DNA from: Martelella sp. HB161492
Lineage (GTDB): Bacteria; Pseudomonadota; Alphaproteobacteria; Rhizobiales; Rhizobiaceae
Assembly (NCBI RefSeq): GCF_013184775.1
Contig: NZ_JAATVV010000005.1
Location: 186,001 to 250,000, forward strand
DNA length: 64,000 bases
Direction of reading: 5' to 3'
The position numbers and the translations under genes are program-made. The notes under the pieces were generated by a model. It did no database searches, was not told the DNA's origin, and saw nothing but the letters and a program-made list of their open reading frames with translations. Shown piece by piece: positions 1-64,000 of the stretch (the stretch's first letter is position 1; each line of letters begins with the position of its first letter).

Positions 1-202
1 TCTTGCCTCCGATCATCACCCGGCCTTCGGTCGGCTCGACAAAACCCGATATGCATCTGAGCAGAGTCGTCTTGCCGCAGCCGGACGGACCGAGGAAGGA
101 AAAGAACTCGCCGCCCGATATCTGCAGGTTGGCATTGTCCACGGCGGTGAAAGAACCGAAGCGGATCGACACGTGATCGAGAACGACGTCTTTGCTGCTC
201 AT
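1..202 (-). CDS. ABC transporter ATP-binding protein, PotA-type (partial, 3' end outside window)
   Basis: The first 67 residues are visible, starting at the ATG at 202. A Walker A motif (GPSGCGKTT) sits in the usual place after a short N-terminal strand, followed by the LLRCISGF helix and a PTEGRV turn. This is the pattern of the polyamine/iron-type (PotA/FbpC) ATPases that energise import. It lies downstream of the binding protein at 388-1521 on the same strand with a 185-bp gap, so it probably belongs to the same operon, which continues past the left edge. Substrate cannot be read from this fragment. Confidence 0.85.
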
Positions 203-387
203 GAGAACCCTTGAAAAATCATGGTCGGCGGGTCGTGACGCCTCGCATCATCACGCCCCGCCTTCGCGCATCTCCCGGATCTTCATCCAGACATGCAACC
301 TAATCGACAAGAACGGCGCTTCCGATCCCGGATGCCGGCAACCGTGAAAATGGCTGCCGACCATGCGCATCCTTGGCGTCTGAAAGA

Positions 388-1521
388 TCAGGCGCTCATG
401 AATTTATTGGTAAATTCCGTGCGCATGTCGGCATACCAGGGGGCTTCTGCCGGCCAGGCATTGAGATTGGCCAGAGCATCACCCGGATAGGCATCGGCGA
501 AGTTCTGCGAATAGGTGGCGCTGGCAAAATCGGCAGCGCCGATCACCGGCGAGTTGTAACCGTGGAAATCAATCGCCTTGCCGGCCAGTTCAGGCGTGTA
601 GGCGGCTTCGATAAAGGCATAGATCTGGTCGATATTCTTCGCACCCTTCGGCATGGCCATGCCGTCGATCCAGGCCATCGCGCCTTCGATCGGCGCGCGG
701 TACATCACCGGCTCACCATCGGTCTTCAGCGCCAGCGGCGGTCCGTCCCAGGTCTGGCCGACAATCACGCCCTCGTTCAGGAGGCCAGCCTTCTGGGTAT
801 CGGCGTCATTCCAGATGATCTTGATGTTCTTCTTCTTGGAGATGGCGATATCGGTGACCTTGGTCCAGACTTCGGTCATCTTCTCCGGCGTTTCATAAGC
901 CGCCCACATCGAGCCTGGCTCCAGCTGGCCCATGCGTTCCAGCGCCAGGCCAAGGCCGAGGATCATCGAATGGCCGCGACCCATGGTCTTGCCGGCATTG
1001 GCATCGTCCCAGACATCGTAATAGCTCGGAAACTCGCCAGCCGGTGTAAACAGGTCGGTGCGCCAGCCAATGCCTTCGGTTCCCCAGATGTGCGGAATCC
1101 AGCAGCAGCCACCGAAATTCCAGTACTTCTCGCCAATTGCCATCGACGCCTGAACATGGTCGATCGGAACCCGGTTCATGTCGAAAGGCTGAAGCAATTC
1201 GGCCGGCTGCCATTGCAGATTGCGATTATTGGTTGGCGAGACAATATCAAAGCCCTCGCCATTGGTAGCCTTGAGCTTGTTGAGCAGTTCTTCATTCGAG
1301 CCGATGCCGGTGAAATTGATCTTGATCCCGGTCGAGCTCTCGAATGCGTCGACGAAGACTTCCGGCAGATAGTCCGACCACATCATGATGTTGATCTCAC
1401 CAGACGAGGCAAGCGCCTTGGACGAGATGATGGCCGGCATGGCAAGCCCTGCGCCAACGGCCGCCGAGCCCTTCAGAAAGGAGCGGCGGGCAATCGGTGC
1501 CTTGGTAATGAAATGCGACAT
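388..1521 (-). CDS. Extracellular solute-binding protein, family 1 (PotD/polyamine type), Tat-exported
   Basis: Periplasmic receptor of an ABC importer, 377 residues from the ATG at 1521. That start has a purine-rich GGGGAA upstream and places a twin-arginine signal (ARRSFLKG, about residues 12-19) near the N-terminus; an upstream in-frame start would add 30 residues without a signal logic. The mature part opens with EINIMMWSDYLPEVFVDAFE and has the EELLNKLKA and GFDIVSPTN segments typical of spermidine/putrescine-type receptors. The PotA-like ATPase at 1-202 follows on the same strand. The divergent MocR-type gene at 1783 shares the 261-bp upstream region and is a candidate regulator. Polyamine or amino-acid-derived ligand is inference from family. 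Confidence 0.85.
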   Translation of the reverse strand: MSHFITKAPIARRSFLKGSAAVGAGLAMPAIISSKALASSGEINIMMWSDYLPEVFVDAFESSTGIKINFTGIGSNEELLNKLKATNGEGFDIVSPTNNRNLQWQPAELLQPFDMNRVPIDHVQASMAIGEKYWNFGGCCWIPHIWGTEGIGWRTDLFTPAGEFPSYYDVWDDANAGKTMGRGHSMILGLGLALERMGQLEPGSMWAAYETPEKMTEVWTKVTDIAISKKKNIKIIWNDADTQKAGLLNEGVIVGQTWDGPPLALKTDGEPVMYRAPIEGAMAWIDGMAMPKGAKNIDQIYAFIEAAYTPELAGKAIDFHGYNSPVIGAADFASATYSQNFADAYPGDALANLNAWPAEAPWYADMRTEFTNKFMSA

Positions 1522-1782
1522 GCTGTTCCCCTTCGATGTCGTGTCCTGATGCCGGGCGACCCTCGCCCGGTCTTTGCCTGTGTGCCCGCGAAGGCGCGGT
1601 CTTGATGCCATTTTCCGCCTGCGTGCCCATGGTGGAAAAATGTTATGTGCCCGATGGTTGACGGCTTAGAGCCACGGGGGGAAAACTATGGGGCCAGTCG
1701 CGCTTTCCGCGCAACAATCCCAACCTTGGTCCAGCATTGCTTCCATTGCCAGCCAGCGTGAGGGCGCATAACGTCGAAAACC

Positions 1783-3258
1783 ATGATCGAACAGTTTTTC
1801 ACCACGCCGCTGGATCCGGGCAAACGCCTGCAGCAACAAATTCAGGAACGCTTGATCGAGGCCATTCTTGCCGGCGCTCTGCCCCTGCACGAGCCGCTGC
1901 CAGCGACGCGGGTGATGGCCCGGCGGATCGGCGTTGCGCGCAATACGGTGACGCTTGTCTATGAGCGCCTTGCCGAGGACGGTTTTCTGAAACCGGTCAA
2001 CCGCCGCGGCTATTTCATCAATGAGCGGACGCTGCGCGAGCAGCTCAATATCAGGATGGAGCACAAGGAACAGCGCTCCGACACATTCGACGCCACCGCG
2101 CGGCTCAACCGGCGCTTCGCCGATCAGACCAGTATCGTCAAGGCGAGCAACTGGCGTGACTATGAATTTCCCTTCGTCTACGGGCAGCTGATACCGGACA
2201 AGGTTTCCGTCAGCCGCTGGCGTGACGCCGTTCGCCTCGCCGGGACGACACAGCACACGCCATCCTGGGTCTTCGACCAGGTCGATGGCGACGATCCGAT
2301 GCTGGTCGAGCATATTATCCGCCGCATCCTGCCGCAACGCGGCTTTCGCGCCACGCCAGAGGAAATTCTGGTCACGGTCGGCGCCCAGAATGCGCTGTTC
2401 ACGGCGGCGATGGCCTTCTGCGGCCCGGGAAAGCGTGTTGATGTTGAAGATCCCGGCTATGTCGATGCGCATAACATCTTTCGCGGTTTCGGCGCGGAAA
2501 TCCGCCCGCATCCGATTGACGGCAACGGCCTCAAGGTTTCGCCTGCCCTGGCCGGCGCCGATCTCGTCTATGTCACGCCCGGGCATCAATGCCCGACCAA
2601 TGTCACGATGGGCATGGAACGGCGGCTGTCACTGCTTACAGCGGCGGAAACCCATGACTTTCTGATCATCGAGGACGACTACGAACATGAACTCAATTTT
2701 GTCGGCGCTCAGAAACCAGCCCTCAAAGCGCTTGACGAACGTGGCCGGGTTATCCACGTCTCGAGCCTGACAAAGCCGCTCTTTCCGGGATTGAGGCTCG
2801 GTTTCATCGCCGCTACGCCGCCGATCATCCGCCACCTGCGCGCACTTCGCCGGCTGATCTGCCGTCATCCGTCAGCACTTGACCAGCGGGCGCTGGCGAT
2901 TTTTCTCGCCGAGGGCCATTATGACGCCCATATCCGCCGCCACCGGGCCGAACTGTCGGCAAAATGGCGGCTGATGCTGTCGGAGATCCACCGCCAGATG
3001 CCGGAATGCAGCGTTACGATGACGACGGGGGGATCGGGCCTCTGGCTGCGTCTTCCCGAAGACCTGCGGGCGACGACCGTTCAGGCAGAGGCTGCGCGGC
3101 ATGGCATTCTCGTTGAGGCTGGCGACGTTCACTATCTGAAAGATGATGCGCCGACAAATCGGCTCCGGCTTGGCTTTGCCGCGATCCCGAAAGACAGGAT
3201 TACACCAGGTATCGCCCGGCTTGCCGCGACCATCGCGAGCCTGCGCGGCCTCGCTTGA
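1783..3258 (+). CDS. MocR/PdxR-type GntR family regulator with aminotransferase domain
   Basis: A 491-residue fusion of an N-terminal GntR winged helix (about residues 8-80, with RRIGVARNTVTLVYERL as recognition region) to a fold-type I aminotransferase domain. The PLP-binding lysine is K331 in SLTKPLFPG, and the preceding IIEDDYEHE carries the PLP-contacting aspartate and tyrosine. Family members such as GabR, PdxR and TauR sense PLP adducts of amines or amino acids and activate neighbouring genes. It is transcribed divergently from the polyamine-type binding protein at 388-1521, which is its most likely target. The effector is not predictable from sequence alone. Confidence 0.88.
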   Translation: MIEQFFTTPLDPGKRLQQQIQERLIEAILAGALPLHEPLPATRVMARRIGVARNTVTLVYERLAEDGFLKPVNRRGYFINERTLREQLNIRMEHKEQRSDTFDATARLNRRFADQTSIVKASNWRDYEFPFVYGQLIPDKVSVSRWRDAVRLAGTTQHTPSWVFDQVDGDDPMLVEHIIRRILPQRGFRATPEEILVTVGAQNALFTAAMAFCGPGKRVDVEDPGYVDAHNIFRGFGAEIRPHPIDGNGLKVSPALAGADLVYVTPGHQCPTNVTMGMERRLSLLTAAETHDFLIIEDDYEHELNFVGAQKPALKALDERGRVIHVSSLTKPLFPGLRLGFIAATPPIIRHLRALRRLICRHPSALDQRALAIFLAEGHYDAHIRRHRAELSAKWRLMLSEIHRQMPECSVTMTTGGSGLWLRLPEDLRATTVQAEAARHGILVEAGDVHYLKDDAPTNRLRLGFAAIPKDRITPGIARLAATIASLRGLA

Positions 3259-3275
3259 CAGCGCGCTTTTGCCGC

Positions 3276-4127
3276 TCAGGCCCGGCCGGCATTGTCGAAA
3301 CCGAGCATCTGGACCAATTCGTTGATCCGGCCTCCGGGAAGTGCCGGGCCGGATCCGTAGCCTGAGCCGGAAAACGATGCGTCGCTATCGATGCGGACTT
3401 TGCCGCCCAGCATCATCGCCGCATAAAGGCAGGCACTTTCTCCGGGTCCGTTCGCACCAAGCGCCCAGTCGGAATCCGGTAAATGCCGCTGAATGGCGGT
3501 CACGGCGGGCGTGACGGGCGAGAAATCCCCCCACGCCTGGCTCTCGACTTCAAACAGAACCTTGAGGTCCTCCTCCGGAACAATACCGTCATCAATCATT
3601 TCAGCCAGCTGCAGCACCTCTGCCTCTGCCCGAAGCACATGCTGCAGATCGATGCCTGCCGCCCAGCAGCGGTGGTAGAAATAACCAAGCGTGTCAAGGT
3701 CAGCGCAGGCCGTCATCTCTTTCAAAGACAGAGAAATAGCATTGGGCCGCAGAACTGCGACCAGTTTCTGCAGTTCGGCAAGGGATGGATGGCCGATATT
3801 CTCCAGAGCAAGCTGAACGTAAAGCCCGGGCGTCCGGTAATCGACCTCCATCATGATGGCGTGGCAGAACTCCAGATCCCGCAAAAGCTGGCCTGTTTCA
3901 TTTTGCAGGCGTAGACTGATACCGCTAGCACCGGCACGCTGACAGACAAGTGCCCTGTCGCCGACATCCTCGATCAGATCGCCAAGACCGTCAAATATGG
4001 CGACGCCATCTCCGATCAGGACATTGGCCTTGACCATTATCCTCGGCAAGCGTCGGGCCGGGTTCTCCGTGGACCACACGTCAACCTTGGCGACGATACC
4101 GCTATGATAGTCTGCTTCTGCTTTCAT
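3276..4127 (-). CDS. DUF849 (beta-keto acid cleavage enzyme)-like protein, divergent
   Basis: This 283-residue protein has the general order of the BKACE/DUF849 barrel: an RAGASGISLRL strand, YVQLALENIGHP, a central AEMIDDG region, and the late DWALGANGPGESACLYAAMMLGGKVRIDSD block, which matches the family's conserved end (small residue-rich loop, then GG.VR...D). In active members the early strand reads like VHLHVRD, with two Zn-binding histidines; here the same place reads ISLRLQN, so both seem lost. It may be inactive on beta-keto acids or do another job. It converges with the MocR-type gene, with only 17 bp between them. Family assignment is moderate, function unknown. Confidence 0.55.
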   Translation of the reverse strand: MKAEADYHSGIVAKVDVWSTENPARRLPRIMVKANVLIGDGVAIFDGLGDLIEDVGDRALVCQRAGASGISLRLQNETGQLLRDLEFCHAIMMEVDYRTPGLYVQLALENIGHPSLAELQKLVAVLRPNAISLSLKEMTACADLDTLGYFYHRCWAAGIDLQHVLRAEAEVLQLAEMIDDGIVPEEDLKVLFEVESQAWGDFSPVTPAVTAIQRHLPDSDWALGANGPGESACLYAAMMLGGKVRIDSDASFSGSGYGSGPALPGGRINELVQMLGFDNAGRA

Positions 4128-4213
4128 GCCCGTCGCCCGTCCCCGACGTTTGAGCTTCAGCCTTCATCCTGCATTTTACCGGTTATAATTCAACGCCACT
4201 TTTCAATTTGCCA

Positions 4214-4242
4214 TAAAAAAGCCCCGAACTGTGTTCGGGGCT
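4214..4242 (-). terminator. Rho-independent terminator of the metNIQQ operon
   Basis: A perfect 10-bp stem, AGCCCCGAAC (4220-4229) with GTTCGGGGCT (4233-4242) and a 3-nt loop, is followed on the minus strand by six T residues. It sits 31 bp past the stop codon of the last metQ copy. Confidence 0.9.
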
Positions 4243-4273
4243 CCTCATCTCATAGCCGATTAGGCTGGCGTTA

Positions 4274-5053
4274 TTACCAGACCGGAACGACTGCACCCTT
4301 GAAGGTGTCGTTCACATACTGCTTCACTTCCGGGGAGTGATAGCTTTCGATCAGCGTCTTCACCCAGTCGGCATCCTTGTCTTCGGTGCGCACAGCGATC
4401 ACGTTGACATAAGGTGCCTTGGTGCTCTCCTGGAACAGCGAGTCATCCACCGGGCTCAGGCCAGCTTCCAGCGCATAATTGGTGTTGATCACCGCCAGAT
4501 CGACATCATCCAGCGAACGCGGCAGCTGGGCGGCATCCAGTTCGATGATGTTGAAGTTGTGCGGATTTTCGGCGATATCGGCAACCGATGACTGAAGATT
4601 GGTATTGTCGTTCAGCTTGATCAGCCCCTGATCGTCCAGAAGCAGCAGGGCGCGCGCACCGTTTGACGGATCGTTCGGAATGGCAATCGTTGCGCCATCG
4701 GGAATATCAGCCTTCGATGCAAGCTTCTTCGAATAGGCTGACATCGGCGTATTGATGTTTTTTGCGACCGAAACAATGTCAAAGCCGCGATCGGCGACCT
4801 GGGCATCGAGATAGGGCTGGTGCTGGAAGGAGTTGGCGTCGAGGTCGCCATCATTCAGCGCCTGGTTCGGCACGACATAATCAGAGAATTCGATCACATC
4901 GAGATCAAGTCCCTTGGTCGCGGCAATTTCCTTGACCTTTTCCATGATCTGGGCGTGCGGACCGGGCGTCACGCCGATCTTCTTAGTCTCGGCATGGGCA
5001 ATGCCGGCGGTCGCGAGTGCGGCAAAAGCCGCGGCAATAATCAGTCTCTTCAT
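4274..5053 (-). CDS. metQ: Methionine ABC transporter substrate-binding protein MetQ (copy 2, distal)
   Basis: A 259-residue NlpA/MetQ family receptor starting at the ATG at 5053. A classical Sec signal peptide (MKRLIIAAAF to AHA-E) lacks a lipobox cysteine, so it is probably soluble in the periplasm. Signature segments are IGVTPGPHAQI, EFSDYVVPNQALNDGDLDANSFQHQPYL, and the late NTNYALEAGL. It is the last gene of the metN-metI-metQ-metQ operon, 136 bp after the other copy. Residues 20-95 are almost the same as in the copy at 5190-5969, while the middle (PMSAYSKKL onward) differs more, so the two may bind different ligands such as L- and D-methionine or its derivatives. Confidence 0.9.
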   Translation of the reverse strand: MKRLIIAAAFAALATAGIAHAETKKIGVTPGPHAQIMEKVKEIAATKGLDLDVIEFSDYVVPNQALNDGDLDANSFQHQPYLDAQVADRGFDIVSVAKNINTPMSAYSKKLASKADIPDGATIAIPNDPSNGARALLLLDDQGLIKLNDNTNLQSSVADIAENPHNFNIIELDAAQLPRSLDDVDLAVINTNYALEAGLSPVDDSLFQESTKAPYVNVIAVRTEDKDADWVKTLIESYHSPEVKQYVNDTFKGAVVPVW

Positions 5054-5189
5054 CGGTAAGCTCCGTCTTAGAAGGGTTGAGACATTGATTTTGGGAGTGG
5101 CAGGCTGTCGCCCGCCACGGTTTTTCTCAGCGGCAGCCCCAGGACTGCCGTCTCGCGCCAGGGCATCACCCGGGCGCAATCCGTTGCGC

Positions 5190-5969
5190 TCACCAGGTCG
5201 GCGTGATCGCACCCTTGAAGGTGTCGTTGACGAACTGCTTCACTTCCGCGCTGTGATAGCTTTCGATCAGCGTCTTGACCCAGTCAGCGTCCTTGTCTTC
5301 AGTCCGCACGGCGAGAATACCGACATAGGGTGCCTTGGTGCCTTCGCGGAAGATCGAGTCCTTGACCGGGTTGAGCCCGGCATCAAGCGCATAATTGGTG
5401 GTGATCAGAGCGATATCGACATCATCGAGCGAGCGCGGCAGCTGGGCGGCATCCAGCTCGACGAAATTGAAGTTATGCGGGTTGCCGGTGACATCCGCCA
5501 CCGTTGCCTTAACGCCAACACCTTCCGTCAACGTGATCAGGCCCTGATCTTCAAGCATCAGAAGGGCGCGCGCGCCGTTGGACGGATCGTTGGGCAGCGC
5601 GATCGTCGCACCATCGGGGATGGCGTCCTTCGACGTGATCTTTTTCGAATAGCCGGCCATCGGGAAGTTGACAGTCTGGGCTACCGAGACGATATCAAAG
5701 CCGCGATCTGCGACCTGGGCGTCGAGATAGGGCTGGTGCTGAAAGGAGTTTGCGTCGAGGTCGCCATCATTCAGCGCCTGGTTCGGCACCACATAATCGG
5801 AGAATTCGATCACGTCGAGATCCAGCCCCTTGGTGGCGGCGACTTCCTTAACCTTCTCCAGGATCTGGGCATGCGGGCCGGGTGTCACGCCAATCTTCTT
5901 GGTTTCAGCATGGGCAATACCGGCGGTGGCGAGCGCAGCGAAAAGGGCTGCAGCAATCAGTTTTTTCAT
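5190..5969 (-). CDS. metQ: Methionine ABC transporter substrate-binding protein MetQ (copy 1, proximal)
   Basis: A 259-residue MetQ family receptor starting at the ATG at 5969, with a Sec signal (MKKLIAAALF to AHA-E) and no lipobox. It has the same signature segments as its tandem paralogue, including NDGDLDANSFQHQPYLDAQVADRGFDIV split over two strands, and ends KGAITPTW. It lies 30 bp after metI and is therefore the canonical operon member; the distal copy at 4274-5053 appears to be its duplicate. Confidence 0.92.
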   Translation of the reverse strand: MKKLIAAALFAALATAGIAHAETKKIGVTPGPHAQILEKVKEVAATKGLDLDVIEFSDYVVPNQALNDGDLDANSFQHQPYLDAQVADRGFDIVSVAQTVNFPMAGYSKKITSKDAIPDGATIALPNDPSNGARALLMLEDQGLITLTEGVGVKATVADVTGNPHNFNFVELDAAQLPRSLDDVDIALITTNYALDAGLNPVKDSIFREGTKAPYVGILAVRTEDKDADWVKTLIESYHSAEVKQFVNDTFKGAITPTW

Positions 5970-5999
5970 CGAACACACTCCGTTCGCAAGGACAGGAAA

Positions 6000-6668
6000 T
6001 CAGGATTTGCGGTTACGCTTGTCAAAGGAACGGGCCAGCGCATCGCCTGCGCTCTGGATCGCCTGAACAAGCACGATTAGGACAATCACCACGGCCAGCA
6101 TGACGCCGGGCATGAAGCGCTGATAGCCGTAGCGGATGCCAAGGTCGCCGAGACCACCGCCGCCAACAGCGCCGACCATGGCGGAATAACCGATCAGGCT
6201 GACCACGGTCAGCGTCAGCGCCAGCGTGATCGCCGGCCGCGCTTCGGCAAGCAGCACCTTGATGACGATCTGCAGGGGCGACGCGCCCATGGCACGGGCA
6301 GCTTCCACCAGTCCCTTGTCAACCTCCCGGATCGCCGCTTCGATCAGGCGGGCGATAAAGGGAATGGTTGCCACGGTCAGCGGCACGATCGCCGCTTTGG
6401 TGCCGATCGACGTGCCCGCTACAAACCGGGTAAACGGAATGATGGCGACCACCAGAATGATGAAGGGCGTCGAGCGCGCAGCGTTGACGATCACACCGAC
6501 GATCTTGTTGAGGATCGGTGCGGGAAACAGTTCCCCCTTGCCGCTGGTGGCAAGAAAGACGCCGATCGGCAGGCCGATCACGGTTCCGATGACACCTGAA
6601 ACCACCACCATGTTGATGGTCTGTATCAGTGCCTTGAGTAGAAGACTGGCGAGCATATCAGGCGACAT
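6000..6668 (-). CDS. metI: Methionine ABC transporter permease MetI
   Basis: A 222-residue inner-membrane permease with five to six hydrophobic segments. The start chosen is the ATG at 6668 ([14 protein letters not shown]), which overlaps metN by 11 bp as expected for translational coupling. The coupling-helix motif [26 protein letters not shown] is split by the conserved EAA..G loop that docks on MetN, followed by the family's [23 protein letters not shown] stretch near the C-terminus. Forms the membrane channel for methionine import with MetN and the two MetQ proteins. Confidence 0.93.
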
Positions 6669-7779
6669 AACCAATGACCTCCGACAGCAGACCGGTTTCA
6701 GAAAAGAAGGCGCTGGCCCGCGCGACGACGGCACGGTCGGCCGAATAAGAGACTACCAGCGAGCCGTAAGGATCGCCGGCAATTTCATCCACCGTGCCGG
6801 CGATGATGTTGACCGGAGCGCCGATCTCAGCTGCCAGACGCACCACCAGCGGCTGATCGGCAGTGGCGCCAAAGAATGTCAGCCGGACAAGCATGTTGTC
6901 GCCGGCTTCCGGCTGAGCGTGCACACGTCTGCCGATCCAGTTCGGCAGGTCAGCGCCAGGCAGGGAAGCCAGCAGAACCTTGGTGACGGGATGTTCAGGC
7001 CGGGTAAAGACATCAAAGGTACGGCCGGATTCGACGATACGCCCCTTGTCCATCACCGCCACTTCGGAGGTCACCGCCTTCACCACTTCCATCTCATGGG
7101 TGATCAGAAGCACGGTCAGTCCAAGCTCCTGATTGATCCGCTTCAGGAGATCCAGGATCTGCTGCGTTGTTTCGGGATCGAGCGCCGACGTCGCCTCGTC
7201 CGACAACAGCAGTGACGGCTCGGTCGCCAGTGCCCTGGCAATACCGACACGCTGTTTCTGGCCGCCGGAAAGTTCGGACGGATAACGCCGCATCATCTCA
7301 GCAAGCCCGACCATGTCGATGAGCGGTTCGATCCGCGCCTTGATGGCGCTGCGGCTCATGCCGGCAATCTCCAGAGGCATCGCCACATTGTCATAGACGG
7401 TGCGCGAAGACAGGAGATTGAAATGCTGGAAGATCATGCCGATCGATCGGCGCACATTGCGCAGGGCCCGCTCATCCAGCGCTGACACCACGGTCCCATC
7501 GACGGTCACCGTCCCTTCCGACGGCTTTTCCAGCCCGTTGACGAGCCGGATCAATGTCGACTTGCCGGCGCCCGAGCGGCCGATAATACCGGTAATCGCG
7601 CCATGCGGTACGCTGTAGCTGACCTTGTCGAGGGCGGTAAAAGGTTTCTTGGATCGCGATGAACCGGCAAACACCTTTGATACGGCGTCAAAGCGCACCA
7701 TCGGCTCGGTCTGATTTTCTGCTTGTGAAGCGCCTGCTAAAGGCACAGCACCCGCCGCGGCGGAAGGGGTAACGGACAT
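6658..7779 (-). CDS. metN: Methionine ABC transporter ATP-binding protein MetN
   Basis: A 373-residue ATPase. Walker A is GRSGAGKST (67-75), the Q-loop lies in [10 protein letters not shown], the signature is LSGGQKQRV (170-178), and Walker B is [12 protein letters not shown] (190-201). The C-terminal NIL domain (about 285-370) binds methionine and inhibits transport when methionine is plentiful in characterised homologues. The first 26 residues are Ala-rich and poorly conserved; an internal Met at position 27 could be the true start. First gene of the operon metN-metI-metQ-metQ. No SAM riboswitch could be recognised in the leader. Confidence 0.94.
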
Positions 7780-8189
7780 GACAATCTCATCGATGGTGCG
7801 CTTTCAAAAACGCAAGGAAGAACGGACAGCTTCAGGCCTCAGGCACCAAAGCGACACATTCGAAAGATTGTTCTAGCCGTTAGCATCTTCGCACAAGCCT
7901 TTTCAAACGGGAATCGAATGGTCCACTTTTGCTCCACCCGATTTGAGCGGATTTATGCGCCGACCACCTGCGAAACAACAGCAAAATAATTCCAGTTTCA
8001 ACCGCTCTTTTGAAATTAAATTCTGACACGTGCTGATTTTGACGACCCGCTACAGCAGATGAGAGCGTAGAATGCTTTCGCAAACCCCCAGCTTGATAAA
8101 AACTTTTTATATGTGCATGTGAATTTGAAATTGGACAATTTTTGCCGATATCCGGTTTCATAGACCGACAAAACAACGGAAAGCGGTCC
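7780..8189. other. Intergenic region between divergent metN operon and polyamine cluster
   Basis: About 410 bp without a convincing gene. It must contain the promoters of metN (minus) and of the DUF3830 operon (plus). The stretch around 8097-8130 (AAACTTTTTATATGTGCATG) is AT-rich and may belong to the plus-strand promoter. No known riboswitch core was recognised. Confidence 0.4.
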
Positions 8190-8666
8190 ATGAGTGAAAA
8201 GAAACTCTATCTCAAATTTCTCGAATCCGACGTCACCGGCATAATTTCCCTTTATTGGGATCACGCGCCGGAAACCTGCAAGGCTATCTGGGGCGCTCTG
8301 GAAAAGCCGATCCAGTGGCAGGCAACCCACGCAATCTTTTCCGGTCCGGAAATCATGATGGGCCTGCCGGAAGAAGCCCGCAATTTCGATCCGACCAAAC
8401 TGCCGCCGGAGAACCAGACCGTTCTGCCTGAGCCGGGCGAGCTGCTTTGGTTCTACCAGCCGAAGAATTTCTTCAAGATCGACCCGGAAGAATTCTGGGA
8501 AATCGGCATGTTCTATGGTCAGGGCGGCCGTACCTTCGGCCCTACCGGCTGGATCTCCTGCACCTATTTCGGAAAAATGACGGAAAATCTCGACGGCATT
8601 GCTGCTGAATGCCGAAAGATCCGTATTGAAGGCGCGAAACATGTCGAGCTCGGCCATCTGATCTGA
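8190..8666 (+). CDS. DUF3830 family protein (cyclophilin-like fold)
   Basis: A 158-residue protein from the ATG at 8190 (MSEKKLYLKF). The motifs WGALEKPIQWQATHAIFSGPEI and the ELLWFYQPKN and NFFKIDP segments match the DUF3830 family, which is predicted to have a cyclophilin-like fold and is often found beside amino-acid or amine uptake genes. No signal peptide, so it is cytoplasmic. It is 37 bp upstream of the binding-protein gene at 8704 and is probably the first gene of the operon. The biochemical role of the family is unknown to me; a small-molecule enzyme or sensor is a guess. Confidence 0.75.
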   Translation: MSEKKLYLKFLESDVTGIISLYWDHAPETCKAIWGALEKPIQWQATHAIFSGPEIMMGLPEEARNFDPTKLPPENQTVLPEPGELLWFYQPKNFFKIDPEEFWEIGMFYGQGGRTFGPTGWISCTYFGKMTENLDGIAAECRKIRIEGAKHVELGHLI

Positions 8667-8703
8667 GACTTGACGACACACCAAAACGAGAGAGGGAAAT
8701 AGC

Positions 8704-9735
8704 ATGAAACGCATAACCAAACTGCTTGCAGCGACCTCGGTTCTGGCCGCCGCCGCCGCCTCGGCCCAGGCTGCGGAAATCACCATCAATTCCTTTGGTG
8801 GTGCTTATGAAGAAGCGCATCGCAAATGCGTCATCGACCCCTTTACCGCCGAGACCGGCGCCGACGTGAAAATCATCACCGCCTATTCGGCCGATGCCTT
8901 TGCCCAGCTGCGCGCCCAGAAGGACGCGCCGCAATATGACGTGATCCACTTCTCCGGCGGCCAGGAAATCGTTGGTGCCGCCGAAGGCCTGCTATCGCCG
9001 ATCGATCCGGCCAAGCTTTCCAATGCAGCCGATCTCTATCCCTTCGCCAAGGCGGGGCTGGAAAAGGGCGAAGGCCCGGCCTATCAGATCGCCGCCATCG
9101 GCATGCTTTATGACAGCGACGCGCTTTCCGAAGCGCCGACCAAATGGGCCGACCTGATGAAGCCGGAACTGGCGGACGGTCTGGTTCTGACCGACATTTC
9201 CAACTCCTACGGCCTGTTCGGCTTTCTGATGCTGAACCAGGTCGCAGGCGGCAGCCTCGATGACATCACCCCCGGCCTTGATGCGGTCAAGACGATGCTG
9301 GAAAACGGTGCCTATGTCGTTTCCAAGTCGCCGGAAATCCAGCAGGCCTTTGCTCAGGGCGGCGCCACCATCGCGCCCTATGCTTCCGACTATGCCTATA
9401 CGCTGCGCAAGGCTGATCTGCCGATCAAGTTCCAACAGGGCGAAGAAGGCACACCGGCAAGCTATATCACCACCAACCTCGTCGCCGGCCGTCCGAACCA
9501 GGATCTGGCGCTGAAGTTCATCGATATGGAATTGTCGCCGGAAGCACAGAAGTGCTTTGCCGATGCGCTGCGCTACACGCCGACCAATTCCAAGACGGTG
9601 CTTGATCCGGAAGTCGCTGCCGACGTCGCTTATGGCGAAGACGGCGTGAAGGATCTCATCCGCTTTGATCCGGCCAAGATCGAAGCCAACCGCGCCGACT
9701 GGGTTGTCGAGTGGAACAAGGCGATCGCCCAGTAA
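8704..9735 (+). CDS. Polyamine-type ABC transporter substrate-binding protein
   Basis: A 343-residue periplasmic receptor with a Sec signal (MKRITKLLAA to AQA-A, about 1-23). The mature start EITINSFGGAYEEAHRKCVIDPFTAETGADVKI, in pieces, is typical of the family-1 (PotD/PotF) receptors, as are YDVIHFSGG and the late DLALKFIDMELSPEAQKCFA. It is followed, after a 316-bp gap holding a dispersed repeat, by two permeases and an ATPase on the same strand. The aldehyde dehydrogenase and aminotransferase further along suggest an amine such as putrescine or an aminopropyl compound, but this is inference. Confidence 0.88.
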   Translation: MKRITKLLAATSVLAAAAASAQAAEITINSFGGAYEEAHRKCVIDPFTAETGADVKIITAYSADAFAQLRAQKDAPQYDVIHFSGGQEIVGAAEGLLSPIDPAKLSNAADLYPFAKAGLEKGEGPAYQIAAIGMLYDSDALSEAPTKWADLMKPELADGLVLTDISNSYGLFGFLMLNQVAGGSLDDITPGLDAVKTMLENGAYVVSKSPEIQQAFAQGGATIAPYASDYAYTLRKADLPIKFQQGEEGTPASYITTNLVAGRPNQDLALKFIDMELSPEAQKCFADALRYTPTNSKTVLDPEVAADVAYGEDGVKDLIRFDPAKIEANRADWVVEWNKAIAQ

Positions 9736-9898
9736 TTCTGAGGCAATCATGCCGGCGCCGAACCGTTTCGGCGCCGGTTTTCTGCAGCCGCCCGGTTTGC
9801 CGGCGGCGGTGCTGTTACTTGTCCGAAGCGCTGTACTAGGCGTAAATGGTCGCTGCCCGTCTTCGAGGCATGATCTCGCCGATCTGATCGAAGCCAGC

Positions 9899-9991
9899 AC
9901 TAGCACATCGTTCCTTTCGAAAAGAACGATGTGTCGATTCAACAAGATAGAGCGTCCTGGTGCGTCCAAAAGGATGCACGGCGCGCTAAAG
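9899..9991 (+). repeat. Dispersed intergenic repeat, copy 1
   Basis: Contains the shared core TTTCGAAAAGAACGATG, then a GATTCAA-AAGATAGAGCGTCC block, then a hairpin TGCGTCC-AAAA-GGATGCA (9961-9978). Two further copies are at 57173-57267 and 60831-60936 in the same orientation. In this copy an extra dyad (CATCGTTC at 9907-9914 with GAACGATG) is present. It lies between the binding protein and the permease gene of one transporter and may act as an mRNA processing or attenuation structure. Confidence 0.75.
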
Positions 9992-10051
9992 CATAACAGA
10001 GCAGTTTGAACGGCTTTGGCCACGACACCGAACAAGGACTTGGAAACCCGG

Positions 10052-10876
10052 ATGACAACCGACCGCAACGAGAACATGCTTCTGGTCGCGCCGGGGCTTT
10101 TGCTTCTTGCATTCGCCTTTCTGCTGCCGATCCTGCGCATGCTGTCCCTCTCGGTCTTCGGTCCGGAAGGCTTCACGCTCGCATGGTTCGTGCAGTTCTT
10201 CAGCGAACCGTTCTATCTCTATGTCCTGTGGCGAACGATCCGGCTGTCCTTCATCATCACGGTGATCTCTGCGGCTGTCGGCTTTCCACTTGCCTATATC
10301 ATGGCGCGGTCCGGCCCACGGGTCCGGCTATGGCTGATCATCGTCATCCTGCTGCCGCTGATGACCAGCGTGGTGATCCGCACCTTCGGCTGGATGGTGA
10401 TTTTCGAGCGCGGCGGCATCATTGCAACGACGCTGCATTCGCTCGGCCTCGTCAAGCGCAACTTCACCCTGATGCGCACCGAAACCGCCATCGTCATCGG
10501 CATGGTGCAAGTGCTGCTGCCCTTCATGACACTGTCAATCCTTGGCGTGATCTCGCGCATCGATATCCGCCTTGAAGAAGCGGCCCGCACCATGGGCTGC
10601 TCCTTCCTGCAATCCTTCCGCCATGTGGTGCTGCCGCTGGCCATGCCCGGGATTGCCGCAGGCTCGCTTCTGGCCTTCACGCTGTCGGCCAGTTCCTTCG
10701 TCACCCCCAATCTTCTCGGCGGACCGCGCCTTCAGGTTCTGGCGACATCGATCTACACATCGGTGACGCAGACGCTAGACTGGCACTTCGCTGCAGCCCA
10801 AGCGGTCATTTTGTTCATCGGCATAGCGCTGACGCTTCTGCCCTATATGAAACTCACCGGAGGCCGTCATGGTTAA
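10052..10876 (+). CDS. ABC transporter permease (PotB/PotH type)
   Basis: A 274-residue inner-membrane permease from the ATG at 10052; a TTG at 10016 could add 12 residues. Six hydrophobic segments are visible, beginning LLLVAPGLLLLAFAFLLPI. The EAA loop EEAARTMGCSFLQSFRHVVLPLAMPGIAAG, in the conserved position in the second half, docks on the ATPase at 11675. The next permease overlaps it by 8 bp. Together they would form the heteromeric channel of a polyamine-type importer. Confidence 0.9.
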   Translation: MTTDRNENMLLVAPGLLLLAFAFLLPILRMLSLSVFGPEGFTLAWFVQFFSEPFYLYVLWRTIRLSFIITVISAAVGFPLAYIMARSGPRVRLWLIIVILLPLMTSVVIRTFGWMVIFERGGIIATTLHSLGLVKRNFTLMRTETAIVIGMVQVLLPFMTLSILGVISRIDIRLEEAARTMGCSFLQSFRHVVLPLAMPGIAAGSLLAFTLSASSFVTPNLLGGPRLQVLATSIYTSVTQTLDWHFAAAQAVILFIGIALTLLPYMKLTGGRHG

Positions 10877-11672
10877 GGCCGTTCCGCTCTGGCTGAAGAT
10901 CGTCACGGCCATCTTCATCGCCCTTGTCGTCCTCGTCATGCTCGGCCCGCTTGTCGTGGTGATCGGCACGTCCTTTTCGGCGAACCAGTTCATCGCCTTT
11001 CCGCCCAAAGGCTTTTCGCTTGAATGGTATCACAAGGTCCTGTCGTCCAGCGCCTACCTTGCCGCCGGCGGCTTAAGCCTCGCGCTGGCGCTGATGGTCA
11101 CGCTCTCCTCCGTCACGATCGGCGGCGCGGCGGCCATTGCCATCCATCGCCGTCAGCTGCCGAAATCGGATCTGATCGGCGCCGCCTTTCTGTCGCCGCT
11201 GATCCTGCCGACTATCATCTACGCCATCGGCCTCTTGATGTTCTGGAGTTCCACCTTCGGTCCGGTCTCCTTTGTAACGCTGTGGATCGGCCATACGGTG
11301 ATCACGCTTCCCTATGTCGTACGGACCACGCTCGCCGTGCTGTCGGAAGCCGATCCCTTCGTCGAGGAAGCCGCCCGTACCATGGGGGCCGGGCGTATTC
11401 AGCGGCTGATCTTTGTCGTGCTGCCGCAATGCGGGCCGGGGCTCGCTGCCGGCGCCTTCTTCGCCTTCAACATCTCATTCGACGAGGCTGTTCTGTCGCT
11501 CTTCCTGCGGACGCCGGATCTCACCACGCTTCCCGTGCAGATCTATGGCCAGCTCGAATTTTCGCCGGACCCCTCCGTTGCCGCCGTCTCAACCATCATG
11601 ATCGGGCTGACCGTCGTGCTGATCCTGGTGATCGACCGCGTCCTCGGCATCAAGAAATTCGCGAGTAGCTGA
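10869..11672 (+). CDS. ABC transporter permease (PotC/PotI type)
   Basis: A 267-residue permease with six hydrophobic stretches. The EAA loop is EEAARTMGAGRIQRLIFVVLPQCGPGLAAG in its pieces, and the C-terminal half has FAFNISFDEAVLSLFL, typical of PotC/PotI. It overlaps the preceding permease by 8 bp and is followed after 2 bp by the ATPase, so translation is coupled. Confidence 0.9.
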   Translation: MVKAVPLWLKIVTAIFIALVVLVMLGPLVVVIGTSFSANQFIAFPPKGFSLEWYHKVLSSSAYLAAGGLSLALALMVTLSSVTIGGAAAIAIHRRQLPKSDLIGAAFLSPLILPTIIYAIGLLMFWSSTFGPVSFVTLWIGHTVITLPYVVRTTLAVLSEADPFVEEAARTMGAGRIQRLIFVVLPQCGPGLAAGAFFAFNISFDEAVLSLFLRTPDLTTLPVQIYGQLEFSPDPSVAAVSTIMIGLTVVLILVIDRVLGIKKFASS

Positions 11673-11674
11673 AA

Positions 11675-12706
11675 ATGTCCGATATCCATCTTGACAATAT
11701 CCGCAAATCCTATGGCCGAACCGAAGTGCTGCACGGAATTTCGCTGGAACTTGCCTCCGGTGAATTCGTCAGCCTTCTCGGAGCATCCGGCTGTGGCAAG
11801 ACAACGCTGCTGCGCTCAGTTGCCGGCCTTGAAAGCGTCACCGCCGGCCGCATCATCATTGATGGACAGGATGTAACACAACTGCCGCCGGAAAAGCGCG
11901 ATATCGCCATGATGTTCCAGTCCTATGCCCTTCTTCCGCATCTTTCCGTCAGCGAAAATGTCCGTTTCCCCTTGCGCATGCGCCGGATCGGCAATCGTGA
12001 GGAACAGGCGGAAAGGGTGAAGGCGGCGCTGGAGACCGTGCAGCTTGCCCATCTTTCCGAGCGCTTGCCGCGTCAGCTTTCCGGCGGACAGCAGCAGCGC
12101 GTCGCGCTGGCGCGCGCCATCGTCTCCAATCCGAAAGTGCTGCTGCTTGACGAACCGCTGTCGAACCTGGATGCCAGGCTGCGCGAGGACATGCAGGTGG
12201 AACTGATCGAGATCCACCGCCGGCTCGGGCTCACAACCCTGTTCGTTACCCATGACCAGGAAGAGGCCCTGAGCCTTTCCGACCGCGTGGTGCTCCTCAA
12301 CGCCGGCACGGTCGAACAGGAGGGCGCGCCAGCCGAAATCTATGCGGAGCCGGCAACCGCTTTCGTCTCAGGCTTTCTGGGCTCCGCCAATATCCTGCCG
12401 GCCCGGCTTGGCGCTGACGGCACAGCAAAGCTGACAGACGGGCAGATCGTCGCCATCCCACCGACATCGCTGACGGGCGATGTACAGCTGGTGCTGCGGC
12501 AGGAAGACCTGTCGCTTGCAACAAAGGGCAACGGCCTTGCGGCAACGGTCAGAACCCGCGTTTTCCTCGGCGCCCGCAACCGCTATGTTCTGGAGCTCGC
12601 CGGGAAAACCATAAGACTTCTGACCGGAAATGAAATCATTCTTGAACCCGGGGCCAGCGTCACGCTGCAGATCGCGGCAGACCGTATCCGCGTCCTTGAT
12701 CGCTGA
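11675..12706 (+). CDS. ABC transporter ATP-binding protein (PotA/PotG type)
   Basis: A 343-residue ATPase with Walker A GASGCGKTT (about 36-44), Q-loop MFQSYALLPH, signature LSGGQQQRV (about 135-143), Walker B VLLLDEPLSNLD, and H-loop VTHDQEEAL. The C-terminal third (about 240-343) is a TOBE-like regulatory domain (FLGSANILPARL, QLVLRQEDLSL). It energises the two permeases just upstream and lies in the same operon. Confidence 0.93.
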   Translation: MSDIHLDNIRKSYGRTEVLHGISLELASGEFVSLLGASGCGKTTLLRSVAGLESVTAGRIIIDGQDVTQLPPEKRDIAMMFQSYALLPHLSVSENVRFPLRMRRIGNREEQAERVKAALETVQLAHLSERLPRQLSGGQQQRVALARAIVSNPKVLLLDEPLSNLDARLREDMQVELIEIHRRLGLTTLFVTHDQEEALSLSDRVVLLNAGTVEQEGAPAEIYAEPATAFVSGFLGSANILPARLGADGTAKLTDGQIVAIPPTSLTGDVQLVLRQEDLSLATKGNGLAATVRTRVFLGARNRYVLELAGKTIRLLTGNEIILEPGASVTLQIAADRIRVLDR

Positions 12707-12748
12707 TCCCCTCCCCTCTTCCATTTTTCTCCTGCACCAGGGTGTTGC

Positions 12749-14182
12749 ATGACGAATTTCGAGACCCGCCTCTTCATCAATGGCAGCTTCGTTCAAGGCC
12801 AAGGTGTCAGCGATACCGCCTATGAACCGGCGACCGGCCGGGCGCTGACCTGGGTGGCCTCCGCCTCGCCCGCGCAGGTCGATCTGGCGGTTCAAGCTGC
12901 CCACCGCGCCTTCCAGTCTTTCCGCCTGACGACACCGAAGGAGCGTTCGCTTGCGCTTCTCGCCATCGCTGCGGAGATCGAGGGCAATGACGAGCTAGCC
13001 GCAATCGAATCCATCAATGCCGGCAAGCCGCTGCGCTATGTCAAAGCCGGGGAGCTGGCCAATGTCGCCGATGTGTTCCGTTTTTTTGCCGCCGCCGCCC
13101 GCACCATGCCGGCATCGGCCGCCGGAAACTACCGCTCGGCAAGGATGACGAGCGCCATGCGGCGCGATCCGATCGGTGTGATCGCCCAGATTGCCCCGTG
13201 GAACTATCCTCTGCTGATGGCTGCCTGGAAGGTGGCCCCGGCGCTGGCAGCAGGCAATACCATCGTCATCAAGCCGTCGGAGCACACGCCGCTGAGCCTG
13301 CTCAAGCTCTGCGAAATATTCGCCCGTCACCTGCCCGAGGGTGTTGTCAATGTCATCGCCGGCAATGGTTCTGATGTCGGCCAGGCCCTGATTTCCCACG
13401 ATCTGGTGCGGATGATCTCACTCACCGGCGATGTGCGCACCGGCCGGGCCGTGCTTGCAGCCGCTGCCGGCCCCATGATCAAGCGTACGCATCTCGAACT
13501 CGGCGGCAAGGCGCCTGTCATCGTTGCAGACGATGCCGATCTCGATGTGCTGGTCGAGACCCTGCGCGAGGCAAGCTTCTACAATGCCGGGCAGGACTGC
13601 ACCGCTGCCTGCCGCATTCTCGTTGACCGCCGTCTGGAGAGCGAACTGACGGCACGGTTGGAAGCCATGATCGCATCGCTGACCTATGGTGCACCGGAGC
13701 GCGACGATGTCGAATTCGGCCCCGTCATCACAGCCGCCCATCGCGACAGGATTGCCGGGTTTATCGATCGTGCGAAGACTGGTGGCGCGGATATCGTCAT
13801 CGGCGGCAAAGCGCCGGATCTCGACGGTTTCTTCTTCGAGCCGACCCTGGTGCGGGCCGACGCCGACGCCGAGATCGTCAACAAGGAAGTCTTCGGACCG
13901 GTGATTTCGCTCACCCCCTTCGACAGTGCCGAAGACGCCCTTTGCTTCGCCAACCAGTCAGAATATGGCCTTGCCTCCTCGATCTGGTCGCGGGACGCCG
14001 CCCGTGCTGCAGCCCTTGCGGCTCGTCTCGAATATGGCGTCACCTGGATCAATACGCATGGCGTTTTTGCCACCGAGATGCCCCATGGCGGCATGAAGAA
14101 TTCCGGCTACGGTTCGGATCTCTCGATGCAGTCGCTGCTCGACTACACCCAGGTCCGACACATCATGACGGCGGCGATGTGA
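12749..14182 (+). CDS. NAD-dependent aldehyde dehydrogenase, aminobutyraldehyde (PatD)-like
   Basis: A 477-residue aldehyde dehydrogenase. Catalytic residues are E250 in LELGGKAP and C284 in YNAGQDCTAACRI; that cysteine segment is characteristic of gamma-aminobutyraldehyde dehydrogenases. The cofactor loop is GVIAQIAPWNYPLLMAAWK in pieces. Such enzymes oxidise 4-aminobutanal (1-pyrroline), from putrescine, to GABA. Placed 42 bp after the polyamine-type transporter and before a LysR regulator and an omega-amino acid aminotransferase, it supports a route of amine import, transamination and aldehyde oxidation. Betaine aldehyde or 3-aminopropanal are alternative substrates. Confidence 0.82.
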   Translation: MTNFETRLFINGSFVQGQGVSDTAYEPATGRALTWVASASPAQVDLAVQAAHRAFQSFRLTTPKERSLALLAIAAEIEGNDELAAIESINAGKPLRYVKAGELANVADVFRFFAAAARTMPASAAGNYRSARMTSAMRRDPIGVIAQIAPWNYPLLMAAWKVAPALAAGNTIVIKPSEHTPLSLLKLCEIFARHLPEGVVNVIAGNGSDVGQALISHDLVRMISLTGDVRTGRAVLAAAAGPMIKRTHLELGGKAPVIVADDADLDVLVETLREASFYNAGQDCTAACRILVDRRLESELTARLEAMIASLTYGAPERDDVEFGPVITAAHRDRIAGFIDRAKTGGADIVIGGKAPDLDGFFFEPTLVRADADAEIVNKEVFGPVISLTPFDSAEDALCFANQSEYGLASSIWSRDAARAAALAARLEYGVTWINTHGVFATEMPHGGMKNSGYGSDLSMQSLLDYTQVRHIMTAAM

Positions 14183-14231
14183 CACCACGCGTCGCCCCCT
14201 GATTGGCAAGACAAGGGAGGCCTGCTAGACC

Positions 14232-15170
14232 ATGCCAATGCGCATCATCGATATGGCCACCTTTGTCTCTCTGGCCCGCAACCGGCATTTCGGCCGGACG
14301 GCGCAGGAGCTGAACACGACCCAGCCGGCAATCTCCTCCCGGCTGACCATATTGGAGCGCGAATATGGCTGCCGGCTGATCGAGCGCGGCGACCGCGAGT
14401 TCCGACTGACGGCGGAAGGTGAAAGGGCGCTTTCGACCTTTCAGGATGTGCTGGATCAGCTGACCGACCTGCGCTCGGAACTGAAGAATGGTGGCGAAGG
14501 GGCCTCACATATCGTCCGCATCGGCGCCATCGACAGCGTCGTCGGCACCTGGATGCCGGATTTCATCGAGGCACTTCGCCAGTCCATGCCGAAGCTGCGC
14601 GTCGAACTGACGATTGAGGGCACACGCGATCTGGTCGCCGGCATTCAGCGCGGCGAGCTTGATCTGATTTTCGGCATCGAGCCGGCAATCGGCGATGCCT
14701 TCCGATCCTTCATTCTGTGCTATTTCGAAATGGTCTGGGCGGCAGCACCGGCCACGATCGAGCGTGAACTGGTATATGGCGTTGATGAACTGTCACAGAT
14801 GCCGCTTGTGACCTTTCCGAAGGGTACCCCGCCCTATGCCTATGTCGCTCCCTATTTTCAGGATGAGCGGGTACTGGCATCGAAACTGACGAGCTCCAAC
14901 TCGCTGTTCGCGATGATCAATCTGGTGATCGGCGGCTTCGGCGCGGCAGCGCTGCCGACTGTGGCCATCGCGCGGGAACTGCGTGACGGACTGCTGGAGC
15001 GGATGAAGGTGACCAAGCCCTTTCCGCCCATGCCCATTGTCGCCACCTATCAGACGGCGGTTGGCCAGAATGTACTGCGCCTCGTCGCCGAAGAAGCGCG
15101 CCGTTCGGCCGAGCGCTTCTGCGAGACAGCCGCGCCCGACAGTGCCTGGGCGCCGATGCCGCCGCGCTGA
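14232..15170 (+). CDS. LysR family transcriptional regulator
   Basis: A 312-residue LysR regulator. The N-terminal helix-turn-helix spans about residues 5-62 (FVSLARNRHFGRTAQELNTTQPAISSRLTILE in pieces), followed by the linker helix and a periplasmic-binding-like effector domain (about 92-295). It is on the same strand as the catabolic and transport genes and sits between the aldehyde dehydrogenase and the aminotransferase, so it probably regulates this cluster, including itself. A T-N11-A operator was not located. Confidence 0.9.
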   Translation: MPMRIIDMATFVSLARNRHFGRTAQELNTTQPAISSRLTILEREYGCRLIERGDREFRLTAEGERALSTFQDVLDQLTDLRSELKNGGEGASHIVRIGAIDSVVGTWMPDFIEALRQSMPKLRVELTIEGTRDLVAGIQRGELDLIFGIEPAIGDAFRSFILCYFEMVWAAAPATIERELVYGVDELSQMPLVTFPKGTPPYAYVAPYFQDERVLASKLTSSNSLFAMINLVIGGFGAAALPTVAIARELRDGLLERMKVTKPFPPMPIVATYQTAVGQNVLRLVAEEARRSAERFCETAAPDSAWAPMPPR

Positions 15171-15272
15171 CGCTTTATCATCTCTGGCCCAGTGAATGAC
15201 CCCGCTCTGGCTCTCCCTGTCACGCAGCTGCCATGATTTGGTGCGGCCAAAGCAATAAATTTCAAGGACTGC

Positions 15273-16592
15273 ATGACCATGGATGCCATCGCGAACCAGA
15301 CTCTCGACGATTACTGGATGCCTTTCACGGCCAATCGCGCCTTTAAGGCGGATCCGCGCATTCTGGCGCGCGCCGAAGGTGTCCACTACTGGAATGATCG
15401 CGGCGAGAAACTGATCGATGGCGTTTCGGGCCTCTTCACCACCCCTGCCGGCCATGGAAGGCGCGAAATCGCCGAGGCCATCGCCGCCCAGGTGACGGCC
15501 CTGGATTTTGCGCCGCCGTTTCAATTCGGCACGCCCGGCGCCTTCAGGCTCGCCACCGAGATCGCCCGGCTGACGCCGGACGGCATGAACAAGATCTTCT
15601 TCGGCAATTCCGGTTCGGAAGCCGTCGAATCGGCCATCAAGATCGCCATTCAATATCATCGCCGCCGCGGCGAAGCTCAGCGCCAGCGCATCGTCGGCCG
15701 CGAAAAGGCCTATCATGGCGTCAATTTCGCCGGCTGGTCGGTCGGAGGCATGGTAAAGAACCGCGAGCAGTTCGGCCTTGGAATGCCCGGCGTCTCCCAT
15801 ATCCGACACACGCAGCAGGATTTTTCCGTCAAGACCACCGGGCAGGCCGAAACGGGTGCTGATCTCGCCGATGATCTTCAGCGGCAGATCGACCTTTATG
15901 GCGCGGACACGATTGCAGCCTGCATCGTCGAACCGATTTCCGGTTCCGTCGGCATTCTCGTACCGCCGAAGGGCTATCTGGAACACCTGCGCAAGATCTG
16001 CTCCGACAACGGTATCCTGCTGATCTTCGACGAGGTCATCACCGGCTTCGGCCGTACCGGCAAGGCCTTTGCCGCCCAGAGCTTCGGCGTGACACCGGAC
16101 CTGATGACTATGGCCAAGGCGATCACCAACGGCAATATTCCCATGGCGGCCGTCGCGGTGAAGGACACCATCTATCACCAGATCGTCGACAATTCGCCCG
16201 ATGCCATCGAATTTCTCCATGGCTATACCTGGTCCGCCAGCCCCATTGCCTGTGCGGCCTCCATGGCAACGCTGAAGATCTACCGCGACGAGGACCTGTT
16301 TGCCCGTGCGGAAGCCGCAAGCTCCGGCTTCCTTGCCCGCGTCGAGGATCTCGCCGCGACCATGCCGGTCGTCACGGGCGTGCGCGGTTACGGCCTCCTC
16401 GCTGGCATAGACCTTGCCCAAGGCGAAAAACCCGGAAGCCGTGGCTTTGCAACGCTGAAGGCGCTTTACGCGGCCGGCGCTGTTCTGCGCGTCACCAATG
16501 ACACGATCATTCTGGCGCCGTCCTTCATCATGACTGATAGTGACTATGATCACCTGTTCGATACGCTGAAATCAGTGCTGTCAGCCATCTGA
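15273..16592 (+). CDS. Class III aminotransferase, beta-alanine/omega-amino acid:pyruvate type
   Basis: A 439-residue PLP enzyme. The N-terminal block LDDYWMPFTANRAFK is typical of omega-amino acid:pyruvate transaminases, as is DGVSGLFTTPAGHGRREI. The PLP lysine is K282 in MAKAITNGNIP, with the D-x-V motif in LLIFDEVITGFGRTG. The start at 15273 is preceded by AAGGACTGC. Such enzymes move the terminal amino group of beta-alanine, taurine, putrescine-derived or aromatic amines to pyruvate. Beside the PatD-like dehydrogenase this fits polyamine or beta-alanine catabolism. Confidence 0.88.
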   Translation: MTMDAIANQTLDDYWMPFTANRAFKADPRILARAEGVHYWNDRGEKLIDGVSGLFTTPAGHGRREIAEAIAAQVTALDFAPPFQFGTPGAFRLATEIARLTPDGMNKIFFGNSGSEAVESAIKIAIQYHRRRGEAQRQRIVGREKAYHGVNFAGWSVGGMVKNREQFGLGMPGVSHIRHTQQDFSVKTTGQAETGADLADDLQRQIDLYGADTIAACIVEPISGSVGILVPPKGYLEHLRKICSDNGILLIFDEVITGFGRTGKAFAAQSFGVTPDLMTMAKAITNGNIPMAAVAVKDTIYHQIVDNSPDAIEFLHGYTWSASPIACAASMATLKIYRDEDLFARAEAASSGFLARVEDLAATMPVVTGVRGYGLLAGIDLAQGEKPGSRGFATLKALYAAGAVLRVTNDTIILAPSFIMTDSDYDHLFDTLKSVLSAI

Positions 16593-16668
16593 TCCTTCGG
16601 CCCGCAGCGTCTGGCGTTGCGGGCGGTCTGCATTTGTCGCCGGACATGGGTTGGGAAGGCCACCTGTT

Positions 16669-17409
16669 GTGAGCATCATAGTATCCGTGGCCGTCATTCT
16701 GCTGGCGGCCGCCTTTCGCGGCATTACCGGCTTCGGCTTCGCCCTGATCGCCATGATCGGCCTCAGCCCGTTCTTTGGCGCCAATCTTCTGGCGCCGCTC
16801 GTCATTGCATCAGACGTGATGATCACTGGACTTATCCTTGCCGAACGCAAAGGCGCCCCCATTGACTGGCCGAGCTTCACGCTGATGCTGGTCTTCGGCA
16901 TGATCGGTGCGGCCTTAGGCCCGCTTTTTGCCTATGCCATCGACGATGACACCGCCAAATTCTGCATCGGGCTTGCGGTTCTGGCCGCAGCCCTTGTTTC
17001 GATGGTGAAAAGGCCCCCTGCCCTGCTGGCAACGACGGCGGCCGGCATCATCGCCTCCCTCGTCGTCGGCTTTCTGTTGTCAGCCTTCGCCGCTGGCGGG
17101 CCGATCGTGGTTGCCTGGCTTCTGGCCAGACGGCTCGCGCCGGACCGCTTTCGCGGCACGCTCGCGCTGTTCTTCGGATTGATCGACATGACGACGCTGA
17201 TCATGCGCTTTGCCTATGGCACCGTCCCCGATGGGTTTGCCGGACAACTCGGCCTGTTCCTGCCGGCAACACTCGGCGGCTATCTGATCGGGCTTTTTGC
17301 CGTAAGGCGCATGACAAGCGAGCACTGGCGCTTCTTCACCCGCTACGGCCTGTTCTTCATCGCCATTATCGGCGCCGTGCGGGCGGCCGCCTCGGCTTTC
17401 AGGCTCTGA
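16669..17409 (+). CDS. TauE/SafE family permease
   Basis: A 246-residue membrane protein starting at the GTG at 16669, preceded by GGAAGG with 9-nt spacing; a TTG at 16651 is less likely. Seven to eight hydrophobic segments are visible, with the family's RGITGFGFALIAM motif near the N-terminus and FAAGGPIVVAWLL in the repeat. TauE/SafE proteins move sulfite, sulfoacetate or other small organic anions. It follows the aminotransferase by 76 bp on the same strand. Its place may point to taurine or beta-alanine metabolism; the substrate is unknown. Confidence 0.82.
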   Translation: MSIIVSVAVILLAAAFRGITGFGFALIAMIGLSPFFGANLLAPLVIASDVMITGLILAERKGAPIDWPSFTLMLVFGMIGAALGPLFAYAIDDDTAKFCIGLAVLAAALVSMVKRPPALLATTAAGIIASLVVGFLLSAFAAGGPIVVAWLLARRLAPDRFRGTLALFFGLIDMTTLIMRFAYGTVPDGFAGQLGLFLPATLGGYLIGLFAVRRMTSEHWRFFTRYGLFFIAIIGAVRAAASAFRL

Positions 17410-17511
17410 CAAAGGCAATCGGAACAATCACAAGTTAATCTAGAAAATTGAATTTTACGTAAGCCAAGAAGCTCTTAAGTTGTTCTTTCACCAGCTGATA
17501 AAGAGAGAACC

Positions 17512-17958
17512 ATGGGGCTGAAACACCTTGCATTCGATGCGCAACACGCGGTCAGAGCCAACCCTGACGAAGACTGCCCGCGACGGATCATCAAGAAAAA
17601 GCAATGTGCAAACGTAAATTTGCAGCTGAACTTCATGCGCCTCTGCCAACTCCGCGGAGAAGAAGAACAGAAAAGGCAAAAGGCGCTTTCGGCCAATATT
17701 GCCGAAATTGCCAAAATCCGCGCAGACGCTCTTGCCGATACGATCGAGCGGCTTGCAGCTATTCACCTGAAAGAGCGAGGCTTTCGGCAGCATCGGCATC
17801 TGCCAGCGCCCATTATGCGCCGCAAATCGCCTCTGCTGCCCGATCCAAAACCGCAGAACAACGGGGTTCAGCCCACCGCCTCGCACAAGGATGGGCAGCT
17901 GGCAACAAAAACGCCCACCGGGGAGGAGGATCCGGTGAGCGTCATTGTATCAGACTGA
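17512..17958 (+). CDS. Hypothetical protein, 148 residues
   Basis: Weakly supported open frame with an AGAGAG ribosome-binding site 7 nt before the ATG. The middle (about 42-90) is predicted helical and charged (RGEEEQKRQKALSANIAEIAKIRADALADTIERL in pieces); the C-terminal part is Pro/Gln-rich and low complexity. No domain recognised, no signal peptide or membrane segment. It stands alone between the TauE-like gene and the DUF1127 gene. A shorter frame on the other strand is less protein-like. Confidence 0.4.
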   Translation: MGLKHLAFDAQHAVRANPDEDCPRRIIKKKQCANVNLQLNFMRLCQLRGEEEQKRQKALSANIAEIAKIRADALADTIERLAAIHLKERGFRQHRHLPAPIMRRKSPLLPDPKPQNNGVQPTASHKDGQLATKTPTGEEDPVSVIVSD

Positions 17959-18060
17959 TGATTGGGAGGAGGAGGGTCATCAGCCCCATCGAAACCACAC
18001 TGGGAGGAGGAATGCGTGATTTCGAAACCAATGGCCGGCCATGCCTGACCGGCAAATGTC

Positions 18061-18204
18061 TTAGAAGGATGCCTTGCGGGCAACGCGGTGAATGTCCTGA
18101 CGGGCAATGCCCAGATCGGCCAATTCGCGCTCGCTCATGCGGCCCAGCTCGCCGACCGTCTTGCGATACTTGATCCAGCTGGTGAAAGAACGTGCCATGT
18201 CCAT
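18061..18204 (-). CDS. DUF1127 micro-protein (47 residues)
   Basis: Small basic protein starting at the ATG at 18204, with a GGGGA ribosome-binding site. It reads MDMARSFTSWIKYRKTVGEL followed by GRMSERELADLGIARQDIHR, which is the conserved DUF1127 (YjiS-like) pattern of Arg-rich proteins common in Rhizobiales. In related bacteria short DUF1127 proteins affect RNA turnover and phosphate or C1 metabolism. It is monocistronic on the minus strand, downstream of nothing obvious, and upstream DNA to 18382 holds its promoter. Confidence 0.85.
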   Translation of the reverse strand: MDMARSFTSWIKYRKTVGELGRMSERELADLGIARQDIHRVARKASF

Positions 18205-18382
18205 TGTCTTATCCCCTTTCGGGACCTTTCCAAGCCCGCTCTTGGTCCGGGCTCATCAACTTCGATGGACTTCATATAGGCGAACTGTATCGTTTCAGGC
18301 AGCGGGTTTAACTCAAGGCGGCCATGCATTTTTCGCAAGGCTGCGTCTAGAGCCTTCAAAACGGCATTGCCGCGGCGGCGGC

Positions 18383-20608
18383 TCAGCCCTTGCCGTCAGC
18401 TGATGGCTTGTAGCCGAGCAGCCGGAGCGCATTCAGCGTCACCAGAACCGTGGCACCGGTATCCGCCATGATGGCGATCCACAGACCGGTGATCCCGAGG
18501 ATTGACGTCACGAGGAAAATCGCCTTCAGCCCCAGTGCGAGGCTGATATTCTGACGGATATTACCCATGGCGGCACGCGACAGCCGGATCAGTGCCGGAA
18601 TATCGGTGACGCGGCTGCGCAGGATCGCAGCATCTGCCGTTTCCATGGCGACATCGGTTCCTGATCCCATGGCAACACCGACATTGGCCTGTTTCAGTGC
18701 CGGCGCATCATTGATGCCGTCACCCACCATGATGACGCCCTCTTCCGTCATCGCGCGAATGGCGGCGAGCTTGTCATCGGGCATCATTCCGGCCTTGGCG
18801 GCGATGCCGAGCTCGCTTGCAATCGCCTTGGCGGTGCGTTCATTGTCACCCGTCAGCATGACGGAAGAAATGCCCATGGCCGTGAGCGCCGCAATCGCCG
18901 CACCCGCATCAGGCCTCGGATCATCTCGCAGCGCGATCAGTCCTGCCAGCGTTTCGTTGCGAAGGACCGCGACCGTGGTCTTGCCGGCCGCCTCGAGATC
19001 GCTGATCTGCTCGTCGACCGCAGCCGAGACGCAGCCTGCCCGCCTGGCGAAATCCGGCTTGACAACACGCAGCAGGGTTTCACCGAGGCGTGCTTCAGCG
19101 CCCTCCCCCGGCAAGGCCTTCGCCGCGGATGTTGACGGAACACTGATACAGCTCGCTTCCGCCCGGGCAAGAATGGCAAGCGCCAGCGGATGGCTCGATC
19201 CGGCCTCAACGGCTGAGGCCAGTCGCAACAATTCGGTTTCGTCCAGGGCGAGCGCGATAATATCCGTGACCTGGGGCGTTCCGCGCGTCAAAGTTCCGGT
19301 CTTGTCAAATGCGACGTGGCGAATTTTCGCCGTTGCCTCGATGGCCGCCCCGCCTTTGACCAGCAGCCCGTGGCGGGCCCCGGCCGATAGCGCGGAGGCA
19401 ATCGAGGCGGGAACCGAAATCACCAGCGCGCATGGGCAGCCGATCAGCAGCAGGGCCAGGCCGCGATAGATCCAGGTGTCCCATGGCTGGCCTGCAAGAA
19501 GCGGTGGCAAAATGATGGTCAAGAACGCCAGGCCGACAATGACAGGCATGTAGTAACGGCTGAAACGGTCGATGAAACGTTCGGTTGGTGCGCGAGCGCT
19601 TTCGGCTTCTTCGACAAGCCGGATGATGCGGGCAATGGTATTGTCTTCAGGGGCCTTGGTGACAGAGACCCGCAGCGCTGCCTCGGCATTGACCGATCCG
19701 GCATAGACCGGGCTTCCGGGCTGTTTGGTCACCGGCACGCTTTCGCCAGTCACCGGGCTTTCATCAACGCCTGAAATCCCCTCAACAACGTCGCCATCGG
19801 CAGGTATGCGTTCTCCCGGCCGGACCAGAACGGCCTGACCGATCACAAGGCTTGAAGCCGGCACGTCACGCGTTGTCCCGTCAATTTCAAGCTGTGCCGT
19901 CTTCGGCACCAGCTCAGCAAGCGATCGGATTCCGGCGCGCGCCCGGTTGGCGGCAACGCCTTCGAGGACTTCGCCGACAGCGAACAGAAAGACGACGAGT
20001 GCGGCTTCCTCGGCCGCTCCGATGAACAGGGCGCCGACCGCGGCGACCGTCATCAGGCTTTCGATCGTAAATGGCTGGCCGGTCCGCAACAGCAGAAATG
20101 CGCGTTTCGCAACTGGAGCAAGTCCGACAAGCGAAGCGAGAACAAAGGGCCATAGCCCGAGGATCGGCAATGTGAGCTCGGCGATCCAGGCCAGCGCCAG
20201 CAAGGTCGCCGTCAGCAGCACCAGGCGGCCCTTCGATGTCTGATACCAGCTCTGGCCGGCGTCGGCCTCATCATGGCTGTGGCTATGGGCATCGCCATGG
20301 CCATCATCGTGATGATGATGATGGTCGCAGCTGCAGTCATGCGCGTGACCATGATCGGCCGTCTGCGGGGCCGGGCCTGCGGTATCGCTGGCAGCGATGC
20401 TGTATCCAAGCGCGCGTACCGCCTTTTCAACCGCCTGATGGTTGCCATTGGCCGGATCAATGTCGGCTCTAAGACGTTCGCTCATCAGCGTGATGTCGAC
20501 ATTGGAAACGCCGGGAACCCGTTCCACAGCGTGACGGACTTTGGCAACACAGGATGCACAATCCATGCCCTTCACCTGCCATTCCATCCGATTTGCTGTC
20601 TGAACCAT
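18383..20608 (-). CDS. zntA: Heavy-metal P1B-type ATPase, Zn/Cd/Pb exporter (ZntA/CadA type)
   Basis: A 741-residue efflux pump from the ATG at 20608, with GGAGG 7 nt upstream. An N-terminal HMA domain (GMDCASC, 14-20) is followed by a His/Asp-rich loop (86-113) that likely buffers metal. Six to eight membrane helices surround CPC (391-393), the phosphorylated aspartate is D435 in DKTGTLT, the actuator motif is TGES (about 287-290), and the HP motif is SSHPLA. CPC with a late K and D-type metal site places it in the Zn(II)/Cd(II)/Pb(II) subgroup. Its promoter overlaps the end of repC and looks MerR-controlled. Confidence 0.93.
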   Translation of the reverse strand: MVQTANRMEWQVKGMDCASCVAKVRHAVERVPGVSNVDITLMSERLRADIDPANGNHQAVEKAVRALGYSIAASDTAGPAPQTADHGHAHDCSCDHHHHHDDGHGDAHSHSHDEADAGQSWYQTSKGRLVLLTATLLALAWIAELTLPILGLWPFVLASLVGLAPVAKRAFLLLRTGQPFTIESLMTVAAVGALFIGAAEEAALVVFLFAVGEVLEGVAANRARAGIRSLAELVPKTAQLEIDGTTRDVPASSLVIGQAVLVRPGERIPADGDVVEGISGVDESPVTGESVPVTKQPGSPVYAGSVNAEAALRVSVTKAPEDNTIARIIRLVEEAESARAPTERFIDRFSRYYMPVIVGLAFLTIILPPLLAGQPWDTWIYRGLALLLIGCPCALVISVPASIASALSAGARHGLLVKGGAAIEATAKIRHVAFDKTGTLTRGTPQVTDIIALALDETELLRLASAVEAGSSHPLALAILARAEASCISVPSTSAAKALPGEGAEARLGETLLRVVKPDFARRAGCVSAAVDEQISDLEAAGKTTVAVLRNETLAGLIALRDDPRPDAGAAIAALTAMGISSVMLTGDNERTAKAIASELGIAAKAGMMPDDKLAAIRAMTEEGVIMVGDGINDAPALKQANVGVAMGSGTDVAMETADAAILRSRVTDIPALIRLSRAAMGNIRQNISLALGLKAIFLVTSILGITGLWIAIMADTGATVLVTLNALRLLGYKPSADGKG

Positions 20609-20642
20609 TGCGTCCTCCGCAGTTTTGATTGCGTGTTTCTCC

Positions 20643-20673
20643 TTCCTAATGCCTCTAGTGACTAGAGGTTCAA
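20643..20673 (-). promoter_or_regulatory. MerR-type metal-responsive promoter of the P1B-ATPase gene
   Basis: On the minus strand a -35 box TTGAAC (20668-20673) and a -10 box TAGGAA (20643-20648) are separated by 19 bp, and the spacer region is filled by a perfect 17-bp palindrome with odd centre, CCTCTAGT-G-ACTAGAGG on the plus strand (20652-20668). An overlong spacer with a central dyad is the hallmark of CueR/ZntR/CadR-type operators. It overlaps the repC stop codon. No merR-family gene is in the window, so the regulator would act from elsewhere. Confidence 0.8.
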
Positions 20674-21929
20674 GCCCTGACGGGGCGGAAATTCGCATCG
20701 CTGGCAGATGCGAACTGGCGAAGTCGATCGCTGATGATCAGAGAATCCGGTCTGTTCTCAGACAATGTCCTGCTTTGAGAGGATAGCGACCATTCCGCGT
20801 TTTGCCGGCGGGGAAGAAAATCATTGATCGTCTGCTGGTTTCTTACAATTTTGTTTGTAATTACAATGAGATAGGCTGACGGCTTGGCGATTTTTTCGCC
20901 CAATTCATAGATCATGGCAATGGCGAGAGCCGTATCAAGACTGCCGAGTCTGAGACGTGCAGCATTGACCGTCGTTGTCGGTATTGCCAGTAGCCTTGCA
21001 GCGAGGTCGGATGCCCTGAGGAGACGATCCGATGTCGCAGTAAGGTTGTTCAGAATGTCCCCGGTGAAATTCGGCAATTGTTGCAAAATATCGACCGAAA
21101 GAGCGGCTTTGCGGTCCGTGCTAAAAATCTTTTGATTTTTTTTATCTGGTGTTGGGTCTTCTTTGTGGCGCTCATTTTGTGGTGCAATGGCGCTCAGATT
21201 TGCAGCATTTGTGATGTTTTCCAGAAGCTTGCCGAGATCTCGCAATAAGGCGGAAAAGTCCTCGAGAATGGCGCTCGCCTGTTCTGGTGCAAGCCTCGGT
21301 GAAAGCTTGCCGCTAAGCTCAGCATAGGCGTGCTGAAAACGGGCGGCCGCATCAGTCTTGTCATGGGCGACGAGAAAGCTGATCCCCTTGGCCAGGGTAC
21401 GGCGGCTGGTGGTGATCTGCTCGCGTAGCCGCCGGGATGCTTGGCGTTGCGCTTCAGCCGCTTCGGCCAATGCTTCAAACTCGGCCTGGCGGGCAATCAG
21501 TGGTGTGAGGTCAAACCCATAGGCATAGTCAAGCTTGCCACCGGCGGCGCGGCGGGCATAGCGCTTGCCGTTCGGGCTGTCTCGGCGGATGATGATCCCC
21601 TTTTCGACCAGAAGGGCAATGTGACGGCGCAACGTTGCCGCAGAGATGCCGTTGGCGCGTTCGGCAAGGGTTACATTGCTCGGGAAGACCACAAGAGCCG
21701 GCCCCTGGCGCAGCATGCGCTCGGGGTAGAAGGACAGAAGCGCATTGAGGATCGTGAGTGCGCGATCGGCAAGGCCGAGTGACGGTGCGGCCGCCCGAAG
21801 CGTTCGGAACAATGTCCATTTGTCGGCACTGGCATCGATTTTCAGCGTTTTGATTGTCTGTTGCGTTGAAATTTGCGCATGAGATAACGCCCGCCGTCCG
21901 AAGGACGTCGACAAAACTTCACTATGCAT
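20670..21929 (-). CDS. repC: Replication initiator RepC of a repABC replicon
   Basis: A 419-residue RepC. It has the conserved ADRALTILNALLSFYP, an N-terminal winged-helix DNA-binding region (about 75-125: TLAERANGISAATLRRHIALLVEKGIIIRRDSPNGKRYARR in pieces), the DYAYGFDLTPLIAR block, and a C-terminal domain ending in FDLPRRQ-like text. RepC proteins bind and open an origin that lies inside their own gene. The central part (codons about 245-275) is coded by an AT-rich stretch. Upstream leader and antisense RNA control its translation. Third gene of repABC, 225 bp after repB. Confidence 0.95.
   Translation of the reverse strand: MHSEVLSTSFGRRALSHAQISTQQTIKTLKIDASADKWTLFRTLRAAAPSLGLADRALTILNALLSFYPERMLRQGPALVVFPSNVTLAERANGISAATLRRHIALLVEKGIIIRRDSPNGKRYARRAAGGKLDYAYGFDLTPLIARQAEFEALAEAAEAQRQASRRLREQITTSRRTLAKGISFLVAHDKTDAAARFQHAYAELSGKLSPRLAPEQASAILEDFSALLRDLGKLLENITNAANLSAIAPQNERHKEDPTPDKKNQKIFSTDRKAALSVDILQQLPNFTGDILNNLTATSDRLLRASDLAARLLAIPTTTVNAARLRLGSLDTALAIAMIYELGEKIAKPSAYLIVITNKIVRNQQTINDFLPRRQNAEWSLSSQSRTLSENRPDSLIISDRLRQFASASDANFRPVRA
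21115..21185. other. Probable origin of replication (oriV) inside repC
   Basis: An AT-rich island within an otherwise GC-rich gene, including an 8-nt T run near 21137 and repeated T-rich blocks, in the middle of repC. In characterised repABC plasmids the origin is such a region in the centre of repC. No iterons were seen. Confidence 0.6.
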
Positions 21930-21931
21930 GT

Positions 21932-21955
21932 CTTTTACCTTTCGACAGGCAAAAG
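21932..21955 (-). promoter_or_regulatory. Translation-control hairpin in the repC leader
   Basis: CTTTT-A-CCT (21932-21940) pairs with AGG-C-AAAAG (21947-21955) around a 6-nt loop, with one mismatch. On the transcript the stem includes the AAAGG ribosome-binding site of repC, just 3 nt before its ATG at 21929. Sequestration of the repC start by leader structure, promoted by the antisense RNA, is the known control logic of repABC. Confidence 0.6.
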
Positions 21956-21993
21956 AAATCTGCCCCCAAAACGAGAAATTTCGTTTCAGGCTA

Positions 21994-22079
21994 TTGACTG
22001 TGTTTTCAGGAAATGCGACTCAAAGGGTGCTTAGTACTTCGAGAGGCTTCCGGATTTCACATTCGGGGGCCTTTCTTTT
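21994..22079 (+). ncRNA. Antisense ctRNA between repB and repC (incompatibility RNA)
   Basis: Opposite to repABC, a TTGACT -35 box (21994-21999) lies about 45 bp upstream of a strong intrinsic terminator. The RNA would start near 22028 and be about 50 nt. The terminator is an 11-bp stem AGGCTTCCGGA (22044-22054) with TTCGGGGGCCT (22062-22072), including G-U pairs, followed by T-rich TTCTTTT. Position and form match the ctRNA (incA) of repABC plasmids, which represses RepC synthesis. The -10 box is poor, so the exact start is uncertain. Confidence 0.72.
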
Positions 22080-22154
22080 GCGGTTCTGCTTTTCCTCTTT
22101 CAAATGATGATTGCTGGTTTTCGGTGGCCTCACTGTGAGGCTGTCTCCGTGGGT

Positions 22155-23174
22155 CTATGGCGTTTCTCCTTTCGCTTTGCTGCTGTCAGCTTCAAGATAT
22201 TCACTGACTAGTTCATCCATCCGGCTGGCCATCCATTCGGCAAAATCGGCTTCTGCCTTGGGAATAACGAGGGTCATGCCGGAGGGTGAAGACTTGAGAC
22301 GTCCGAAGATGCGGCCGTCAGCGGCAACGTCGCGGCTTTCGGGTTGCGTCGTGGCGACCCCTGCCCTGCCCTTGGCTGCCTTGGTGGCGAGCGCCATGCG
22401 GCGAATACCGTCGGCGGCCTGAAAGTCATCGTTGAGAAACAGCGCCCGCACGCGCTCAGCGGCATCTGTTCCGCCCTGCTCAAGCAATTCGGCAAAGGCA
22501 AGCCATTTTGGCCGGCCGACATTCTTTGCGCGGCCGATGCCCAGGACGATATCGAGCGGCAGGCTGGATGAGACCTTCAGCATCAGCGAGACGGGTGTCT
22601 TCGACAGGCTGAGTGTGCGGCCGATGGCGCCGCCGGAAAAGCCGGCATCGCGCAGCTTCGCCGCCCAGACTGCCTGCTCAATCCAGGTGAGGTTCTCACG
22701 GACACCGTTTTCGAGGCTCTGCTCGATCAGCAGGTCGTTGTCGCTGAGGACCCGGACATAGGCCTTGACACGGATGGTCTCGGGTTTGTCGCTCTGGGCA
22801 AGCAGGGATTTGATCGCTGCCAGCCGGCGGTGACCATAGGCAAGCTGATATCGTTCGCCGCCATCGGGATGCGGGCGGACAAGGATCGGGATTTTCTGTC
22901 CTTCAGAGGCAATGGATGCGGCAAGTTCCTCGATTTCCGTTTCGACCTCAGGATCGTTTTCAAACCGGTCCTGAAACGGCGAGCTGTCGATTGTCGCCGG
23001 GTCGAGGCTGACGATGCTGTCTTCGGACAGGCCTGACAGCGCTTTGCCGACATTGGCGATCACGGGGGAGCTTCGGCGCGCGCGATGTCCAAGACCCTGC
23101 GTCCTCGGTGTTTCGCCTTCCGCCGGCGGATTCACCGAGCCCTCCGACATCATTTTGAGAATGCTTTTCTTCAT
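22155..23174 (-). CDS. repB: Partition protein RepB (ParB family)
   Basis: A 339-residue centromere-binding protein. The N-terminal ParB/CTPase-like domain has EELAASIASEGQKIPILVRPHPDGGERYQLAYGHRRLAA in pieces, with the GHRR box around 118-121. The helix-turn-helix follows (LRDAGFSGGAIGRTLSLSKTPVSLMLKV in pieces). The start overlaps the end of repA by 4 bp (ATGA). Probable target sites are the palindromes at 24641 and 24731. Confidence 0.95.
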   Translation of the reverse strand: MKKSILKMMSEGSVNPPAEGETPRTQGLGHRARRSSPVIANVGKALSGLSEDSIVSLDPATIDSSPFQDRFENDPEVETEIEELAASIASEGQKIPILVRPHPDGGERYQLAYGHRRLAAIKSLLAQSDKPETIRVKAYVRVLSDNDLLIEQSLENGVRENLTWIEQAVWAAKLRDAGFSGGAIGRTLSLSKTPVSLMLKVSSSLPLDIVLGIGRAKNVGRPKWLAFAELLEQGGTDAAERVRALFLNDDFQAADGIRRMALATKAAKGRAGVATTQPESRDVAADGRIFGRLKSSPSGMTLVIPKAEADFAEWMASRMDELVSEYLEADSSKAKGETP

Positions 23175-24388
23175 ACCGGCCTGCCCCAGACGCTTTTCAG
23201 GAGTTCGAGAATTTCACCGTTGACGGCGTCGGCGCTTTCAAGCGCGCGCTTATAGGTTTCCCGTCCCACTTCACCGCTTTCCAGTTCGTAGAGCGATTTC
23301 TTCGCCACACCGGCGCCGGCGATCGCGGTCGATTCCACTGCATCGGCCACCAGAACATCGTCGCCGAACAACCGGCGCATGACGCTCGACATGTATTTTT
23401 GCGGTCCGTCATTGGGGTTGACGCGGGTGAGAAGGAACCGGAGGAAATCGTGGTTGAACTGGGCGCCGAACTGCTCAAGCGTTTCCGACAGATCCGAGAT
23501 CATGATCAGGAACTGGTTGCAGGAGGCGACATCAAGCATGGCGGGATGAACGGTGACAATCAGCCCGGTCGCGGCATAAAGTGCGGCAAGCGTGGCATAG
23601 CCAAGCGACGGCGGCGTATCGATGATAACAAAGTCATAGCTGTCTTCGACCGAGGCGATGGCATTGTTGAGGCGCTCAAAAAACAGCCCGAGAATGTCGC
23701 GGTCGCGCGAGGCCAGATAGGCCGGGGTATCGAACTCGAAATCCATCAGTTCCAGATTGCCGGGGACGAGGTCGACGCCGGGAAAATAGGTCTGGCGGAT
23801 GACGTCGGCGAGCGGCCGGCGGTCGGCATCATAGCGCAGGGCCGCATAAACCGTCTCGTTTTCGGCGACATCAAACTCCGGCTGCAGCCCGAAGATCGAG
23901 GTCAGCGAAGCCTGCGGGTCGAGATCGAGGCAAAGAACGCGATAGCCCTGCAACGCCAGATAATGCGACAGATGCGAGGATGTGGTGGTCTTGGAGCTGC
24001 CGCCCTTGAAATTGGCAACAGCGACAATCTGCAGCTTCTCGCCAGGCCGGCGCCGCGGCCACAGTCTCAGCGCATCATCCGGGCGCCGCTCCGCGAGGAA
24101 GTGGCGCAGTTCAAGCATCTGCTCGATCGTGTAGATCCGGCGATTGTTGTCGGCGCGATGCGGCTGGGGGCCCTTCCCGTCAATGGTGAGCGCCCGCAGC
24201 GTGCTTTCCGGAATATCGAGAAGCCGCACGAGATCGGAGGTCGAAAAAGTTCTGGTGAAAGCTTTTTCTGCCTCTGGCGGATACATGCGATGACGCATAT
24301 CCTGGAGCTCGTTCGACAGACGGAGGGTATAATCCTCGATCTTCGCGGCCGTGTTGGTTTCGAAGTTTTCTGCGAGCTTGTCATTCAT
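23171..24388 (-). CDS. repA: Partition ATPase RepA (ParA family)
   Basis: A 405-residue ParA-type ATPase from the ATG at 24388 (MNDKLAENFE). A TTG at 24415 in frame is an alternative. An N-terminal winged-helix segment (about 48-100: STSDLVRLLDIPESTLRALTIDG in pieces) precedes the deviant Walker A KGGSSKTT (128-135), then CLDLDPQASLT and the Walker B region FVIIDTPPSLG. With RepB it drives plasmid segregation and represses the operon. First gene of repABC. Confidence 0.95.
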   Translation of the reverse strand: MNDKLAENFETNTAAKIEDYTLRLSNELQDMRHRMYPPEAEKAFTRTFSTSDLVRLLDIPESTLRALTIDGKGPQPHRADNNRRIYTIEQMLELRHFLAERRPDDALRLWPRRRPGEKLQIVAVANFKGGSSKTTTSSHLSHYLALQGYRVLCLDLDPQASLTSIFGLQPEFDVAENETVYAALRYDADRRPLADVIRQTYFPGVDLVPGNLELMDFEFDTPAYLASRDRDILGLFFERLNNAIASVEDSYDFVIIDTPPSLGYATLAALYAATGLIVTVHPAMLDVASCNQFLIMISDLSETLEQFGAQFNHDFLRFLLTRVNPNDGPQKYMSSVMRRLFGDDVLVADAVESTAIAGAGVAKKSLYELESGEVGRETYKRALESADAVNGEILELLKSVWGRPV

Positions 24389-24640
24389 TTGACGGTTTTC
24401 ATCCCGAAACGGCAAAATTTACGCTAAGGCTGCATGATCGCTTGCGATTCTGCAAGATATTTTTATTTAACAGAAGGTTAATGACTGCGGCGGCCAGTAT
24501 AGCGGCGATCTGCAACAGTCTAATAACGCAAAGCCCTCTGACAAAAGGCGTCCGGCCTGTTATTGCATAGCGTCTCTGGCGCTGATTTCTGCCTTTCGTT
24601 TGACGTCTGGGCGCTCTTTCATTTCTGAGCCGCGTAGCCG

Positions 24641-24664
24641 GTCAGTTTTCAATTGAAAACTGAC
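24641..24664. promoter_or_regulatory. parS-like site 1 (24-bp perfect palindrome)
   Basis: A perfect 24-bp inverted repeat with the core GTTTTCAATTGAAAAC. Known repABC parS sites are 16-bp palindromes of the form GTT....GC....AAC bound by RepB; this one keeps the outer GTT/AAC but has AT at the centre. A second copy of the 18-bp core is 90 bp away. Confidence 0.75.
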
Positions 24665-24730
24665 TCCTTCGATTTTTGCGCCGGAATCGCTGATCTTCAG
24701 CTGAGGTCAGCGCCGGAATGACCGGCGCCT

Positions 24731-24748
24731 AGTTTTCAATTGAAAACT
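24731..24748. promoter_or_regulatory. parS-like site 2
   Basis: AGTTTTCAATTGAAAACT, an 18-bp perfect palindrome the same as the core of the site at 24641-24664. It lies 15 bp past the stop of the PLP lyase gene and 343 bp upstream of repA. Two equal sites upstream of repA support a role as the RepB-binding centromere. Confidence 0.75.
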
Positions 24749-24762
24749 TTTCTCGTCGTTGA

Positions 24763-25740
24763 TCAGGCCTGCGAGGCGATGAGTTCGCCGATCCTGGTAA
24801 TGTCGATATTGCCGCCGGAAATGATAATGCCGACGCGCTTGCCTTTGACCGGGGCAATGCCAAAAAGGGCTGCCGCCGCTGCAAGGCAGCCGGTCGGTTC
24901 GACGACGATTTTCAGCCGCTCCAGAAAGAAGGCCATCGCCCTGACCAGGTCCCTGTCGCCGACGGTGACGATGTCGTCGACCAGATCGCTGATGATGGGA
25001 AAGTTGTGCTGGCCGAGATGCGTGGTCATCGCGCCATCGGCCAATGTCTTGGGAACGGCGATTTCGACAATCTTGCCGCTGCGGAACGATTGCTGTCCGT
25101 CATTCCCGGCTTCGGGCTCAACGCCGATTACCGAGATGGAAGGGTTGATTGCCTTTGCCGCCAGCGCCGTGCCGCCGAGCAGGCCGCCGCCGCCAAGCGG
25201 TGCTATCAGCATATCCAGCGTGCCGACGGTTTCGAGCAATTCTTTCGCGGCGGTGCCCTGCCCGGCGATGACCTGCGGGTGGTCATAGGGCGGAATCAGC
25301 GTCATGCCCTTTTCTTCGGCGAGGGCCGTGCCAATGGCCTCCCGGTTTTCCTTGTATCGGTCATAAGTGCGGATGGTGCCGCCATAGCCCTTGGTCGCCG
25401 CCATTTTAACGGCTGGGGCGTCGCTGGGCATGATGATGGTGGCGGCGCAGCCGAGCAGGCGTGATGCCAGTGCCACAGCCTGGGCGTGGTTGCCCGAGGA
25501 GTAGGTGACGACTCCGCGGGCGCGCTCGTCGTCGCTCAGCGCCGCAATTGCATTATAGGCGCCGCGAAATTTGAAAGCGCCAATTCGCTGAAAGTTCTCG
25601 GCTTTGAAAAACAGGTTGGCGCCGGACAGGGCATCGGCAGTTGTCGATGTCAGGACTGGGGTCTCGTGAGCCGCGCCTTTGATCCTGGCGGCGGCGGCGA
25701 GCACGTCTGAATAATCGGGAATGGATGTGGTGGAAATCAT
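24763..25740 (-). CDS. Threonine/serine dehydratase family PLP enzyme, 3-hydroxyaspartate ammonia-lyase-like
   Basis: A 325-residue fold-type II PLP enzyme from the ATG at 25740; a GTG 9 nt upstream is possible. The PLP lysine is in ENFQRIGAFKFRGAYNA, the substrate loop is SSGNHAQ, and the phosphate-binding loop is PLGGGGLLGG. The blocks PPYDHPQVIAGQGTAAKEL and EPEAGNDGQQSF are close to those of threo-3-hydroxyaspartate ammonia-lyases and serine racemase-like enzymes. There is no C-terminal ACT domain, so it is the catabolic type. Convergent neighbour absent; it reads in the same direction as repABC but is separated by the parS region. Confidence 0.85.
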   Translation of the reverse strand: MISTTSIPDYSDVLAAAARIKGAAHETPVLTSTTADALSGANLFFKAENFQRIGAFKFRGAYNAIAALSDDERARGVVTYSSGNHAQAVALASRLLGCAATIIMPSDAPAVKMAATKGYGGTIRTYDRYKENREAIGTALAEEKGMTLIPPYDHPQVIAGQGTAAKELLETVGTLDMLIAPLGGGGLLGGTALAAKAINPSISVIGVEPEAGNDGQQSFRSGKIVEIAVPKTLADGAMTTHLGQHNFPIISDLVDDIVTVGDRDLVRAMAFFLERLKIVVEPTGCLAAAAALFGIAPVKGKRVGIIISGGNIDITRIGELIASQA

Positions 25741-25910
25741 GGCGATCACTTCGTCAAAAGTCTCGGGAATCAGACTCTATCGGGGTGCGTGACGGAAGTG
25801 AAGCGCGAGCTTCTGAGGCATAATATCCAGGCTGTGATCGGCTATGGAATGATCCCGTCTTTTGTGAACGCCAGCATGCCCGGCTGATCGCACCACGGCA
25901 ATGATTGCGA

Positions 25911-26513
25911 TCAGATCACGTTCGGCTGCAGATCTCGAGACTTGCCATAGGTGGCGCATTGGCGACCGGCTCGAGGTCGGACTGACATATTGTCGTCTCT
26001 GCGAACCTCATCGTGCCTGTGCGGCGTCCCGTCCGTTGCGGCTGGCGATGGCTGGTCTGGCAGATGCAGACATGCTTTGGACTTGCGCCCTGCCGTGCTG
26101 TCAATGAATTCAATGTCCGCCTGACAGCCTTCACCATCAAGAAAATAGAGAAGGGCAAGCAGCGCGCCGAGATCCTGGGGGCTGCACAAATCCTGTGGCG
26201 TCTGGCCGTTGAAGGCGGAGATGAGCATAGAAATCGCTGCGGGGTCCGTCTTTGGCATGCTCCCAAGTGCGCTGGCGCGTTGGGCGATAATGGTCCGGAC
26301 GGCGCGTTCGCCACGCAGCAGCGCCAGCTTCGACCTGAGGACCGCGAGAATGCGACGCGGGAAAAGCAGCGTCGCAGGGGAGGGTGGCTGTGTCTGGGCG
26401 TCCATCAGCGGGGTAGCGAGATCCGGGCAGCAGCAAAGCCCCGCATAGATTGGCGCGTTCATGGATGAGGCGGTCTTGCCGGGGCTGTAGCTCCGCGCAT
26501 TTTTGTACATCAT
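25911..26513 (-). CDS. Hypothetical protein, about 200 residues
   Basis: Unrecognised. The start at 26513 has AGAAGG just upstream. After a low-complexity N-terminal part (about 1-60, including a Cys triplet), the middle looks like a folded helical protein: FPRRILAVLRSKLALLRGER, ALGSMPKTDPAAISMLISAF and LGALLALLYFLDGEG. The C-terminal 40 residues are polar and poorly structured. No signal peptide or membrane segment. It lies between the PLP lyase and the DUF1403-ScpB pair and reads divergently from the latter. Frames on the opposite strand here are less protein-like. Confidence 0.5.
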   Translation of the reverse strand: MMYKNARSYSPGKTASSMNAPIYAGLCCCPDLATPLMDAQTQPPSPATLLFPRRILAVLRSKLALLRGERAVRTIIAQRASALGSMPKTDPAAISMLISAFNGQTPQDLCSPQDLGALLALLYFLDGEGCQADIEFIDSTAGRKSKACLHLPDQPSPAATDGTPHRHDEVRRDDNMSVRPRAGRQCATYGKSRDLQPNVI

Positions 26514-26904
26514 TACACCTTCTGTTCGACCAGGCTTGCCATCCATGCCTTGCCGCACCGGGCGAGAGGTCTATCGGGCCGGCGTGCTTGCATTCTGCTT
26601 CATTGACGGCGGCGCAGGCTTCATCATATAGCTGAGCCTTGTCCTTGCTTTGCCGGATCCATGAGCGCGCGTAGACGGAACTGCATCTGGTGTGTGAGTA
26701 CAATATAAAGTAGAATTGATGAATTATATTCATTCTATAGTGGTGCTATAGTCAATTGGGGTTCACATGGACGCGCCGGGCGGCGTCCTGCCTTCCTCCG
26801 TCCAAAATGCTTTCAGCGCTGAAGCGGCCATGCATTTGTAATCGACGAGGTGTGCGGTTATAGTTTGAAAATCGTATAAAAATGCACGAATCGAAGGATC
26901 TGCC
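26514..26904. promoter_or_regulatory. Divergent intergenic region upstream of DUF1403-scpB
   Basis: About 390 bp. The centre (26700-26760) is strongly AT-rich and contains CTATAG-TGGTG-CTATAG (26736-26752), an inverted pair of hexamers that may be an operator, preceded by TTATATTCATTC. No gene found. Confidence 0.4.
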
Positions 26905-27861
26905 ATGTCGCGGCCCGTTAAGCGGGAGACTGAAACCAGTCCGCCACCCGTTCTTCAGCTTCCCGGCTGGGCACTGTCGCAACGGTCGCGCGCAAGCCTT
27001 GCCGATTCTGCCTTCGCAGCGGGTATAGCGTTGAAATGCCTAGATGATCTTGTTCTTCGCGATGCCGACTGGGCCGGCTGCTGGCGCAACAGGCAAGCGC
27101 TGCGCTGTGCGACGGTGGCGGTCCGGCTGGCCGGGCGGCGAGAAGACGAGGCCATGCTGCGCGACGCGGTTTTGCTGACATCTGACGGCGATGCGCCGGG
27201 GCCGGCCGGTGCGATGTTCTCCGGGTTTGCCGGTCTTTCGGCGCGGGACAGTGGCATCGGGGCAGGGCGGATCCGCCATCTTGCGGTGTCGCTCGGCCTG
27301 CCCTCACCGCAGATGATAGAGGCGGCAACGGATCTTCTCGATGACACGCTCCAGTCTGCAAGTGCGCCGCCGGTTGCAGCGGCGGAACTCGTCCGGCGCT
27401 GGCATGAAAGCCATCCTGAAGCCGAGGTTCTGGCCTGGGGACTGGCCGATCTCGTTATCGCCAATCGGCTGAACTGGGTCCATCCCGTGCCGCTGATGAT
27501 GACGACGCGTTACAGCACCGTCTTTCGAACAGGGCAGGGCAGGGGGCGTCTGATGCCCGGTGAACCGGGTTTTGCGCCGGCATTCGTCACGGCCCTGGCG
27601 GAAGGTGCGGTGACTGCGCTCCGGCTTGCCGGAGAGATCGAGCGCGGGGCGGTTCGCCTGGGTGCCGCGCGGCGCCGGGTCCGCACGAAAGGGGCAGACC
27701 GGATCGTCACCATGTTGCTGGGACAGGATGCGGTGCCAGCGACCGTGCCCTCGTCCGGTCTGTCGCGCTGGGCGTCGGCGCGGATGTTTCAGCGGCTCGA
27801 GGCGCTCGGTGCTGTGCGCGAATTGTCCGGCCGCTCCTCGTTCCGCATTTACGGGCTTTGA
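26905..27861 (+). CDS. DUF1403 family protein
   Basis: A 318-residue protein matching DUF1403, a family found almost only in Rhizobiales and mostly on plasmids. Recognisable blocks are LPGWALSQRSRASLADSAFAAG in pieces, DWAGCWRNRQALRCATVAVRLAGR, and WGLADLVIANRLNWVHPVPLM. The C-terminal region (about 255-318: ADRIVTMLLGQDAVPATVP, LSRWASARMFQRLEALGAVRELSGR) looks like a winged helix. It overlaps scpB by one base (TGATG), so the two are translationally coupled. The molecular role is unknown; coupling suggests chromosome or plasmid maintenance. Confidence 0.8.
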   Translation: MSRPVKRETETSPPPVLQLPGWALSQRSRASLADSAFAAGIALKCLDDLVLRDADWAGCWRNRQALRCATVAVRLAGRREDEAMLRDAVLLTSDGDAPGPAGAMFSGFAGLSARDSGIGAGRIRHLAVSLGLPSPQMIEAATDLLDDTLQSASAPPVAAAELVRRWHESHPEAEVLAWGLADLVIANRLNWVHPVPLMMTTRYSTVFRTGQGRGRLMPGEPGFAPAFVTALAEGAVTALRLAGEIERGAVRLGAARRRVRTKGADRIVTMLLGQDAVPATVPSSGLSRWASARMFQRLEALGAVRELSGRSSFRIYGL

Positions 27862-28547
27862 TGATGGCAGCGACAGGACCAGCAAGGCCGGGCCGGCGGC
27901 GACAGAGTGAGAACCGTCAGGAACGACCCCTTGACCGCGAATTGCAGCATCTGCCGCAGGCGCTCAGGTGGCGCGAATGGATGCTGCGGGTCGAGGCGGT
28001 GATCTTTGCAGCTTCGGAACCGGTTCCGCCAGCGGTTCTTGTTCCGCTGGTCGGCAAGGCGTGCAGCATCGAGCTTCTGATGGACGATCTCAATGCCGAA
28101 CTTGCTGATCGTCCCTATGAGCTGGTGTTTGTCGCTGGCGGCTGGCAGCATCGAACCCGTCCGCGCTATGCTGATGCGATCCGGGCAGCGACGGCGCCGA
28201 CCCGCTCGGCAGCTTCCGCCCTGTCGGATTACGAGACGACGGTGCTTGCGGCGATAAGCTATCTGCAGCCGATCACCCGCGGTCAGCTATCGGCGATCTT
28301 CGGCCGGGAGGTCAGCCGTGACACGATCGGGTCGCTGCGCGGGGCCGGAATGATTGCCTCGGGGCCGCGCAGTCCGACGCCGGGTGCACCCTATACCTAT
28401 GTCACGACGAAACAGTTCCTGTCCGCATTCAGCATGGAAAGCCTGCGCGAACTGCCGGATATCGAAGCGCTTGAAGATGCCGGACTGCTGAAGTCCGAGA
28501 GCGGGCCGATGGACCCGGATGTGCCGGCAGACCCACCGGAAGAGTAG
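27861..28547 (+). CDS. scpB: ScpB-like segregation/condensation protein (plasmid-type)
   Basis: A 228-residue winged-helix protein of the ScpB family. The first winged helix begins LRVEAVIFAASEPVPPAVLVPLVG, followed by YELVFVAGGWQHRTRPRYADAI, and the second has SDYETTVLAAISYLQPITRGQLSAIFG and DTIGSLRGAGMIASGPRSP. ScpB normally binds ScpA at the SMC kleisin to form condensin. No scpA or smc gene is in this window. The N-terminus (1-30) is Arg-rich and may bind DNA. Coupling to DUF1403 and proximity to repABC suggest a replicon-specific role. Confidence 0.85.
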   Translation: MMAATGPARPGRRRQSENRQERPLDRELQHLPQALRWREWMLRVEAVIFAASEPVPPAVLVPLVGKACSIELLMDDLNAELADRPYELVFVAGGWQHRTRPRYADAIRAATAPTRSAASALSDYETTVLAAISYLQPITRGQLSAIFGREVSRDTIGSLRGAGMIASGPRSPTPGAPYTYVTTKQFLSAFSMESLRELPDIEALEDAGLLKSESGPMDPDVPADPPEE

Positions 28548-28897
28548 CACCCGCATTGGCTGCGCCGATTTGACCTCAGGGTTTTGCAAGTGCAAATTTG
28601 CAAAGAGGAGGAAGCCGCTTGCCCGCTGACGGGGGCGGCGAAGTTTGGGCTGACAGGTGATTGTCCGAGCCAAATCATGGCCTATATCTAGGAAATAGCC
28701 CGGAGACATTCCGTATCGATCCTAAGGACGGGCCAATGGCGGAGGAGATCGCGGGGGCATTCGGATCGGATACGACCAAATCGGAGCTGATGCGTCTGGC
28801 ACCGCTCTCCATTCTCCATGAAGACTTTGCTCTTGCGCCGCTGCCATCCGCACGATGTTCTTGAGCCGGTCCTGAACTTCACCAAGAGGGAACCAGA
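28548..28897. other. Intergenic region, no gene seen
   Basis: About 350 bp between scpB and the osmoprotectant operon. It holds direct TTTGCAAG/TTTGCAAA-type repeats near 28582-28604 and otherwise nothing recognisable; the promoter of the osmF-like operon should lie here. Confidence 0.35.
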
Positions 28898-29815
28898 ATG
28901 AAACGTCTTTTGCATTTTTCCGGCATGCTCGCTCTTGCCGCCTTCACTGCCTTCTCTGCCGCTGCTGCCGATCCGGTTGTTGTATCCTCCAAGATCGACA
29001 CGGAGGGCGGCGTTCTCGGAAACATCATTCTTCAGGCTCTGAAGGCCAATGACATTCCGGTCACGAGCAAGATTCAGCTTGGTGGGACGCCGATCGTTCG
29101 CGAGGCGATCATTCAGGGACAGATTGACATCTATCCCGAATATACCGGCAATGCGGCCTTCTTCTTCAACAAGACGGACCTTCCTGTCTGGAACAATGCC
29201 GAGCAAGGCTATGCGGAAGCCAAGAAACTCGACTATGACGCCAACAAGATTGTGTGGCTGACACCAGCCAATGCCAATAACACCTGGGCGATTGCTCTGC
29301 GCGAAGAGGTTGCTACGGCAAACAATCTCACCAATCTGACCGAGTTCGGCAAATATGTCTCCGGCGGTGGCACGGTCAAGCTGGCCGCTTCGTCCGAATT
29401 CGTGACGTCGGCATCGGCACTTCCGGCATTTGAAAAGGCCTATGATTTTCATCTCGGCTCGAACCAGCTGATCACGCTCTCTGGCGGCGATACGGCGGCA
29501 ACCATTGCCGCTGCTGCCAACGAGACCTCCGGTGCCAATGCCGCCATGGTTTATGGGACTGATGGCGGCATCGCGCCGTCCGGCCTTAAGGTGATGGCAG
29601 ACGACAAGGGCGTTCAGCCGGTCTACCTGCCGACGCCGATCATCCGCGAGACCGTGCTGAACGACTATCCGGCCATTGCTGATATTCTGAAGCCGATCTT
29701 TGTGGCGCTGGACCTGGAGACGCTTCAGGATCTGAACGGCCGCGTTCAGGTCGGGGGCGAACCCGCCGATACCGTGGCGGCTGATTTCCTGTCCGCCGGG
29801 GGCTTCCTCAAGTAG
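28898..29815 (+). CDS. osmF: Osmoprotectant-type ABC substrate-binding protein (OsmF/YehZ)
   Basis: A 305-residue periplasmic receptor with a Sec signal (MKRLLHFSGM to AAA-D). It has the OpuAC/OsmF pattern VVVSSKIDTEGGVLGNIILQ, QGQIDIYPEYTGNAAFFF, and the closing ALDLETLQDLNGRVQVGG. Members bind glycine betaine, choline or related quaternary amines, often with modest affinity, and are induced by osmotic or stationary-phase stress. The gene order binding protein, long permease, ATPase, short permease is that of yehZYXW. Confidence 0.9.
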   Translation: MKRLLHFSGMLALAAFTAFSAAAADPVVVSSKIDTEGGVLGNIILQALKANDIPVTSKIQLGGTPIVREAIIQGQIDIYPEYTGNAAFFFNKTDLPVWNNAEQGYAEAKKLDYDANKIVWLTPANANNTWAIALREEVATANNLTNLTEFGKYVSGGGTVKLAASSEFVTSASALPAFEKAYDFHLGSNQLITLSGGDTAATIAAAANETSGANAAMVYGTDGGIAPSGLKVMADDKGVQPVYLPTPIIRETVLNDYPAIADILKPIFVALDLETLQDLNGRVQVGGEPADTVAADFLSAGGFLK

Positions 29816-29899
29816 GAGATGGTGCGCTTCGTTCCGGGCTGGCTGAACGCCGGCCCGGAACGAAGCGCCAGTCCGAGAGATGTCGGGAAGGGGGGCTGA

Positions 29900-31108
29900 A
29901 TGCCTGCACATGGCGCGTCTGCGCTTGCTACAGGAAGCCGGTTTCGGCCGGATAAGCTCGGGGTCGTTGTCGCTGCAATCGTGGTTCTGTCGCTCGCCCT
30001 GCAGCCTTTTGCGCTTGTCCGCGCGAACCGTATTGTCCCTGCCAATGGCGAAATGATCTGGTCGGCATTGCCGCAAGGCCAGGCGTGGGGTGTGATCGCG
30101 GCGCTGCTGCTGGCAGCGTTTATACTTTTTCTTGCTGTCCCGGTCCGGCTGCGTCTGGCCGTCAGCATTGCAGCACTGGCTCTGCTGGCCGTCGCCGTCG
30201 GTCGGGCCGGGACCTACCTTACACCGGCCGACAACAATTATGCCCGGATCTCGCCGGGCGGCAGCTTCTATCTGATGTTGTTTGCGTTTTCGATTGCGCT
30301 TGCCGACGCGACGGTCAGGCTGAGGCTTTCGCCGCTGCAACGGGTCGGCTTTCTGCTCCTCGCCATTGCTGCCATCGGGCTTCTGTTGCTCTGCGGTGGC
30401 TGGAGCGATCTGTCGTTGCTGAAGGAATATCACAACCGTGCCGCTGCATTCTGGAGCGAGGGGCGCACCCATGTGGCGCTCGCCTTCGGTTCCCTTGCTG
30501 CAGCAGGCATTGTCGGCATTCCGCTTGGCATTGTCTGCTTTCGCGTGTCCGGCATCCGTGCTGCCATCCTCAACACACTCAATATCGTGCAAACCATTCC
30601 GTCCATGGCGCTGTTCGGCCTGCTGATCGCACCGCTCGCCTGGATTGGCACCCATGTCCCGGGCGCTTCGGCGCTCGGCATTGCCGGTATCGGCTTCGCA
30701 CCGGCCTTTGTGGCGCTGTTTGCCTATTCGCTGCTGCCGGTTGTTTCCAACACGGTGGCTGGTCTCGATGGTGTGCCGCTGGCTGTTCGCGATGCGGCGC
30801 GCGGCATGGGCATGACTTCACGCCAATTGCTGTTTTCCATCGAACTGCCGCTGGCTTTCCCGGTGATCCTGACCGGTATCCGTATCGTTCTGGTGCAGAA
30901 TATCGGCCTTGCTGTCATCGCCGGTCTGATTGGCGGCGGCGGCTACGGCACCTTCGTGTTTCAGGGCATTAGCCAGACGGCGACTGATCTCGTGCTGCTC
31001 GGTGCCATGCCGGTGGTTGGCATGGCCTTTGCCGCGGCGATCCTGCTCGATGCCGCTGTTGAACTCAGCCAGAGCCAGGACCGGTCACGCAAACGGAGGA
31101 TGGCATGA
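29900..31108 (+). CDS. yehY: Osmoprotectant ABC transporter permease (YehY type, long)
   Basis: A 402-residue permease. An N-terminal extension of five hydrophobic helices (about 15-165) precedes the regular OpuB/OpuC permease core (about 190-385), which contains GIPLGIVCFRVSGIRA, NIVQTIPSMALFGLLIAPLAW and the EAA-like loop VRDAARGMGMTSRQLLFSIELPLAFP. This long form is specific to YehY. Its stop overlaps the ATPase start by 4 bp. Confidence 0.88.
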   Translation: MPAHGASALATGSRFRPDKLGVVVAAIVVLSLALQPFALVRANRIVPANGEMIWSALPQGQAWGVIAALLLAAFILFLAVPVRLRLAVSIAALALLAVAVGRAGTYLTPADNNYARISPGGSFYLMLFAFSIALADATVRLRLSPLQRVGFLLLAIAAIGLLLLCGGWSDLSLLKEYHNRAAAFWSEGRTHVALAFGSLAAAGIVGIPLGIVCFRVSGIRAAILNTLNIVQTIPSMALFGLLIAPLAWIGTHVPGASALGIAGIGFAPAFVALFAYSLLPVVSNTVAGLDGVPLAVRDAARGMGMTSRQLLFSIELPLAFPVILTGIRIVLVQNIGLAVIAGLIGGGGYGTFVFQGISQTATDLVLLGAMPVVGMAFAAAILLDAAVELSQSQDRSRKRRMA

Positions 31109-32040
31109 TCGAGATAGACGCCATTACCAAGATCTATGATGGCACCGCTGCCGTCGATAATGTGTCGCTGACGGTCGAGACCGGAGAAATCACAGCGATT
31201 GTCGGCACGTCCGGCTCGGGCAAGACGACCTTGATGCGGATGATCAACCGGCTGGTCGAGCCGACGGCCGGCACGATCCGCATCGATGGCCGGGACAATC
31301 GTGACCTGCCAGCCTATGAATTGCGACGCGGCATCGGCTACGCCATTCAGGGCCATGGCCTGTTTCCGCATCGCACCGTCGCCGAGAATATCGCCACCGT
31401 GCCGCGCCTGCTCGGCTGGGAGAAAAAGCGTATCGACAGTCGCGTTGACGCGCTGTTGGCGCTTTTCCATCTCGATCCCGGCCAGTATCGCCATCGCATG
31501 CCGCATGAACTCTCCGGAGGCCAGCAGCAGCGCATCGGCGTTGCCCGGGCGCTGGCTGCGGGCCCGAGCGTCCTGTTGATGGACGAACCCTTCGGTGCGC
31601 TTGATCCGATCATCCGCCGTTCGGCGCAGGAGGATCTGCTGGCGATCCAGCGCGAACTCTGCACCACGATCGTGCTGGTGACCCATGACATGGATGAGGC
31701 GATCATGCTTGGGTCGCGGATCGCCGTGATGAGCGAGGGCAGGGTCTTGCAATATGCGCCGCCCGCCGAGATCATAGTCCGGCCGGCGGCTGATCTTGTC
31801 GCCCAGCTGCTTGGCAGCGGCGAGCGTGTTTTCCGGCTGATGTCGCTTGCGACCGTTGGTCAGTGTGTGGAGGAGGGCGCGGCCACGGGCGAGGCGGTCG
31901 ATGCATCCACCTCGCTCAAGGACGCGCTGGCGGAAATGCTCTGGTCCGGACGTGATGCGCTGCCGATTCGCCAGGAGGGGAGAGCGATCGGACGGATCAG
32001 TCGGGCAGCCATTTTTGCGCATGCAGCGGGGCCCTCATGA
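31105..32040 (+). CDS. yehX: Osmoprotectant ABC transporter ATP-binding protein (YehX type)
   Basis: A 311-residue ATPase: Walker A GTSGSGKTT (about 34-42), signature LSGGQQQRIG (about 135-144), Walker B VLLMDEPFGALD, H-loop THDMDEA. The tail (about 235-311) is a single degenerate CBS-like region (FRLMSLATVGQCVEEG, DALPIRQEGRAIGRISR); full OpuA-type ATPases have two CBS domains as osmosensor. Overlaps both neighbours by 4 bp. Confidence 0.9.
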   Translation: MIEIDAITKIYDGTAAVDNVSLTVETGEITAIVGTSGSGKTTLMRMINRLVEPTAGTIRIDGRDNRDLPAYELRRGIGYAIQGHGLFPHRTVAENIATVPRLLGWEKKRIDSRVDALLALFHLDPGQYRHRMPHELSGGQQQRIGVARALAAGPSVLLMDEPFGALDPIIRRSAQEDLLAIQRELCTTIVLVTHDMDEAIMLGSRIAVMSEGRVLQYAPPAEIIVRPAADLVAQLLGSGERVFRLMSLATVGQCVEEGAATGEAVDASTSLKDALAEMLWSGRDALPIRQEGRAIGRISRAAIFAHAAGPS

Positions 32041-32786
32041 GCACCGGCACTGTCATCCGTATCGGCCTGGCCGTACTGCTGGTCGTCTTCATCGTTACGC
32101 CGCAGAGCTTTGCGCCGCTGTTTCAGCCCTTGACAAGGAATGGTGCCCCGGCGATCTACACCCAAACCAGCCTTCTGTCGCTGACGCTTTCCCATCTTGC
32201 AATCGTTGCCGTGGCAACCCTTGCCGCGACGGTTTTTGCTGTCGGACTTGCCATTATCGTCACGCGGCCATTCGGCGCGGAGTTTCTGCCGCTGTCGCGC
32301 TCGATTGCCAATATCGGGCAGACCTTTCCGCCCGTCGCCGTGCTGGCGCTGGCGGTTCCAGTTTTCGGCTTCGGTCCCGTGCCGACACTGATCGCACTGT
32401 TTCTCTACGGATTGCTACCGATCTTTGAGAATGCACTGACCGGGCTTACCGGACTTCCCGGCGACGTTTGCGAGGCCGCGCGCGGTGTTGGCATGACTGA
32501 CTTTCAGCGCCTGGTGCAGGTCGAGTTTCCGCTGGCCCTGCCGGTGATCCTTGCGGGTATAAGGCTCTCGGCGGTTATTTCGCTTGGCACCGCGACGATT
32601 GGTTCGACGGTCGCAGCCAAGACGCTGGGTGAGGTGATCATTGCCGGGCTGCTATCGTCAAACACCGCTTTTGTGCTGCAGGGCGGGCTGGTGGTCGGCC
32701 TGTTGGCGCTGCTGATCCATGACGGTTTCATCGCGATTGAGCGGGCGCTGATCCGGCAGACGGGACGCATCGCTGCGCCTTCATAG
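32037..32786 (+). CDS. yehW: Osmoprotectant ABC transporter permease (YehW type, short)
   Basis: A 249-residue permease with about six hydrophobic segments, including LTLSHLAIVAVATLAATVFA, the substrate-channel helix ANIGQTFPPVAVLALAVPVF, and the EAA loop CEAARGVGMTDFQRLVQVEFPLALP. Last gene of the four-gene operon; it overlaps the ATPase by 4 bp. A hairpin at 32863-32887 follows. Confidence 0.9.
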   Translation: MSTGTVIRIGLAVLLVVFIVTPQSFAPLFQPLTRNGAPAIYTQTSLLSLTLSHLAIVAVATLAATVFAVGLAIIVTRPFGAEFLPLSRSIANIGQTFPPVAVLALAVPVFGFGPVPTLIALFLYGLLPIFENALTGLTGLPGDVCEAARGVGMTDFQRLVQVEFPLALPVILAGIRLSAVISLGTATIGSTVAAKTLGEVIIAGLLSSNTAFVLQGGLVVGLLALLIHDGFIAIERALIRQTGRIAAPS

Positions 32787-32862
32787 CTGCCTCTTTTCCG
32801 CCGGAGAAGCGCGTTGGCGGCGGCATTAGTGGCAGCCGGAGAGTGGCCTTTCTGGCACGCAA

Positions 32863-32887
32863 AAGCCCCGGCCGAGGGCCGGGGCTT
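32863..32887 (-). terminator. Intrinsic terminator between convergent yehW and porin genes
   Basis: An 11-bp perfect stem (AAGCCCCGGCC with GGCCGGGGCTT) and 3-nt loop. On the minus strand it runs into TTTTG, so it ends the porin transcript; it may also slow transcription from yehW. Confidence 0.85.
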
Positions 32888-32915
32888 GAAGCCGTTTTGC
32901 CGGGAAACGACGTGC

Positions 32916-33983
32916 TCAGAACGACCGTTCGAGACGGAACCAGCCGCCAAACAGGTCGTCACCGAAATAGCTGTCAGGCAGATCGGCATATTCCATGTTC
33001 AGCTTGGCAACGAGACCATCGACGATGGTGTATTCGAACAGCAGGCCAGTCTGCCAGTAATCTTCGTCCTTGTAGCCCGTCGGCAGGTCGGCTTCGGTCC
33101 ACTGGAAGGACGGTGTGACGGCGAATTTGTCGGTCACGTTGAAGGTGTAGCCTGCTGCCAGGGCCCATTTGGTATAGACATCATCGAGCGACCAGCTTCC
33201 ACCCGTTGGCGTATAGGTGTTGGCATAGGCGTTCCAGCCCGTTGCATAGTTCGCACCGATATTCAGTTCGCCGGGGCCGAGATTGAAGGCCGACATCAGG
33301 CGCAGTGCGCCCTCTTCATTATAGGTATCGTAGCCAGCGTCGAGTTTCATGCCCACGCCGCCGACCGAGAAGCCGATGCGGCCGGAAACGCCGAGCTTCG
33401 CCAATTTCGATTCATCCGAACCCACCATGTCAGGCGTCAGTGCATCAACGGAGAGGCCGGCGACAATGCCATCATTCAGGAAGACATAGCGGATCGAGTT
33501 GAACTTGGTATTGCCAGAGAGATGATCGATTTCGCCGATGAGATCTTCGTCCCAGTAGGAGGTGAAGTAACCAGCCTGGAAGCCGCCAAGAGCAAGGTAG
33601 GTCGTATCGAGTTCAACGACACTGCCGCCCGGCTCGAGCAGATTGTCGTTGCCGCCGGAATAGGCATAGGCGTTGAGTTCGATATCGCCGGTCAGGATAC
33701 CAAGCTCAGTGTCTGTCTTGGATGAGATTGCCAGATGGGCCTTGGTGTAGACATTCCAGCTTTCCGCCTCACCATAGACCGCTTCAACCTGGAAACGGAC
33801 ATAGCCTGACAGGCTGAGGCAGGTCTCGCCGCCTGGAATGTAGAAATAACCGGAACCGAATGCATCGCAGACTTCGACATAGCTTGCGGTCGGTTCGACG
33901 ACAACCACCGGATCGGCGGCGCTGGCTGCCGAATGGGCAGCAAAAAACGCCACGGAGCCGAGAAGAAGGCTCTTAGTTCTCAT
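32916..33983 (-). CDS. Outer-membrane porin (rhizobial Porin_2 / RopA-like)
   Basis: A 355-residue porin with a Sec signal (MRTKSLLLGS to ASA-A). The EVCDAFGSGYFYIPGGETCLSLSGYVRFQ region near the mature N-terminus, with two cysteines, is the hallmark of alphaproteobacterial Omp2b/RopA porins. Alternating hydrophobic beta strands continue to a C-terminal phenylalanine (GGWFRLERSF), the BAM recognition signal. It forms a trimeric channel for small hydrophilic solutes in the outer membrane, serving the many ABC importers here. Confidence 0.92.
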   Translation of the reverse strand: MRTKSLLLGSVAFFAAHSAASAADPVVVVEPTASYVEVCDAFGSGYFYIPGGETCLSLSGYVRFQVEAVYGEAESWNVYTKAHLAISSKTDTELGILTGDIELNAYAYSGGNDNLLEPGGSVVELDTTYLALGGFQAGYFTSYWDEDLIGEIDHLSGNTKFNSIRYVFLNDGIVAGLSVDALTPDMVGSDESKLAKLGVSGRIGFSVGGVGMKLDAGYDTYNEEGALRLMSAFNLGPGELNIGANYATGWNAYANTYTPTGGSWSLDDVYTKWALAAGYTFNVTDKFAVTPSFQWTEADLPTGYKDEDYWQTGLLFEYTIVDGLVAKLNMEYADLPDSYFGDDLFGGWFRLERSF

Positions 33984-34151
33984 GAAAGTCCCCAGTTTTT
34001 ATCGCTTTGACAGGAAGAAAGATGTCTAGACAGGCCAGTCGTCCCTCGGTCGCGGCGCCGTTTTCGCTTTGTCTTTCTGATGCCAGAATTACGACAGCTT
34101 TTCGTTTGTGCAACTGCAAATTCTATAAATACGTGTTTTTTATATCATTAC

Positions 34152-34183
34152 CCGGAAATGTGGTAAAATCGTCACATTTCCGG
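34152..34183. repeat. Perfect inverted repeat upstream of the porin gene
   Basis: CCGGAAATGTG (34152-34162) and CACATTTCCGG (34173-34183) form an 11-bp perfect dyad with a 10-nt spacer, 170 bp upstream of the porin start. The surrounding gap (33984-34379) holds no gene and is AT-rich around 34120-34150, probably the porin promoter. The dyad could be an operator or a terminator of transcripts arriving from the pseudouridine synthase gene. Confidence 0.6.
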
Positions 34184-34379
34184 TTGAAGCCGGGCTAAAT
34201 CTCATGGCACAGTGGTCCGCATCCACTGATATATATGGTCTCCAAGATAAAACCCGTATAGGTGGCAGTGCCTTAATCGAGATTGAAATGATGCAGCCAT
34301 GGCTCGAAAAGGGCAAAAGTCGGAACAATTTTCGTTGTGCATCGCCGTTGAACGCAGGTGCGGCATCCGTGGCGCCATC

Positions 34380-35177
34380 TCAGCGCCGCTTTGCGGCGAT
34401 GGCCTGCCTCAGCGCGGCGATCTCGGTTTCGGAAAGCGCCCTTGCCGATCCCTTTTCCAACGACCCGAGTGTTATCGCGCCGATGGCGACCCTGACGAGG
34501 CGCAGGCAGGCGATATCGAGCGCTTCGAGCATGCGTCGGATCTGCCGGTTGCGCCCTTCCTCAAGCGTGATCGAGAGCCAGCTATGTCTGTCGCCCTGGC
34601 GCAGGATCTCTGCCTTTGCCGCCTTCAGATATTCGCCGTCATGGGCGACGCCGTTCTCAAGGGCCGCCACCAGCGCCGCATCCGCGACGCGGTCAATCTG
34701 GACGTGATAGATCTTTGCAACATGGGTCTCGGGATCGAGAAGCGCCTGGGCAAAAGCTGTATCATTGGTAAAGAGCAACAGCCCTTCGCTCGCCTTGTCG
34801 AGCCGGCCGACCGGAGAGATGTGTGCGTCCGCATGATCCTTCAGGCAGGCATAGACCGTCTCGCGACCCTCGGGATCGTGCCGGGTTGTGACAAGGCCAC
34901 GCGGCTTGTTCAGCATCAGGTAGATCGGCTGCTCCGCTTCGACAGACATACCGTCTACGCAGATCCGGGCCGTCTCGACATCCACCCAGGTCTCGAGGCT
35001 GGTGACGATCTTGCCGTCGACGCTCACGCGCCCCTCGGCGACAAGCCGTTCGGCCTGGCTGCGCGAACAGTAGCCGCGCTTGGAAAGCGCGCGCGGCAAG
35101 GTTGCCCGCTTGCCTTCGGCTGCGGATCGGCGTTGCGACCTTTTTCCTGAGGCCGGGCGTCTGCGTGTGTCTTTCAT
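34380..35177 (-). CDS. RsuA/RluB-family rRNA pseudouridine synthase
   Basis: A 266-residue enzyme from the ATG at 35177; the upstream in-frame extension would be unlike the family. A basic tail (1-25) is followed by an S4 RNA-binding domain (about 27-75: RALSKRGYCSRSQAERLVAEG in pieces) and the catalytic domain with D127 in VGRLDKASEGLLLFTND. EGRNRQIRRMLEAL is the family's late signature. It isomerises a uridine in 16S or 23S rRNA. Divergent from prmB. Confidence 0.9.
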   Translation of the reverse strand: MKDTRRRPASGKRSQRRSAAEGKRATLPRALSKRGYCSRSQAERLVAEGRVSVDGKIVTSLETWVDVETARICVDGMSVEAEQPIYLMLNKPRGLVTTRHDPEGRETVYACLKDHADAHISPVGRLDKASEGLLLFTNDTAFAQALLDPETHVAKIYHVQIDRVADAALVAALENGVAHDGEYLKAAKAEILRQGDRHSWLSITLEEGRNRQIRRMLEALDIACLRLVRVAIGAITLGSLEKGSARALSETEIAALRQAIAAKRR

Positions 35178-35292
35178 AGGGCGACCATGCCACAATAGAA
35201 CTGCCTGTATCAGCCTTTGACCGGAGCCGAGTGCGATTGTAAAGAGCTGGAGCAGACGGGATCGGCCGTCAAATCGGATTCGGGACGGGATC

Positions 35293-36213
35293 ATGACGAT
35301 GAAAGACGATATTATCGGCGAGCTCGTGACATTGCGCGATTTCTGGCGCTATGCGATTTCACGCTTCAGCGCCGCGGATCTGAGCTACGGCCACGGCACA
35401 TCGAATGCATCGGACGATGCGGCCTTTCTGCTGCTCGACAGTCTTGATCTACCGATTGATGTGCTGGATCCCTTCCTTGATGCACGTCTGCTTGGCTCGG
35501 AGCGCCGGCTGCTGGCGGATCGGATTGAAGCGCGCGTTTCAACGCGCAAGCCGTCCTCCTACCTCACTGGTCATGCCTATATTCAGGGTGTTCGCTTCCT
35601 GGTCGACGAACGGGTGATCGTTCCGCGCTCGCATATCGGCGAGATCCTGTTTCACGAATATATCGACCTGGGCGGATCGTCCTTCCTGCCGGATCCGATG
35701 AGTGTGGAAACGGCGGTCGATATCTGCACCGGCTCGGGCTGTCTGGCGGTTCTGGCCGCGAAATTCTTCGTCAATGCCGAAGTCGACGCCGTCGACCTTT
35801 CCGCTGATGCGCTTGACGTTGCCAGACTGAATGTCGCCGAACACGATGTCGAGAACCAGGTGAGCCTGTTTCAGGGCGATCTTTTTGCGCCGCTCGAAGG
35901 GCGGACCTATGATCTCATCATCACCAACCCGCCCTATGTCGAACATGATGCGGTTGAAGCCTATCCCGCCGAATATCAGGCAGAACCGGCGATGGCCCAT
36001 GATGGCGGCGAGGACGGGCTCGACCTTGTTCGCCGTATTCTCGTCACGGCGCCGGCCTTTCTCAATCCGGGCGGCGGGCTGATCTGCGAGATTGGCGCCG
36101 GACGCGAGATCCTCGAGGAAGAATTCCCCCATATTGAATTTCTCTGGCTCGAAACCGAGGCATCGCAGGATGCCGTCTTCTTCGTGACCGCCGAGGCGCT
36201 GGGCGTGTCCTGA
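35293..36213 (+). CDS. prmB: Ribosomal protein L3 N5-glutamine methyltransferase (PrmB family)
   Basis: A 306-residue class I SAM methyltransferase. An N-terminal helical domain (about 1-85) with FSAADLSYGHGT precedes PSSYLTGHAYIQGVRFLVDERVIVPRS, in pieces, as in PrmB. Motif I is AVDICTGSGCLAVLAA and the catalytic NPPYV is 212-216. The family methylates a glutamine in ribosomal protein L3 (PrmB) or release factors (PrmC); the early FSAADLSYGHG and GTSNA text favours PrmB. A terminator follows at 36249. Confidence 0.9.
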   Translation: MTMKDDIIGELVTLRDFWRYAISRFSAADLSYGHGTSNASDDAAFLLLDSLDLPIDVLDPFLDARLLGSERRLLADRIEARVSTRKPSSYLTGHAYIQGVRFLVDERVIVPRSHIGEILFHEYIDLGGSSFLPDPMSVETAVDICTGSGCLAVLAAKFFVNAEVDAVDLSADALDVARLNVAEHDVENQVSLFQGDLFAPLEGRTYDLIITNPPYVEHDAVEAYPAEYQAEPAMAHDGGEDGLDLVRRILVTAPAFLNPGGGLICEIGAGREILEEEFPHIEFLWLETEASQDAVFFVTAEALGVS

Positions 36214-36248
36214 ACCCTGCCGCCTTTGCGCACCAGATCGCCAGACCT

Positions 36249-36283
36249 GACCGTCGGTCTTTCGGAGCCGGCGGTCTTTTTTT
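36249..36283 (+). terminator. Intrinsic terminator after prmB
   Basis: GACCGTCGG (36249-36257) pairs with CCGGCGGTC (36268-36276) with one T-G pair, followed by seven T residues. Confidence 0.9.
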
Positions 36284-36677
36284 GAATTGAGCGCAAGAAA
36301 AAGGCCGAAGCGGCAATTTCATCCGAGTAAAACAGCCGCTATTTGCCACGCGTCACGGCAAAATCTGACGAAAGACAGGCTCAATGCTGCAACGCGAATA
36401 CAAAGCAGGCTGGGATGATTGACAAGCGTCGATCTCTGATTGATGATTTTGTCTATAAATAAGACGGGGAACGACAATCTCATGCAATTTGATACCGTGC
36501 AGCGGCCCGGAAGTGGCTGCCGTCCGGCCGTTTTGCTGTTTCAACTGAACAGCCGGTGGGACGATCCATGCATTTCACACCTTCATCATGCTTCTATTCT
36601 GGGTTCTTTTGAGCAATCGATCCGGCAATCCTCTGTGACCTCGCAGCGCAACAGGAATGGCGTGCCGGGAGCCTGCG
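36284..36677. other. Intergenic region upstream of the TRAP operon
   Basis: About 390 bp with no gene. It holds TTGACAAGCG near 36420 and a TATAAATAAG block at 36453-36462, either of which may belong to the promoter of the TRAP genes, though spacing is not canonical. Confidence 0.35.
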
Positions 36678-37187
36678 ATGCCTGAAGCCATCAAGACCTA
36701 TGTCCGGTTGGTCGACCGCTTCAACCGGGTGATCGGCCGCATCGTCATGTGGAGCATTTTCGCCATGATGGCGGTGCTGCTCTGGTCATCGATTTCCAAG
36801 ACCTTCTTCATGCCGTCGCAATGGACGCTGGAGATGGCGCAATTCATGATGACGGGCTATTTCCTGCTCGGCGGCGCCTATGCGCTGCAGCTTGACAGTC
36901 ATGTGCGCATGGATCTGCTCTATGGCCGCTGGACGCCGCGCACCCGTGCCATTGTCGACGCCGTTACCGTCTTCATGCTTTTTACCTATCTGATTTTCCT
37001 GCTGATCGGTGGTGTTTCGTCGACCAGCTATGCGCTGAAATATGGTGAAACCAGCTATTCAAGCTGGGCGCCCTATATGGCGCCGGTGAAGATCGTCATG
37101 GTGATCGGCATCTTCCTCACCTTTCTTCAGACAACATCGATCTTTTTCAAGGATCTGGCGACCGCCATCGGGAGGCCGATCCGATGA
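36678..37187 (+). CDS. TRAP transporter small permease (DctQ type)
   Basis: A 169-residue membrane protein with four hydrophobic segments, starting at the ATG at 36678 preceded by GGGAG. It has the usual DctQ features: VIGRIVMWSIFAMMAVLLWS, then WTLEMAQFMMTGYFLLGGAYAL and SHVRMDLLYGRW. It overlaps the large permease by 4 bp. Works with the large permease and binding protein in Na+- or H+-driven uptake of an organic acid or similar solute. Confidence 0.9.
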   Translation: MPEAIKTYVRLVDRFNRVIGRIVMWSIFAMMAVLLWSSISKTFFMPSQWTLEMAQFMMTGYFLLGGAYALQLDSHVRMDLLYGRWTPRTRAIVDAVTVFMLFTYLIFLLIGGVSSTSYALKYGETSYSSWAPYMAPVKIVMVIGIFLTFLQTTSIFFKDLATAIGRPIR

Positions 37188-38506
37188 GCTATCAGATGAT
37201 CGCGCTTTTGATGTTTGCATCGATGATGCTGACCATGCTGACGGGCCAGCGCGTCTTCGCGGCCATCGGCGTCGTCGGCGTTGTTGCCGCGGCCTTCCTG
37301 TGGGGGACGGGTGGTTCGGAGCTTGGCTTTTCGGCCGGCATGAAGCTGATGAAATGGTATCCGATGCTGACACTGCCCATGTTCATCTTCATGGGCTACA
37401 TGCTTTCGGAATCCGGCATCGCCGAGGATCTCTACAAGGCGTTCCACGTCTGGATGGGCGGGCTACCAGGCGGGCTCGCCGTCGGCACGATCGGCCTGAT
37501 GGTGGTGATTTCCGCTATGAACGGGCTTTCGGTCGCCGGCATGGCAATTGGTGCCACGATTGCCCTGCCGGAACTCTTGCGCCGCGGCTATGACAAGATC
37601 ATGGTCTCGGGGGTTATTCAGGCGGGCTCCTCGCTCGGCATTCTGGTACCGCCAAGCGTGGTGCTGGTGCTTTACGGCATGATTGCCCGTCAACCGGTCG
37701 GCAAGCTCTGGATTGCCGGTGTTCTGCCGGGCCTGTTGCTGGCGGCATTGTTCATCATCTACATCGTCATCCGCTGCCGCATCAATCCCGCCCTCGGGCC
37801 GTCGCTTTCGAAGGAAGAACGCGCCATGCCGATGGCGGAGAAGCTGAAACTGCTGCGCGCCGGCATCATTCCCTTTGCCATCTTCTTTCTGATGATGGGG
37901 CTGTTCATGATGGGCATCACCTCGCTCACCGAAAGTTCGGCGATCGGTGCATTGTCGGCCATGGCCGCGGCGCTGATCAAGAAGCGGCTGACCTGGAAAC
38001 TGCTGGAGCGCACGGTCGAACAGACGCTCGGCATTTCCTGCATGTTCATGTGGATCATCCTGGCGGCGCTCTGCTTCGGTGCGGTCTTCGATGGCCTCGG
38101 CGCCGTCAAGGCGCTGGAACATCTGCTGCTGGAACGCTGGGAGCTGAGCCCCTGGCAGATCCTGATCCTGATGCAGATCTCCTATCTGGTGATGGGCACG
38201 TTTCTGGATGATACGGCGATGCTGGTTATCGTTGCGCCGCTTTACGTGCCGCTGGTCGGCCATATGGGCTTCGATCTCGTCTGGTATGGCGTGCTCTACA
38301 CGATCACCTGCCAGATTGCCTATATGACGCCGCCCTTCGGCTACAACCTGTTCCTGATGCGGGCGATGGCGCCGCGAGAAATCTCGCTGACCGACATTTA
38401 TCGATCCGTCTGGCCCTTCGTCATCATCATGCTGATCGGGCTCGGCATTGTCACGGCATTCCCGGAGATCGCGCTCTGGCTGCCGAACATGGTTTACGCG
38501 CGCTGA
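37184..38506 (+). CDS. TRAP transporter large permease (DctM type)
   Basis: A 440-residue protein with about 12 hydrophobic segments. Typical DctM text: PMLTLPMFIFMGYMLSESGIAEDLY, GLSVAGMAIGATIALPELLRRGYDK, IQAGSSLGILVPPSVVLVLYG, and FLDDTAMLVIVAPLYVPL, each in pieces of the conserved repeats. Forms the ion-coupled channel. Confidence 0.92.
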   Translation: MSYQMIALLMFASMMLTMLTGQRVFAAIGVVGVVAAAFLWGTGGSELGFSAGMKLMKWYPMLTLPMFIFMGYMLSESGIAEDLYKAFHVWMGGLPGGLAVGTIGLMVVISAMNGLSVAGMAIGATIALPELLRRGYDKIMVSGVIQAGSSLGILVPPSVVLVLYGMIARQPVGKLWIAGVLPGLLLAALFIIYIVIRCRINPALGPSLSKEERAMPMAEKLKLLRAGIIPFAIFFLMMGLFMMGITSLTESSAIGALSAMAAALIKKRLTWKLLERTVEQTLGISCMFMWIILAALCFGAVFDGLGAVKALEHLLLERWELSPWQILILMQISYLVMGTFLDDTAMLVIVAPLYVPLVGHMGFDLVWYGVLYTITCQIAYMTPPFGYNLFLMRAMAPREISLTDIYRSVWPFVIIMLIGLGIVTAFPEIALWLPNMVYAR

Positions 38507-38606
38507 GGACGGCGCGGGTAAGGCGGAGTGGCAGGTTCACTCCGTTTCTGCGGCCAGAGGCGGGGGACCGTCCGGCCAAAACGCAAAATAAACGAGGGAA
38601 ACAGCA

Positions 38607-39650
38607 ATGAACAGCAGACGTTCTTTTCTGAAATCGGCAGGACTGGCGACGGCCGCAGGCGCGACCGCGCTTGCCGCACCGGCGGTGCGTGCCCAGGACA
38701 AGAAGATCACCTGGCGGCTTCAGACCTATGCCGGTCCGGCGCTCGCCGAATTCGTGATCAAGCCGAGTATCGAAGCCTTCAACAAGGCCGCCAATGGTGC
38801 CATGGAGATCGAACTTTACACCTCCGATCAGCTGGTGCCGACAGGTGAACTGTTCCGTGCCATGCAGAATGGCACGATTGATGCCGTTCAGTCGGATGAT
38901 GATTCGATGAACTCGCCACTCGATATCAAGGTCTTCGGCGGCTACTTCCCCTTTGCCTCACGCTACAATATGGACGTGCCGACGCTGTTTTATGAATATG
39001 GCCTCGCCGATATCTGGGACAAGGCCTATGCGGAGGTTGGCGTTCAGTGGATTTCGGCCGGTGCCTGGGATCCGTGCAACTTTGCCACGGTGAAGCCGAT
39101 CACCAGCCTGGCTGATCTCAAGGGTCTGAAGGTCTTCACCTTTCCGACGGCGGGCAAGTTCCTGTCGCAGTTTGGTGTCGTGCCGGTGACCCTGCCCTGG
39201 GAAGATGTGCAGGTTGCCATGCAGACCGGCGAACTGGACGGTCTGGCCTGGTCGGGTATTACCGAGGACTATACGGTTGGCTGGGCCGATGTGACGGACT
39301 ATTTCCTCACCAACAATATCTCTGGCGGCTGGTGTGGTTCTTTCTTCGTCAATGCGGATCGCTGGGCGGAAGTGCCGGATTATCTGAAGGTCCTGTTCCG
39401 CATGTGTACGGATTCATCCCACCTGCATCGCCTGCACTGGTACTGGGGCGGCGAGGCGAAGCTGCGCGCCCATGGCGACAAGATGAAGCTGACAACGATC
39501 CCGGCTGAGGAATGGAAAACGGTTGAGGATGCGGCGGGTGCATTCTGGGACGAAATTGCCACCCAGAGCGACCGCAACGCCAAGGTCATCGAAATTTTGA
39601 AACAATATCAGAAGGATATGGTGGCTGCTGGCCCGCCTTACCGTTCGTGA
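38607..39650 (+). CDS. TRAP transporter substrate-binding protein (DctP/TakP-like), Tat signal
   Basis: A 347-residue periplasmic receptor with a twin-arginine signal (SRRSFLKSAG, about 3-12). The mature part starts ITWRLQTYAGP and includes QLVPTGELFRAMQNGTIDAV, LPWEDVQVAMQTGELDGLAW and SGGWCGSFFVN. This resembles the TakP/2-oxoacid and lactate-binding branch of DctP proteins, which bind a ligand-metal complex. Completes the Q-M-P operon, 100 bp after dctM. A hairpin follows at 39676. Confidence 0.9.
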   Translation: MNSRRSFLKSAGLATAAGATALAAPAVRAQDKKITWRLQTYAGPALAEFVIKPSIEAFNKAANGAMEIELYTSDQLVPTGELFRAMQNGTIDAVQSDDDSMNSPLDIKVFGGYFPFASRYNMDVPTLFYEYGLADIWDKAYAEVGVQWISAGAWDPCNFATVKPITSLADLKGLKVFTFPTAGKFLSQFGVVPVTLPWEDVQVAMQTGELDGLAWSGITEDYTVGWADVTDYFLTNNISGGWCGSFFVNADRWAEVPDYLKVLFRMCTDSSHLHRLHWYWGGEAKLRAHGDKMKLTTIPAEEWKTVEDAAGAFWDEIATQSDRNAKVIEILKQYQKDMVAAGPPYRS

Positions 39651-39675
39651 TATGACATTTTCTGAATGAGGAAGA

Positions 39676-39708
39676 AACTGCGCCGGGAGGGCTCTCACCG
39701 GCGCAGTT
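39676..39708 (-). terminator. Terminator between convergent dctP-like gene and small protein A
   Basis: AACTGCGCCGG (39676-39686) and CCGGCGCAGTT (39698-39708) form an 11-bp perfect stem with an 11-nt loop. The minus-strand side continues TTCTTCC, so it mainly serves the small gene at 39717. Confidence 0.75.
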
Positions 39709-39716
39709 CTGGCATG

Positions 39717-39974
39717 TTAGCCAGCCGCAGCGACCTGCGAGGTAGCCTGGTTGGTGGCCTTCAGGTTGCCGCCGGCGTCCGTCTGCGCTTCGTTAGCGAC
39801 CTTGAGGTGCTCGTTGGCGATCTGGCGCTGGCATTCGTGCTCGGTGTCGGAGACCCGCTGGGTGAATTCGCGCTTGCTGTTCATCATGGCCTGTGCGTCA
39901 GAAATTTCCGTCTGGCGGGCCTGCTGGGCGTTGCGAAGAATATTGCCGGTGAGGCTAGCGATAAGTGGCATCAT
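39717..39974 (-). CDS. Small protein A, unknown function (85 residues, helical)
   Basis: Starts at tandem ATGs (39974, 39971) after AAAGGAAC. The sequence is almost all helix-forming and polar: MMPLIASLTGNILRNAQQAR, then TEHECQRQIANEHLKVANEA and TDAGGNLKATNQATSQVAAA. No signal peptide. Its last 39 residues align without gaps with the end of small protein C (40721-40993): 17 identical positions, including HE..R, K.A.EAQ.DA and SQ.AA. They are therefore likely paralogues. Family not recognised. Confidence 0.7.
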   Translation of the reverse strand: MMPLIASLTGNILRNAQQARQTEISDAQAMMNSKREFTQRVSDTEHECQRQIANEHLKVANEAQTDAGGNLKATNQATSQVAAAG

Positions 39975-40051
39975 GATAAAGTTCCTTTCTGGGTGCTTTG
40001 GATAAGCTCTGTCTTGCGGCTTATCCTGTTGAGGGCATTTTCAGTTGGTTC

Positions 40052-40384
40052 TCAGATCCCGTGCGGGAACAGATGACCGAAAATCTGCTGATCGCGTTCA
40101 TGCACATTCTTGAGGCCGCCGACGAGCTTGCCGCGGATGTCCTTCATGCGCTCATGGTGGTGTTCGATGCCGTCGCGGAACTTGCCTCTGAGTTCCTTGC
40201 GATGTTCGTGACGCTCTTTGGTCTTCTCCGACGGCTGGAAACTCACGGTGGTGTCGTGCGTGTCCTTTCCGAAGAGCTTGTTCTTGTTCTCGGTGGAAAT
40301 CGTCAAGGTACCAAACCGAGTTTCGATTTCTGTCGTCTCGGTATTGTGGTGATGGTGACCTTTTGTGGTCTGTGAAACATGCAT
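40052..40384 (-). CDS. Small protein B, unknown function (110 residues, His/Lys/Glu-rich)
   Basis: Starts at the ATG at 40384 after AAAGGAACC, the same kind of site as small gene A; an upstream in-frame start would only add a Lys/Arg-rich tail. It begins MHVSQTTKGHHHHNTETTEI, then a beta-like segment ETRFGTLTISTENKNKL, and a charged helix with RHEHRKELRGKFRDGIEHHH and VHERDQQIFGHLFPHGI. Very many histidines suggest metal binding. No signal peptide, no known domain. Next to A and C on the same strand. Confidence 0.65.
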   Translation of the reverse strand: MHVSQTTKGHHHHNTETTEIETRFGTLTISTENKNKLFGKDTHDTTVSFQPSEKTKERHEHRKELRGKFRDGIEHHHERMKDIRGKLVGGLKNVHERDQQIFGHLFPHGI

Positions 40385-40654
40385 TTTGGTTCCTTTCCGG
40401 TGCCCGAAATAGTCTGGGGGCGGGCTTTTTCTTTTCTTGGAGCGACGTTTAGGTTTCAAAGTATCAAGAACCGCGTCGTGGTTTGTTTATTGGTTGTCTG
40501 TGACAACGAATATAGATCTAGTATTATTCCTTCATAAAAGCCAATGAAAAATCGGTAATGAAAGAATTAGCGATATTATATACTGCAATAAAAATAATAT
40601 CAATTAATTTAGTATTTTCTGATAGAATTATATATTGAAAAGAATGGCCTCTAG
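40385..40654. promoter_or_regulatory. AT-rich upstream region of small gene B
   Basis: Between 40490 and 40650 the DNA is far richer in A and T than the rest of the window (many ATTATA, AATATC and TTAATT runs). It is the 5' region of small gene B on the minus strand. Such islands are typical targets of MucR/Ros-type silencers in Rhizobiales and often mark acquired genes. Confidence 0.5.
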
Positions 40655-40660
40655 AACGCA

Positions 40661-40693
40661 AAAAAAACGCCGGACGATGAGCGTCCGGCGTTT
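40661..40693 (-). terminator. Intrinsic terminator of small gene C
   Basis: A 12-bp perfect stem (40665-40676 with 40682-40693, CGCCGGACG core) and 5-nt loop; on the minus strand it is followed by a run of seven to eight T residues. Confidence 0.92.
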
Positions 40694-40720
40694 GAAAATA
40701 AGAAGTATATTTGCAAGGGA

Positions 40721-40993
40721 TTACGGCGCTGCTTCCTGGCTAAACGTCTGAAGGGAATCTTTGGTTATCTTCATTGCGTCGCTCTGCGCCTCGCGCGCGA
40801 TTTTTTGCTGGTTGTTCATCGTCTCACGGTGATGCTCGTGAGCAGCATTAAGCATTTTCTGCTCATGCTGAGCCTGTTGGATCTGCATATTTTGGATTTG
40901 GGATTGCCATGTATTACTCGCATTCTGCTGATCCAACATCTGGTTTGAAAGGGCAGTTGCGGTAACACTTGAGCCGTAGGAACCTACATCCAT
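40721..40993 (-). CDS. Small protein C, unknown function (90 residues, Gln/Asn-rich helix)
   Basis: Starts at the ATG at 40993 after a strong AAAGGAG. Sequence MDVGSYGSSVTATALSNQML is followed by a long polar helix rich in Gln, Asn and His (QIQNMQIQQAQHEQKMLNAA, REAQSDAMKITKDSLQTFSQ). The C-terminal 39 residues match small protein A (17 identities without gaps). No signal peptide, membrane segment or cysteine. Length and long-helix character recall secreted filament or needle-like subunits, but no such family was identified. It has its own terminator at 40661. Confidence 0.72.
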   Translation of the reverse strand: MDVGSYGSSVTATALSNQMLDQQNASNTWQSQIQNMQIQQAQHEQKMLNAAHEHHRETMNNQQKIAREAQSDAMKITKDSLQTFSQEAAP

Positions 40994-41109
40994 TGTATTT
41001 CTCCTTTAAGTTGCAAGCTGATCTATCGAGCCGCCAGGAGAGTGTCTGCTTGGTCGCTATAGAAGCGCGGTTTGCAGGCACTCTTCTTGTTCGGTCCGGG
41101 GAGGACGAA

Positions 41110-41133
41110 GGGAAAGCCGCTTGAGGCTTTCCC
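41110..41133 (-). terminator. Hairpin after small gene D
   Basis: GGGAAAGCC (41110-41118) with GGCTTTCCC (41125-41133), a 9-bp perfect stem starting 10 bp after the stop codon of gene D. The following bases are only weakly T-rich on the minus strand, so it may be a Rho-independent terminator of moderate strength or an RNA-stabilising stem. Confidence 0.6.
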
Positions 41134-41142
41134 ATTTGGATG

Positions 41143-41508
41143 TCAGAAGCGCAGTCCGCCCATCATCGAACTCATCGGTCCCTGGAGCATGCCGCCGAAG
41201 ATGCCGCCCATGAACTGGCTGATGATGTTGCCGATGGAGCCGAACATCGAGCCGCCTCCGCCCATGCCGCCCATGCTGCCGAAGCCCGAGATCTGGTTGC
41301 CGAGGCCTGTGAGCTCTCTGCCGATGCCGGAGAGTTGATTGCCGAATTGTGACAGCGGGTTGTAGCCACGGCAACCACCGCCACCCTGCGAACCGAAATA
41401 GTAGTTGTTGTTGTTGACAACCTGCGGGGGCTGCTGGTGATGATGATGATGGTGGTGGTGCTTCTTGAATAAGCTGCCGAGGAGGCCGATGCCAGCGCCG
41501 ATAAGCAT
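41143..41508 (-). CDS. Small protein D, unknown function (121 residues, poly-His and Gly/Met-rich)
   Basis: Starts at the ATG at 41508 after GGAAGGATT. A short hydrophobic N-terminus (MLIGAGIGLLGSLFKK) runs straight into eight histidines, then QQPPQVVNNNNYYFGSQGGG, and a C-terminal half made of Gly, Met, Phe, Ser and Gln (LGNQISGFGSMGGMGGGGSM, GGIFGGMLQGPMSSMMGG). Such composition suggests a surface, membrane-active or self-assembling protein. No cleavable signal was evident. Fourth gene of the minus-strand cluster. Confidence 0.65.
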   Translation of the reverse strand: MLIGAGIGLLGSLFKKHHHHHHHHQQPPQVVNNNNYYFGSQGGGGCRGYNPLSQFGNQLSGIGRELTGLGNQISGFGSMGGMGGGGSMFGSIGNIISQFMGGIFGGMLQGPMSSMMGGLRF

Positions 41509-42030
41509 GATTGAATCCTTCCAGTTTGTTTCGCCTGCCGTTTGCGGCAGTTGCGGGTTTAGGGAAGGCCTTTTCTCAAGGCCGGGTTGTTGGCACAACG
41601 CGAGTAGCGGGTATGTGCGATGAAGGTCTCTCGCTCAGCGGTATCCGCTTTCGCACCGTGAGATGATCTTCAAAACATCACCAATACTCTGGACACCTTC
41701 TTAAAGCGCAATTTACTTTAGGTGTCTGTTGCTATTCGGAAGTTTATATTGTTCGCTTCCTTGAGATAAATAAATAAAGATTGCAGACAATATGGAACAA
41801 TAGATTTTAATAATAATATTACTATGATTTATTATTGTATAATATTTAAGATATACATAGATCGATTTGGTCTGCATCAAATTCAAGGAATGCATCCACG
41901 CAAAGCATCCCGCGCACACGCCACGCGGGGAAGTGGGTGTCGCAGGATGGTTGTGGAGGAGGCTGCGTGTCCGGTCCGCAGAACGGCGGCCGGCTCTGCC
42001 GGCCTTGCAGGCGAGAGAGACAGATCGGGA
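41509..42030. promoter_or_regulatory. AT-rich intergenic region upstream of small gene D
   Basis: About 520 bp. 41740-41880 is very AT-rich (TAATAATAATATTACTATGA-type sequence), like the region upstream of gene B. No credible gene; an open frame at 41824-42174 overlaps the peptidase antisense and looks spurious. Confidence 0.45.
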
Positions 42031-43443
42031 TCAGGCGCCCGCGTTTGCGAGGTCCTTGACGGCATCAATGATGCGGATCCAGGACCGGATGCCCTTGTGG
42101 AAGGACGCCAGATTGTATTTTTCATTGGGGGAATGGCCGTTGTCATCGGAAAGACCGAAGCCGACGAGCAATGAATTCATGCCGAGCGTGGTCTGGAAAT
42201 CGCCGACAATCGGGATCGAGCCGCCGCCGCCGGTGACAATGGCGGGCTTTTGCCATTCCTCGGAAAGTGCGGCCTTGGCGGCACTCAGCAGGGGCGATTC
42301 ATAGGGCAGTTGCACGGCTGCTGCCGCACCATGGCCGATGAAGTCAACGCGGCAGTCGGCTGGAATATGCGCCTTCACATAGCTGCGGAAGCTGTCGCGG
42401 ATCTTCTCGGGATCCTGCTTGCCGACCAGGCGGAACGAGATCTTGGCTGACGCTGTGGCGGCAATCACCGTCTTGAAACCCTGTCCCTGGTAGCCGCCGG
42501 TAATGCCGTTGACCTCTGCCGTCGGCCGCGCCCAGTTCAGTTCGAGCATCGAGCGGCCCTTTTCCCCGACTGGAATGGACAGGCCGACCTCGTGCATCAT
42601 GTCTTCCTGCTTGCTTTCCAGGCTTGCCCATTTGGCCTTCAGCTCTGCCGGCGTCTCTGCAACGCCATCATAGAAGCCCGCAAGGGTCACCGCGCCGGTC
42701 TCATCATGCAGGCCGGCAACGATCTCGGAGACGATGTGTATCGGGTTGGCCGCCAGCCCGCCAAAGCCACCGGAATGCAGATCCCGGTTGGCCGCGTGGA
42801 CAAAGATCTCCTCGCTGACCATGCCGCGCAGTCCAGCACAGATGGACGGTGTATCGCGGTCCCACATGCCGGTATCACAGACCATGGCAAAATCGCCCTT
42901 CAGCGCTTCGACATTGTCTTTCAGAAAGGCTGGCAGGGATTTGGAGCCAGCCTCTTCCTCGCCCTCGAACAGGATGGTGAGGTTGAGCGGTATCGCGCCT
43001 TTGACGTCCTTGTAGGCGCGGATGGCCTCAACAAAGGTCATCAGCTGACCCTTGTCGTCATTGGCACCGCGTGCGGCGATCACCTTGTCGCCTTTGGGGC
43101 TGAGCCGCAATTGCGGCTCGAACGGGTCGCTGTCCCACAGGTTCAGCGGATCGACGGGCTGCACATCATAGTGACCGTAAAACAGGACATGCGGCCGGTC
43201 CGGGCGGTCGGCGGCATGATGGGCGAGAACGACGGGGTGACCCTCGGTGTCGCACACCTTGGCGGAAAAGCCGAGCGTCTCAAGATAGCTGGAAAGAAAG
43301 CCGGCGGCCTTGCGGCATTCGCCAGCATATTCGGGATCGGTGGAAATGGATTTGATCCGCAGCAGATCAAAGAGCGTGTCCAGGCTGGAGGTGAGATTTT
43401 CGTCGACCTGGGCCAGCACGGTTTCGATGGCATTCTTGGGCAT
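42031..43443 (-). CDS. M20 family dipeptidase (metallopeptidase)
   Basis: A 470-residue cytosolic peptidase. The zinc ligands are visible: H91 and D93 in FYGHYDVQP, the bridging aspartate in RGANDDKGQ (about D129/D130), and the catalytic glutamates in EGEEEAGS (about 160-166). A lid/dimerisation domain follows (about 210-370) and the C-terminal part ends with GHSPNEKYNL, carrying the last histidine ligand. It hydrolyses dipeptides or N-acyl amino acids. Divergent from the peptide ABC operon at 43780, sharing a promoter region with a FadR-like site at 43553. Confidence 0.92.
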   Translation of the reverse strand: MPKNAIETVLAQVDENLTSSLDTLFDLLRIKSISTDPEYAGECRKAAGFLSSYLETLGFSAKVCDTEGHPVVLAHHAADRPDRPHVLFYGHYDVQPVDPLNLWDSDPFEPQLRLSPKGDKVIAARGANDDKGQLMTFVEAIRAYKDVKGAIPLNLTILFEGEEEAGSKSLPAFLKDNVEALKGDFAMVCDTGMWDRDTPSICAGLRGMVSEEIFVHAANRDLHSGGFGGLAANPIHIVSEIVAGLHDETGAVTLAGFYDGVAETPAELKAKWASLESKQEDMMHEVGLSIPVGEKGRSMLELNWARPTAEVNGITGGYQGQGFKTVIAATASAKISFRLVGKQDPEKIRDSFRSYVKAHIPADCRVDFIGHGAAAAVQLPYESPLLSAAKAALSEEWQKPAIVTGGGGSIPIVGDFQTTLGMNSLLVGFGLSDDNGHSPNEKYNLASFHKGIRSWIRIIDAVKDLANAGA

Positions 43444-43552
43444 GGATGTCCTCTGAAGGGAAGTGCCGGACGGGATGTCTCACCGGCAGAAAAGCGGCGG
43501 TCCATCGCAGGAAAGATGTGTGACACGTAATCCCAAATCCAGCCTTGACAAT

Positions 43553-43563
43553 TTGTCTGACAT
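43553..43563. promoter_or_regulatory. Putative GntR/FCD operator between dipeptidase and peptide-transport operon
   Basis: TTGTCTGACAT, one mismatch from the FadR-subfamily consensus T.GT...AC.A, in the 336-bp divergent promoter region (43444-43779). The same motif precedes the regulator gene (50304) and the second peptide operon (57075). Otherwise this gap holds no gene. Confidence 0.6.
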
Positions 43564-43779
43564 CCTACCATTATTCCCGCTATCGCCAATGTCAAGCCTT
43601 GCACGGCTGCGAGGGGTAAGGCCCGAATATTTCCTGAAAAGTCACGAAGTAACAAGCATATAATGCATTGCACAAATAGCTGTCCTGTCTTTCAGGGATA
43701 GAAAATGGCGATAAATGCCGTTCCACAGGGGAATAACAACGTGGCGTCACTGTCACGGAAAATAAACTGGAGTCTTCCA

Positions 43780-45396
43780 ATGAAAAACCGCTATCTTTTC
43801 GGTCTGGCTGGCGCCGCGATGCTGTGCCTTGCCGCCGGGTCCGCCTATAGTTTTGATGGCATGAGCGTTGAGGCGCCCAATTGCGACTATGGTGGGAAGA
43901 TCAAGTCGATCGTCGCAACGGATGAGCATACCGTGACCTTCACTATGTGCTCTCCTGACCCGGCCTTTGAGGCCAAGGCTGCTTTCGTAGTCTTCGGCAT
44001 CCAGCCGTCTGAGCATATTGCCGAGGCTGGCCCGAAGGGCGCATTGCTGGACGATCCGATCGGTACCGGTCCGTTCAAGCTGGAAAGCTGGAACCGCGGC
44101 GATTCCATCGTCATGACCCGCAACGATAACTACTGGGGTGACGAACCCGCCTACAAGACGCTGGTGATGCGCTGGAACGATTCGGGCGCCGGCCGTCTGA
44201 ACGAGCTGCGCGCCGGCACGGTCGACGAGATCACCAATATCAGCCCCGACGATTTCGATGGCGTCAAGGCCGATCCTGATCTGCAGTTCCTGCCGCAGCC
44301 CGCCCCGAACGTGCTCTATCTCGGCATGGTCAACACCTTCAAGCCATTCGACAATGTCAAGGTGCGTCAGGCCATTGCCATGGGCATTGACCGTCAGCGT
44401 ATCGTTGACAATTTCTATCCCGCCGGATCCGAGGTCGCGTCGCACTTCACGCCCTGCTCGCTGCCGAATGGCTGCGCCGGCGATGACTGGTATTCTTTCG
44501 ATCCCGATGCTGCCAAGAAGCTTCTTGCCGAGGCCGGCTATCCGGATGGCTTCAAGACCAAGATCTATTATCGCGATGTGTTCCGCTCCTATCTGCCGGA
44601 GCCGAGCGTGATTGCGGTCGAATTCCAGACTCAGCTGAAGCAGAATCTCGGCATTGATGCCGAAGTCGTGCCGATGGAGTCGGGTGAGTTCATCAGCCAG
44701 GCCAGCGCTGGCGCGCTCGACGGCTTCTTCCTCCTGGGCTGGGGTGCGGACTACCCGCATGTGACCAACTTCCTCGATTATCACTTCACCAAGGGCACCA
44801 AATCCTTCGGCGATGCCATCCCGGAAGTCTATGAGCCGCTGATCAAGGCCTCCACCATTGCCGATGTGGCCAAGGCCGAGCCGCTCTATGCCGAAGCCAA
44901 CAATGCGCTGAAGGAATTCGTTCCGATGGTGCCGATCGTTCATGGTGCCTCGGCCTATGCTGCCCGCGCCAATGTCAAGAACGCCATCGTCCGTCCCTTT
45001 GGTGCGCCGCGTCTGCAGGATGAGGATCCGGGCAAGGACACGCTGGTCTTCATGCAGAATGCCGAGCCGATCAGCCTTTACTGCGGTGATGAAACCGATG
45101 GTGAATCGCTTTCCGCCTGCACGCCGATCACCGAAGCCCTGTTCGATTACGCCAAGGACAGCGGCGAGATCGTTCCGGCTCTGGCAACCGCCTGCGATGC
45201 CAATGACGACTCGACGGTTTACACCTGCCATCTGCGCGAAGGCGTGAAATTCACGGATGGTTCGGATTTCGACGCCAATGACGTCGTTGCTTCTTGGGCC
45301 GCCGGTATCGATGCCTCCAATCCGGCCCATGTCGGCAATACCGGTGCCTTCGATTATTATACCTATCTCTGGGGCAGCTTGATGAACGCCAAGTAA
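43780..45396 (+). CDS. Peptide-type (family 5) ABC substrate-binding protein, circularly permuted
   Basis: A 538-residue receptor from the ATG at 43780 (GGAG upstream) with a Sec signal (about 1-24). The usual order of SBP_bac_5 is altered. After the signal it starts in what is normally the region near residue 130 (KIKSIVATDEHTVTFTM, 40-56), goes through GTGPFKLESWNRGDSIV, VRQAIAMGIDRQRIVDNFYP and the domain III region, and ends with what is normally the mature N-terminus: TLVFMQNAEPISLYCGDETD, ALFDYAKDSGEIVPALAT, then LREGVKFTDGSDFDANDVVA (about 418-538). The fold can still close because the termini are near each other. First gene of the peptide importer at 45463-49499. Confidence 0.85.
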   Translation: MKNRYLFGLAGAAMLCLAAGSAYSFDGMSVEAPNCDYGGKIKSIVATDEHTVTFTMCSPDPAFEAKAAFVVFGIQPSEHIAEAGPKGALLDDPIGTGPFKLESWNRGDSIVMTRNDNYWGDEPAYKTLVMRWNDSGAGRLNELRAGTVDEITNISPDDFDGVKADPDLQFLPQPAPNVLYLGMVNTFKPFDNVKVRQAIAMGIDRQRIVDNFYPAGSEVASHFTPCSLPNGCAGDDWYSFDPDAAKKLLAEAGYPDGFKTKIYYRDVFRSYLPEPSVIAVEFQTQLKQNLGIDAEVVPMESGEFISQASAGALDGFFLLGWGADYPHVTNFLDYHFTKGTKSFGDAIPEVYEPLIKASTIADVAKAEPLYAEANNALKEFVPMVPIVHGASAYAARANVKNAIVRPFGAPRLQDEDPGKDTLVFMQNAEPISLYCGDETDGESLSACTPITEALFDYAKDSGEIVPALATACDANDDSTVYTCHLREGVKFTDGSDFDANDVVASWAAGIDASNPAHVGNTGAFDYYTYLWGSLMNAK

Positions 45397-45462
45397 GGCG
45401 GATCACCTTGCGGGCGGGCGCGCGAAGCGTCCGCCCTTCTTCCATGAGATTTGAGAGTTCCC

Positions 45463-46542
45463 ATGCTTGGATATGCAGCCAAACGCGTGCTGGTCTCTGT
45501 CCCGGTGATATTCGGTATTCTCGTCGTCACCTTTGCGCTCGCCCGCCTTATTCCGGGTGATCCATGCCGCGCCATGCTTGGCGACAAGGTGTCCGACGAA
45601 ACCTGTGCCGTTTTCACCGTGCAATATGGCCTGGACAAGCCGATCACCACGCAGTTTCTCGTCTATGTCAACGACATAGCCCACGGCAATTTCGGCGAAT
45701 CCATTCGCTTTTCCCGTCCCGTGACCCAGATCATGATCGAGCGTCTGCCGATGACGATCGAACTGTCCCTGATGGCATTGTTTGTTGCCACCATTGTCGG
45801 GATCGGTCTCGGCATTCTGGCCGCAAGGCGTCATAATTCGGCAGCGGATGTCGGTACGATGATGCTGGCCAATGTCGGCATATCGATGCCGGTTTTCTGG
45901 CTTGGTCTGATGCTGGCCTATGTTTTCGGGGTGCTTCTGCGCGGTACGCCCTTCTGGCTGCCGCCATCGGGCCGGCTGTCGGCCGGTGTCAGCTCCGTGC
46001 CGTTCTACGAGGTCTGGCATCTGCAGTTCGTGGCCGGCTCCACCTGGGCAAAATTCCTCGAATTCCTCTCCAATCTCTACATTCTCAATGCGCTGGTGAC
46101 GGGCAACTGGCCGGTGTTCTGGGATGCGATCCGGCATATGATCCTGCCGGTGATCGCGCTTTCGACCATCCCCATGGCGGTGATCGCCCGGATCACCCGC
46201 TCGTCATTGCTCGATGTGCTGGGCCGCGATTACATCCGTACCGCCCGGGCCAAGGGCGTGCTGGAGCGCAAGGTGGTCCGCCGCCATGCACTTGGCAATG
46301 CGCTGCTGCCGGTCGTCACCATTCTTGGACTGCAGATGGGCGCGCTGCTCGGCGGGGCGGTTCTGACGGAAACCGTCTTCGGACTGGCCGGCGTCGGACG
46401 CATGCTGGTCGACGCCATTTTCGCGCGGGATTATCCGGTGGTTCAGGCTTTCACCGTGCTGATTGCGATTGCCTATGTGGTGATCAACCTGATCGTCGAT
46501 CTCTCCTACTCATATCTCGATCCGCGCCTCAGGCCGCAATAG
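45463..46542 (+). CDS. Peptide ABC transporter permease (DppB/OppB type)
   Basis: A 359-residue permease from the ATG at 45463; the TTG 12 nt upstream is less likely. It starts MLGYAAKRVLVSVPVIFGIL and has six hydrophobic segments, a periplasmic insert typical of DppB (about 45-95 and 160-225), and the EAA-like loop YIRTARAKGVLERKVVRRHALGNALLP in pieces. Part of the operon SBP-B-C-D-F. Confidence 0.92.
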   Translation: MLGYAAKRVLVSVPVIFGILVVTFALARLIPGDPCRAMLGDKVSDETCAVFTVQYGLDKPITTQFLVYVNDIAHGNFGESIRFSRPVTQIMIERLPMTIELSLMALFVATIVGIGLGILAARRHNSAADVGTMMLANVGISMPVFWLGLMLAYVFGVLLRGTPFWLPPSGRLSAGVSSVPFYEVWHLQFVAGSTWAKFLEFLSNLYILNALVTGNWPVFWDAIRHMILPVIALSTIPMAVIARITRSSLLDVLGRDYIRTARAKGVLERKVVRRHALGNALLPVVTILGLQMGALLGGAVLTETVFGLAGVGRMLVDAIFARDYPVVQAFTVLIAIAYVVINLIVDLSYSYLDPRLRPQ

Positions 46543-46550
46543 GACCCGTC

Positions 46551-47504
46551 ATGACACGTCTGAACAAGGTTTCCGCCGCCGTGGCGGACAATATCAGCGA
46601 AGAGGGTCTGATCGGCGATCCGGTTCCCCTGTGGAAGCAGACCTGGCTACGTCTGCTGCGAAAGCGTTCCGGCCAGATCGGCCTCGCCATTATCGGCATT
46701 CTTCTGCTCGTCGCCATTTTCGCGCCGGTAATCGCACCCTATGATCCGAACGAGGTTCTGATCGGCATTGAAAAGGTCAAGCGTCGCGAGCCGCCCTGTA
46801 TCCATCTTCTTGGCTGTCCGGCGGAACATCCCCAGCATTTGATGGGGATTGACGGCAATACCCGCGATTACTTCTCGCGTCTCGTCTATGGCTCACGCAT
46901 CAGCCTGATGATCGGTCTCACGACGGTGAGTGCGGCGCTGATTGTCGGCGTCTTTCTGGGTGCCATATCCGGCTATTTCGGTGGCTGGATCGACAATATC
47001 GTGATGCGGATCATGGATGTGATCCTGGGCTTCCCATCGCTGTTGCTGGCCATCGCCATTGTCGCGGTGCTGGGGCCGGGGATCGTCAACGCGCTGCTTG
47101 CGATATCGATTGTCTCGGTGCCAGCCTATGCGCGGGTGACACGCGCAAGCGTCCTGTCGGTGAAAACGCTTGATTTCGTTGCGGCGACCCGTGTGCTTGG
47201 CGGCAGCAAGTGGCGGATCCTCTTCCGCCGCGTCCTTCCCAATGCGCTGACGCCGATTGTGGTTCTGGCAACGCTCGGCATTGCAACGGCCATTCTCGAT
47301 GCTGCCGGTCTCTCCTTCCTTGGCCTCGGCGCGCAGCCGCCCATGGCTGAATGGGGAACCATGCTCGGAACGGAGCGCAACCAGATCTTCTCCGCACCGC
47401 ATCTGGTCTTCTTCCCGGGGCTGGCGATCATGATCACCGTGCTGGGCTTCAACCTACTGGGCGATGGTCTGCGTGATGCGCTTGACCCGCGCCTGAACAC
47501 GTGA
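46551..47504 (+). CDS. Peptide ABC transporter permease (DppC/OppC type)
   Basis: A 317-residue permease with a cytoplasmic N-terminal tail (about 1-40) and OppC_N motif RKRSGQIGLAIIGILLLVAIFAPVIAPYDPNE in pieces. The coupling loop is DFVAATRVLGGSKWRILFRRVLPN, followed by LSFLGLGAQPPMAEWGTML. Pairs with DppB. Spacing 8 bp each side. Confidence 0.93.
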   Translation: MTRLNKVSAAVADNISEEGLIGDPVPLWKQTWLRLLRKRSGQIGLAIIGILLLVAIFAPVIAPYDPNEVLIGIEKVKRREPPCIHLLGCPAEHPQHLMGIDGNTRDYFSRLVYGSRISLMIGLTTVSAALIVGVFLGAISGYFGGWIDNIVMRIMDVILGFPSLLLAIAIVAVLGPGIVNALLAISIVSVPAYARVTRASVLSVKTLDFVAATRVLGGSKWRILFRRVLPNALTPIVVLATLGIATAILDAAGLSFLGLGAQPPMAEWGTMLGTERNQIFSAPHLVFFPGLAIMITVLGFNLLGDGLRDALDPRLNT

Positions 47505-47511
47505 GGCGGAC

Positions 47512-48528
47512 ATGACAGGACCCATCCTAGATATTCGCAATCTGAGCACGGTTTTCGAAACGCGCGCCGGTACGGCGACGGCGGTGGACCGGGTCTCGAT
47601 CCGGCTCCAGGCCGGGGAGACCCTCTGCGTTGTCGGCGAAAGCGGCTGCGGCAAGTCGGTGACGGCCATGAGTATCATGGGGCTGGTCGCCTATCCCGGA
47701 AAGGTCGTCGGCGGCGAGATCCTGCTTGATGGCGATGATCTGACTGAGAAGTCGCCGGACGCGTTGAGCCGTATTCGCGGCAACCGCATTTCGATGATCT
47801 TTCAGGATCCGTCATCCTCGCTCAACCCGGTGCACACCGTTGGTGCCCAGATTGCCGAGGTCTTCATGCTGCACCAGAATATGGGCAAGCGCGAAGCAGC
47901 GGTGGCGGCCGAGAAGATGCTCGCCGATGTCGGCATTCCCGATGCGGCGCGTCGGATGAAGGCCTATCCGCATGAAATGTCCGGCGGCATGGCCCAGCGG
48001 GTGATGATAGCCATGGCGCTTGCCTGCCGGCCGGAGGTGCTGATCGCCGATGAACCAACCACGGCGCTGGACGTGACGATCCAGGCACAGATCCTCGATC
48101 TGATGCGTGACCTGCAGCGCGATTTCGGGACCGCAATCATCCTCATCACTCATGATCTCGGGGTCGTGGCTGAAATGGCGGACAATGTTGCGGTCATGTA
48201 TGCCGGCCAGGTGGTGGAATATGCCGATGTCCGCAGCCTGTTCAGGGCGCCGGAGCACCCCTATACCCAGGCGCTCCTGCGCTCCGTTCCGGTGATTGGC
48301 GAGGAAACCGAGGAACTGGAAGTGATCTCCGGGCGGGTGCCGCAACTGACGCAATTGCCGCCGGGCTGCCTGTTCTCACCGCGCTGCGCGGCCAGACAGC
48401 AGGAAAATGAACCACGCTGCGAGACAGAGCGGCCGCCGATTGTCGGGACCGGCGGGGGGCGCAGCTGTCGCTGCTGGCTCGTTGAGGGCGAGACGGACAT
48501 GGCCGGAAGTAAGGTGGAGCAGGCATGA
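47512..48528 (+). CDS. Peptide ABC transporter ATP-binding protein (DppD/OppD type)
   Basis: A 338-residue ATPase: Walker [10 protein letters not shown] (about 42-50), signature MSGGMAQRV (about 159-167), Walker [13 protein letters not shown]. The C-terminal oligopeptide_ABC domain has [18 protein letters not shown] with the four-cysteine iron-sulfur-like motif found in OppD/DppD. It overlaps the next ATPase by 4 bp. Confidence 0.93.
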
Positions 48529-49499
48529 CAACATTGCTCGAAGTCAACAATGTCACAATGAACTTCACCATCCGCGGCGGTCTGCTGCAAGGCGTCAAGG
48601 GGGAAGTGAAGGCGGTCAACAGTGTCAGCCTGGCGATCGAAAAGGGCCGCACCCTCGGCGTGGTGGGCGAGAGTGGCTGTGGCAAGTCGACACTGGCGCG
48701 CATCGTCGTTGGTCTGTTTCCGCCGAGTGAGGGCGAGATCCGTTTCGACGGGCGCCAGATCGCCAGCGCCGGCGGCCAGTCAGATGTCGATGTCAGCAAG
48801 CGGATCCAGATCATCTTTCAGGATCCCTATTCATCGCTCGATCCGCGTCAGCCGATCGGCAATTCCATTGCCGAGGGTCTGGTGATCCACGGTATCGGGG
48901 ACCGGCAGAGCCGCCGCAAGGCGGTACTCGATATCCTGCAACTGGTGGGCTTGCCGCCACAGGCAGCGGACCGCTATCCGCATGAATTTTCAGGTGGTCA
49001 GCGTCAGCGAATCGGGATCGCCCGCGCCCTTATCCTCGAACCGGAATTCGTCGTTTGCGACGAGCCGACCTCGGCACTTGATGTCTCGGTTCAGGCTCAG
49101 ATCCTCAATCTTCTGAAACGGCTGAAGAGCCAGCTGGATCTGACCTTGATGTTCATTTCGCACAATCTGGCGGTGGTGCAATATATCGCCGACGATGTTC
49201 TGGTCATGTATCTCGGCAATGCGGTTGAAATGGCACCCTCTGCGACGCTGTTTTCCAATCCGCGCCACCCCTATACGCGGGCGCTTCTGTCAGCGACGCC
49301 GATTGCCGATCCTGACCGGCGCGGTCAGCGCATCAAGCTTTCCGGGGAATTGCCGTCGCCGCTCAATCCACCGAGCGGCTGCCCGTTCCATCCGCGCTGT
49401 CCGCTGGCCAATGATCGCTGCAAAAGCGAGGCTCCGGCCATCATCGCGGCGGGTGAAAGCCGCGTGGCCTGCCACGCCGTTGAAGAAGGGCGGGACTGA
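48525..49499 (+). CDS. Peptide ABC transporter ATP-binding protein (DppF/OppF type)
   Basis: A 324-residue ATPase: Walker [10 protein letters not shown], signature FSGGQRQRIG, Walker B FVVCDEPTSALD, then HPYTRALLSATPI and the cysteine-rich tail CPFHPRCPLANDRC. Last gene of the importer; the GntR-type regulator gene is convergent, 40 bp beyond. Confidence 0.93.
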   Translation: MTTLLEVNNVTMNFTIRGGLLQGVKGEVKAVNSVSLAIEKGRTLGVVGESGCGKSTLARIVVGLFPPSEGEIRFDGRQIASAGGQSDVDVSKRIQIIFQDPYSSLDPRQPIGNSIAEGLVIHGIGDRQSRRKAVLDILQLVGLPPQAADRYPHEFSGGQRQRIGIARALILEPEFVVCDEPTSALDVSVQAQILNLLKRLKSQLDLTLMFISHNLAVVQYIADDVLVMYLGNAVEMAPSATLFSNPRHPYTRALLSATPIADPDRRGQRIKLSGELPSPLNPPSGCPFHPRCPLANDRCKSEAPAIIAAGESRVACHAVEEGRD

Positions 49500-49539
49500 T
49501 CCTGCCGGTACGGCAAAAGGGCGATGAAGGATGATGACC

Positions 49540-50283
49540 TCAGAGATCCGCCATCCGGCGGATTTCATCTTCGACACTGTCGATGATCTGGTCTATGGCC
49601 AGAACAGCGGCATCCGGGTCGCGGGCGGTGATCGCGTCCGAGAGATCGCGGTGCATGGGGAAGGAGGCGAGACCGAATTCCTTCTGGCCGAAAGGCGATT
49701 CCTTGGAGCGCTCCAGCACCTCGTCAAGGCGCTGAAGAATACGTCCGAACATCGGATTGGCTGAAGCATCATAGACGGCGGCATGGAAGTCGGCATCGGC
49801 CCGGCTCCACGGCTGGCCGGAGGCGACGAGATCAAGCAGGACATCGCATTTCTGCGCGATATCCCTGCTTTGTGCGGTGGATGCATTTTCTGCAGCCATG
49901 CGAACGACGGATTGTTCGAGCGCGCGACGCACCTGCATCAGCCGCAGCAATGCTTCGCCCTCGAGCCTGACACTGGTCGGCACGAAATCATGATAGGAGC
50001 GCACGCTGGCGGTCAGGTAGGTGCCGTCACCCTGCTTGCGCCGGATAATGCCGAGACCTTCCCAACGGTTCAGCGCTTCGCGCACGGTGGAGCGACCAAC
50101 GCCGCAACGTTCAGCAAGCGTCGTTTCCGGCGGCAGCCGGTCACCCACTTTCAGCCCTGCCTTCTCGACCATGTCGGCAAGTGCGTCGAGCACCTGCGCG
50201 CCGCGGGTTTTCCTGCCGATAGGTTCGATGTAGCGCGCTGCGCTTTCCTCACTGGTCACGTGGTCGTCCAATGCTCTTGTCAA
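49540..50283 (-). CDS. GntR family transcriptional regulator, FCD (FadR) subfamily
   Basis: A 247-residue regulator. The winged helix spans about 30-95 (LPPETTLAERCGVGRSTVREALNRWEGLGIIRRKQGDGTYL in pieces), and the all-helical FCD domain about 110-235 has the metal/ligand residues in ADADFHAAVYDAS and SFPMHRDLSDAI. The start at 50283 is a TTG; a TTG at codon 5 or GTG at codon 9 are alternatives. It is the last gene in line with the class V aminotransferase and second peptide operon. A matching operator precedes it at 50304. Confidence 0.9.
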   Translation of the reverse strand: MTRALDDHVTSEESAARYIEPIGRKTRGAQVLDALADMVEKAGLKVGDRLPPETTLAERCGVGRSTVREALNRWEGLGIIRRKQGDGTYLTASVRSYHDFVPTSVRLEGEALLRLMQVRRALEQSVVRMAAENASTAQSRDIAQKCDVLLDLVASGQPWSRADADFHAAVYDASANPMFGRILQRLDEVLERSKESPFGQKEFGLASFPMHRDLSDAITARDPDAAVLAIDQIIDSVEDEIRRMADL

Positions 50284-50303
50284 TCAGGCGCCCTATATGT
50301 CAG

Positions 50304-50314
50304 TTGTCGGACAA
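50304..50314. promoter_or_regulatory. FadR-type operator upstream of the GntR gene
   Basis: TTGTCGGACAA matches the FCD-subfamily consensus T.GT...AC.A at every fixed position and is palindromic. It lies 21 bp upstream of the regulator's start codon, so autoregulation is likely. Confidence 0.72.
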
Positions 50315-50341
50315 ACATACAAGCGCCTTGACATCCCTGTT

Positions 50342-51520
50342 TCAGAGCTTCAGGAGGACCTTGAGCGCATGTACGAGCGCTTCGGTCTGCTTCTGATTAT
50401 TGTAGCCCTGAACCGAAAGTCGGGCGATATGATGATCCTTCCAGCGGAAGACCGGGATCTCGATATTGTAATCGCTAATCAGCGTGTCGTGCACCCATTC
50501 CGGATCGCAGGGCGGGATCGGCATTGCCACCATTTGCGGTGCGCAGAACTGCGGCGCGCTGAGGGGACGAAGGCCAGTGACGGCAGCCATCTCAGCCGCC
50601 GTTGCCTGGGCCAGATCACGGCAGCGGCGCGCGACCTCGTTCCAGTCATTGGCATGGCGGAAGCGGATCGCCTCGACAACGGTCATCCAGGCGGAAGGAT
50701 CACGCGTGCCCTGCATTTCGAGACTGTCGATGAAGGGCGTGTTGCCGAACGGGCCGACCGCACCAGGCTTCTTGTTGTCCGCGGTCCAGCCATGGCTGAT
50801 CACCAGCGGATCGATCATCGTTTGCAAATCTGGACGGACATAGAGGAAGGCAGATCCCTTAGGCGCCATCATCCATTTGTGGCAGTTGCCGGCGTAAAAA
50901 TCGACGTCGAGCGCTTCTAGGTCCAGCGGGATATGGCCCGGCGTGTGGGCCCCGTCGATGACGGTCCATATACCGCGCCGCTTTGCTTCGGCAATGATGC
51001 TTTCGATCGGGAAGACCAGAGCCGTTGGCGAGGTGATATGGCTTAAGAACAGCACGCGGGTCCGTTCGCTCATGCCGTCAAGGACGGCAGCGGTGAAATC
51101 GACTTCACGGGTCAGCGGCAGCGGAACCGTGACGGATTTCACCACCGCGCCGGTGCGGCGGCAGACATAGGCCCAGGTCTTCTCGAGAGCGGCATATTCA
51201 TGATCCGTTGTCAGGATCTCATCGCCAGGTGCAAGCTTCAGCGACTGGGCAACAATATTCAGACCGGCCGTTGCATTGACGACGCCGACGACATTGTCGG
51301 CCGACGTGCCCAGTTCACCGGCCAGCGCCTCACGCGAATTGCGCATCCGCTCGACATAGCCGCGCTTGGGATCGAGAAAGGCGACCGGCTGGCTCTCGAG
51401 CAGACGCTGCCAGCTCTGCCAGGCTTCAAAGACCGGCCGCGGGCAGGCGCCATAGGAGCCGTGATTGAGGAAGACGACGGTTTCATCGAGGAGAAACTGA
51501 CGAGCGAGATTTTCGGACAA
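50342..51520 (-). CDS. Class V aminotransferase, isopenicillin-N epimerase-like
   Basis: A 392-residue PLP enzyme. The PLP lysine is K215 in NCHKWMMAPKGSAFL, and D189 in TVIDGAHTPG binds the pyridine nitrogen. The opening FLLDETVVFLNHGSYGACPR and later GTRDPSAWMTVVEAI are those of isopenicillin-N epimerase/ergothioneine lyase-like proteins. It starts 2 bp after the end of dppC and reads in the same operon as the second peptide importer. A C-S lyase, racemase or desulfurase acting on an imported peptide or amino acid derivative is plausible; the substrate is unknown. Confidence 0.87.
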   Translation of the reverse strand: MSENLARQFLLDETVVFLNHGSYGACPRPVFEAWQSWQRLLESQPVAFLDPKRGYVERMRNSREALAGELGTSADNVVGVVNATAGLNIVAQSLKLAPGDEILTTDHEYAALEKTWAYVCRRTGAVVKSVTVPLPLTREVDFTAAVLDGMSERTRVLFLSHITSPTALVFPIESIIAEAKRRGIWTVIDGAHTPGHIPLDLEALDVDFYAGNCHKWMMAPKGSAFLYVRPDLQTMIDPLVISHGWTADNKKPGAVGPFGNTPFIDSLEMQGTRDPSAWMTVVEAIRFRHANDWNEVARRCRDLAQATAAEMAAVTGLRPLSAPQFCAPQMVAMPIPPCDPEWVHDTLISDYNIEIPVFRWKDHHIARLSVQGYNNQKQTEALVHALKVLLKL

Positions 51521-51521
51521 C

Positions 51522-52412
51522 TCAGCGACCTTTCAAAGTGGGATCGAGTGCATCGCGTAGGCCATCGCCGAACAAGGTGGTCGCGAGAATGGCAAGTGCG
51601 AGGGCGGCGGTGGGGAAAACCGCCATGAACCAGTAGAAAAACATGAAATCCATACCGACATTGATCATCTGCCCCCAGCTTGGAACCGGCGGCGGAATGC
51701 CGATGCCGAGAAAGCTGAGGCTGGCCTCCAGCATCATGGCAAGCGGAATCGCCAGCACGAATCCAACGATGACCGAGGATATGGCATTCGGGATCAGATG
51801 GCGCCAGAGGATATACCACGACGAGGCGCCGAGTGCGTGCGCTGCCGTAACGAACTCCTTTTCGCGCAGGGCCTTCACCTGGGCCCGGACAAGGAGGCAG
51901 ACCTGAACCCAGCCGAACAGGGCGGCAATGAAAACAATGGTGGTAAAGCCGCCGCGGGTGATGGTGCCCAGAAGCAGCGCCGCCAGTAAGGGCGGAACCA
52001 CCGAAAACAGTTCGATCACACGCATGATGACCCAGTCGGTGCGACCGCCATAATAGCCGGCCAATGCCCCGAGCGGCAGGCCGATCGCCACCGCACCGGT
52101 CGCCGACAGGAAGCCGATGCTGAGGGAAACCCTGGCACCGTAGACAACGCGGGTGAACAGATCACGACCGAGATCATCGACACCGAACCAATGTTGGAAC
52201 GACGGAAAGGATAGGGCCTCCATCAGGAAGTCCTGGTCATTATAGCCCTGGCCCGTAATCACCGGCGCGAAGATGGCCGCGATGATGATGACCAGCAGGA
52301 TGATGCCAGAGAAAAGCGCACCCCGATTGGCGGCGAGACGGCGCCAGGCAAGAGAGAGTGGGCTCAGTTGGCGGTTGGCGTTTGAACCGGACACGACCCG
52401 AATATCGCTCAT
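51522..52412 (-). CDS. Peptide ABC transporter permease (DppC type, second operon)
   Basis: A 296-residue permease: OppC_N-like start SLAWRRLAANRGALFSGIIL, membrane segments, and coupling loop FVTAAHALGASSWYILWRHLIPN followed by ASLSFLGIGIPPPVPSWGQM. It overlaps dppB by 4 bp and is followed by the aminotransferase gene after 1 bp. Confidence 0.92.
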   Translation of the reverse strand: MSDIRVVSGSNANRQLSPLSLAWRRLAANRGALFSGIILLVIIIAAIFAPVITGQGYNDQDFLMEALSFPSFQHWFGVDDLGRDLFTRVVYGARVSLSIGFLSATGAVAIGLPLGALAGYYGGRTDWVIMRVIELFSVVPPLLAALLLGTITRGGFTTIVFIAALFGWVQVCLLVRAQVKALREKEFVTAAHALGASSWYILWRHLIPNAISSVIVGFVLAIPLAMMLEASLSFLGIGIPPPVPSWGQMINVGMDFMFFYWFMAVFPTAALALAILATTLFGDGLRDALDPTLKGR

Positions 52413-53338
52413 TTGCGGCCTCCGACGCGAATGCGCGGATTGATCAGCGCATAGACGATATCCGACAGCAGGAAGGAAAGGCAGAACAGCATGGTGATCA
52501 TCAGCATCAGGGCCATTTCCAGCGGATAGTCACGGGTCTCGATGCTTGACACGAAATAGGTGCCGAGGCCCGGCACGCGGAACATCGCTTCGACAAAGAT
52601 CGAACCGGTCGCCGTGCCGATGAACATCGGCAGGAAGACGGTTACCATCGGAATGGCAGAATTGCGCAGCACGTGCTGGAAAATGATCCGCCGTTCCGAA
52701 AGCCCCTTGGCGCGCAGCACGGTGACGAAGGGCTTGTTCAGCGTATCGAGCATGGCCGAGCGAGTGTAGCGGGAATAGGTCGCCATCGGAATGGCAGCAT
52801 AGGCTGCAATCGGCAGGATCCATTTCTTCGGTTCGCCCCAGCCCGAGGCCGGCAGCCAGTTGAGCCAGACGGCGAAGACGAGGATCAGCAGCATGGAGAT
52901 AACGAAGACCGGTACGGTGAGGCCGAGCGTTGCAACCGCCGAGGCGATGTAGTCGATCGGGCTGTTGCGTTTCAATGCCGCCGCCATGCCGAGCAGAATA
53001 CCGAGCGGTGCGCCGATCAGGACGCCGAGCCCGCCAAGGATCAGGCTTGGCGGCCAGGCGCGCGCCAGAAGCGCGATCACGGTTTCGCCCGGGCTTTGAT
53101 AGGGCACGCCGAAATCGAAATGCATGACGCCCTTCATATAGTTGAGATACTGCACATAGAGCGGTTTATCGAGGCCCAGTTCGGCCATCAGCTTGTCGCG
53201 TACTGCCTGTGACAGTGGCATGTCCTGCGCATCGAAGGGGCCGCCGGGAATGGAATGCATCATCAGGAAGATCAGAAGCGAGACGACAAAGAAGGTCAGG
53301 GCGATGGAGATGAGGCGGCGGAGGATATAAGTCAGCAT
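52409..53338 (-). CDS. Peptide ABC transporter permease (DppB type, second operon)
   Basis: A 309-residue permease from the ATG at 53338 (GGAG upstream); an upstream in-frame extension runs into the ATPase gene and is not needed. It begins MLTYILRRLISIALTFFVVS and has the GGPFDAQDMPLSQAVRDKLMAELGLDKPLYVQYLNY block in pieces, plus the coupling loop FVTVLRAKGLSERRIIFQHVLRN. Partner of the DppC at 51522. Confidence 0.92.
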   Translation of the reverse strand: MLTYILRRLISIALTFFVVSLLIFLMMHSIPGGPFDAQDMPLSQAVRDKLMAELGLDKPLYVQYLNYMKGVMHFDFGVPYQSPGETVIALLARAWPPSLILGGLGVLIGAPLGILLGMAAALKRNSPIDYIASAVATLGLTVPVFVISMLLILVFAVWLNWLPASGWGEPKKWILPIAAYAAIPMATYSRYTRSAMLDTLNKPFVTVLRAKGLSERRIIFQHVLRNSAIPMVTVFLPMFIGTATGSIFVEAMFRVPGLGTYFVSSIETRDYPLEMALMLMITMLFCLSFLLSDIVYALINPRIRVGGRK

Positions 53339-53348
53339 GGCGTTCTCC

Positions 53349-54269
53349 TCAGCGTTCGATGCGGGCTTCGACAAAGTGACCCGGGGCGATTTCAGCAAGC
53401 CGCGTTCCCGTGTTCGTGGGAACCAGCGGCGTGACGAGCTCGGCAGCTGAGAAAGCCGGAATAGCGGCAGCGATCTCCTCGGCCGTTGCGAAATGGCGTC
53501 GCCTGCGGGCACGCGGATCCATCACTGGAACAGCGTTCAGCAAGGCGCGCGTATAGGGATGGCGGGCATTCTGAAAGATCATTTCTGTCGGCGCCTTTTC
53601 CACCACCCGGCCATGATACATCACCACTAGCTGGTCGGTGAGCGAGCGTACCACGCTCAGATCATGGCTGATGAACAGGATGGAGAGCCCCATGTCAGCC
53701 TGTAGATCCTGCAGCAGGTTGACGATCTGCGCCTTGACCGAAACATCGAGCGCCGAAGTCGGCTCGTCGGCAACCAGAACTTTCGGCTTCAGGATTAGCG
53801 CGCGGGCGACGGCGACGCGCTGGCGCTGGCCACCGGACAGTTCATGCGGATAGCGATTGGCATAATCGCGCGAAAGGCCGACGCGCTCGAACCAGGAGAG
53901 GGCTTCCTGGCGCTGCGTGCGGCGCGTGCCGATCCTGTGGATGCGCAGGGGCTCGGCGATGATGTCGGCCAGCGTCATCATCGGGTCGAGCGCCGAATAG
54001 CTGTCCTGGAAGATGATCTGCATGGCGCGGCGATGTGGTCGCATGGCAACGGGGCTGAGTGCGGTAATGTCCATGCCGCTAAGCAGAACCTGGCCGGCGG
54101 TAATCTCGGTCAGCCGCATCGCCATCAAGCCGGTTGTGCTCTTGCCGGAGCCGCTTTCTCCGACCAGGCCGACAATGCTGTTTTCCGGCACGACAAGATC
54201 GACTGCATCGACGGCGCGCAGCGTGTCGTAATCCTTCGTCAGGGCGCGCAGTTCAAGGGCAGGGGGCAT
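53349..54269 (-). CDS. Peptide ABC transporter ATP-binding protein (DppF type, second operon)
   Basis: A 306-residue ATPase starting at the ATG at 54269, which overlaps the preceding stop (TAATG). Walker [10 protein letters not shown], signature LSGGQRQRV, Walker B VLVADEPTSALD, then HPYTRALLNAVPVMDPRARRR. The C-terminus lacks the usual cysteine cluster. Confidence 0.92.
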   Translation of the reverse strand: MPPALELRALTKDYDTLRAVDAVDLVVPENSIVGLVGESGSGKSTTGLMAMRLTEITAGQVLLSGMDITALSPVAMRPHRRAMQIIFQDSYSALDPMMTLADIIAEPLRIHRIGTRRTQRQEALSWFERVGLSRDYANRYPHELSGGQRQRVAVARALILKPKVLVADEPTSALDVSVKAQIVNLLQDLQADMGLSILFISHDLSVVRSLTDQLVVMYHGRVVEKAPTEMIFQNARHPYTRALLNAVPVMDPRARRRRHFATAEEIAAAIPAFSAAELVTPLVPTNTGTRLAEIAPGHFVEARIER

Positions 54270-55234
54270 TAGCTGAGCCTCCAGCAAGCGGCCTTGCGAC
54301 CGGTATCAATGGTTTCCAGCGCGGGCATTTCGGCCGCGCAGCGCGCCTCCGCCTTGTCGCAACGTGGCGAGAACGGGCATCCGGCTGGCGGACTGGCGGG
54401 ATTTGGTGACGCGCCTTCAATGGCGATCAGCCGCTGCCGCCCGGCTGTCTGGCCGGGAACACTGCGTAAGAGCGCCTGGGTGTAAGGGTGGCGTGCATCG
54501 TCAAACAGGGTTATCACCGGCGCTTCCTCCATGACCTTGCCGCCGTAAAGCACGACGACCCGGTCCACCGTCTCGGCAATGACGCCGAGATCATGGGTAA
54601 TCATGATCAGCCCCATGCCGAATTCGGCCTGGAGATCCTTGATCAGCTGAAGGATCTGCGCCTGGATGGTGACATCAAGGGCGGTGGTCGGCTCGTCGGC
54701 GATCAGGAGCCGTGGCTGGCAGGAAAGCGCCATGGCAATCATGGCGCGCTGCAGCATGCCACCGGAAAGTTGGTGCGGGTAGCTGTCGTAAACAGTGGCG
54801 GCGTTGCGGATCTCAACCCGCTCGAGCGATGCTTCGGCCTCGCTCCGGGCGTCTGCCTTGCTGCATTTGCGGTGGGTGCGGATGGTTTCGGAAAGCTGAT
54901 GCCCGATGGTGAAGACCGGATCGAACGAGCTCATCGGATCCTGAAAGACAAGGGCGGCAACTCTGCCGCGCAGATCGGCAAGCTGGCGTTTTGACGCCTT
55001 CAGCAGATCGACACCATCAAGCGTGAGAGCCGCGGCCTCCGTCTGCGCCGGCGGCTCGCGCAGTAGCCGCATCAGCGCCATGCAGGTGACGGATTTTCCC
55101 GAGCCGCTCTCGCCGACAATGCCGAGGCTTTCGCCCTCATCAATATGAAAGGAGACACCGCGCACGGCCTGCACGTTCCCCTCATGCTGGCGGAAACTGA
55201 CATGGAGATCGCGGATCTCTGCTAGCTTGGTCAT
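54269..55234 (-). CDS. Peptide ABC transporter ATP-binding protein (DppD type, second operon)
   Basis: A 321-residue ATPase from the ATG at 55234. Walker [11 protein letters not shown]-loop [12 protein letters not shown], signature LSGGMLQRA, Walker [13 protein letters not shown], and tail [14 protein letters not shown] with the OppD-type cysteines. An upstream in-frame start would add 26 unconserved residues. Confidence 0.92.
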
Positions 55235-55308
55235 TGCAATGGCATGTCCTGGTGGAGGCAATCGAGGCCTGTTCCCGGCGAAGTCGCCGGGAACAGCGGT
55301 CTGGCGGC

Positions 55309-56913
55309 TCACTGCTTTTCAATATGGGTGTAGAAATAGTGAGCCAGACGGTTGAGCGGCGTGAAGCCCTGCTTGTTGGGTTCAACGCCTTCGCCGGATA
55401 GCTTGTCGGATACCAGCGCGACGGTGATCGGATGGACCAGCGGAATGAAGGCCGCTTCGTCGATCAGCACCTCTTCGGCCTGTTCGTAGAGCTTGACACG
55501 CTCGTCCCAGGATGTCCCGGCATCGGCCTGCTTGATCAGCGTGTCGAAGCGGGGAATCTCATAGCCATGACGGCCGCCCGTGTAGAACAGGCCGAAGAAG
55601 TTGGACGGGTCGAGATAGTCATATTCATATGGCGCCAGGAACAGGTTGTTCTTCTTGTTCAGCAGGGCATCCATCCAGTCATTGATCGGCATGACGCGGA
55701 TCTTCATGGTGATGCCGAGTTCCTTTTTGAACTGGGCCTGCAGATATTGCAGCATGGGCGGGGTAATGGCGCCATTATAGCCGCCCTGTTCACGGTACCA
55801 GATTTCGATTTCCGGAAAACCCTTGCCGCCAGGATAGCCGGCGCGGGCCAGATAATCGCGCGCCTTGTCCGGGTCAAAGACCGCCAGATCGGCGATTTTC
55901 TGGCTGTAACCGGGATAGCCCGGAGCCAGCAGCGAACGTCCCGGAATTGCAAGGTTTTTCAGCACGGTCTGGGTCATCTCATCGCGGTTGATCGCATACC
56001 AGAGCGCCTTGCGGACATCGACATTGTTGAAGGGGGCGGAATCAAGATCGAAGGAAATATAGGAGACTGCGAAGACCGCGTTCTTGCGGATCTGGTCGGG
56101 GAAACGCTTTTCGGCAAAGGGAATCTGGCCGGCATTGAGCGAGGTCCAGTCGGTTTCACCCGCGAGGTAGGCGGGCATGCCGACTTCGGGCGCACCGAGA
56201 TCGCTGTCGATGTAAAGCTTGTCCAGCTTGGCCTGCCACGGGCCGTGATAGTCCGGGTTCTTCTCCATCATCATCGAGTTGTTGGATTTTTCCCAGCTGG
56301 TGATCTTGAATGGACCCGAGGCCAGCAGCGTATCGACATTGACGGCCCAGTCGTCACCATATTTGTCCCACTGATGTTCAGGCACCGGATACCAGAGACT
56401 GACAACGCTTGGCAGATAGGGTTTCGGCGTTGCCGTGGTGACGGAAATCGTGTGGTCATCAACGGCCTTGATGCCGAGTGTATCGACATCCTTTTCGCCT
56501 TCGGTCACAGCCTTCCAGTTTGCAATGCCACCGGCAAAATCCCAGTACCAGGCAAAATCATAGCCCTCGGTCGCGGCGCGCTTGAGCGCGAATATGTAAT
56601 CGCCGGCCGTCAGTGGTTCACCATCGCTCCAGACCAGATCCGGCTGCAGATGAAAGGTCCAGGTCAGGCCGTCGTCGCTGACCTCCCAGCTCTCAGCCGC
56701 CATCGGCGTCAGCGTGTAGTCCTTATCGAAGGTGGTGAGTGGAATCTGCGTCAGCTCCGGCTGGCCGGCGCGGGCATAGACGGTTTTCATGTAATCTGCA
56801 TAGGTCCCGGTCTTGCTATCCCCGGGGGCAGTCATCTGGCTTTCGGCGGCGGCTGGCAGCACCATCGACAGGGACATGAACCCCGCCATTATGGCCTTGG
56901 CGACAAAATTCAT
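55309..56913 (-). CDS. Peptide-type (family 5) ABC substrate-binding protein, second operon
   Basis: A 534-residue receptor with a Sec signal (MNFVAKAIMAGFMSLSMVLP to AAA-E). It has the normal domain order: LTPMAAESWEVSDDGLTWTF and WSDGEPLTAGDYIFALKRA early, HTISVTTATPKPYLPSVVSL next, then VRKALWYAINRDEMTQTVL and the domain III region. This contrasts with the permuted receptor at 43780. First gene of the operon SBP-D-F-B-C-aminotransferase (-gntR). The promoter region upstream has a FadR-like site at 57075. Confidence 0.93.
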   Translation of the reverse strand: MNFVAKAIMAGFMSLSMVLPAAAESQMTAPGDSKTGTYADYMKTVYARAGQPELTQIPLTTFDKDYTLTPMAAESWEVSDDGLTWTFHLQPDLVWSDGEPLTAGDYIFALKRAATEGYDFAWYWDFAGGIANWKAVTEGEKDVDTLGIKAVDDHTISVTTATPKPYLPSVVSLWYPVPEHQWDKYGDDWAVNVDTLLASGPFKITSWEKSNNSMMMEKNPDYHGPWQAKLDKLYIDSDLGAPEVGMPAYLAGETDWTSLNAGQIPFAEKRFPDQIRKNAVFAVSYISFDLDSAPFNNVDVRKALWYAINRDEMTQTVLKNLAIPGRSLLAPGYPGYSQKIADLAVFDPDKARDYLARAGYPGGKGFPEIEIWYREQGGYNGAITPPMLQYLQAQFKKELGITMKIRVMPINDWMDALLNKKNNLFLAPYEYDYLDPSNFFGLFYTGGRHGYEIPRFDTLIKQADAGTSWDERVKLYEQAEEVLIDEAAFIPLVHPITVALVSDKLSGEGVEPNKQGFTPLNRLAHYFYTHIEKQ

Positions 56914-57060
56914 CGCGATTCTCTCCTGATTGACAACGACACTGTTCCCGATGGGCTTGTCAGCACAGGCGCTGCCGGCTGATGCCCGTTTTTTCCGCCT
57001 CGGTTTTGTCCCGAGGTCGGTTGACCGAATGCTCCGAACATAGTCGAAGACCCGGAATAA

Positions 57061-57085
57061 ATGTCTAATGACATATGTCTGACAA
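57061..57085. promoter_or_regulatory. Putative GntR/FCD operator pair upstream of the second peptide operon
   Basis: Two overlapping dyads: ATGTC-TAAT-GACAT (57061-57074) and ATGTCTGACAA (57075-57085). The second is one mismatch from T.GT...AC.A and from the site before the GntR gene. It lies 148 bp upstream of the binding-protein start. The rest of the 598-bp gap (56914-57511) holds a dispersed repeat but no gene. Confidence 0.6.
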
Positions 57086-57172
57086 ATTTATGATGGCTTT
57101 GCAATGCATCATTTCCGGAATCTGCCATTTGTTGCAGGGCATGATGGTAGACCGGGGTGCCACGCTAGCGCA

Positions 57173-57267
57173 CCGGCTCGAAAGTCGGAGCCGATTTTCG
57201 AAAAGAACGATGCGTCGATTCAATAAGATTGAGCGTCCTGCTGCGTCCAAAAGGACGAACGGCTCTC
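57173..57267 (+). repeat. Dispersed intergenic repeat, copy 2
   Basis: Starts GCTAGCGCACCGGCTCGAAA, passes through GATTTTCGAAAAGAACGATG and the CGATTCAATAAGATTGAGCG block, then a CGTCC-AAAA-GGACG stem. Same orientation and order as copies 1 and 3. Confidence 0.8.
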
Positions 57268-57511
57268 AAGGGTTCCTGCATCAGCTGAACGCTGCAAAGA
57301 ACGACGTATTCCGGACCTGAAGCGTGTGCTGCCTGAATTCACAGAGAGCCTGTCGTCCACCGGCGTACGGCCGGAATGCTGCGGTTACGCAGCCATGATA
57401 TGTCGCATTTGAATTATGGTAACCTGATGAAAATTATCACAGAAATTGAATTTCGTATTACGTGGCAATCGCCTCTTCTGCCAGCACAGATTTCGATTGA
57501 AAGGTGTTGTG

Positions 57512-58843
57512 ATGATAGAACCTTCCTGCTCCAGAAGCTTCGGCGAACCAGCCAGTCAACACCCGGCCATAGGCGCGGAGCCGGCGAAGCGCAGCGTGAA
57601 AGCTATCGCTGCGGCGCTCGACGATGAAATCAGGGCGCACCAGACCCATCAGTCAAGATGGAACCAGCGCCGCATTGCACAGACGACGGCGCAAATGTCT
57701 CAGCTGTCATTGAGCGGGCTCATCAAGACGCGGAGCGACGACACGGCACGGGCACCGTTGCCGGACAAGGCGCAGTCCGAGACGCCGCGTGGCGGTGATG
57801 ATCAGAGGCCGTGCACGTCCTCTTCTTCGTCAGAAGCATATGAGGAGACAAGCAGTCTGGAGGATCTTTCCGTAAGCGAAGAGCCGGACAATGTTGTTGT
57901 CCTGAGGCGGAGAGACGGTGCGCCTCTTGATGCCGAGGATATCAGGCGCTTTTCATGCCGGCAGCCGAATAAGGGCGTTGCATTCTCGTCTCTGCTCAAT
58001 GCGCTGGCACCGGGCGACATGAAGGCCTCCTTTGAGGGGGCTGCGCGGGCCATGGAAGCAAGTCAGGGCAAGGCGGCGATGCGTAACTTGCTGATCGGGC
58101 TGAACGTCAACGCCAGCGATATTGGTCTGCGTGACGCCCAGATAAAGCAATTGCTGCAGGTCTTCCAGAAATTTCCATCGGATCAGGAACTGGCGAGCCT
58201 GATTGCAGATACGTGCCAGGCGGCCGATCCTGTCAACAGCAAGTCATGGAAGAATCTGGAACTCGTCGACACGCTCATATGCAAGGCAACCACCCACAAG
58301 CTGGAGCGGGAGGTTACGGATGCGGGATTCCGGGCGCTTTGCGCGCATAGCCTGTCGGTTGCCTGCCTCGACTTGATCAAGGATTGTGTTGCTTCCTCGC
58401 TACGGGAAGAGACTGAAGAACAGGCTGCCCAGTCTCTGCGTCTTGCCGCCGAGCTCAAGCGCGAATTTGATCTGCCCTGCCTGCTGGAGAAACACAACTT
58501 TTCCAGGTGCGACACGACGCACAAGACCATATCACCTCAACTGCGGGAGGCGGCAACGAACAGGCTGGGGTGGTTCACCGGCAATAGAATGGAACTCGAA
58601 CGAAACTTGCTGCAAAACGAGCAATGTTATCGGATGCTCGAGACCCTCATGCAGGGCCGGTGGGAAGCCGAACTGAAACAGCTTCGCACTGTCAGCGCGA
58701 CGCATGCTGAGCAGATGCTTGGCTATGCCAAAGTGAGGGACAGTGTGACGGCCTATATGGATGGACTGCGCCGGGATTCCGGCGTCATCAACGTTCTCCG
58801 GTCAAATATGCAGAGGCTGATGAGGAAACCCTGGGCAATTTGA
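57512..58843 (+). CDS. Large protein of unknown family, effector-like (443 residues)
   Basis: Starts at the ATG at 57512 with AAAGGTG upstream. Residues 1-30 are polar and Ser/Ala/Pro-rich (MIEPSCSRSFGEPASQHPAI), as in type III-secreted proteins; there is no Sec or Tat signal. A low-complexity Ser/Glu region (about 100-125) separates it from an all-helical C-terminal body (about 145-443) with KGVAFSSLLNALAPGDMKAS, LLIGLNVNASDIGLRDAQIK and LRLAAELKREFDLPCLLEKH. No domain recognised and no homologous neighbour, though another such protein lies at 60933-62891. Secretion is inference; no secretion apparatus is in the window. Confidence 0.6.
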   Translation: MIEPSCSRSFGEPASQHPAIGAEPAKRSVKAIAAALDDEIRAHQTHQSRWNQRRIAQTTAQMSQLSLSGLIKTRSDDTARAPLPDKAQSETPRGGDDQRPCTSSSSSEAYEETSSLEDLSVSEEPDNVVVLRRRDGAPLDAEDIRRFSCRQPNKGVAFSSLLNALAPGDMKASFEGAARAMEASQGKAAMRNLLIGLNVNASDIGLRDAQIKQLLQVFQKFPSDQELASLIADTCQAADPVNSKSWKNLELVDTLICKATTHKLEREVTDAGFRALCAHSLSVACLDLIKDCVASSLREETEEQAAQSLRLAAELKREFDLPCLLEKHNFSRCDTTHKTISPQLREAATNRLGWFTGNRMELERNLLQNEQCYRMLETLMQGRWEAELKQLRTVSATHAEQMLGYAKVRDSVTAYMDGLRRDSGVINVLRSNMQRLMRKPWAI

Positions 58844-59143
58844 CAGAAACGGGTTCTGCCTTCTGGTTCTTTGCTTGAAACAGCCGTCGCGGCAAGAAAT
58901 CTCCATGTCGGCCATCTCCTCCGGCGGGATTTCATCCAGACGGCGTCAGGCGCCGCTGGTCGAGAAAATGGCATCAATGTCTGCCGGCTGCCTCCGTCGG
59001 TGCGTTACGACATTTCTTGCCAGCTGGGTCAGCGGTCGCAGTGCGCCCTGCACGATGCTGGTGCGGGGCGCATTGCATTCGTGTCCTTTCCGAAATCGTC
59101 ACATGGGCCCCGTCCTATGAGCGCTTGACCCTGCCGCACCCTG
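58844..59143. other. Intergenic region, no supported gene
   Basis: 300 bp between the convergent unknown gene and the MFS gene. Short open frames exist on both strands but none is protein-like or has a good ribosome-binding site; no clear terminator was seen. Confidence 0.35.
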
Positions 59144-60427
59144 TCAGCCTGCCACCGGAACGCGTTCGTCGATACCGGATCGGGACGGTCCGCCTTCGCC
59201 GCGGTCTTTCAGTCCTGCCACCATGGCGGCGGCGAGCAGCGCAAAGGCGATCGCCATCAGCCATACGGCGGTATAGGAGCCGTAGCTGTCGAAGAACAAT
59301 CCGCCCGCCCAGGCACCCGCCGCCGCGCCAAGGGCATGTCCGGCAGACAGAAGTCCCATGACTAGGCCCAGCATGCCGACACCAAGCCGGCTTGCGACAT
59401 AGGAGGCGAGCACCGGTACGGTGGAATAGTCGAAGAAGCCGAACATGACCGAGAAGACCAGCAGCAAAGCATAATTGTTCGAGATGTAGATCAGCAGCAC
59501 AAAGCTCAGGGCCCGCATGAGATAGATGATCGCGAGCAATAGCGGCCGATGCATCCGGTCGGAGAGATAGCCCGCCGTGATCATGCCAAGCAGATTGATG
59601 CCGGAGAGCAGGCCGTAGGCGGTGGCACTCGGGACGGGGCCGAAACCACAGGCCGACGCATAGGGCATAAGGTGGGTCTCGATAACGCCGGTGGAGGTGA
59701 AGCCGCAAATGGCGAAACTCCACAGCAGGGCGTGAAACACCGGATTGAGAAACAGACCGCCGATCCGCCGTCCGAGCGCATGGTCAGCCGTTGCCGTTTC
59801 AACGGCGTCCTGCTGCGGATGATCCCGCTTTGGTGGGCGTCTGAGCAGTGCCAGGGTCACCGGGACAAGGATGAAACAGCCGATGGCCAGCATCATGAAG
59901 GGGCGCTGCCAGTCGCCACCCGCCATCAGGGCCGCGAGAAGCGGCATCAGCGCCAGCTGTCCTGCCGTGGAGCCGGAGGTGGCAATCCCCGTTGCGAGGC
60001 CCCGGTTCCTGTCGAACCGCTGCGCCACTGCGGCGGAAACAACATGCTGAGCGATGCTGCCGAAACCGATGGCCGCAACACCGGCAAAGCCCAGCGGCAG
60101 CAGATAGGCGGAAACGCCCGGAACGGCCATGGTGACCAATGCCATGCCAATGCCGATTGCAGCCAGTCCGGCGGCAAGCAGGCCGCGCGCGCCATAGCGG
60201 TCGGCAAGCCCACCGGCAAAGGGCGCGACAAGCGCCATGACGATCATAGCCATGGCTGCGATGGCGGAGATCGTGCTGCGCGACCAGCCAAAGTCTGCCT
60301 GCCACAGGGGCATGGCAAGCGAGAGCGAGCCTCGCACGGAAAAGGAAAAAGCCAGCGTAGCAAAGCCAAGAATGACGACAATCCATGGATTTCCGCCGGG
60401 TTGACGGTGCGGCGCGTCGGTTTTCAT
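59144..60427 (-). CDS. MFS transporter
   Basis: A 427-residue major facilitator with 12 predicted helices. It opens NPWIVVILGFATLAFSFSVR, has the loop 2-3 motif GGLADRYGARGLLAAG, and the equivalent loop 8-9 SDRMHRPLLLAI. The pattern resembles the OFA/monocarboxylate-like and cyanate-permease-like MFS groups. Expressed with, and 56 bp after, the ArsR-type regulator, so it is probably an efflux or uptake system under its control. Substrate unknown. Confidence 0.88.
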   Translation of the reverse strand: MKTDAPHRQPGGNPWIVVILGFATLAFSFSVRGSLSLAMPLWQADFGWSRSTISAIAAMAMIVMALVAPFAGGLADRYGARGLLAAGLAAIGIGMALVTMAVPGVSAYLLPLGFAGVAAIGFGSIAQHVVSAAVAQRFDRNRGLATGIATSGSTAGQLALMPLLAALMAGGDWQRPFMMLAIGCFILVPVTLALLRRPPKRDHPQQDAVETATADHALGRRIGGLFLNPVFHALLWSFAICGFTSTGVIETHLMPYASACGFGPVPSATAYGLLSGINLLGMITAGYLSDRMHRPLLLAIIYLMRALSFVLLIYISNNYALLLVFSVMFGFFDYSTVPVLASYVASRLGVGMLGLVMGLLSAGHALGAAAGAWAGGLFFDSYGSYTAVWLMAIAFALLAAAMVAGLKDRGEGGPSRSGIDERVPVAG

Positions 60428-60483
60428 CGGCAGTCTCCTGAGGTCGGCTGTGCGGCGACAGTCAGCGCGCCGCTTGGGTGCAA

Positions 60484-60780
60484 TTAAAAGTGCCTGATCT
60501 CATCCGCGAGTGCGGCGAGCGCCGCGTCATTACGGCTGAAATAGGTATATTTCCCGATCCTGTCTGAATGGAGCAGCCCGGCCTGCGTCAATATCTTCAG
60601 GTGAACAGACGCCGTGGCCGGGGTAACGCCAAGCCTCTCGGCGATGGTCAGCCCGCAGACGCCATGGCGAGAGGTGGTGCCGCCGCTATCGAAAAAAGCA
60701 TCCGGCTCTTTCAGCCATCGAAGGATCCAGAGCCGCTTCTCGTTCGCGAGCGCGGAAATTCGAGTTGCCAACAAATCCAT
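60484..60780 (-). CDS. ArsR-type winged-helix regulator
   Basis: A 98-residue ArsR/HxlR-like regulator: ISALANEKRLWILRWLKEPD at the start, the recognition helix in GVTPATASVHLKILTQAGLL, and a wing GKYTYFSRN. No ELCVCDL metal box and few cysteines, so it senses something other than metals like arsenic. Directly upstream of the MFS gene; an AATTAG dyad sits just before its start codon. Confidence 0.9.
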   Translation of the reverse strand: MDLLATRISALANEKRLWILRWLKEPDAFFDSGGTTSRHGVCGLTIAERLGVTPATASVHLKILTQAGLLHSDRIGKYTYFSRNDAALAALADEIRHF

Positions 60781-60788
60781 GATTAATG

Positions 60789-60808
60789 AATTAGTTTATC
60801 ATCTAATT
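60789..60808. promoter_or_regulatory. Probable ArsR-type operator
   Basis: AATTAG (60789-60794) and CTAATT (60803-60808) form a dyad with an 8-nt spacer within an AT-rich promoter region, 8 bp from the regulator start. Position suits autorepression. Confidence 0.6.
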
Positions 60809-60830
60809 GTTGTCAATGGCATCTGCCGCG

Positions 60831-60936
60831 TCTAGCGCAGAGGCTCGAAAATCGGAATCGATTTTCGAAAGGAACGATGCGTAGATTCAATAAAATAGAG
60901 CATCCTGGTGCGTCCAAAAGGACGCACGGCGCCTAG
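60831..60936 (+). repeat. Dispersed intergenic repeat, copy 3
   Basis: The most complete copy: TCTAGCGC at one end and GCGCCTAG at the other form near-inverted termini, with GATTTTCGAAAGGAACGATG inside and a GTGCGTCC-AAAA-GGACGCAC stem (60908-60927). The stop codon of the minus-strand gene (60933-60935) lies inside its right end. Confidence 0.8.
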
Positions 60937-62891
60937 TTCGCAAAAGGTGCCCGGGGCCTGTTTGCCGTCACCGGAGCGCCTCCTGCAATCGAGGGCCGGG
61001 GAATGGTGAAAACGCTCTGTGTCTGAGCGGTGCTGCGTTCATCGACAACACTCCAATGAACCGGCGCGCCCGGGCGGTTTGTCCTTTGCCTGAGTGTGGA
61101 TGGGACAGGGCCCATTTCGATATCATCCGGGTGAATGATACGGTCTTCAAGATCTTCACTGTGGATCGACCGCCGGTCTTGCCCGGGCAGACAGCAAAAT
61201 AGGTTTCCTGTCTTTGCCGAAAGCGAGCTGATCAGTGACGACAGCGTCGGCGACTCGGGGCGCGTAGCTTTCAGATATTCCCGTTTTTCCGAAAGCAGCT
61301 GGGCCCCTTCAATCAGGCTCTCTGACGTGTCGTGAAGATGATAGATATGTGTGAGCTCCTTCAGGAGGGTCTTGAGTTCGGTTTGCATCCCGTTGATTCT
61401 GTGTTGCAGCTCCGCGCGGGTGATATGATCACCAAGCCCCTCGTCCAGCCCTTTTTCGAGCTCGGGACCGGTCGCTTCTGTGAGGAACGCCTTCAGGGCT
61501 GCGGCAAACTCCAGCAACGCCTCTTGCTCGCCGGTCCAGGAGGGCACCAGATGTCGCTGCAGCTTGCCAACGCTCAGGTTGACGAGTTCCTCCCGGAGTG
61601 CGCCCCCAACCCCGAGAAAGACGACATCAAGAGCGATCTTGCGAGCGTCCATGTTGGCGTAAAGATCCTTGATCGCCAAAGGAACGGTCTTGCTCAAAAG
61701 GGTGCGGCTGACTGCGCGCGCCGTTTGGCGTGCTGGCTCGCTCGTATGCGCCATAGCGGCCTCGCGCACGCCGTCGAGTGAGGCATTGATGAACGCTGAT
61801 CCCCAGCTGACACAAAGGCTGGAGGCAAGGTGTCTCAGATTGCTGTCCTCCGGGCTGATCGCTTTGGCAATTATAAATGCGATGAAAGACTGCACAGTGG
61901 CCAGGAAACCATAGGTCGGAAGTGATTGTTTTATCACCGAAACGAAGCGTTCGGTCCTGGAAAGATCAGGGCCGACGATATCCCGCTTGATTTTGTCCAT
62001 CTCCAGCTCGCGTTCACGCGGCACATCGATGACGAAGGTCGTGGCCCCGTGGAAACCGTTAATGCCGGCATCGGCGAGAAGGGCCTGAAGGTCTGATGTC
62101 GGGGCGAGCAGAAATTCGCTGCTTACGTTCGGGCAGTGCTCCCCGCCTGTCGCGGATGGTGTCGCCAGCATGGGCTCGAGGCTGGAATCAGTCACCGGGA
62201 AGGGAGAGTCTGTGCTGCAATCTGAAGGATCAAGGGTTGCATGGGTGGCCTGAATGACGGCGCCGAGAGCGGCATTGCCGAGTATGGCGGCGCCGAGTGC
62301 GACCCATGCGCCTAAGGAACAGTAAAGAGGTCCCAATGTGTCCGTCAGAAACTCTTTCGCTCTGGCGCCACAACCCGGTTCTCCCTGTGCGAAGCTGTCA
62401 TCGGTCTGGGCAAGCGTGCGAACGGTTTCCTGGTGCAGCTTGTGGTGCTTCCGGATTCGCTTGTCCATTTCATCGAACGACTTCTCGAGGCGTTGAATCG
62501 CCTGATTGTTCTCCGGAAGTGCCTGGCGCAGCCGGACCAGCGTCTCCCAGATTGAGTCGTGAAGCGGGTCCTTGAAGCGCTGCAGCTCCCTTTCGTAGAG
62601 TTCATGCCGGGCATTGTGAAATCTGAGGAAACGTTTGATGTAGCGGGCTGTGAGCTCCGGCGTCTCCGTTTGCGCGCCGTCAACGGCCCGGTTCAGTCCC
62701 TGGTTGACCGTTACAACGCTGCTCGTGTTGGTGCCGCTGCTCCCGCTGGCCGTTGCGGCGGCGGGCGGCGCGTTATTGTGGCGGGTTGGATGAAGCAATT
62801 TTGGCCGGGGAATGTGGAGGGGCTCACCGCGTTCAAGCGCTGTCAGGTCGGGCTGCATGTCAATGCGGGTTTCACATGGGAAAATGGGCAT
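60933..62891 (-). CDS. Large protein of unknown family, effector-like, with membrane segments (652 residues)
   Basis: Start chosen at the ATG at 62891 (AAGGAT 6 nt upstream); in-frame ATGs upstream lack a good site. The N-terminus (1-75) is polar, Ser/Thr/Pro/Ala-rich and unordered, with no Sec signal. A charged helical or coiled-coil part follows (80-165: RYIKRFLRFHNARHELYERE, RLEKSFDEMDKRIRKHHKL), then hydrophobic segments about 187-217 and 326-345, and a helical tail (about 470-560). Such order (disordered head, coiled coil, two membrane helices) is common in type III effectors and translocators. No homologue recognised. The stop codon lies in a dispersed repeat. Confidence 0.62.
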   Translation of the reverse strand: MPIFPCETRIDMQPDLTALERGEPLHIPRPKLLHPTRHNNAPPAAATASGSSGTNTSSVVTVNQGLNRAVDGAQTETPELTARYIKRFLRFHNARHELYERELQRFKDPLHDSIWETLVRLRQALPENNQAIQRLEKSFDEMDKRIRKHHKLHQETVRTLAQTDDSFAQGEPGCGARAKEFLTDTLGPLYCSLGAWVALGAAILGNAALGAVIQATHATLDPSDCSTDSPFPVTDSSLEPMLATPSATGGEHCPNVSSEFLLAPTSDLQALLADAGINGFHGATTFVIDVPRERELEMDKIKRDIVGPDLSRTERFVSVIKQSLPTYGFLATVQSFIAFIIAKAISPEDSNLRHLASSLCVSWGSAFINASLDGVREAAMAHTSEPARQTARAVSRTLLSKTVPLAIKDLYANMDARKIALDVVFLGVGGALREELVNLSVGKLQRHLVPSWTGEQEALLEFAAALKAFLTEATGPELEKGLDEGLGDHITRAELQHRINGMQTELKTLLKELTHIYHLHDTSESLIEGAQLLSEKREYLKATRPESPTLSSLISSLSAKTGNLFCCLPGQDRRSIHSEDLEDRIIHPDDIEMGPVPSTLRQRTNRPGAPVHWSVVDERSTAQTQSVFTIPRPSIAGGAPVTANRPRAPFAN

Positions 62892-63140
62892 TTTGCTATC
62901 CTTGTTCTGGCCGAGAAGCCTGCTCACAGGCATGCCGATGCGCCCCGCCAAGGCGAGAATGCCAGGCGCAAAAGAGTTTTGACGGCAGAAAACATGACCC
63001 AGGTAGTTATGGGACTAAAGCTAGCTTATTGCTTTGGCTCATGTTTTTGGCGCGCCAATAACAAACGACGAACAAGTCAGAATTAGTATTCGTTTTTTCT
63101 GAAAACCGGCAGAGGCCCCGAAAAACGCATGTATCAGGGT

Positions 63141-63158
63141 GATTACTTAAGTGTAATC
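63141..63158. promoter_or_regulatory. Dyad upstream of the 652-residue gene
   Basis: GATTAC (63141-63146) and GTAATC (63153-63158), with a TTAAGT centre, about 250 bp upstream of the gene on the minus strand. It may be an operator; no known factor matches. The whole gap 62892-63336 has no gene. Confidence 0.4.
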
Positions 63159-63174
63159 TGACCGGACAACAGAA

Positions 63175-63206
63175 GCGCGCGCAGTGACCCCCTCAACTGC
63201 GCGCGC
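63175..63206. repeat. GC-rich perfect inverted repeat
   Basis: An 11-bp perfect stem built from GCGCGCGCAGT (63175-63185) and ACTGCGCGCGC (63196-63206) around a 10-nt C-rich loop. No T run follows on either strand, so it is not a standard intrinsic terminator. Confidence 0.6.
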
Positions 63207-63246
63207 CTCATGCCCCCTCACAGCGGGTTGCGTTGCAGCATAAACC

Positions 63247-63307
63247 GCCAGCGCGATCGATGATTTGCGCTGGCTCAAACGGCAAGAGGATGGCTGATGC
63301 CATCCTC
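63247..63307 (-). terminator. Double hairpin after the BCCT gene
   Basis: Two perfect 8-bp stems: GAGGATGG/CCATCCTC (63286-63307) and GCCAGCGC/GCGCTGGC (63247-63274). They follow the stop codon of the BCCT gene by 30 bp. T tracts are weak, so the terminator call is moderate. Confidence 0.5.
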
Positions 63308-63336
63308 TCGACCAGGATCATTCCATTATCTGCGGG

Positions 63337-64000
63337 TCAGCGCGGTTCGGCATGCAGGCCCTTCAGAATGGCATAGCAGGCAAGCAGCAGGACTATGGTG
63401 AAGGGAAAGCCGGTCGAGACGGCCATGGCCTGCAAGGCGCCAAGGCCGCCGCCGAGCAGCAGGGCAATGGCAACCAGCCCTTCGAAAGAAGCCCAGAAAA
63501 CCCGCTGCGGCGTCGGCGCGTCCACCTTGCCGCCAGCCGTGATCGTATCGATGACGAGCGAGCCTGAATCCGACGAGGTGACGAAGAAGACGATCACCAG
63601 CACGATGCCGATCACCGAAGTAATCGCCTGCAGCGGCAGCTTTTCCAGCATGACGAAGAGTTTCAGCGCCAGGGGCGCATCGGCAAGGGCCGAATAGGAC
63701 TGGTCGATCAGCTCATGGATCGCGGTATCGCCAAAGACCGTCATCCACAGCACCGAAACAATCGACGGGATGATCAGCACGCAGGTGAGAAATTCGCGGA
63801 CCGTGCGTCCGCGCGAGACGCGGGCGATGAACATGCCGACAAAGGGTGACCAGGAAATCCACCAGGCCCAGTAGAAAGCCGTCCAGCCATCGCGGAAATT
63901 GTCGTCTGTCCGTCCGAACGGGTTCGAAAGTGCCGGCAGGTAGCGGGCATATTCAACCAGATTGCTGAAAAATCCGCTGATGATCAGAAGCGTCGGTCCG
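63337..64000 (-). CDS. BCCT family betaine/choline/carnitine transporter (C-terminal part, 5' end outside window)
   Basis: 221 residues are visible. The BCCT signature DGWTAFYWAWWISWSPFVGM (about 44 residues in) is followed by FIARVSRGRTVREF, the family's amphipathic interface helix, and SSDSGSLVIDTITAGG, a conserved late motif. The cytoplasmic tail is very short (LKGLHAEPR), whereas osmosensing BCCTs often have a long tail. It would import glycine betaine or a related quaternary amine by Na+ or H+ symport, alongside the OsmF-type importer at 28898. Confidence 0.93.
   Translation of the reverse strand, partial: GPTLLIISGFFSNLVEYARYLPALSNPFGRTDDNFRDGWTAFYWAWWISWSPFVGMFIARVSRGRTVREFLTCVLIIPSIVSVLWMTVFGDTAIHELIDQSYSALADAPLALKLFVMLEKLPLQAITSVIGIVLVIVFFVTSSDSGSLVIDTITAGGKVDAPTPQRVFWASFEGLVAIALLLGGGLGALQAMAVSTGFPFTIVLLLACYAILKGLHAEPR

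What the first reader, a model, noticed from the sequence alone, without database searches (positions are those of the whole stretch)
43780..45396. Circularly permuted family-5 peptide-binding protein
The sequence shows, after the signal peptide, text that normally begins near residue 130 of SBP_bac_5 proteins (IKSIVATDEHTVTF..PDPAF, GTGPFKLESW). The last 120 residues hold what is normally the mature N-terminus (FMQNAEPISLY..., EIVPALA..., LREGVKFTDGSDFDANDVV). The second receptor in this window (55309-56913) has the normal order, which gives an internal comparison. A natural circular permutation in an ABC receptor is rare and would place the termini in a new domain position.
Basis: partly seen in the sequence, partly recalled or inferred. 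Interest (0 to 1): 0.78.

Follow-up and report, generated by a model that had tools for sequence, protein, structure and literature searches.

The report
Circularly permuted dipeptide-uptake receptor family
This bacterial nutrient-uptake receptor has its protein chain cut and rejoined so that its usual front end sits at its tail, and the same rearrangement appears in related genes from several bacterial phyla.

Summary
Residues 421-528 of the 538-aa protein at 43780-45396 match the N-terminal part of DppA-type SBP_bac_5 receptors and residues 38-412 match the rest; typed in DppA order, it aligns as one stretch. It is no artefact: 76 of 79 related loci, with record titles from Pseudomonadota, Chloroflexota and Actinomycetota, keep this order across the join. 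On a quick tree of 40 permuted and 37 normal-order proteins the permuted ones are one side of one branch (SH-aLRT 100); front-only and body-only trees also hold them together. AlphaFold gives a confident model (pLDDT 92.5). The residues that hold both dipeptide ends in E. coli DppA are kept (R269, D324). In 69 of 73 testable loci the permease gene follows. Four Cys pairs, one near the new N-terminus, are almost confined to permuted proteins. Most likely: a working dipeptide receptor, permuted once by rearrangement of one gene and spread between phyla. The only natural precedent recognised was the sugar-binding TpMglB-2 (PMC4990184). New variant of a known kind.

The parts
43780..45396 (+). circularly permuted SBP_bac_5 receptor, 538 aa (P0002)
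43780..43851 (+). signal peptide (residues 1-24, judged by eye); many Chloroflexota relatives have a lipobox-like Cys here instead
   Evidence: sequence, list of relatives; Cys in the column of residue 9 in 23 of 52 rows; no signal-peptide program was run
43879..45033 (+). body segment, residues 34-418 = 5f1q_A residues ~149-529 (rest of lobe 1, lobe 2, old C-terminus)
44998..45036 (+). join between old C-terminus and old mature N-terminus (residues 407-419, FGAPRLQDEDPGK); no relic of a second signal peptide seen by eye
   Evidence: alignment with normal-order relatives
45037..45393 (+). moved block D1, residues 420-538 = N-terminal ~115 mature residues of DppA
44584..44586 (+). R269, aligned with E. 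coli DppA R383 (binds dipeptide carboxylate); R in 51 of 52 rows
44749..44751 (+). D324, aligned with E. coli DppA D436 (binds dipeptide amino group); D in 51 of 52 rows
43882..43950 (+). C35 (43882-43884) and C57 (43948-43950): inferred disulfide across the first strands after the new N-terminus
   Evidence: bond not shown
44455..44475 (+). C226 and C232, inferred disulfide
   Evidence: 79 of 88 both, 9 neither
45082..45120 (+). C435 and C447 in the moved block, inferred disulfide
   Evidence: 85 of 88 both, 2 neither, 1 only the first
45193..45228 (+). C472 and C483 in the moved block, inferred disulfide; stands where most normal-order relatives have Trp and Phe
   Evidence: 75 of 88 both, 13 neither
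45463..46542 (+). permease, BPD_transp_1 with BPD_transp_1_N (DppB/OppB type); Cys pair C35 (45565) and C48 (45604) near the N-terminus
   Evidence: Pfam; start codon read by eye; Cys pair by pattern in 118 of 120 permease ORFs of permuted loci, repeats of one gene included
46551..47504 (+). permease, OppC_N type
47512..48528 (+). ATPase of the oligo/dipeptide type
48525..49499 (+). second ATPase of the oligo/dipeptide type
42031..43443 (-). M20 peptidase divergent from the receptor (best NCBIfam PRK09104, 759 bits, cut-off 327; also PRK08201 'dipeptidase', 447 bits, cut-off 441)

Best explanation
The gene encodes the secreted receptor of a DppABCDF-like ABC importer. An ancestral normal-order receptor gene, most likely in Chloroflexota, was rearranged once: the old C-terminus was joined to the old mature N-terminus (both expected, from recall of this fold, to lie in lobe 1), and new ends were opened in the loop between the last helix of the N-terminal block and the following strand. 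Fold and dipeptide pocket were kept, and the new N-terminus was probably pinned by a disulfide. Shown: swapped order, its conservation in other genomes, one branch on the trees, conserved pocket residues, linked permease genes, Cys gained and lost in pairs. Predicted: the three-dimensional fold. Inferred: dipeptide as ligand, the disulfide bonds, docking on the linked permease, horizontal spread, and duplication, fusion and trimming as the route.
For: Swapped two-stretch matches to DppA, one stretch once re-ordered. Model pLDDT 92.5, pTM 0.87. Foldseek aligns 388 columns to DppA 5f1q_A (TM 0.63), while the model of the normal-order relative L160 aligns 531 (TM 0.80). The moved block has the same eight elements in the same order in both models, E H E E E E H H. 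Order kept across the join in 76 of 79 loci. One branch on trees. R269 and D324 align with DppA R383 and D436, kept in 51 of 52 rows each. Permease gene next on the same strand in 69 of 73 loci with at least 1.2 kb downstream, second permease too in 65, an ATPase in range in 36, some loci being too short to tell. M20 relative upstream in 12 of 15 proteobacterial loci looked at, L022-L035 and L037.
Against: No binding, transport or structure experiment is known to me. No duplication intermediate was found, and a test for a duplicated remnant at the two ends was negative. L090 and L099 have no permease relative in the locus, L095 and L096 have the pair on the opposite strand, and the second permuted copy of G182 (L168) has none in its 9 kb. 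At the exact columns, Cys pair 35-57 is complete in 71 of 88. The pocket residues are also kept in GbpA/HbpA-type receptors, so the ligand could be glutathione or another small peptide. The nearest normal-order rows differ between trees, with weak support for some steps. L096, a MAG titled Gammaproteobacteria, pairs with the deep row L095 (L119 and L118 there), which does not fit a pure Chloroflexota base.
Confidence: 0.85

Rival explanations
1. The moved block came from a different SBP gene: a body that had lost its front end was fused to the front end of a paralogue, so this is not a rearrangement of one gene.
For: A like doubt is raised for TpMglB-2 in PMC4990184 (passages). On the front-only tree the nearest normal-order row is L164 alone, which differs from the nearest rows of the joined tree.
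Against: Front-only and body-only trees both put the permuted set beside the same pool of 13 normal-order relatives, though some steps have low support. L163 and L164 share the TDGES motif of the front block; L162 has it in part and L160 does not.
Confidence: 0.07
2. The permutation is real but the ligand is not a general dipeptide: for example glutathione, a gamma-glutamyl or another modified small peptide.
For: GbpA with glutathione bound (3m8u) ranks third among the model's PDB matches. Conservation across phyla is high for a broad receptor (mean column identity 57% over 52 rows).
Against: Both residues that hold the dipeptide ends are kept. The window system lies beside an M20 peptidase, and that of Rhizobium L023 beside an M20 peptidase and a gene whose best NCBIfam match is Xaa-Pro dipeptidase PepQ, below that model's cut-off.
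Confidence: 0.3
3. In some lineages the permuted receptor is a sensor or an orphan without its own importer.
For: No permease relative in the loci of L090 and L099 and none in the 9 kb of L168.
Against: 69 of 73 testable loci have the permease gene next on the same strand, and L095 and L096 have it next on the other strand.
Confidence: 0.1
4. Sequencing or assembly artefact, or a C-terminal domain unrelated to the SBP front end.
For: None found.
Against: 76 of 79 loci; the front block matches the DppA N-terminus with E 6.6e-8.
Confidence: 0.01

Closest known systems
DppA, dipeptide-binding protein of E. coli and relatives (SBP_bac_5, PF00496; 'cluster C' is recalled)
   Same: Same parts by sequence, predicted fold, both dipeptide-end-binding residues, same five-gene importer type
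   Different: Order of the parts permuted; four Cys pairs that are absent at these columns in nearly all normal-order rows examined; a Cys pair near the N-terminus of the permease
TpMglB-2 (Tp0684), glucose-binding protein of Treponema pallidum, 'Type Ic / Cluster Bc' (PMC4990184; abstract and passages seen)
   Same: A natural circular permutation in an ABC receptor in which N-terminal strands of a lobe come to lie near the C-terminus; the family is found in several lineages
   Different: A sugar receptor of the Type I / Cluster B class; there the permuted part shows poor sequence conservation and includes a large insertion, while here it is recognisably homologous to DppA
GbpA/HbpA, glutathione- or haem-named binding proteins (3m8u, 3tpa)
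   Same: Among the best sequence and fold matches; same Arg and Asp in the alignment
   Different: Normal order

Membership tests
SBP_bac_5 / family 5 extracellular solute-binding proteins (PF00496) | Match to the family profile above the curated cut-off | tested here: met
   280.1 bits against cut-off 32.4
SBP_bac_5 / family 5 extracellular solute-binding proteins (PF00496) | Linear order of the fold, mature N-terminus first | tested here: not met
   Two stretches in swapped order, kept in 76 of 79 loci; so I file it as a permuted branch of the family
SBP_bac_5 / family 5 extracellular solute-binding proteins (PF00496) | Two-lobed fold like DppA | tested here: inconclusive
   Predicted model only; Foldseek follows the body over 388 columns; no superposition of the moved block could be made
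DppA-type dipeptide receptors | Arg and Asp that hold the dipeptide carboxyl and amino groups (R383 and D436 of the E. coli precursor) | tested here: met
   R269 and D324, 51 of 52 rows each
DppA-type dipeptide receptors | Curated cut-off of NCBIfam equivalog DppA_dipep | tested here: not met
   192.9 bits against 1005
DppA-type dipeptide receptors | Binds dipeptides and works with a DppBCDF-type translocator | not testable with these tools
   Only gene linkage was shown: 69 of 73
TpMglB-2-like permuted sugar receptors | Homology to Cluster B sugar receptors | tested here: not met
   PDB sequence matches shown (60 of 97, 60 of 114) bear peptide, nickel, haem, sialic-acid or opine receptor names of the family-5 kind; no galactose/glucose receptor among them

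The most novel reading that the evidence does not exclude
A separate class of ABC peptide importer in which a permuted receptor and its permease evolved together: the permutation moves the N-terminal, often lipid-anchored, end of the receptor to another part of lobe 1, and disulfides in the receptor and near the permease N-terminus make docking or peptide release depend on the oxidation state outside the cytoplasmic membrane.
Probability: 0.12. Interest if true: 0.8.

Novelty: new variant of a known kind. Interest (0 to 1): 0.6.

Why it matters
Receptors of ABC importers are much-studied two-lobed proteins, and engineered rearrangements of them are made for sensors (recalled, and titles), but natural permutations are hardly known: ten searches brought up one that I recognised. 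This looks like one old, successful permutation in the peptide-receptor class, with normal-order relatives in hand, so the effect of moving the chain ends on folding, docking and anchoring can be tested by comparing natural pairs. Pfam and NCBIfam report it as a family-5 receptor without flagging the order, so such events are easily passed over.

Tried and rejected
Duplication intermediate: a doubled query (front + body + front, 626 aa consensus) should match end to end in a tandem-fusion intermediate. None of the matches listed (20 genomes; 301; 385; 396; 247; 349) did so. The sets overlap; the E limits were strict (1e-30, 1e-55, 1e-70 in the others); only 3 to 5 of the first-look candidates per genome were scored. 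Weak intermediates could be missed. No ORF examined holds the front block on both sides of the body: 0 of 176 and 0 of 194 (that script failed later, after printing this), with repeats of the same gene among them.

Remnant of duplication at the two ends: by eye the short stretch before C35 looks a little like the C-terminal tail. In 40 proteins it is no better than chance: 71 of 200 shuffles and 28 of 77 other windows score as high (for L184 and L176 the tail taken was the end of a longer C-terminus). Rejected.

The match 4-528 in G149 runs past a TAG stop; its gene (L167) is in normal order. Rejected as an intermediate.

Plasmids: no match at E 1e-100. The second structural aligner was not available. 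Disulfide distances could not be measured because model coordinates are not given. No alignment of the permease with DppB was made.

Literature: in the listings (30 of 217 listed), 24, 25, 55, 56, 61, 62, 75 and 76 the only natural permuted ABC receptor that I recognised is TpMglB-2; the other papers were seen only as titles and starts of abstracts, and papers outside the library were not searched.

Full report
What is there. The ORF 43780-45396 (+) encodes 538 aa without a break. Pfam SBP_bac_5 matches in two stretches. phmmer against the PDB matches DppA (5f1q_A) with residues 421-528 on 30-144 and residues 38-412 on 149-529; the independent E-values are 6.6e-8 and 7.2e-43. With the two parts typed in DppA order the match is a single stretch (4-497 on 31-527, 191 bits), and so is the Pfam match. 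The window's second receptor is in normal order. In the window's own genome only this gene matches the whole query; the other 37 listed stretches are partial, some of them two to a gene.

Not an artefact. One scan of genome contigs gave 79 loci. Of these, 76 align colinearly over more than 380 residues and through the join; L093, L097 and L100 are contig-end fragments, of which L097 also crosses the join. Identities run from 34 to 100%. Record titles include Rhizobium, Allorhizobium, Agrobacterium, Martelella, Devosia, Pseudooceanicola, many Chloroflexota and Acidimicrobiia. In Alphaproteobacteria the gene is patchy: 2 of 13 genomes of the genus including the own one at E 1e-60, and at E 1e-70 2 of 247 in the family, 1 of 385 in the class and 1 of 349 in the phylum, the own genome counted each time. 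These sets are samples and miss carriers found. In the phylum of G061 (the genome of Thermoflexus locus L058) 58 of 301 genomes matched at E 1e-55, with 60 matches: 39 in permuted order (that of G305 is cut by a contig end, that of G085 has a stop inside) and 21 in normal order. In the phylum of G068 (the genome of Acidimicrobiia locus L075) 18 of 396 matched at 1e-70: 6 permuted and 12 normal. In the 20 genomes, 20 matches are permuted and 16 are not; 14 of those start in the front block and two lie inside the body.

Fold. AlphaFold2 with 52 family members gives mean pLDDT 92.5 and pTM 0.87. As a control, the normal-order relative L160 with 19 sequences gives 92.3 and 0.89. Foldseek aligns the control to DppA 5f1q_A over 531 columns (TM 0.80) and the permuted model over 388 (TM 0.63), as expected if a sequence-ordered aligner can follow only the body. 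The front block has the same series of eight elements (E H E E E E H H) in both models, at the end of one and at the start of the other. I had no coordinates and did not superpose them. No solved structure in permuted order was seen: the 60 PDB sequences shown (of 114 matched) match the family profile as two stretches.

Origin. Front and body halves were aligned separately. In FastTree trees of 118 sequences (88 permuted, 30 normal) no normal-order row falls inside the permuted set in the joined, front-only and body-only trees (support 0.907, 0.875 and 0.92), and the next rows outward come from one pool of 13 normal-order proteins, with low support at some steps (0.44 in the joined tree, 0.0 and 0.742 in the front-only tree). 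With IQ-TREE (LG+C20, quick search, no bootstrap) on 40 permuted and 37 normal rows, the permuted rows are one side of one branch with SH-aLRT 100. The program warned of long branches among distant normal rows and of unusual composition in eight rows, three of them permuted (L168, L176, L113). With the midpoint root used for drawing, the early permuted branches are rows from the Chloroflexota searches; the two alphaproteobacterial rows left after thinning (the window's and Devosia) lie well inside, near Chloroflexota and Acidimicrobiia rows. I read this as a Chloroflexota origin with horizontal spread (inference). Against a pure Chloroflexota base, L119, from the genome of a MAG titled Gammaproteobacteria (L096), pairs with the deep row L118. 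The normal-order rows were picked by likeness to the permuted consensus or from a few genomes, so a closer sister may exist. In the rows shown the old C-terminus passes into the old mature N-terminus with no relic of a signal peptide. No tandem-fusion intermediate was found.

Function. [quoted passage not shown] They align with R269 and D324, kept in 51 of 52 rows each and in 86 and 87 of 88 in the larger set; the 13 nearest normal-order rows have both, while 17 more distant ones have R in 4 and D in 6. The permease gene follows on the same strand in 69 of 73 loci with at least 1.2 kb downstream, the second permease as well in 65, and an ATPase in range in 36; some loci end too early, but L042, L043 and L047 show no ATPase relative in several kb downstream. 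In the window an M20 peptidase gene is divergent from the receptor. An M20 relative lies upstream in 12 of 15 proteobacterial loci looked at (L022-L035, L037); of the three without, L032 and L033 have under 3.5 kb upstream and L034 has 6 kb. Rhizobium L023 also has a Cys/Met-type PLP enzyme and a gene whose best NCBIfam match is Xaa-Pro dipeptidase PepQ, below cut-off. This supports peptide, most likely dipeptide, uptake.

Cysteines. Among 88 permuted proteins, pair 35-57 is complete at the exact columns in 71 (57 alone in 17), 226-232 in 79 (neither in 9), 435-447 in 85 (neither in 2, one in 1) and 472-483 in 75 (neither in 13). Some Cys lies within about nine residues of the body start in 87 of 88, which does not prove that it is the partner of C57. 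In the 13 nearest normal-order rows the complete pairs number 0, 0, 1 and 1, and in 17 others none; a second, overlapping set gave 0, 0, 1 and 1 of 21 and none of 16. Gain and loss in pairs points to disulfides. The deep rows L120 and L118 keep the 35-57 pair but lack three and two of the others, so this pair may be the oldest. The linked permease has a Cys pair near its N-terminus in 118 of 120 ORFs by a pattern search, repeats of one gene included; of the two misses L156 shows both Cys in a variant motif and L033 is a fragment. Positions 35 and 48 fall within residues 32-62, which form the scoop motif of E. coli DppB that contacts DppA (PMC12136057, passages); this rests on numbering, not on an alignment. 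By the pattern 0 of 16 permeases near the normal-order relatives and 0 of 20 others have it, but by eye L163, a normal-order system, has such a pair in a variant motif, so the feature may be older than the permutation.

Known or new. Ten literature searches brought up one natural permuted ABC receptor that I recognised, TpMglB-2, a sugar receptor of another class (PMC4990184; abstract and passages). I saw no report for the peptide class. I file this as a permuted branch of SBP_bac_5: profile match met, linear order not met.

Noticed in passing
43753-45330 (-) and 55432-56982 (+): ORFs of 525 and 516 aa lie antisense to both receptor genes; probably a side effect of base composition.
   Followed up: no
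L091, L094: In two Chloroflexota loci another peptide-importer operon with a more distant receptor, two permeases and two ATPases lies directly upstream of the permuted one.
   Followed up: no
L168 (G182), L090, L099: Permuted receptors with no permease relative in the locus; G182 also holds a second, canonical permuted copy.
   Followed up: partly
L163: A normal-order receptor whose permease has, by eye, a Cys pair near its N-terminus like the permuted systems; possibly close to the ancestral operon.
   Followed up: partly
51522-56913: A second, normal-order peptide importer operon lies close to the first; the genome holds 38 stretches that match the receptor, some two to a gene, so it has many paralogues.
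   Followed up: no
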